Source: Flavobacteriales bacterium UBA4660 (lineage in GTDB: Bacteria > Bacteroidota > Bacteroidia > Flavobacteriales_D > Sanyastnellaceae). From it: DNA of 16,786 nt. The notes beneath the pieces were generated by a model. It was not told the origin of the DNA and searched no databases. It saw only the letters and a program-made list of their open reading frames with translations. The stretch lies in the NCBI GenBank assembly GCA_002405435.1, contig DHLU01000240.1, positions 1 through 16,786 of the forward strand. Direction: 5' to 3'. Shown here piece by piece: positions 1-16,786 of this stretch (positions are counted from its first letter, which is position 1; every line of letters begins with the position of its first letter). Both the position numbers and the translations under genes were made by a program.

Positions 1-1759
1 CGTTCACCCAAATTATGACTCCATCATCGCTTCGCCAGACTTTTACGGAAGGTTCATAGCCGGTGAAGGAAAGCCAGAGTCTATTGGGGTTGGCTGGATC
101 CATTGCCAAGCCGGTCATGAGGGGAGGAAGGTATACGGTTCCGTTTTCGGTGTCGAATTCGAAATACTGCATACCGGTTGTATTTTCATCTATGTGATTT
201 TGGGTGATATCTATGAAATTGGTATCGGCCCAATCATCTGCCTCATTGAATTGATCAAACGAAGTACATTTTAAAAGATGGGGTTTTGTGAATTCGAGAC
301 TCAAGTCCCAGGAAGCGCCATTTGGATTGAACCCCCTGGTCACGACATACACAAAATTGGGATCGCTTTCAGAGATTTCAAACTCCGTGATCAACCTCCA
401 TTGTTTCCATCGAAGTTCATTGAGATTGGCTTGTTGAATATCAGAACGCTGTTCCCACAAATAGGTTGGGTCGGGATTAGTAACGGGATCAGTGTATTCA
501 GGGGGGCCAACGAGGATCGGTGTAGCCTGTTTTCTGCGGTAAATTTCCGCAAAGCCGAAATAGGGTTCACCGGTCTGGGGATGATGCCTGATCTTGAACG
601 TTTGCGCTGCTGAAGTCTTGCAGTATTCATTGCCAGGGGAGTCGCGCGGTGTAGGTTCAAGATACATTTGATTGATAAACTCTATACCACAATTTCGATT
701 GACAGTTTCTTCTGTACGACCCAATTGACCTACATTATGTCCATCAATACCAGACGAAGTAGACTGTGTGTAGTACCGGTTGAAAAAATTATCCACCTGT
801 GCTCCAAATCCGTCACCAACATTCACACCATTCCAGCCATTCAAGAATTGTGGTTGGAATGCATAGGTGCCATTGTCGTGAAGCCCGATCAAAAGCATAT
901 CTTTGTCTTTTTCTGAATCATCAAAACACCAGAGGGTTGAAATTTCAAGACCACTGGTACGTCGTTCCCAGCAATTGGTGAAAGCCGGGTCGGTTGTGGA
1001 GTCAACAATATCAAAGAGCGGTACTTCGCAAGCAGTGCCGTCTTGAGCTGGGTATACGGAAATCCCACCGTCATTTCCATCGAACAACTGTGGATCATCG
1101 ATTACCCCTGTAATATACGGCTCGAATGAAAGGTCATGATGATCGGCATGTGAGTTTTGGTCGATATAGTTGGTATATCTTCCATATTGCAACACTCCGG
1201 CGTTTAAAGCGATATTATCCACCAATGGTTCCGGGTCATAACTGCCCAGAACATGGGTATAACCGAAAAAGAAACGGTCGGGGTTTGAGGGATCGACTGT
1301 GATGGCGTTCCAGGTTGGACTGACCAGATAGCGTGGTGATGGTGGGGCGCAGCCGCTGTAATCTGGGTAATACTCAAACAATTCTAACCAAATCCCGTTT
1401 TCAAATGCATAAACATAACCCTTTGGTAGGGAATATGTAGTCGTCTGGTTTCCTTCAGTTCCGTTGTCGCAGTCGGTAACGGTATATTCTGTATTGGTGC
1501 CTATGATGTAAGCATATAACCGGTCAGGCCTTGTGGATACGGTAGCAATATTAATGGAAGTAGTTTGGAAACCTGTGAGATCGTCAAGATTCAGAGGTGA
1601 GGAATTGCCATGTGCAGCAAGTATTTCAATGTCTTCGTTGTCATAACCATCATTGTCTATGCTGAGCAGATATATGCTGTTGGCTCCGGAGATATGTAGC
1701 AGTGGGATTCCATGCCGGCCCTTTGTGCCAACATTTGGATGGAAGAACAATTTTTCAAC
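1..1759 (-). CDS. VPS10/BNR-type beta-propeller secreted protein, partial, with a broken 5' end
   Basis: The minus-strand frame stays open from 1759 to the left edge (586 codons) and has no stop inside the window, so the C-terminus lies outside. The translation has features of sortilin/BNR-like propeller proteins, which in Bacteroidota are often type IX secretion cargo: an HADHHDLSF segment (about 1118-1147), GNDGGISVYP (about 1052-1081), GDGFGAQVDN (about 788-817), repeated DPxNPxR blade motifs, and an Asp-box-like SDDGVIIW at the left edge (8-31). An in-frame TGA at 1762-1760 closes the frame upstream. No ATG occurs in frame until 898-896, and no signal peptide is visible. A TTG at 1750-1748 is a poor start. 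Upstream of the TGA the same frame continues for 31 codons and reads QLLPGSPELMSHS just before the stop, which fits a propeller blade. The gene is therefore probably interrupted by a nonsense change or 5' truncated. The family call is firm; whether it is functional is uncertain. It is more AT-rich than its neighbours. Confidence 0.7.
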
Positions 1760-1978
1760 TCAACTGTGGGACATTAACTCAGGAGATCCAGGCAGAAGCT
1801 GGAACCGAGTTGCAAGATGCCTTCCATTGATGTTCGGCCGTGTAAAGCATCCGGCTTAGTTTTGCTTTTGCTCAGACGTCATCGAAAAATGGGCAGAAAA
1901 AGCCATAGGTCGCCCGGAACGGCAGGGGGGTAATGCATAAATATCGATTCGATTCCTGTTGTTGGAGCGGGGGTTGTA

Positions 1979-1992
1979 AAGGCTTAAGCCTT
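1979..1992. repeat. 14-bp perfect palindrome AAGGCTTAAGCCTT
   Basis: The sequence equals its own reverse complement over 14 bases. It lies about 245 bases upstream of thiL, outside any coding sequence. Perfect palindromes of this size can be operators for dimeric regulators, but nothing here identifies a binder. Chance occurrence is possible. Confidence 0.35.
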
Positions 1993-2083
1993 GACCATGA
2001 GTGTGTTAATTGATTAAAAGGCATGAATCGGAATAAATCTCGACCAAAATTTACCAGGTAGGAACTGATTGGCCAGAATGGGG

Positions 2084-2100
2084 GAATGCTTAACGCATTC
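2084..2100. repeat. Short inverted repeat GAATGC-TTAAC-GCATTC
   Basis: Two 6-base arms, GAATGC and GCATTC, are separated by five bases in the leader region of thiL. No T-run follows on either side, so it does not look like an intrinsic terminator. It could be a protein binding site or a small hairpin; its role is unknown. Confidence 0.3.
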
Positions 2101-2141
2101 GCGCAACCAAGGGGAGCCACGCCCGCCGGTATGGGAATGAA

Positions 2142-2149
2142 TAACTTTG
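2142..2149 (+). promoter_or_regulatory. Possible Bacteroidota -7 element upstream of thiL
   Basis: TAACTTTG matches the Bacteroidota sigma-A -7 consensus TAnnTTTG. It sits 88 bases before the thiL ATG. No TTG-type -33 element is visible about 20 bases upstream, so support is weak. Confidence 0.3.
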
Positions 2150-2237
2150 CCCCCACGGGTTGGTTGCCATGCGATGACCATGATGCCCACCCGTTTTTGA
2201 AACCAGCAGCTACCAGCACCTGCCTTCCTATCCCACC

Positions 2238-3263
2238 ATGACAGAAAGAACCGAACTATCGGCCCTCGGCGAATTTGCCCTCATCGAAAGGCTCACTTCT
2301 TCTATTGTATTGCAACAACCCAACAGCGTCACCGGCGTCGGCGACGATGCCGCCGTGATTGCACCTACCGGCCAGTCGACGGTGGTGACCACTGACATGT
2401 TACTTGAGGGTGTGCATTTTGACCTGGCTTATACACCCCTGAAGCACCTGGGCTACAAGGCCGTTGTGGTAAACCTCTCAGACCTGGCGGCTATGAATGC
2501 GGCCCCGGGACAGTTCACCTTCTCGTTGGCTGCGAGCAACCGGTTTTCGGTTGAGGCACTGGATGAGTTGTATGCAGGCGTGCTGGCAGCCTGTGAGGCC
2601 TATGCGGTGGACCTGGTGGGCGGCGATACCTGTTCCTCGCGGAGCGGGCTGGTGATTTCAGTTACAGCGCTGGGTCATGCGTCGCCTGAAATGCTGGTGA
2701 AGCGATCCGGGGCAAGGGTCAATGACCTCGTTTGTGTCACCGGCGATCTTGGTGCCGCTTACCTCGGTCTTCAGATTCTCGAGCGTGAAAAGCAGGTATT
2801 TTTGGCCGCTCCTGGCGCACAACCTTTGCTGGAAGGTTATGACTATATACTGCGGCGACAATTGCGCCCCGAAGCACGCACAGACATGCGCGGCTATTTT
2901 TCAGAAGCCGGCTTGCTGCCGACGTCGATGATCGACATCAGTGATGGACTCGCCTCTGAAATGCTTCACATTACCCGCGCCAGCGGATGTGGTTGCCGGC
3001 TCTACGAAGAAAAATTTCCACTCGATCCTATGACCATTCGCACGGCGGAAGAGTTGGGGCTAGACAGCACCACCTGCGCGCTCAACGGCGGTGAAGACTA
3101 TGAATTGCTCTTTACCATCTTACCAGCTGACTTTGATAAGATCAAAGGTTCGCCGCACATCACGGTAATCGGGCACATTACAGAAGAGGCGCAGGGCAAT
3201 GTGCTGGTTACGCGCTCGGGCGCAGGCGTGCCCCTTCAGGCGCAGGGCTGGCGCGCCTTCTGA
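2238..3263 (+). CDS. thiL: Thiamine-monophosphate kinase
   Basis: ThiL uses ATP to phosphorylate thiamine monophosphate to thiamine pyrophosphate, the last step of cytoplasmic cofactor synthesis. The 341-residue protein has the family's motifs in order: GVGDDAAVI (33-41, metal and nucleotide site), LLEGVHFDL (55-63), NLSDLAAMNA (79-88), GGDT (128-131), VTGDLG (167-172), IDISDGLASE (232-241) and NGGEDYELL (283-291). Length is normal for the family. The ATG at 2238 gives the usual N-terminus ending in a G-E-F-x-L-I motif. No other thiamine gene is nearby. The next gene starts 115 bases downstream, so co-transcription is possible but not shown. Nothing in the sequence suggests loss of activity. 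Confidence 0.96.
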   Translation: MTERTELSALGEFALIERLTSSIVLQQPNSVTGVGDDAAVIAPTGQSTVVTTDMLLEGVHFDLAYTPLKHLGYKAVVVNLSDLAAMNAAPGQFTFSLAASNRFSVEALDELYAGVLAACEAYAVDLVGGDTCSSRSGLVISVTALGHASPEMLVKRSGARVNDLVCVTGDLGAAYLGLQILEREKQVFLAAPGAQPLLEGYDYILRRQLRPEARTDMRGYFSEAGLLPTSMIDISDGLASEMLHITRASGCGCRLYEEKFPLDPMTIRTAEELGLDSTTCALNGGEDYELLFTILPADFDKIKGSPHITVIGHITEEAQGNVLVTRSGAGVPLQAQGWRAF

Positions 3264-3378
3264 GCGTTTACTCTGGTATATAATCCTTTTTTGGCGCGGG
3301 CGCGCTGGCATTGGCGTTGAACATGCCGGGCACCTGAGAAATGCACTTACTTTGTCTGCGTATCGTTGCGCTTCCATC

Positions 3379-4719
3379 ATGAACCGAAGAAAATTTGTCA
3401 GTCAGGCCGCCTGGGTCTCCGCAGGCAGTTTGTTCATTTCTCCGCTTCTTTTGCCAGGCTGCAGCGCAAAGGATCTGTTTTCGGGTATGAATTACGAGGG
3501 CCGGGTGCTCATCATAGGAGCCGGAGCCGCCGGACTCTATGCAGGCTATCTGCTCAAGATGAACGGAATCGATTTCACCATCGTGGAAGCCGGTGCGGAG
3601 GTCGGCGGCAGGTTGGGCAAACTGACCGGATTTGCAGACTACGACATAGACACGGGCGCCCAGTGGATGCACGGCCGCCACCATATTCTCGGAGACCTGG
3701 CCGCCAAAGCAGGCACCATGCTCACCCGCGACGAAACCGCACTCAGTTATTGGTTCAATCAGCAGATAGTCGACGCATTGCCGCGCGATCCTTTTATCTT
3801 CGAAGGGGAAGCATTGCCTGATATTTCCTTTCGCGACTATGCGCACGACCAGGGCTACGGACCGGAATACGACAACATTATAGAAGCCATCGCCGGTGAC
3901 CAGGGTGCTGCGGCCTCAGCGCTGTCGGCATATTGGAATTACAAAGACGAGGAAAACTGGGTCTCGGGCGATGAAGACTATAAGTTTCGCGCTACGTACT
4001 TCGATTTTTTTTACGAACATGTAGCTGCGCAGGTAATCGGACACGTGAGACTCAACAGTATTGTCTCCGAAGTGGACTACACCTCAGACACCGTTGCCGT
4101 GACGCTTTCCGGCGGAGAGGTGCTGCTGGCTGACAAGGTGATTGTGACGGTGCCGGTTGCCGTTCTAAAGCTGGAAGAAATTCTGTTTTCTCCACGACTG
4201 CCAGCCGAAAAAACGGAGGCATTCTCGCGATTCGGCATGGGTCCGGGTATGAAGGTTTTTTTGAAGTTTACCCACAAATTTTATTCAGATAACTTGCTCG
4301 GTGGTGCCGTGTGCGCTGCCTACATCGATGACACGGTAGGCAAGGTGACCCAAGACCATGTGCTGATGGCCTTCGTGATGGGCGATCAGGCTGCGGCCCT
4401 TCATGCCCTTGGAAGTGATGAGGCCATAACCCAGGCGTTGCTGACCGAACTGGATCTGGTGTATAACGGCCAGGCTTCGCCGGCGTGGCTTGCTTCTTCC
4501 ATTCACGATTATACAGACCGCCCGTTCATCAGAGGCGCCTATGGTTACAGCACCGTAGGCATGGGCGATGCACGATCGGTCGCTGCCAGGCCGGTAGACA
4601 ATAAAATATTTTTTGCGGGAGAGGCGATGAACACCAACGGCCACCACCAGACTGTTCAAGGTGCGGTGGAGTCAGCCTGCAAGGCAGTGATAGACCTGAT
4701 AGACGGCGTGGCACCATGA
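3379..4719 (+). CDS. Flavin-containing amine oxidase with Tat-like lipoprotein signal
   Basis: This is an FAD-dependent amine oxidase-fold protein (446 residues), probably oxidising an amine or polyamine to an aldehyde with release of peroxide; its substrate is unknown. The Rossmann motif GAGAAG is at 47-52, with the FAD-ribose glutamate at E70. GGR follows at 76-78, GAQWMHGR at 93-100 as in polyamine oxidase/LSD1-like members, and the C-terminal FAD motif FAGE at 412-415 with a following GHHQTVQGA. The start at 3379 gives a clean export signal: NRRKFV resembles a twin-arginine motif, a hydrophobic run follows, and LLPGC places a lipobox cysteine at C28. An in-frame start at 3199 would overlap thiL and bury this signal. 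Tat export would fit a protein folded around FAD. The stop overlaps the next gene by 4 bp (ATGA), so the two are probably translated together. Confidence 0.88.
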   Translation: MNRRKFVSQAAWVSAGSLFISPLLLPGCSAKDLFSGMNYEGRVLIIGAGAAGLYAGYLLKMNGIDFTIVEAGAEVGGRLGKLTGFADYDIDTGAQWMHGRHHILGDLAAKAGTMLTRDETALSYWFNQQIVDALPRDPFIFEGEALPDISFRDYAHDQGYGPEYDNIIEAIAGDQGAAASALSAYWNYKDEENWVSGDEDYKFRATYFDFFYEHVAAQVIGHVRLNSIVSEVDYTSDTVAVTLSGGEVLLADKVIVTVPVAVLKLEEILFSPRLPAEKTEAFSRFGMGPGMKVFLKFTHKFYSDNLLGGAVCAAYIDDTVGKVTQDHVLMAFVMGDQAAALHALGSDEAITQALLTELDLVYNGQASPAWLASSIHDYTDRPFIRGAYGYSTVGMGDARSVAARPVDNKIFFAGEAMNTNGHHQTVQGAVESACKAVIDLIDGVAP

Positions 4720-5408
4720 GCAAGCGACTGACGGCTGCATGCATAGGCATCATGCTCACGCTTACGCTTTGGCCGCAGGGCCTATTGCTCGAAGGTGGAT
4801 ATGCGTTTGTCAGCATGCCTGAATGGAACCGTGCGACGCGCGTCTATAATTTCAGCCGTCCCTTTCTCACCCAGCCGCAACCCCTGCTCCGGCACGGCTA
4901 TGGTGCCGAATTCACCTACACTTTTAGGGCTGACCGCAGGTTGCTTCAACAGGTGGGAATGCGTATCGTTTCAACCGAAAGCAGGGCGCGCGGCGGTCAG
5001 CATGTTGCATGGCTGCGCTGTCACTTACTCGCTCCCGGCTACGGATTGCAGTGGAATCCGCGCGCAGGCAGGGAGGGTCTGCGGTTGAGTGTCTTCGTCG
5101 CTCCGGTGCTAACGCTGCTTCGCAGAAAACTTAACGGTTCATGGTCCAGTGAGGAGGGTGCACCATCTGGTGCCACCGGCAACGGCGGAGAGGTGCGGGT
5201 AAAAATTTGCTGGCTCACCGCGCTTAGCGGAGGCAGGGCAGGTATTTCGTGTTCGGCCGGTTTGGGTCCGGCCCTCTACGCGCCCCGGGCGGAAGCGGTG
5301 ATTAACCAAACGCAGCGGCTGGTGACCGGGCCACAAACCGTGTTTTTCTCTGCGACGGCAGGGTTGTGTTACCTCATCGGGCCCGCGCCCCAAACGGCAG
5401 GTCGATAG
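4716..5408 (+). CDS. Exported protein of unknown function, possible small outer-membrane beta-barrel
   Basis: I do not recognise a named family in this 230-residue protein. The N-terminus (about residues 1-24) has Lys/Arg then a hydrophobic stretch and looks like a signal peptide. The rest has alternating polar/hydrophobic segments with many Gly, Arg and aromatic residues, such as GYGAEFTYTF and LRLSVFVAPVLTLL, which is consistent with beta-strands of a small outer-membrane barrel. This is inference from composition only. Its ATG overlaps the amine oxidase stop (ATGA), implying translational coupling and a shared role at the envelope. It converges on the following minus-strand gene with only 17 bases between them, and no clear terminator is visible there. 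Confidence 0.7.
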   Translation: MSKRLTAACIGIMLTLTLWPQGLLLEGGYAFVSMPEWNRATRVYNFSRPFLTQPQPLLRHGYGAEFTYTFRADRRLLQQVGMRIVSTESRARGGQHVAWLRCHLLAPGYGLQWNPRAGREGLRLSVFVAPVLTLLRRKLNGSWSSEEGAPSGATGNGGEVRVKICWLTALSGGRAGISCSAGLGPALYAPRAEAVINQTQRLVTGPQTVFFSATAGLCYLIGPAPQTAGR

Positions 5409-5425
5409 CGTGAAGTCCCTTGAAT

Positions 5426-6943
5426 TCAGGCGGCCTTTTCTGCAGTCATTGCCGAGATCCGGCGTTTCGCCCAGGCGACAAAATCGAAAAACTCAAATAC
5501 ATGCGGGTTGTCTTTTCTGAGCGGCTCGAGGTCATCAGCCAGCCGCACAAACAGCGCACGCTCGTCTGCCAGTTTGCGCTTGCGTGATGCCATGGAAGCA
5601 AATTCAATCAGGATTTGCTCAAGCTTTCCGTAACAGTTCTTGCTTTGCCATAGCCGCTTCATTGAGCGAATACTGTATTGCAGCAATTCGTAATTGCCCA
5701 GTTCGATATGGATGACCATACCCAGCATCTGGGCCATGGCATAGATATCTGCCGTTTTCTGGCTTTCGAGGGTGCTGGTCAGCTTGTGAATGTGACGCAG
5801 GGCCTCATGTGGTCTTGATGAGATCAGGTGCAGTGCTGCCAGGTTGAAGTATAGCTGCGCCTTGCGCACCTGGCTCAGGCTATTTTCATGGGTTTTCAGT
5901 TCCTGCTCAATGGCGGCCAGTTTTGCAGGCGGAACCGCTTCGTTGCGCGCCATCATAAGCACCAGTTCTGTGCTGACCCTGATGGCGAACATATTGACTG
6001 CGGCCTGCGCTGACCTTGCAGATTCGACGTTGGTGAGCCGGCGCAATTCGGAGAGCCTTTCGGACGAGGCTGCCAGATCGCCGCAACGAACGCCCGCATA
6101 AATCGCGTTGGCAAGCAGGGCGATATAGAGTCCCTGTTCCATTTTAAAAAACGAACGGTTTTTATTTACCACGCGCAGGTTTTCGAGCAGATGCGGATAA
6201 CACCTGCCATAGTCACCCGCGGCGAAATACCAGGCGCTTTTGACCTGATGATAAAGAAAGCGGTTTACGGGACTCATGCTACCGATAGCTTCTTCCGGGG
6301 GCATGGCTTCAATGCGCAACTGAAGTGCTGCGAGGTTTTCCGTGTTGTGAATTTTACCGCTGCGGTACAATTCAAGAAACAGCGCGCTCTTAAGGTTCCA
6401 CCACTGCACCTGGCTGTCAAGTTCATGCAGCGCCTGCCGCCCGCGCGATGCGATAGCGGAGACCTCTTCTATTCCGCTTCTTTCGTAGTTGTTTTTTTCA
6501 GCGAGTTTCTGTTCCCAGATGCTGATGTCGAGCAGTAGGCTATTCAACCGGTGCTTTTGTGCGATTTTGGCGGCGCTGGTGAGGATCTTCCGGCATTGTT
6601 CGTAAAGTCCTTTGCGGTACAGTATAGCCGTGCTCTCCACCAGCCTGCGCGCCTGAAACTCCGGGTCTGATGCGGTGTGGAAGGCGTCGAGACTGCGCAG
6701 GATGGCATGGCTGAGCCTGTTTTTCAGGATGGAAAGTCTGCTCGAAAACGGGTATTTTTTCAGACTCCGGATCAGGGCCTCTTCATCAAACACGCGCTGT
6801 CGTTCAATTGCGTTAAACAAAATCATGTACGCGTTGCTATTTCCAATGATGTGCCTCGAGGAATAAATCCTGAAGTAACGTTTTTCGGCTTTGGTCAGCG
6901 AATGGACGAGCCGGTAGAGGCTGTCGGATTTTTTGTTCGCCAT
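5426..6943 (-). CDS. Conserved Bacteroidota alpha-helical repeat protein of unknown function
   Basis: This 505-residue soluble protein has no signal peptide or membrane segment. Its N-terminus, with the LTKAEKRYFR motif (16-25) followed by a YMILFNAI segment, resembles a family I recall as common and uncharacterised in Bacteroidota. The rest is dominated by amphipathic helices that look TPR-like, for example LYRKGLYEQCRKIL and AWYFAAGDYGRCYPHLL, suggesting a protein-interaction scaffold. No catalytic motif is visible. The ATG at 6943 starts the conserved N-terminal motif region and is followed immediately by Lys-rich sequence. It is the only gene in its transcription unit that I can support: 179 bases separate it from purF upstream. 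Function is unknown and I do not assign one. Confidence 0.8.
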   Translation of the reverse strand: MANKKSDSLYRLVHSLTKAEKRYFRIYSSRHIIGNSNAYMILFNAIERQRVFDEEALIRSLKKYPFSSRLSILKNRLSHAILRSLDAFHTASDPEFQARRLVESTAILYRKGLYEQCRKILTSAAKIAQKHRLNSLLLDISIWEQKLAEKNNYERSGIEEVSAIASRGRQALHELDSQVQWWNLKSALFLELYRSGKIHNTENLAALQLRIEAMPPEEAIGSMSPVNRFLYHQVKSAWYFAAGDYGRCYPHLLENLRVVNKNRSFFKMEQGLYIALLANAIYAGVRCGDLAASSERLSELRRLTNVESARSAQAAVNMFAIRVSTELVLMMARNEAVPPAKLAAIEQELKTHENSLSQVRKAQLYFNLAALHLISSRPHEALRHIHKLTSTLESQKTADIYAMAQMLGMVIHIELGNYELLQYSIRSMKRLWQSKNCYGKLEQILIEFASMASRKRKLADERALFVRLADDLEPLRKDNPHVFEFFDFVAWAKRRISAMTAEKAA

Positions 6944-7122
6944 AGTGCAAGAGGTTTAGCGGTTTTTTCAAATCAACCTATCTAAGATACGCCAGGGCCG
7001 GGGCGCGAGGTCGCGACGATGAAGCATGGGGGCATCCGGGCGAACGAACGGCATAATGCAGGCAGGCAACGGGAAGCCCGGGCACATGACTCCCTTAACG
7101 GGTTACGAGGTTGGGGTTTTGG

Positions 7123-9030
7123 TCAGTAAGACCGGCCTGACTTTCCCTCCATGTAGTTGACAAAGGCCTTATTGACCACCTTGTTGCCTCCCGGTGTGGG
7201 ATAGTTGCCGGTGAAGTACCAGTCGCCCCTGTGCCGGGGTATGGCCCTGTGCAGGCCCTCAATAGACTGAAAGATGACATCCACCTGTGCTGTTGTGTTT
7301 TCCGGTGTCACGAGTTGGGCAATACGGGCTGAGATCTCTTCGGCAGTAAAGGGTTCGTAGACCTCCCGTACGTAGTTACGTACGCTTTCCTTTGGTGCCT
7401 GCTCCTGGTCTTTGCACTTCTTGTACACGGTGCGCAGCAGGTCAGACTTACCTCTTTCTTCCAGCAGGCTCACGGCGGCCTGAAAGGCTACAAACTCGCC
7501 CATGCGCGACATGTCGATGCCGTAGCAGTCCGGGTAGCGGATCTGGGGTGCACTGCTGACGATGATGATGCGCTTAGGACCCAGCCGGTCAAGCATTTTG
7601 ATGATGCTCTTTTTCAGCGTGGTGCCACGTACGATGGAGTCATCGATGACCACCAGGTTGTCTATGCCCTTGCGGATGGTGCCATAGGTAATGTCGTAGA
7701 CATGTGCCACCATATCATCCCGCGCACTGTCCTGGGTGATGAAGGTCCGCAGCTTGACGTCTTTCAGGGCAATCTTATCAATTCGGGCGCGGCGGCTTAT
7801 GATGGAATCGAGTGCCTCGGCACTGAAGTTGCCTGATTGCACCAGGGCCTGAATGTCGCGGGATTTGGATGCGTTCAGCACATCTTCCAGCTCTTTGATC
7901 ATGCCGTAAAAGGCTGTTTCGGCGGTATTGGGAATGAAGGAAAAAACCGTGTTTTTCAGGTCGTGGTTAATGCGCTCCATGATCTGGGGTACCACAGCCC
8001 TGCCGAGTTCTTGTCTTTCCAGGTAGATATCGCTGTCGCTGCCGCGCGAGAAATAGATGCGTTCGAATGAGCAGGAAAACTTTTCCTGAGGTTCCCGGAT
8101 CTTTTTTACGGCGCTGGTTCCGTCCTTCTTTATGATGTATGCATGTCCGGGAAGCAATTCCTGAATCTTTTCTGCCGGCACATTAAAGGCAGTCTGTATG
8201 GGTGGGCGCTCACTGGCTACCACGCAGATTTCATCGTCTTCGTACCAGTAAGCGGGTCTGATGCCATGCGGGTCGCGGAGTACAAAGGCATCTCCGTGAC
8301 CGAACATGCCTGCCATGGCGTAGCCTCCGTCGAAATCACGTGTGGATCGAACCAGCACACTTTGCACATCGAGGTGCCTGGCGATGCGCTCGGTAATCTG
8401 GCGGTTTGAATAACCCTGCTTGTTATAGATATCAAACAGTTTTTGGTTTTCTTCATCGAGAAAATGACCAATTTTTTCCATCACGGTGACGGTATCGGCC
8501 TTTTCCTTGGGATGTTGTCCAAGGTCAACCAGGAGTCCGAACAGCTCATCTACGTTGGTCATGTTAAAGTTTCCGGCGAGTACCAGGTTGCGGGTCATCC
8601 AGTTGTTTTGCCGCAGAAAGGGATGGCAGTTTTCAATACCGTGGCCTCCGAAGGTGCCATAGCGGAGGTGGCCCAGGAATACTTCTCCGGTGAAAGCGAA
8701 ATTGTCTTTCAGGTACTGAGAATCCAACAACTTCCCGGGGTCAAATTTTTCCAGTTCCGCAAAGCGGTTCATCACCCGGCTGAATACGTCGCGGATGGCG
8801 TTGGGGTCATTGGACCGGATGCGTGAGATATATTTTTTTCCGGGCTCGACATCCAGCTTGATATTGGCCAACCCGGCACCGTCCTGCCCCCGGTTGTGCT
8901 CCTTTTCCATCAGGAGGTACATCTTGTTGAGGCCGTAAAAGGCAGTTCCGTATTTTTCGGTATAGTAGTGAAGCGGTTGCTTCAGCCTGAGCAGTGCGAT
9001 ACCGCACTCGTGCTTGATGGCGTCACTCAT
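7123..9030 (-). CDS. purF: Amidophosphoribosyltransferase, Bacteroidota long form (PurF-type)
   Basis: PurF-type enzymes transfer glutamine amide nitrogen to PRPP, the first committed step of purine synthesis. The 635-residue protein starts with an N-terminal nucleophile glutamine amidotransferase domain. Its catalytic cysteine is C9 in the KHECGIALL context, so an eight-residue propeptide must probably be removed, as in Bacillus PurF. HNRGQDGAG and GHLRYGTFGG follow. The C-terminal phosphoribosyltransferase domain carries the PRPP loop VVIDDSIVRGTT and the YPDCYGIDM segment. A spacer between the domains makes it longer than the roughly 500 residues of typical PurF. I chose the ATG at 9030 because the upstream TTG (9075) lies inside a good promoter element. 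Some Bacteroidota carry more than one PurF-like gene, so it may be a paralogue. Confidence 0.9.
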   Translation of the reverse strand: MSDAIKHECGIALLRLKQPLHYYTEKYGTAFYGLNKMYLLMEKEHNRGQDGAGLANIKLDVEPGKKYISRIRSNDPNAIRDVFSRVMNRFAELEKFDPGKLLDSQYLKDNFAFTGEVFLGHLRYGTFGGHGIENCHPFLRQNNWMTRNLVLAGNFNMTNVDELFGLLVDLGQHPKEKADTVTVMEKIGHFLDEENQKLFDIYNKQGYSNRQITERIARHLDVQSVLVRSTRDFDGGYAMAGMFGHGDAFVLRDPHGIRPAYWYEDDEICVVASERPPIQTAFNVPAEKIQELLPGHAYIIKKDGTSAVKKIREPQEKFSCSFERIYFSRGSDSDIYLERQELGRAVVPQIMERINHDLKNTVFSFIPNTAETAFYGMIKELEDVLNASKSRDIQALVQSGNFSAEALDSIISRRARIDKIALKDVKLRTFITQDSARDDMVAHVYDITYGTIRKGIDNLVVIDDSIVRGTTLKKSIIKMLDRLGPKRIIIVSSAPQIRYPDCYGIDMSRMGEFVAFQAAVSLLEERGKSDLLRTVYKKCKDQEQAPKESVRNYVREVYEPFTAEEISARIAQLVTPENTTAQVDVIFQSIEGLHRAIPRHRGDWYFTGNYPTPGGNKVVNKAFVNYMEGKSGRSY

Positions 9031-9072
9031 AAAGGAGGGGTCCACCTCCGGATAACTCCGTTGGAGGAGGCG

Positions 9073-9080
9073 CAAAATTA
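9073..9080 (-). promoter_or_regulatory. Bacteroidota -7 element for purF
   Basis: On the minus strand this reads TAATTTTG, an exact match to TAnnTTTG, in the gap before purF. It would place transcription start near 9066 and leave a leader of roughly 35-40 bases before the ATG at 9030. No TTG is present at the -33 position, so the promoter is only partly supported. It overlaps the TTG at 9075, which argues against translation starting there. Confidence 0.5.
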
Positions 9081-9162
9081 GGGCTTCTGTGTCTTTTTTC
9101 GGTTGACCAGGATCACCGGAGTTATGCCGCTCATGGTGGGGTGAAGCGGGACTGCGCCAGCT

Positions 9163-10065
9163 TCAACCGGCAGGCACAGGGGGTACATGCCCTCCGGTGC
9201 CAATCACCAGCACCCGTTCACCGGGCCTGAACCGGCCCTCGGCGAGCATTTCCCGGAGCGCAAAGAACATTTTTGCATTGTACACGCGGTCGGGTAAAAA
9301 GCCTTCGCCCGCGTGAAATTCGTTTGAGAAGGATTCAAGTTCGGGTGTTGATTTTCCGAAGCCCCCGAAATGAAAGCCATCCACCACAGTCAGTTCACCA
9401 GCGGTTTCTTGCGCACCGGGTAGGAACTGCTCCATCCTGCGCCCAATGTCCAGTGCCAGTGTGCTGTGTGCCTTAAACGGGGAGAAGATGAGCAGACGCT
9501 GGTGCCGGTCTTTTGACAGGGCAAGTCCGGCAGCGGTAGTACCCGTACCGCAGGCGCAGCAAAGGGTGTCATAGGCCTTATCGGTATCAGACAATAGGCT
9601 GAGGCAGCCGCGCACGCCTTCCCTATTACTGCCGCCTTCGGGAATGACAAAGCACGGGCCCGTCTGGCCGGTCAGCCACTCCAGCCAGGCCGGATCTTCT
9701 TTACGCGCGTATTGCTCCCGTGACACACCGATGAGGCGCATGCCCTGGGTCTCAGCAAAGCGCATGGCCGGCGTTGGGCTATGGCTACCGCGCACAATGC
9801 CGATGGATTTCAGTCCGAGGCACCGTGCCGCTGCTGCGGTCGCCATCAGGTGGTTGCTCCAGGGCCCGCCGAAGGTCAGCAGGGTATCGTACCCTTGTGA
9901 TGACGCGGCCAGTATATTGAAACGCAGTTTATAGGGTTTGTTGCCATGCACCAGCGGGTGCTGCAGGTCGAGGCGTTTGACGGCCACTTCAACCCCGTGA
10001 AGGTTGAAGGCCGCACTGGCCAGGCGCTGCACGGGAGCCGGTTGCAGCAGGTCAATCAGGTCCAT
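9163..10065 (-). CDS. PLP-dependent ACC deaminase/D-cysteine desulfhydrase family enzyme
   Basis: This 300-residue enzyme belongs to the PLP fold-type II group that splits D-cysteine to pyruvate, sulfide and ammonia or, in some members, deaminates 1-aminocyclopropane-1-carboxylate. Sequence alone does not decide the substrate. The PLP lysine lies in GNKPYKL (41-47, K43). GGPWSNH, VIPEGGSN and the phosphate-binding CGTGTTAAG follow in the normal order. The C-terminus reads IGTGGHVPPVPAG; the usual His before the TGG of the family's HTGG motif is replaced by Gly, and the tail after it is short. It is cytoplasmic, with no signal peptide. The gene is divergent from the TonB receptor operon, 130 bases start to start, and shares an intergenic region with a paired direct repeat, so it may be co-regulated. 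A weak TATCCTTG element (10080-10073) lies just before its start. Confidence 0.88.
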   Translation of the reverse strand: MDLIDLLQPAPVQRLASAAFNLHGVEVAVKRLDLQHPLVHGNKPYKLRFNILAASSQGYDTLLTFGGPWSNHLMATAAAARCLGLKSIGIVRGSHSPTPAMRFAETQGMRLIGVSREQYARKEDPAWLEWLTGQTGPCFVIPEGGSNREGVRGCLSLLSDTDKAYDTLCCACGTGTTAAGLALSKDRHQRLLIFSPFKAHSTLALDIGRRMEQFLPGAQETAGELTVVDGFHFGGFGKSTPELESFSNEFHAGEGFLPDRVYNAKMFFALREMLAEGRFRPGERVLVIGTGGHVPPVPAG

Positions 10066-10104
10066 CGTCCTGCAAGGATAAGCTCCCGCCGGCTGCCGGG
10101 GTCT

Positions 10105-10135
10105 GTCAATTCACTGCCCCTTTTAGTCAATTCAC
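10105..10135. promoter_or_regulatory. Paired 10-bp direct repeat, candidate LytTR operator
   Basis: GTCAATTCAC occurs exactly twice, at 10105-10114 and 10126-10135, with an 11-base spacer, giving a 21-bp period (two helical turns on one DNA face). LytTR regulators such as AgrA and YpdB bind direct repeats with this spacing; the YpdB site is GGCATTTCAT-N11-GGCATTTCAT, which shares the CA.TTCA core. It lies in the intergenic region between the PLP enzyme and the TonB receptor, whose operon encodes a LytTR regulator. Which side it controls is not clear from the sequence. Confidence 0.55.
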
Positions 10136-10195
10136 CCCGGAGGGTTTTCCCGGCCGAACCACATGACCGCAACTTGCGTAAAAATTCTCAAGACC

Positions 10196-12565
10196 ATGTC
10201 GACCAAACTTACCATTTTTCTTACCATCGCCTTGCTCGCGGCCGCTACCGGCGCGGTTCGGGCGCAAGACCAACTGACCTCCGTAGTGAGGGGCACCGTC
10301 ATAGACCAGCAAAGCCAGTACCCCTTGCCGGGTGTGGCAGTCATCATCACAGGCACCGACCCGGTGCAGGGATCCGTAACCGATGCCGACGGCAGGTTTC
10401 GTATTCAGGGCGTTTCGGTGGGGCGCATCACCGTGCAGGCTACCTACCTCGGTTATGAGCCGGCTGTATTACCCGGGTTGCTGCTCAGCACCGGCAAGGA
10501 ACTGGAAATCAATATTCAGCTTGCCGAATCGCTGACCGAACTGCAGGCTGTGGAGGTATCAGCGGGGGCAGACGTTACCAAATCTGTCAATGAAATGAGT
10601 ACGGTGAGCACCCGGACCCTGAGCATGGAGGAAGCCCGCCGGTTTTCCGGAACCCTGCAGGATGTCGCCCGGATGGCGCAGAACTATGCCGGTGTGGGTA
10701 CCGCCAGCGATGACCGGAACGACATCATTGTGCGCGGAAATTCGCCCACCGGCGTCTTGTGGAGGCTCGAAGGCATCGACATACCCAACCCCAATCACTT
10801 TGCCACACTGGCGACCACCGGCGGACCGATTTCATTGATCAACGCCAACAACCTGGCGGTGTCTGACTTTTCCACCAGTGCTTTTGCCGCCGAGTACGGC
10901 AACGCCCTCAGCGGGGTATTTGACCTGAAGCTGCGCAGCGGCAACAAAGACAAGCGTGAGTATATGGCCCAAATTGGTTTCAACGGCCTGGAGCTGGGCG
11001 CAGAGGGCCCTTTCAAAAAGGGCGGACAGGCTTCCTACATCATCAATGCGCGCTATTCGTTTCTCGATGTACTGACATCGATGGGGGTTGATTTCGGAAC
11101 CGGGGCTGCCGTACCGGAGTACCAGGACCTCACCTTCAAAGTTGATCTGCCCACGGAAAAGGCCGGCCGGTTTACCGTATTCGGTATCGGGGGAATCTCC
11201 TTCATCAATTTTAAGGCCGAGGACAGCGGTGAAAACAATCTCTATGCGTCGGACAATGAAAATCAGCAGTTTCAAAGCCTGACGGGCATAGCGGGCATGT
11301 CGCACACCTATTTTTTCAATGAAAAAGTATTCGGTAAACTCACGCTGGCGGTAACATCGGGCGGCACAGAGGGTTGGATTGACACGCTCAGTGCAGGCAG
11401 TCCTGACACCCGCATTTTCGGAGTGTATCAGCGGCAAAATGAGTGGAAGGGAAACTACACCCTGAACGCCAAGCTCAACGCAAAAAACACCCTCCGTGCG
11501 GGCGTGATGTACACGTTGTTTGATTTTGATGTGCGCGACAGTGTTTTGTATGATGGGGGCTTATATTTCTCAGAACGTGACTTTGAGGGGCAGACCGGAC
11601 TGGCCCGTGTTTTTGGCCAGTGGCAATACAGGCCGGCTGAAGTCGGGACCTTCAACACCGGTATTTATTCCCAGTATTTCGCGTACAATGAGACCCGTTC
11701 GATCGAGCCGCGCATCAGCGTGCGCTACCGCATCAATGAAAATCAGTCGCTCAGCCTCGGCGGGGGAATGCACAGTCAGTTGCAGCCCATCGTTACATAT
11801 TTCAACCGGGAGGAGGGCGATAACGGTGAGGTCAAGCAAAAAAATTTCGGCCTGGGGTTCAACCGCGCCCTGCATGCCGTGCTCGGTTACGACTTGCAGC
11901 TGGGGCAACACATGCGTCTGAAATCTGAACTGTATTACCAGCACCTTTACGACATAGCGGTTGACCGCGCACCCAGTTCTTTTTCCATGCTCAACAGCGG
12001 AGCAGACTTTCTCATTCCAAACAACGGCAACCTGGTGAATGCAGGCATCGGCACCAACTATGGTATTGAGCTGACACTGGAACGTTTCCTGCACAAGGGT
12101 TTTTATTTTCTGCTCACCTCCTCGCTGTTTGAATCCACCTATGAAGGAAGCGACGGCGTTGAGCGCAATACGGCATTCAACGGAAACTATGTGTTTAACC
12201 TGCTGGCGGGTAAGGAATTTAAGGTTGGCGAGAACAATGCCATCACCGTTGACTTCAAAACCACGATCGCCGGAGGCCGTTGGTTTTCACCCATTCTTCT
12301 CGACGCCTCGGTATCGGCCGGAGAAGAGGTGCGCGACGACCAAAACGCCTTTAGCGAACAATTTGATCCCTACCGCCGGACAGACTTCAAAGTGGGTTTC
12401 CGCATGAACAGGAAGAAGTATTCTCAGGCGATATCACTCGATATTCGAAATATTGCAAACCGCGAGAATGTATTTATTCAGAACTTTGACAACCGCAGCA
12501 ACCAGGTGGAGACTATTTACCAGACCGGATTTTTCCCCATGGTACTGTGGAACATATGGTTTTAA
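10196..12565 (+). CDS. TonB-dependent outer-membrane receptor with carboxypeptidase-regulatory-like domain
   Basis: This outer-membrane transporter (789 residues) takes up a ligand using TonB-transmitted energy; the substrate is unknown. The ATG at 10196 is chosen because it begins a signal peptide (residues 1-24, ending AVRAQ). The in-frame ATG at 10163 would add 11 residues ahead of it. Residues about 29-105 form a carboxypeptidase-D-regulatory-like domain (VRGTVIDQQ, LPGVAVIITGT, GRFRIQGV, YLGYEP). A TonB-box-like LQAVEVSAG follows, then a plug domain with DIIVRGNSPTGVLWRLEGI and EYGNALSGVFDLKLRSGN. The remainder is a beta-barrel ending in an aromatic residue (WNIWF), as outer-membrane proteins do. 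No SusD partner is present. The gene is followed after 24 bases by a histidine kinase and regulator, so import and sensing are probably linked. Confidence 0.9.
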   Translation: MSTKLTIFLTIALLAAATGAVRAQDQLTSVVRGTVIDQQSQYPLPGVAVIITGTDPVQGSVTDADGRFRIQGVSVGRITVQATYLGYEPAVLPGLLLSTGKELEINIQLAESLTELQAVEVSAGADVTKSVNEMSTVSTRTLSMEEARRFSGTLQDVARMAQNYAGVGTASDDRNDIIVRGNSPTGVLWRLEGIDIPNPNHFATLATTGGPISLINANNLAVSDFSTSAFAAEYGNALSGVFDLKLRSGNKDKREYMAQIGFNGLELGAEGPFKKGGQASYIINARYSFLDVLTSMGVDFGTGAAVPEYQDLTFKVDLPTEKAGRFTVFGIGGISFINFKAEDSGENNLYASDNENQQFQSLTGIAGMSHTYFFNEKVFGKLTLAVTSGGTEGWIDTLSAGSPDTRIFGVYQRQNEWKGNYTLNAKLNAKNTLRAGVMYTLFDFDVRDSVLYDGGLYFSERDFEGQTGLARVFGQWQYRPAEVGTFNTGIYSQYFAYNETRSIEPRISVRYRINENQSLSLGGGMHSQLQPIVTYFNREEGDNGEVKQKNFGLGFNRALHAVLGYDLQLGQHMRLKSELYYQHLYDIAVDRAPSSFSMLNSGADFLIPNNGNLVNAGIGTNYGIELTLERFLHKGFYFLLTSSLFESTYEGSDGVERNTAFNGNYVFNLLAGKEFKVGENNAITVDFKTTIAGGRWFSPILLDASVSAGEEVRDDQNAFSEQFDPYRRTDFKVGFRMNRKKYSQAISLDIRNIANRENVFIQNFDNRSNQVETIYQTGFFPMVLWNIWF

Positions 12566-12589
12566 GAGCGAACTAACGAATAAGTGCGG

Positions 12590-13672
12590 ATGTACCTGAA
12601 GCAGCGACAACGGGCAAAAGACTTTCTCGGGTTTAACGACTGGTGGTTTATCGCCATAGCGGTACCGCTGATCTCGGTGCTTATGCCGGTGCTTTTTTTC
12701 AGCATGAATTTCCGCTCAGGTCTCCACTGTTTTTTATACGGACCGCTCGAGATCATGACCTTTACCCTGCTGTTTTGGGTAGGTAATCGTCAACTCACCA
12801 TCTACTACAGACGGAAGTTTCCGGATGTTTCAGAACTGAAAAAGCGGCTGATCAGGCAGTATATATCCATCGCGCTGTTCACCTTGACGATGGCCTTTGT
12901 GATGCATAAGCTCGACCAGCAAGTGCAGCTGTTTGCGGCAGGTGGAGAGGAGCCCGACTTCTGGAAAAAATTTCTGGCTTGCCTGTTTGTTACTGCATTT
13001 ATTAGCACCATCTATGAAACTGTCTTTTTCATTAATCTTTGGAAACGGGGCATTGCGGCTAATTCGGAGTTACAGAGGGCGCACATGGAAAGCCAGCTGG
13101 AATCGCTGAAGAATCAGGTTAACCCTCACTTTCTGTTCAATTCGTTGAATACCCTGGCCGGGATTATTCCCGAGGATCCGGCGTCTGCGGTGGTGTTTGT
13201 GCAGAAACTGTCGCTGGTATACCGTTGCATCCTTGAGCTCAGGCATCGCACGGTGGTACCGCTGCAGGAGGAACTGGAGTGTCTGGACAATTACCTTTAT
13301 TTGCTCAACACGCGGTTTGGCGATAACCTGGTGGTGGAGATATTTATCTCCAAGGAGTCAAGGCAGAAGTTCGTGGTGCCCATGGCGCTGCAGATGCTGG
13401 TGGAGAATGCCGTCAAGCATAATGTGGCATCCAACCGAAGGCCGCTTCGCATTCTTATCACCGACTTGCCGGAAGCGCTAGTGGTCAGTAACCCGCTACA
13501 GCCCAAAACTTCCGAAGAAAACGGCACGGGTATGGGGCTGAGCAATATCGATGACCGCTATAAACTGGTTTCCGGCAAGCGCATCAGGGTTGAACAGACG
13601 GAGGAAAAATTCGAAGTGCATATTCCGTTGCTTACCGTTGAAAATTATGAGGGTTCTGATCGTAGAAGATGA
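12590..13672 (+). CDS. LytS-type membrane histidine kinase
   Basis: This 360-residue sensor kinase of the His_kinase (LytS/YehU-like) family should phosphorylate the adjacent LytTR regulator. The N-terminal half has four probable transmembrane helices (about residues 18-38, 46-66, 92-108 and 128-150) and no recognisable extracellular or PAS sensor domain. A short helix (ELQRAHMESQLESLKNQ) leads to the phosphoacceptor box NPHFLFNSLNT, with H180. The N-box LVENAVKHN (about 270-278) and the G-box NGTGMGLSNIDDRYKL follow, completing the ATPase domain. I prefer the ATG at 12590 over the GTG two codons earlier. It lies 24 bases after the TonB receptor and overlaps the regulator gene by 26 bases, so all three are probably one operon. 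The signal it senses is unknown; the receptor or its ligand is a candidate by context. Confidence 0.92.
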   Translation: MYLKQRQRAKDFLGFNDWWFIAIAVPLISVLMPVLFFSMNFRSGLHCFLYGPLEIMTFTLLFWVGNRQLTIYYRRKFPDVSELKKRLIRQYISIALFTLTMAFVMHKLDQQVQLFAAGGEEPDFWKKFLACLFVTAFISTIYETVFFINLWKRGIAANSELQRAHMESQLESLKNQVNPHFLFNSLNTLAGIIPEDPASAVVFVQKLSLVYRCILELRHRTVVPLQEELECLDNYLYLLNTRFGDNLVVEIFISKESRQKFVVPMALQMLVENAVKHNVASNRRPLRILITDLPEALVVSNPLQPKTSEENGTGMGLSNIDDRYKLVSGKRIRVEQTEEKFEVHIPLLTVENYEGSDRRR

Positions 13673-14408
13673 AAAACCGGCCGCCCGCCGGCTGGAAAGG
13701 CTCATTCTGGCCATGCGGCCGGAGACTGAGATTTTGGAGGTGACGGACACCATCGAAGATGCGGTGGCTTTTTTCGAAAGACATGCAGCCAATCCGCCAG
13801 ACCTTGTCTTTATGGATATTCACCTGGCCGACGGACTGAGTTTTGAAATCTTCAACCGGACCGAGGTGCTTGTTCCCGTTGTCTTTGTTACCGCCTACGA
13901 CCATTATGCACTGAGGGCTTTTAAAGTAAACAGCATCGATTACCTGCTTAAGCCGGTCGAAGAGGCGGAACTGGCTGCGGCCATTGCCAAGTTTGAGGGC
14001 CGGACCGTGGCGCCTTTGCCCGGAGAGTTGCGCCAGGTGCTCAAAACGCTTTCTCAGGCCACAGTCGATTTCCGAAAGCGGTTTCTGGTAAAAACTGCCG
14101 GCCGGATTGCCTTTGTACAAATCGAGGAGATCGGCTATTTTTTCAGTGATTCCGGCAATACCTTTCTGGTTACCAACGGCAGCGACCGTTTTTTGCTTGA
14201 TAGCCCGCTTGACGAAATTGAGCCCGACCTTGATCCGGCTAAGTTTTTTAGAATCAACAGGGCCATGATTGTGGGTCTTCATGCCATCCGAAAGATTGAC
14301 CCACATTTCAACAACCGGTTTGCCCTGGAACTTGCACCGGCCTACGAGGGTGAGGTACTGGTGAGTCGCCAGCGGGGACCCGCGTTCCGTCAGTGGCTTG
14401 ACAGCTGA
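13647..14408 (+). CDS. LytTR-family response regulator
   Basis: This 253-residue DNA-binding regulator has a receiver domain (about 1-115) with acidic residues E7/D8, phosphoacceptor D57 in MDIHLADG, T82 and K102 in YLLKPV. A linker leads to a LytTR DNA-binding domain (about 150-250), where KTAGRIAFVQIEEIGYFFSD, GNTFLV and FFRINRAMIV are typical. The ATG at 13647 begins the standard MRVLIVEDE; earlier in-frame starts would lie inside the kinase gene. It overlaps the kinase by 26 bases in another frame, implying translational coupling. The GTCAATTCAC paired repeat ahead of the TonB receptor has the spacing expected for a LytTR site, so this protein is its most likely binder (inference). Confidence 0.93.
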   Translation: MRVLIVEDEKPAARRLERLILAMRPETEILEVTDTIEDAVAFFERHAANPPDLVFMDIHLADGLSFEIFNRTEVLVPVVFVTAYDHYALRAFKVNSIDYLLKPVEEAELAAAIAKFEGRTVAPLPGELRQVLKTLSQATVDFRKRFLVKTAGRIAFVQIEEIGYFFSDSGNTFLVTNGSDRFLLDSPLDEIEPDLDPAKFFRINRAMIVGLHAIRKIDPHFNNRFALELAPAYEGEVLVSRQRGPAFRQWLDS

Positions 14409-14418
14409 GGGTCGGGGG

Positions 14419-14435
14419 CCGGCGCGGACCGCCGG
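14419..14435. terminator. GC-rich hairpin after the response regulator, weak terminator candidate
   Basis: CCGGCG and CGCCGG pair around a 5-base loop, starting 11 bases after the regulator stop. No T-run follows, so it is not a classical intrinsic terminator. It could mark the end of the receptor-kinase-regulator operon or be incidental in GC-rich DNA. Confidence 0.25.
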
Positions 14436-14506
14436 AAGGCCGAAAAGGGACGACCGAACATTATCGGAAATCTCTTGTTTCCTCATCGAGCCTTTTTAAG
14501 AAACTA

Positions 14507-14698
14507 ATGTCGCCGTCAGATAAGCCCCTGCATTCGTCAGGTCTTGAGCAGGAAGATTACTACATCTCTGATGAGGGCTATATTGTTTTTACCGAGCAGT
14601 ACCACCTAAGACGCGGCTATTGCTGCCAAAGCGGTTGCAGGCATTGTCCGTATGGATATGACAAGCGAACCGGACGCAATGCGGGAAAGAGAAGTTAA
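14507..14698 (+). CDS. Small cysteine-rich DUF5522 protein
   Basis: This 63-residue protein contains the DUF5522 signature seen in Bacteroidota: a DYYISDEGYIVFTEQYHLRR segment (residues 17-36) followed by GYCCQSGCRHCPYG. The Cys-Cys-x3-Cys-x2-Cys cluster suggests metal (zinc or iron-sulfur) binding, but the function is unknown. There is no signal peptide. The C-terminus is basic. It ends 9 bases before hutU on the same strand, so the two are probably co-transcribed. Whether it acts in urocanate breakdown or is only a passenger cannot be told from sequence. Confidence 0.85.
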   Translation: MSPSDKPLHSSGLEQEDYYISDEGYIVFTEQYHLRRGYCCQSGCRHCPYGYDKRTGRNAGKRS

Positions 14699-14707
14699 TT
14701 TCGCACC

Positions 14708-16771
14708 ATGAATGCGGAAGTGACGACATCAGACAAGCTGTTTCAGCAACAAGTCAGTGAGGGAATTCCTGTTGCATTGCCTGCAACGCAGCCGTGGGAT
14801 CCTTCGGTCAGCCATGCGCCAGTGCGGCGTGACCTGTTGAGCACGGACGAGAAAAAACTAGCGGTCAGCAACGCACTCCGCTATTTTCCTGACACCTGGC
14901 ATGCCGAGCTCGCGCCTGAGTTTGCCAATGAGCTCAGGCGTTTCGGCCGCATATACATGCACCGGTTTAGGCCCGGGTACGCGATGTATGCGCGGCCCAT
15001 TGAGGCTTATCCGGCCCGTTGTGCCCAGGCGGCTGCCATCATGCTGATGATTCAGAATAACCTGGATCCGAGGGTGGCGCAGCATCCCCACGAGTTGATT
15101 ACATACGGAGGCAATGGTGCGGTATTTCAGAATTGGGCCCAGTACCGGCTCACTATGCAGTACCTGGCGGCCATGGAGGAAGACCAGACCCTGGTAATGT
15201 ATAGCGGCCACCCGTTGGGTTTGTTTCCTTCACACCGGGACGCGCCGCGCGTGGTGGTTACCAACGGCCTCATGATTCCCAATTACTCGCGCCAGGAAGA
15301 CTGGGAGCGTTTTAATGCCATGGGGGTCACCCAGTTTGGTCAGATGACAGCGGGCTCTTACATGTATATAGGCCCTCAGGGTATAGTGCACGGCACGACC
15401 ATTACCGTGATGAATGCCGCTCGGATGATGCGTGTTACCCGTCAACTTCCCGACGACTACCTTCCTCTTTTTGTAACCTCCGGACTAGGGGGTATGAGTG
15501 GCGCGCAGCCCAAAGCCGGCAACATCGCCGGTGTGATTTCTGTAACCGCCGAAGTGAATCCGCTCGCTGCCATGAAACGCCACGGCCAGGGATGGGTAGA
15601 CGAGGTGTTTGAAGATGCCTCGGCCTTGTGCGAGCGCATTCGTAAAGCCCGTCAGCACCGCGAGGTGGTTTCGCTTGCCTTTTTGGGCAATATTGTAGAG
15701 CTGTGGGAACTGCTCTACCGCGAAGAAATTTATCCGGATCTCGGCAGTGACCAGACCTCGTTGCATAATCCGTGGGCCGGGGGGTATTACCCCGCGGGTA
15801 TTTCCTTCGAAGAAGCAGGGGTAATGATGGCAGAGGCGCCGACGCAATTCCGCAGTTGTGTTCAGTCGAGTCTGGTAAGGCATGCCGAAGCCATTGCCCG
15901 GCATGTCGAAAAGGGCATGTACTTTTTTGATTACGGCAATGCCTTTTTGCTGGAGGCGGGCAGGGCAGGTGCCCCTGTGTGGTCTCCCGGTGTTGCCGCG
16001 GGTACTGTGGGGGAAGGCTGCGGCCGCGAATACATCTATCCGTCTTACGTGCAAGATATCCTGGGTCCCCTTTGTTTCGACTACGGCTTTGGTCCCTTTC
16101 GCTGGGTATGCTGCAGCGGCAGTGAGCGTGACCTTGTACGTACCGATGCCATTGCCCGTGAGGTTTTGGTGGAACTGGCAGTATCGGCGCCGCGTGAAAT
16201 TCGCCAGCAACTTGATGACAACATCAAATGGATTGAGGAGGCAGCATCGAATAAACTGGTGGTGGGTTCGCAGGCCCGTATACTCTATGCGGATGCGGAA
16301 GGGAGGATTGCAGTGGCGAAGGCCTTCAACGATGCCATAGCGCGTGGAGAAATCGGACCGGTCGTGCTTGGCCGTGACCACCACGATGTGAGCGGAACGG
16401 ATTCTCCCTTCCGGGAGACATCCAATATTTATGATGGTTCGCGTTTTACCGCAGATATGGCGGTGCAAAATTTTGCCGGAGATGCATTTCGCGGTGCCAC
16501 CTGGGTCAGCCTGCATAACGGAGGCGGAGTCGGTTGGGGAGAAGTGATCAATGGCGGCTTTGGTATGCTGCTCGATGGTTCAGCGGACAGTGAGCGCCGA
16601 CTTAAGATCATGTTGCACTGGGATGTCAACAACGGCATTGCCCGTCGGGCCTGGGCCCGCAACCGGGAGGCAGTTTTTGCTGCACAGCGCGCCATGGAGC
16701 AGGAGCCTAAACTCCGGGTAACCCTTGCCCATGAGGTAGCGCCTCAGTTGCTTGCAGGCCTGTTTTCCTAA
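14708..16771 (+). CDS. hutU: Urocanate hydratase
   Basis: Urocanase hydrates urocanate to imidazolonepropionate using tightly bound NAD+ as an electrophile; it is the second step of histidine breakdown in the cytoplasm. The 687-residue protein carries GGNGAVFQNWAQYRLTMQYL from residue 134, a SGHPLGLFPS motif, the NAD-binding GLGGMSGAQPKAG (259-271), the active-site region FRWVCCSGSERD with C468 and C469, and DHHDVSGTDSPFRET from residue 557. Bacterial urocanases such as that of Pseudomonas are about 550 residues; this one is closer in length to the longer form found in Bacteroidota and animals. The gene is complete and ends 15 bases before the window edge. Neither hutH, hutI nor a formimidoylglutamate gene is visible, so the rest of the pathway must lie downstream or elsewhere. 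Confidence 0.95.
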   Translation: MNAEVTTSDKLFQQQVSEGIPVALPATQPWDPSVSHAPVRRDLLSTDEKKLAVSNALRYFPDTWHAELAPEFANELRRFGRIYMHRFRPGYAMYARPIEAYPARCAQAAAIMLMIQNNLDPRVAQHPHELITYGGNGAVFQNWAQYRLTMQYLAAMEEDQTLVMYSGHPLGLFPSHRDAPRVVVTNGLMIPNYSRQEDWERFNAMGVTQFGQMTAGSYMYIGPQGIVHGTTITVMNAARMMRVTRQLPDDYLPLFVTSGLGGMSGAQPKAGNIAGVISVTAEVNPLAAMKRHGQGWVDEVFEDASALCERIRKARQHREVVSLAFLGNIVELWELLYREEIYPDLGSDQTSLHNPWAGGYYPAGISFEEAGVMMAEAPTQFRSCVQSSLVRHAEAIARHVEKGMYFFDYGNAFLLEAGRAGAPVWSPGVAAGTVGEGCGREYIYPSYVQDILGPLCFDYGFGPFRWVCCSGSERDLVRTDAIAREVLVELAVSAPREIRQQLDDNIKWIEEAASNKLVVGSQARILYADAEGRIAVAKAFNDAIARGEIGPVVLGRDHHDVSGTDSPFRETSNIYDGSRFTADMAVQNFAGDAFRGATWVSLHNGGGVGWGEVINGGFGMLLDGSADSERRLKIMLHWDVNNGIARRAWARNREAVFAAQRAMEQEPKLRVTLAHEVAPQLLAGLFS

Positions 16772-16786
16772 AGTTTCAGGCCCTTG

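Follow-up and report, generated by a model that had tools for sequence, protein, structure and literature searches.

The window, that is, the whole stretch of 16,786 nucleotides that was analysed, contains a three-gene operon on the forward strand. The first gene (10196..12565) encodes an outer-membrane receptor-like protein that has a CarboxypepD_reg domain, matches Plug below the cut-off, and yields a poor structure model (pLDDT 52). It is followed after 18 nt by the gene of a LytS-type histidine kinase (12584..13672; PF06580), which overlaps by 26 nt with that of a response regulator (13647..14408). The first-pass annotation of this DNA had placed a LytTR regulator in the operon, and both Response_reg and LytTR domains are found in this last product. 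In a fold search its best matches are full-length ComE and a B. cereus LytTR domain, and in a profile search against PDB sequences its receiver part is matched, among 60 of 120 matches listed. It is neither a BtsR nor a LytR equivalog, since both NCBIfam scores lie below the cut-offs (83.5 of 246 bits and 92.9 of 375 bits, respectively). The contact motif of its LytTR domain reads FFRINRA, compared with FhRhHRS in the available part of PMC4227749, and RINRK occupies this place in 8 of 14 aligned regulator rows. On the opposite strand lie a divergent PLP-dependent enzyme (PALP) of the D-cysteine desulfhydrase/ACC deaminase type (9163-10065) and a 650-aa amidophosphoribosyltransferase-like protein (7123-9075), with a PurF score of 128 of 350 bits, far under the cut-off.

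Between the PALP gene and the operon, at 10105-10135, two exact copies of a 10-mer form the direct repeat GTCAATTCAC-N11-GTCAATTCAC, as had been claimed. On the forward strand it is made up of the promoter-distal half-site 1 (GTCAATTCAC, 10105..10114), an 11-bp spacer (TGCCCCTTTTA, 10115..10125) and the promoter-proximal half-site 2 (GTCAATTCAC, 10126..10135), both half-sites being aligned with those of relatives, in which the 5′ part of the spacer tends to be C-rich and the 3′ part A/T-rich. This is the sole exact 10-mer repeat with a period of 18-24 in the 16.8 kb, while 50 Markov shuffles of the window yield a mean of 0.1. The pattern occurs once in the window when up to 3 mismatches are allowed, and in none of 200 dinucleotide shuffles. 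The search for other copies proposed earlier finds none besides this site, even with 3 mismatches, in the host genome assembly (2.80 Mb, 261 contigs, 78.6% complete). A 184-aa open frame also spans the repeat, so that the length of open frames is of no use for sorting matches to the pattern.

A putative -7 box, GCAACTTG (10169..10176, forward strand), has its TTG 38 nt past half-site 2, as in relatives, and is weak, since TTG alone agrees with TAnnTTTG. According to the available text of PMC9723704, the -7 box TAnnTTTG occupies positions -12 to -5, which predicts a transcription start near 10181; with the TTG 38-39 nt after half-site 2, the centre of the repeat would lie at about -61. ATG 10163 is upstream of this predicted start, and ATG 10196, to which the start codon of relatives corresponds, is therefore the likely start codon of the receptor gene. 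The intergenic region of 97 bases described earlier holds for ATG 10163 only; with ATG 10196 the gap to the divergent gene, which starts at 10065, becomes 130 bases. In this way the geometry of the motif points to where the receptor gene probably has its promoter and start codon.

The whole 31-mer, with at most 1 mismatch, is found in none of the 113 other genomes of the family. Exact letters are thus a poor test, orthologous operons need to be aligned, and what is conserved is the architecture rather than the letters. Regulator matches at E ≤ 1e-30 are present in 18 of 114 family genomes, host included, and the family comparison comprises 13 close loci and one more distant, of which 10 are complete. 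In all 10 the gene order receptor-kinase-regulator is identical. Of the periods 20, 21 and 22, the one that gives the best-matching pair of CAATTCA-like cores upstream of the receptor is 21 in 9/10 loci and 22 in the tenth, L041. For instance, the site is TGCAATTCAC-N11-GTCAATTCAT in L039, AGCAATTCAC-N11-AGCAATTCAT in L043, and GGCATTTCAT-N11-TACGATTGAA, with a weak second half, in L048.

For a wider comparison, GTDB genomes were scanned with the receptor alignment; 80 loci of 371 confirmed relatives were used, named as Flavobacteriales, Saprospiraceae, Chitinophagales, Sphingobacteriales, Cyclobacterium, Hymenobacter and others. Among the 80, a regulator match starts within 3 kb downstream in 48 and is absent in 20, and 12 end too soon; the 48, together with the window, L041, L046 and L047, make up a set of 52 operons. 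Within 150 bp upstream, core pairs with at least 12/14 matches are found at period 21 in 19/52 operons; none of the remaining periods in the range 12-35 has them in more than 6/52. A motif-free scan over lags 10-40 agrees: the mean best 9-mer identity is 6.90 at lag 21 against 5.27-5.77 elsewhere, and an identity of at least 8/9 is reached in 17 loci at lag 21 and in 4 or fewer at other lags.

With a leave-one-out matrix, a sense site scoring at least 12 lies within 1.1 kb upstream in 43/52 operons, and an antisense site in 0/52. Loss of the repeats in relatives that keep the operon had been named as the observation that would speak against an operator, and these 43 operons carry the site. The expectation that both repeats and the N11 spacing would be conserved stands for a core near CAnTTCA and for the geometry; it does not stand for the exact letters, nor for the 9/52 operons below the threshold (L118, L133, L105, L134, L122, L111, L129, L136 and L130). 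Several of these low scorers still have the TTG, at 38 in L118, L133, L105 and L111 and at 39 in L136 and L130; L136 has 357 bp of upstream sequence in all. The training loci of the matrices were picked for having the repeat, and only the split into a matrix from 10 family sites and 41 other operons outside that training set (L041 is in neither) is largely free of this bias. In this split, 14/41 operons have a sense site of at least 12 within 200 bp and 0/41 an antisense site, where shuffles expect 0.2; 11 of the 14 also have the TTG at the expected offset. The remaining 27/41 score under 12 within these 200 bp, 10 of them having a candidate further upstream that scores 11-23 with a 36-site matrix. 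The lowest training sites, when left out, are L107 at 4.9 and then L075 at 13.5.

The distance to the promoter is regular, too. TTTG starts 37 or 38 nt after half-site 2 in 23 of 36 loci (operons plus contig-cut ones, picked by the repeat alone), the other 5-nt bins holding 3 or fewer, and TTG starts at 38 nt in 25 of 43 operons and at 39 nt in 5. A further regularity concerns 12 operon loci, most of them Chitinophagaceae-type, that have no site close by. Distant candidate sites having turned up, the region upstream of the receptor was checked there for an additional gene. In 11 of the 12 (L108, L109, L113, L114, L118, L120, L123, L127, L133, L135 and L105; the exception, L136, is truncated) the receptor is preceded by an open frame of 151-192 residues, which begins 470-912 bp upstream of it and whose start resembles a signal peptide; a Pfam scan of one example gives no match. 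All 11 have a site candidate before this extra gene, ~580-1030 bp upstream of the receptor, with a score of at least 12 in 8/11 (11.2, 11.0 and 9.3 in the other three) and the TTG at 38 in 11/11. Scores of 11-14 may arise by chance in 3 kb, a downstream control stretch of L100 having reached 14.1, so that the three weak candidates are supported by the TTG and their shared place. The site therefore tracks the head of the transcription unit and not the start codon of the receptor.

Very probably, the LytTR regulator of the operon headed by this repeat uses it as its operator, and the operon would thereby be autoregulated. The traits of a LytTR-type operator are found at this site: direct, non-inverted repeats of ~9-11 bp with a period of 20-22 bp, a half-site resembling that of YpdB, a position upstream of a LytTR gene and near a putative core promoter (of which the -7 box is weak), and retention in orthologous operons. 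That retention lends support, at the level of sequence, to the autoregulatory role proposed in the first-pass annotation for the receptor-kinase-regulator operon. The sign of the autoregulation is probably positive. The LytS-type kinase of the operon, under a presumed signal, would phosphorylate the LytTR regulator, and two regulator molecules may then occupy neighbouring half-sites on the same DNA face (two helical turns span 21 bp). From a position centred at about -61 relative to the predicted start, this pair would activate a promoter whose core element is poor. Receptor would then be made along with further kinase and regulator, and the resulting feedback would resemble that of HdrR.

LytTR regulators are already known to use direct repeats as operators, and what is given here is an unusually full comparative case. 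A close parallel is YpdB of E. coli, whose operator was cited in the first-pass annotation as a repeat with a similar core; PMC4847170 confirms it, at yhjX, as GGCATTTCAT-N11-GGCATTTCAT. Both are pairs of direct 10-mers with N11, GGCATTTCAT and GTCAATTCAC sharing 7 of 10 letters, and the first half-site of the relatives L048/L062 is identical to that of YpdB. Both also belong to LytS/LytTR two-component systems, with one direct target for YpdB and one putative target here within the assembled part of the host genome. YpdB differs in that its target is a separate transporter gene, whereas the present site heads the regulator's own operon, in other letters of the half-site, and in the promoter, which is here of the Bacteroidota type with a -7 box. 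A second parallel is AgrA of S. aureus, also a LytTR regulator. The agr P2 promoter drives agrA. The AgrA direct repeats, at P2/P3, lie in the intergenic region of the agr operon and are centred at about -60; the AgrA system differs in the sequence of its sites, in kinase type, in its quorum-sensing signal and in its -35/-10 promoter (PMC4227749). Positive autoregulation through such repeats has been shown for HdrRM of S. mutans, an LRS (PMC6193735), a type of system in which the LytTR regulator is paired with a membrane inhibitor and there is no kinase. The window system is not an LRS, since its regulator has a Response_reg domain and a His_kinase partner.

LytTR regulators are common in Bacteroidota. 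Their operators in this part of the phylum had been called little described, and this has to be qualified: LRS-like operons of B. thetaiotaomicron and B. ovatus have N11 direct repeats upstream of a TATCTTTG box (PMC6193735). Among the best-ranked literature matches no operator mapped by binding was found for a Bacteroidota LytTR regulator. By our own count, 38 nt separate the end of the TTCA/ATCA core from TTTG in the Bacteroides operons as well as in the present ones, although the repeats there are TCCGGTATTCA/ACCGGAAATCA with a 22-bp period. Rather more doubtful than the operator itself, and in our view only a little better than evenly balanced, is the wider reading that one ancestral operator-promoter module (~TACAATTCAACCCCCAAATTTGACAATTCA, ~37 nt, TNTTTG) wires receptor, LytS kinase and LytTR regulator into a nearly one-site autoregulatory circuit across several Bacteroidota orders, staying at the operon head while genes are inserted behind it. 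The conserved motif provides a ready gel-shift probe and, with its fixed promoter spacing, a means of target prediction in many genomes.

The regulator that acts at the site might be another one. A LytTR operator with a paralogous LytTR regulator as its main binder, or shared by several paralogues, is improbable, and some facts speak for it. The host genome encodes 7 LytTR domains, and 8/21 other LytTR loci of relatives (L052, L230, L238, L239, L241, L245, L246 and L247) have a sense site of at least 16 upstream of the regulator, although L238 is the operon already counted as L101; an antisense site of that score occurs in 1/21 (L242). In L052, L241, L245, L246 and L247 the regulators are 37-40% identical to that of the window and the sites score 21-29. 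Since other LytTR operons of relatives carry the same motif, the binding specificity may be common to a clade. The other 13/21 loci have no sense site of at least 16, including those of the close regulators L229 (48%) and L236 (46%), and this weighs slightly against the operator reading. Moreover, 5 of the 20 receptor loci without a linked LytTR gene keep a proximal site, with a close regulator elsewhere in the genome; in one such genome the locus of the closest regulator (L229) is itself without a site. Taking proximal sites of at least 11.7, they are found in 5/12 genomes with a regulator at E ≤ 1e-48 and in 0/8 without one, a weak association (p ~0.05) to which L137, with a period-20 pair and no close regulator in its genome, is a near counter-example. 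In L098, where the receptor has no LytTR gene linked to it, a strong site (25.2) stands 693 bp ahead of that receptor. Against a paralogue, sense scores at the other host LytTR loci, L053-L057, do not exceed 11.2 (an antisense site in L057 scores 15.4), and outside long open frames these loci lack any 9-of-10 repeat with a period of 20-22; their regulators are 25-38% identical to that of the window where matched, L054 and L057 giving no match at 1e-6. In most relatives, furthermore, the site heads the receptor-kinase-LytTR operon, which argues for the linked regulator as the binder.

An operator for repression, that is, for negative autoregulation, or one that drives the divergent PALP gene, is highly improbable. 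Seen from PALP, the site does lie 40-70 bp ahead of the start codon, but its distance to the -7 box on the operon side is fixed, a centre at about -61 would be an activator position, and the site is kept in relatives although tblastn finds no PALP match in the 14 relative loci searched (3 of which are cut off before that point).

Further targets of the regulator were sought with the relaxed pattern CARTTCAN14CARTTCA at no more than 1 mismatch, which has matches in all 114 family genomes; the reversed pattern is a poor control owing to codon bias. The host has 11 matches, among which the operator scores 25.8 and the other 10 at most 11.6, and one of these 10 (L182, score 7.1) has a TTG at 38-39. 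By relaxed pattern and matrix, therefore, no second target is noticed within the 78.6% complete host genome. The relative G031 has an excess of matches that includes many arrays of the heptamer (C)ATTCAC(C), e.g. C57:26094-26163 and C92:37151-37206, which mimic the motif and reach 24.4, so that the matrix score alone fails to separate operators from such arrays. These arrays might suggest that the window repeat is a fragment of one (3 x 7 = 21), or a chance repeat, but this can be set aside as scarcely credible, since the window spacer has no 7-bp units, in the motif-free scan at least 8/9 is reached by just 0, 1 and 2 loci at lags 14, 28 and 35, the sole peak being at 21, a TTG around offset 38 is missing from all three arrays that were scored, and the set of loci shows biases of strand and promoter distance. 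In the same genome, L181 (G031:C5:12143-12170) has a site of 23.8 outside long open frames, with no TTG at 38, and is a possible further target.
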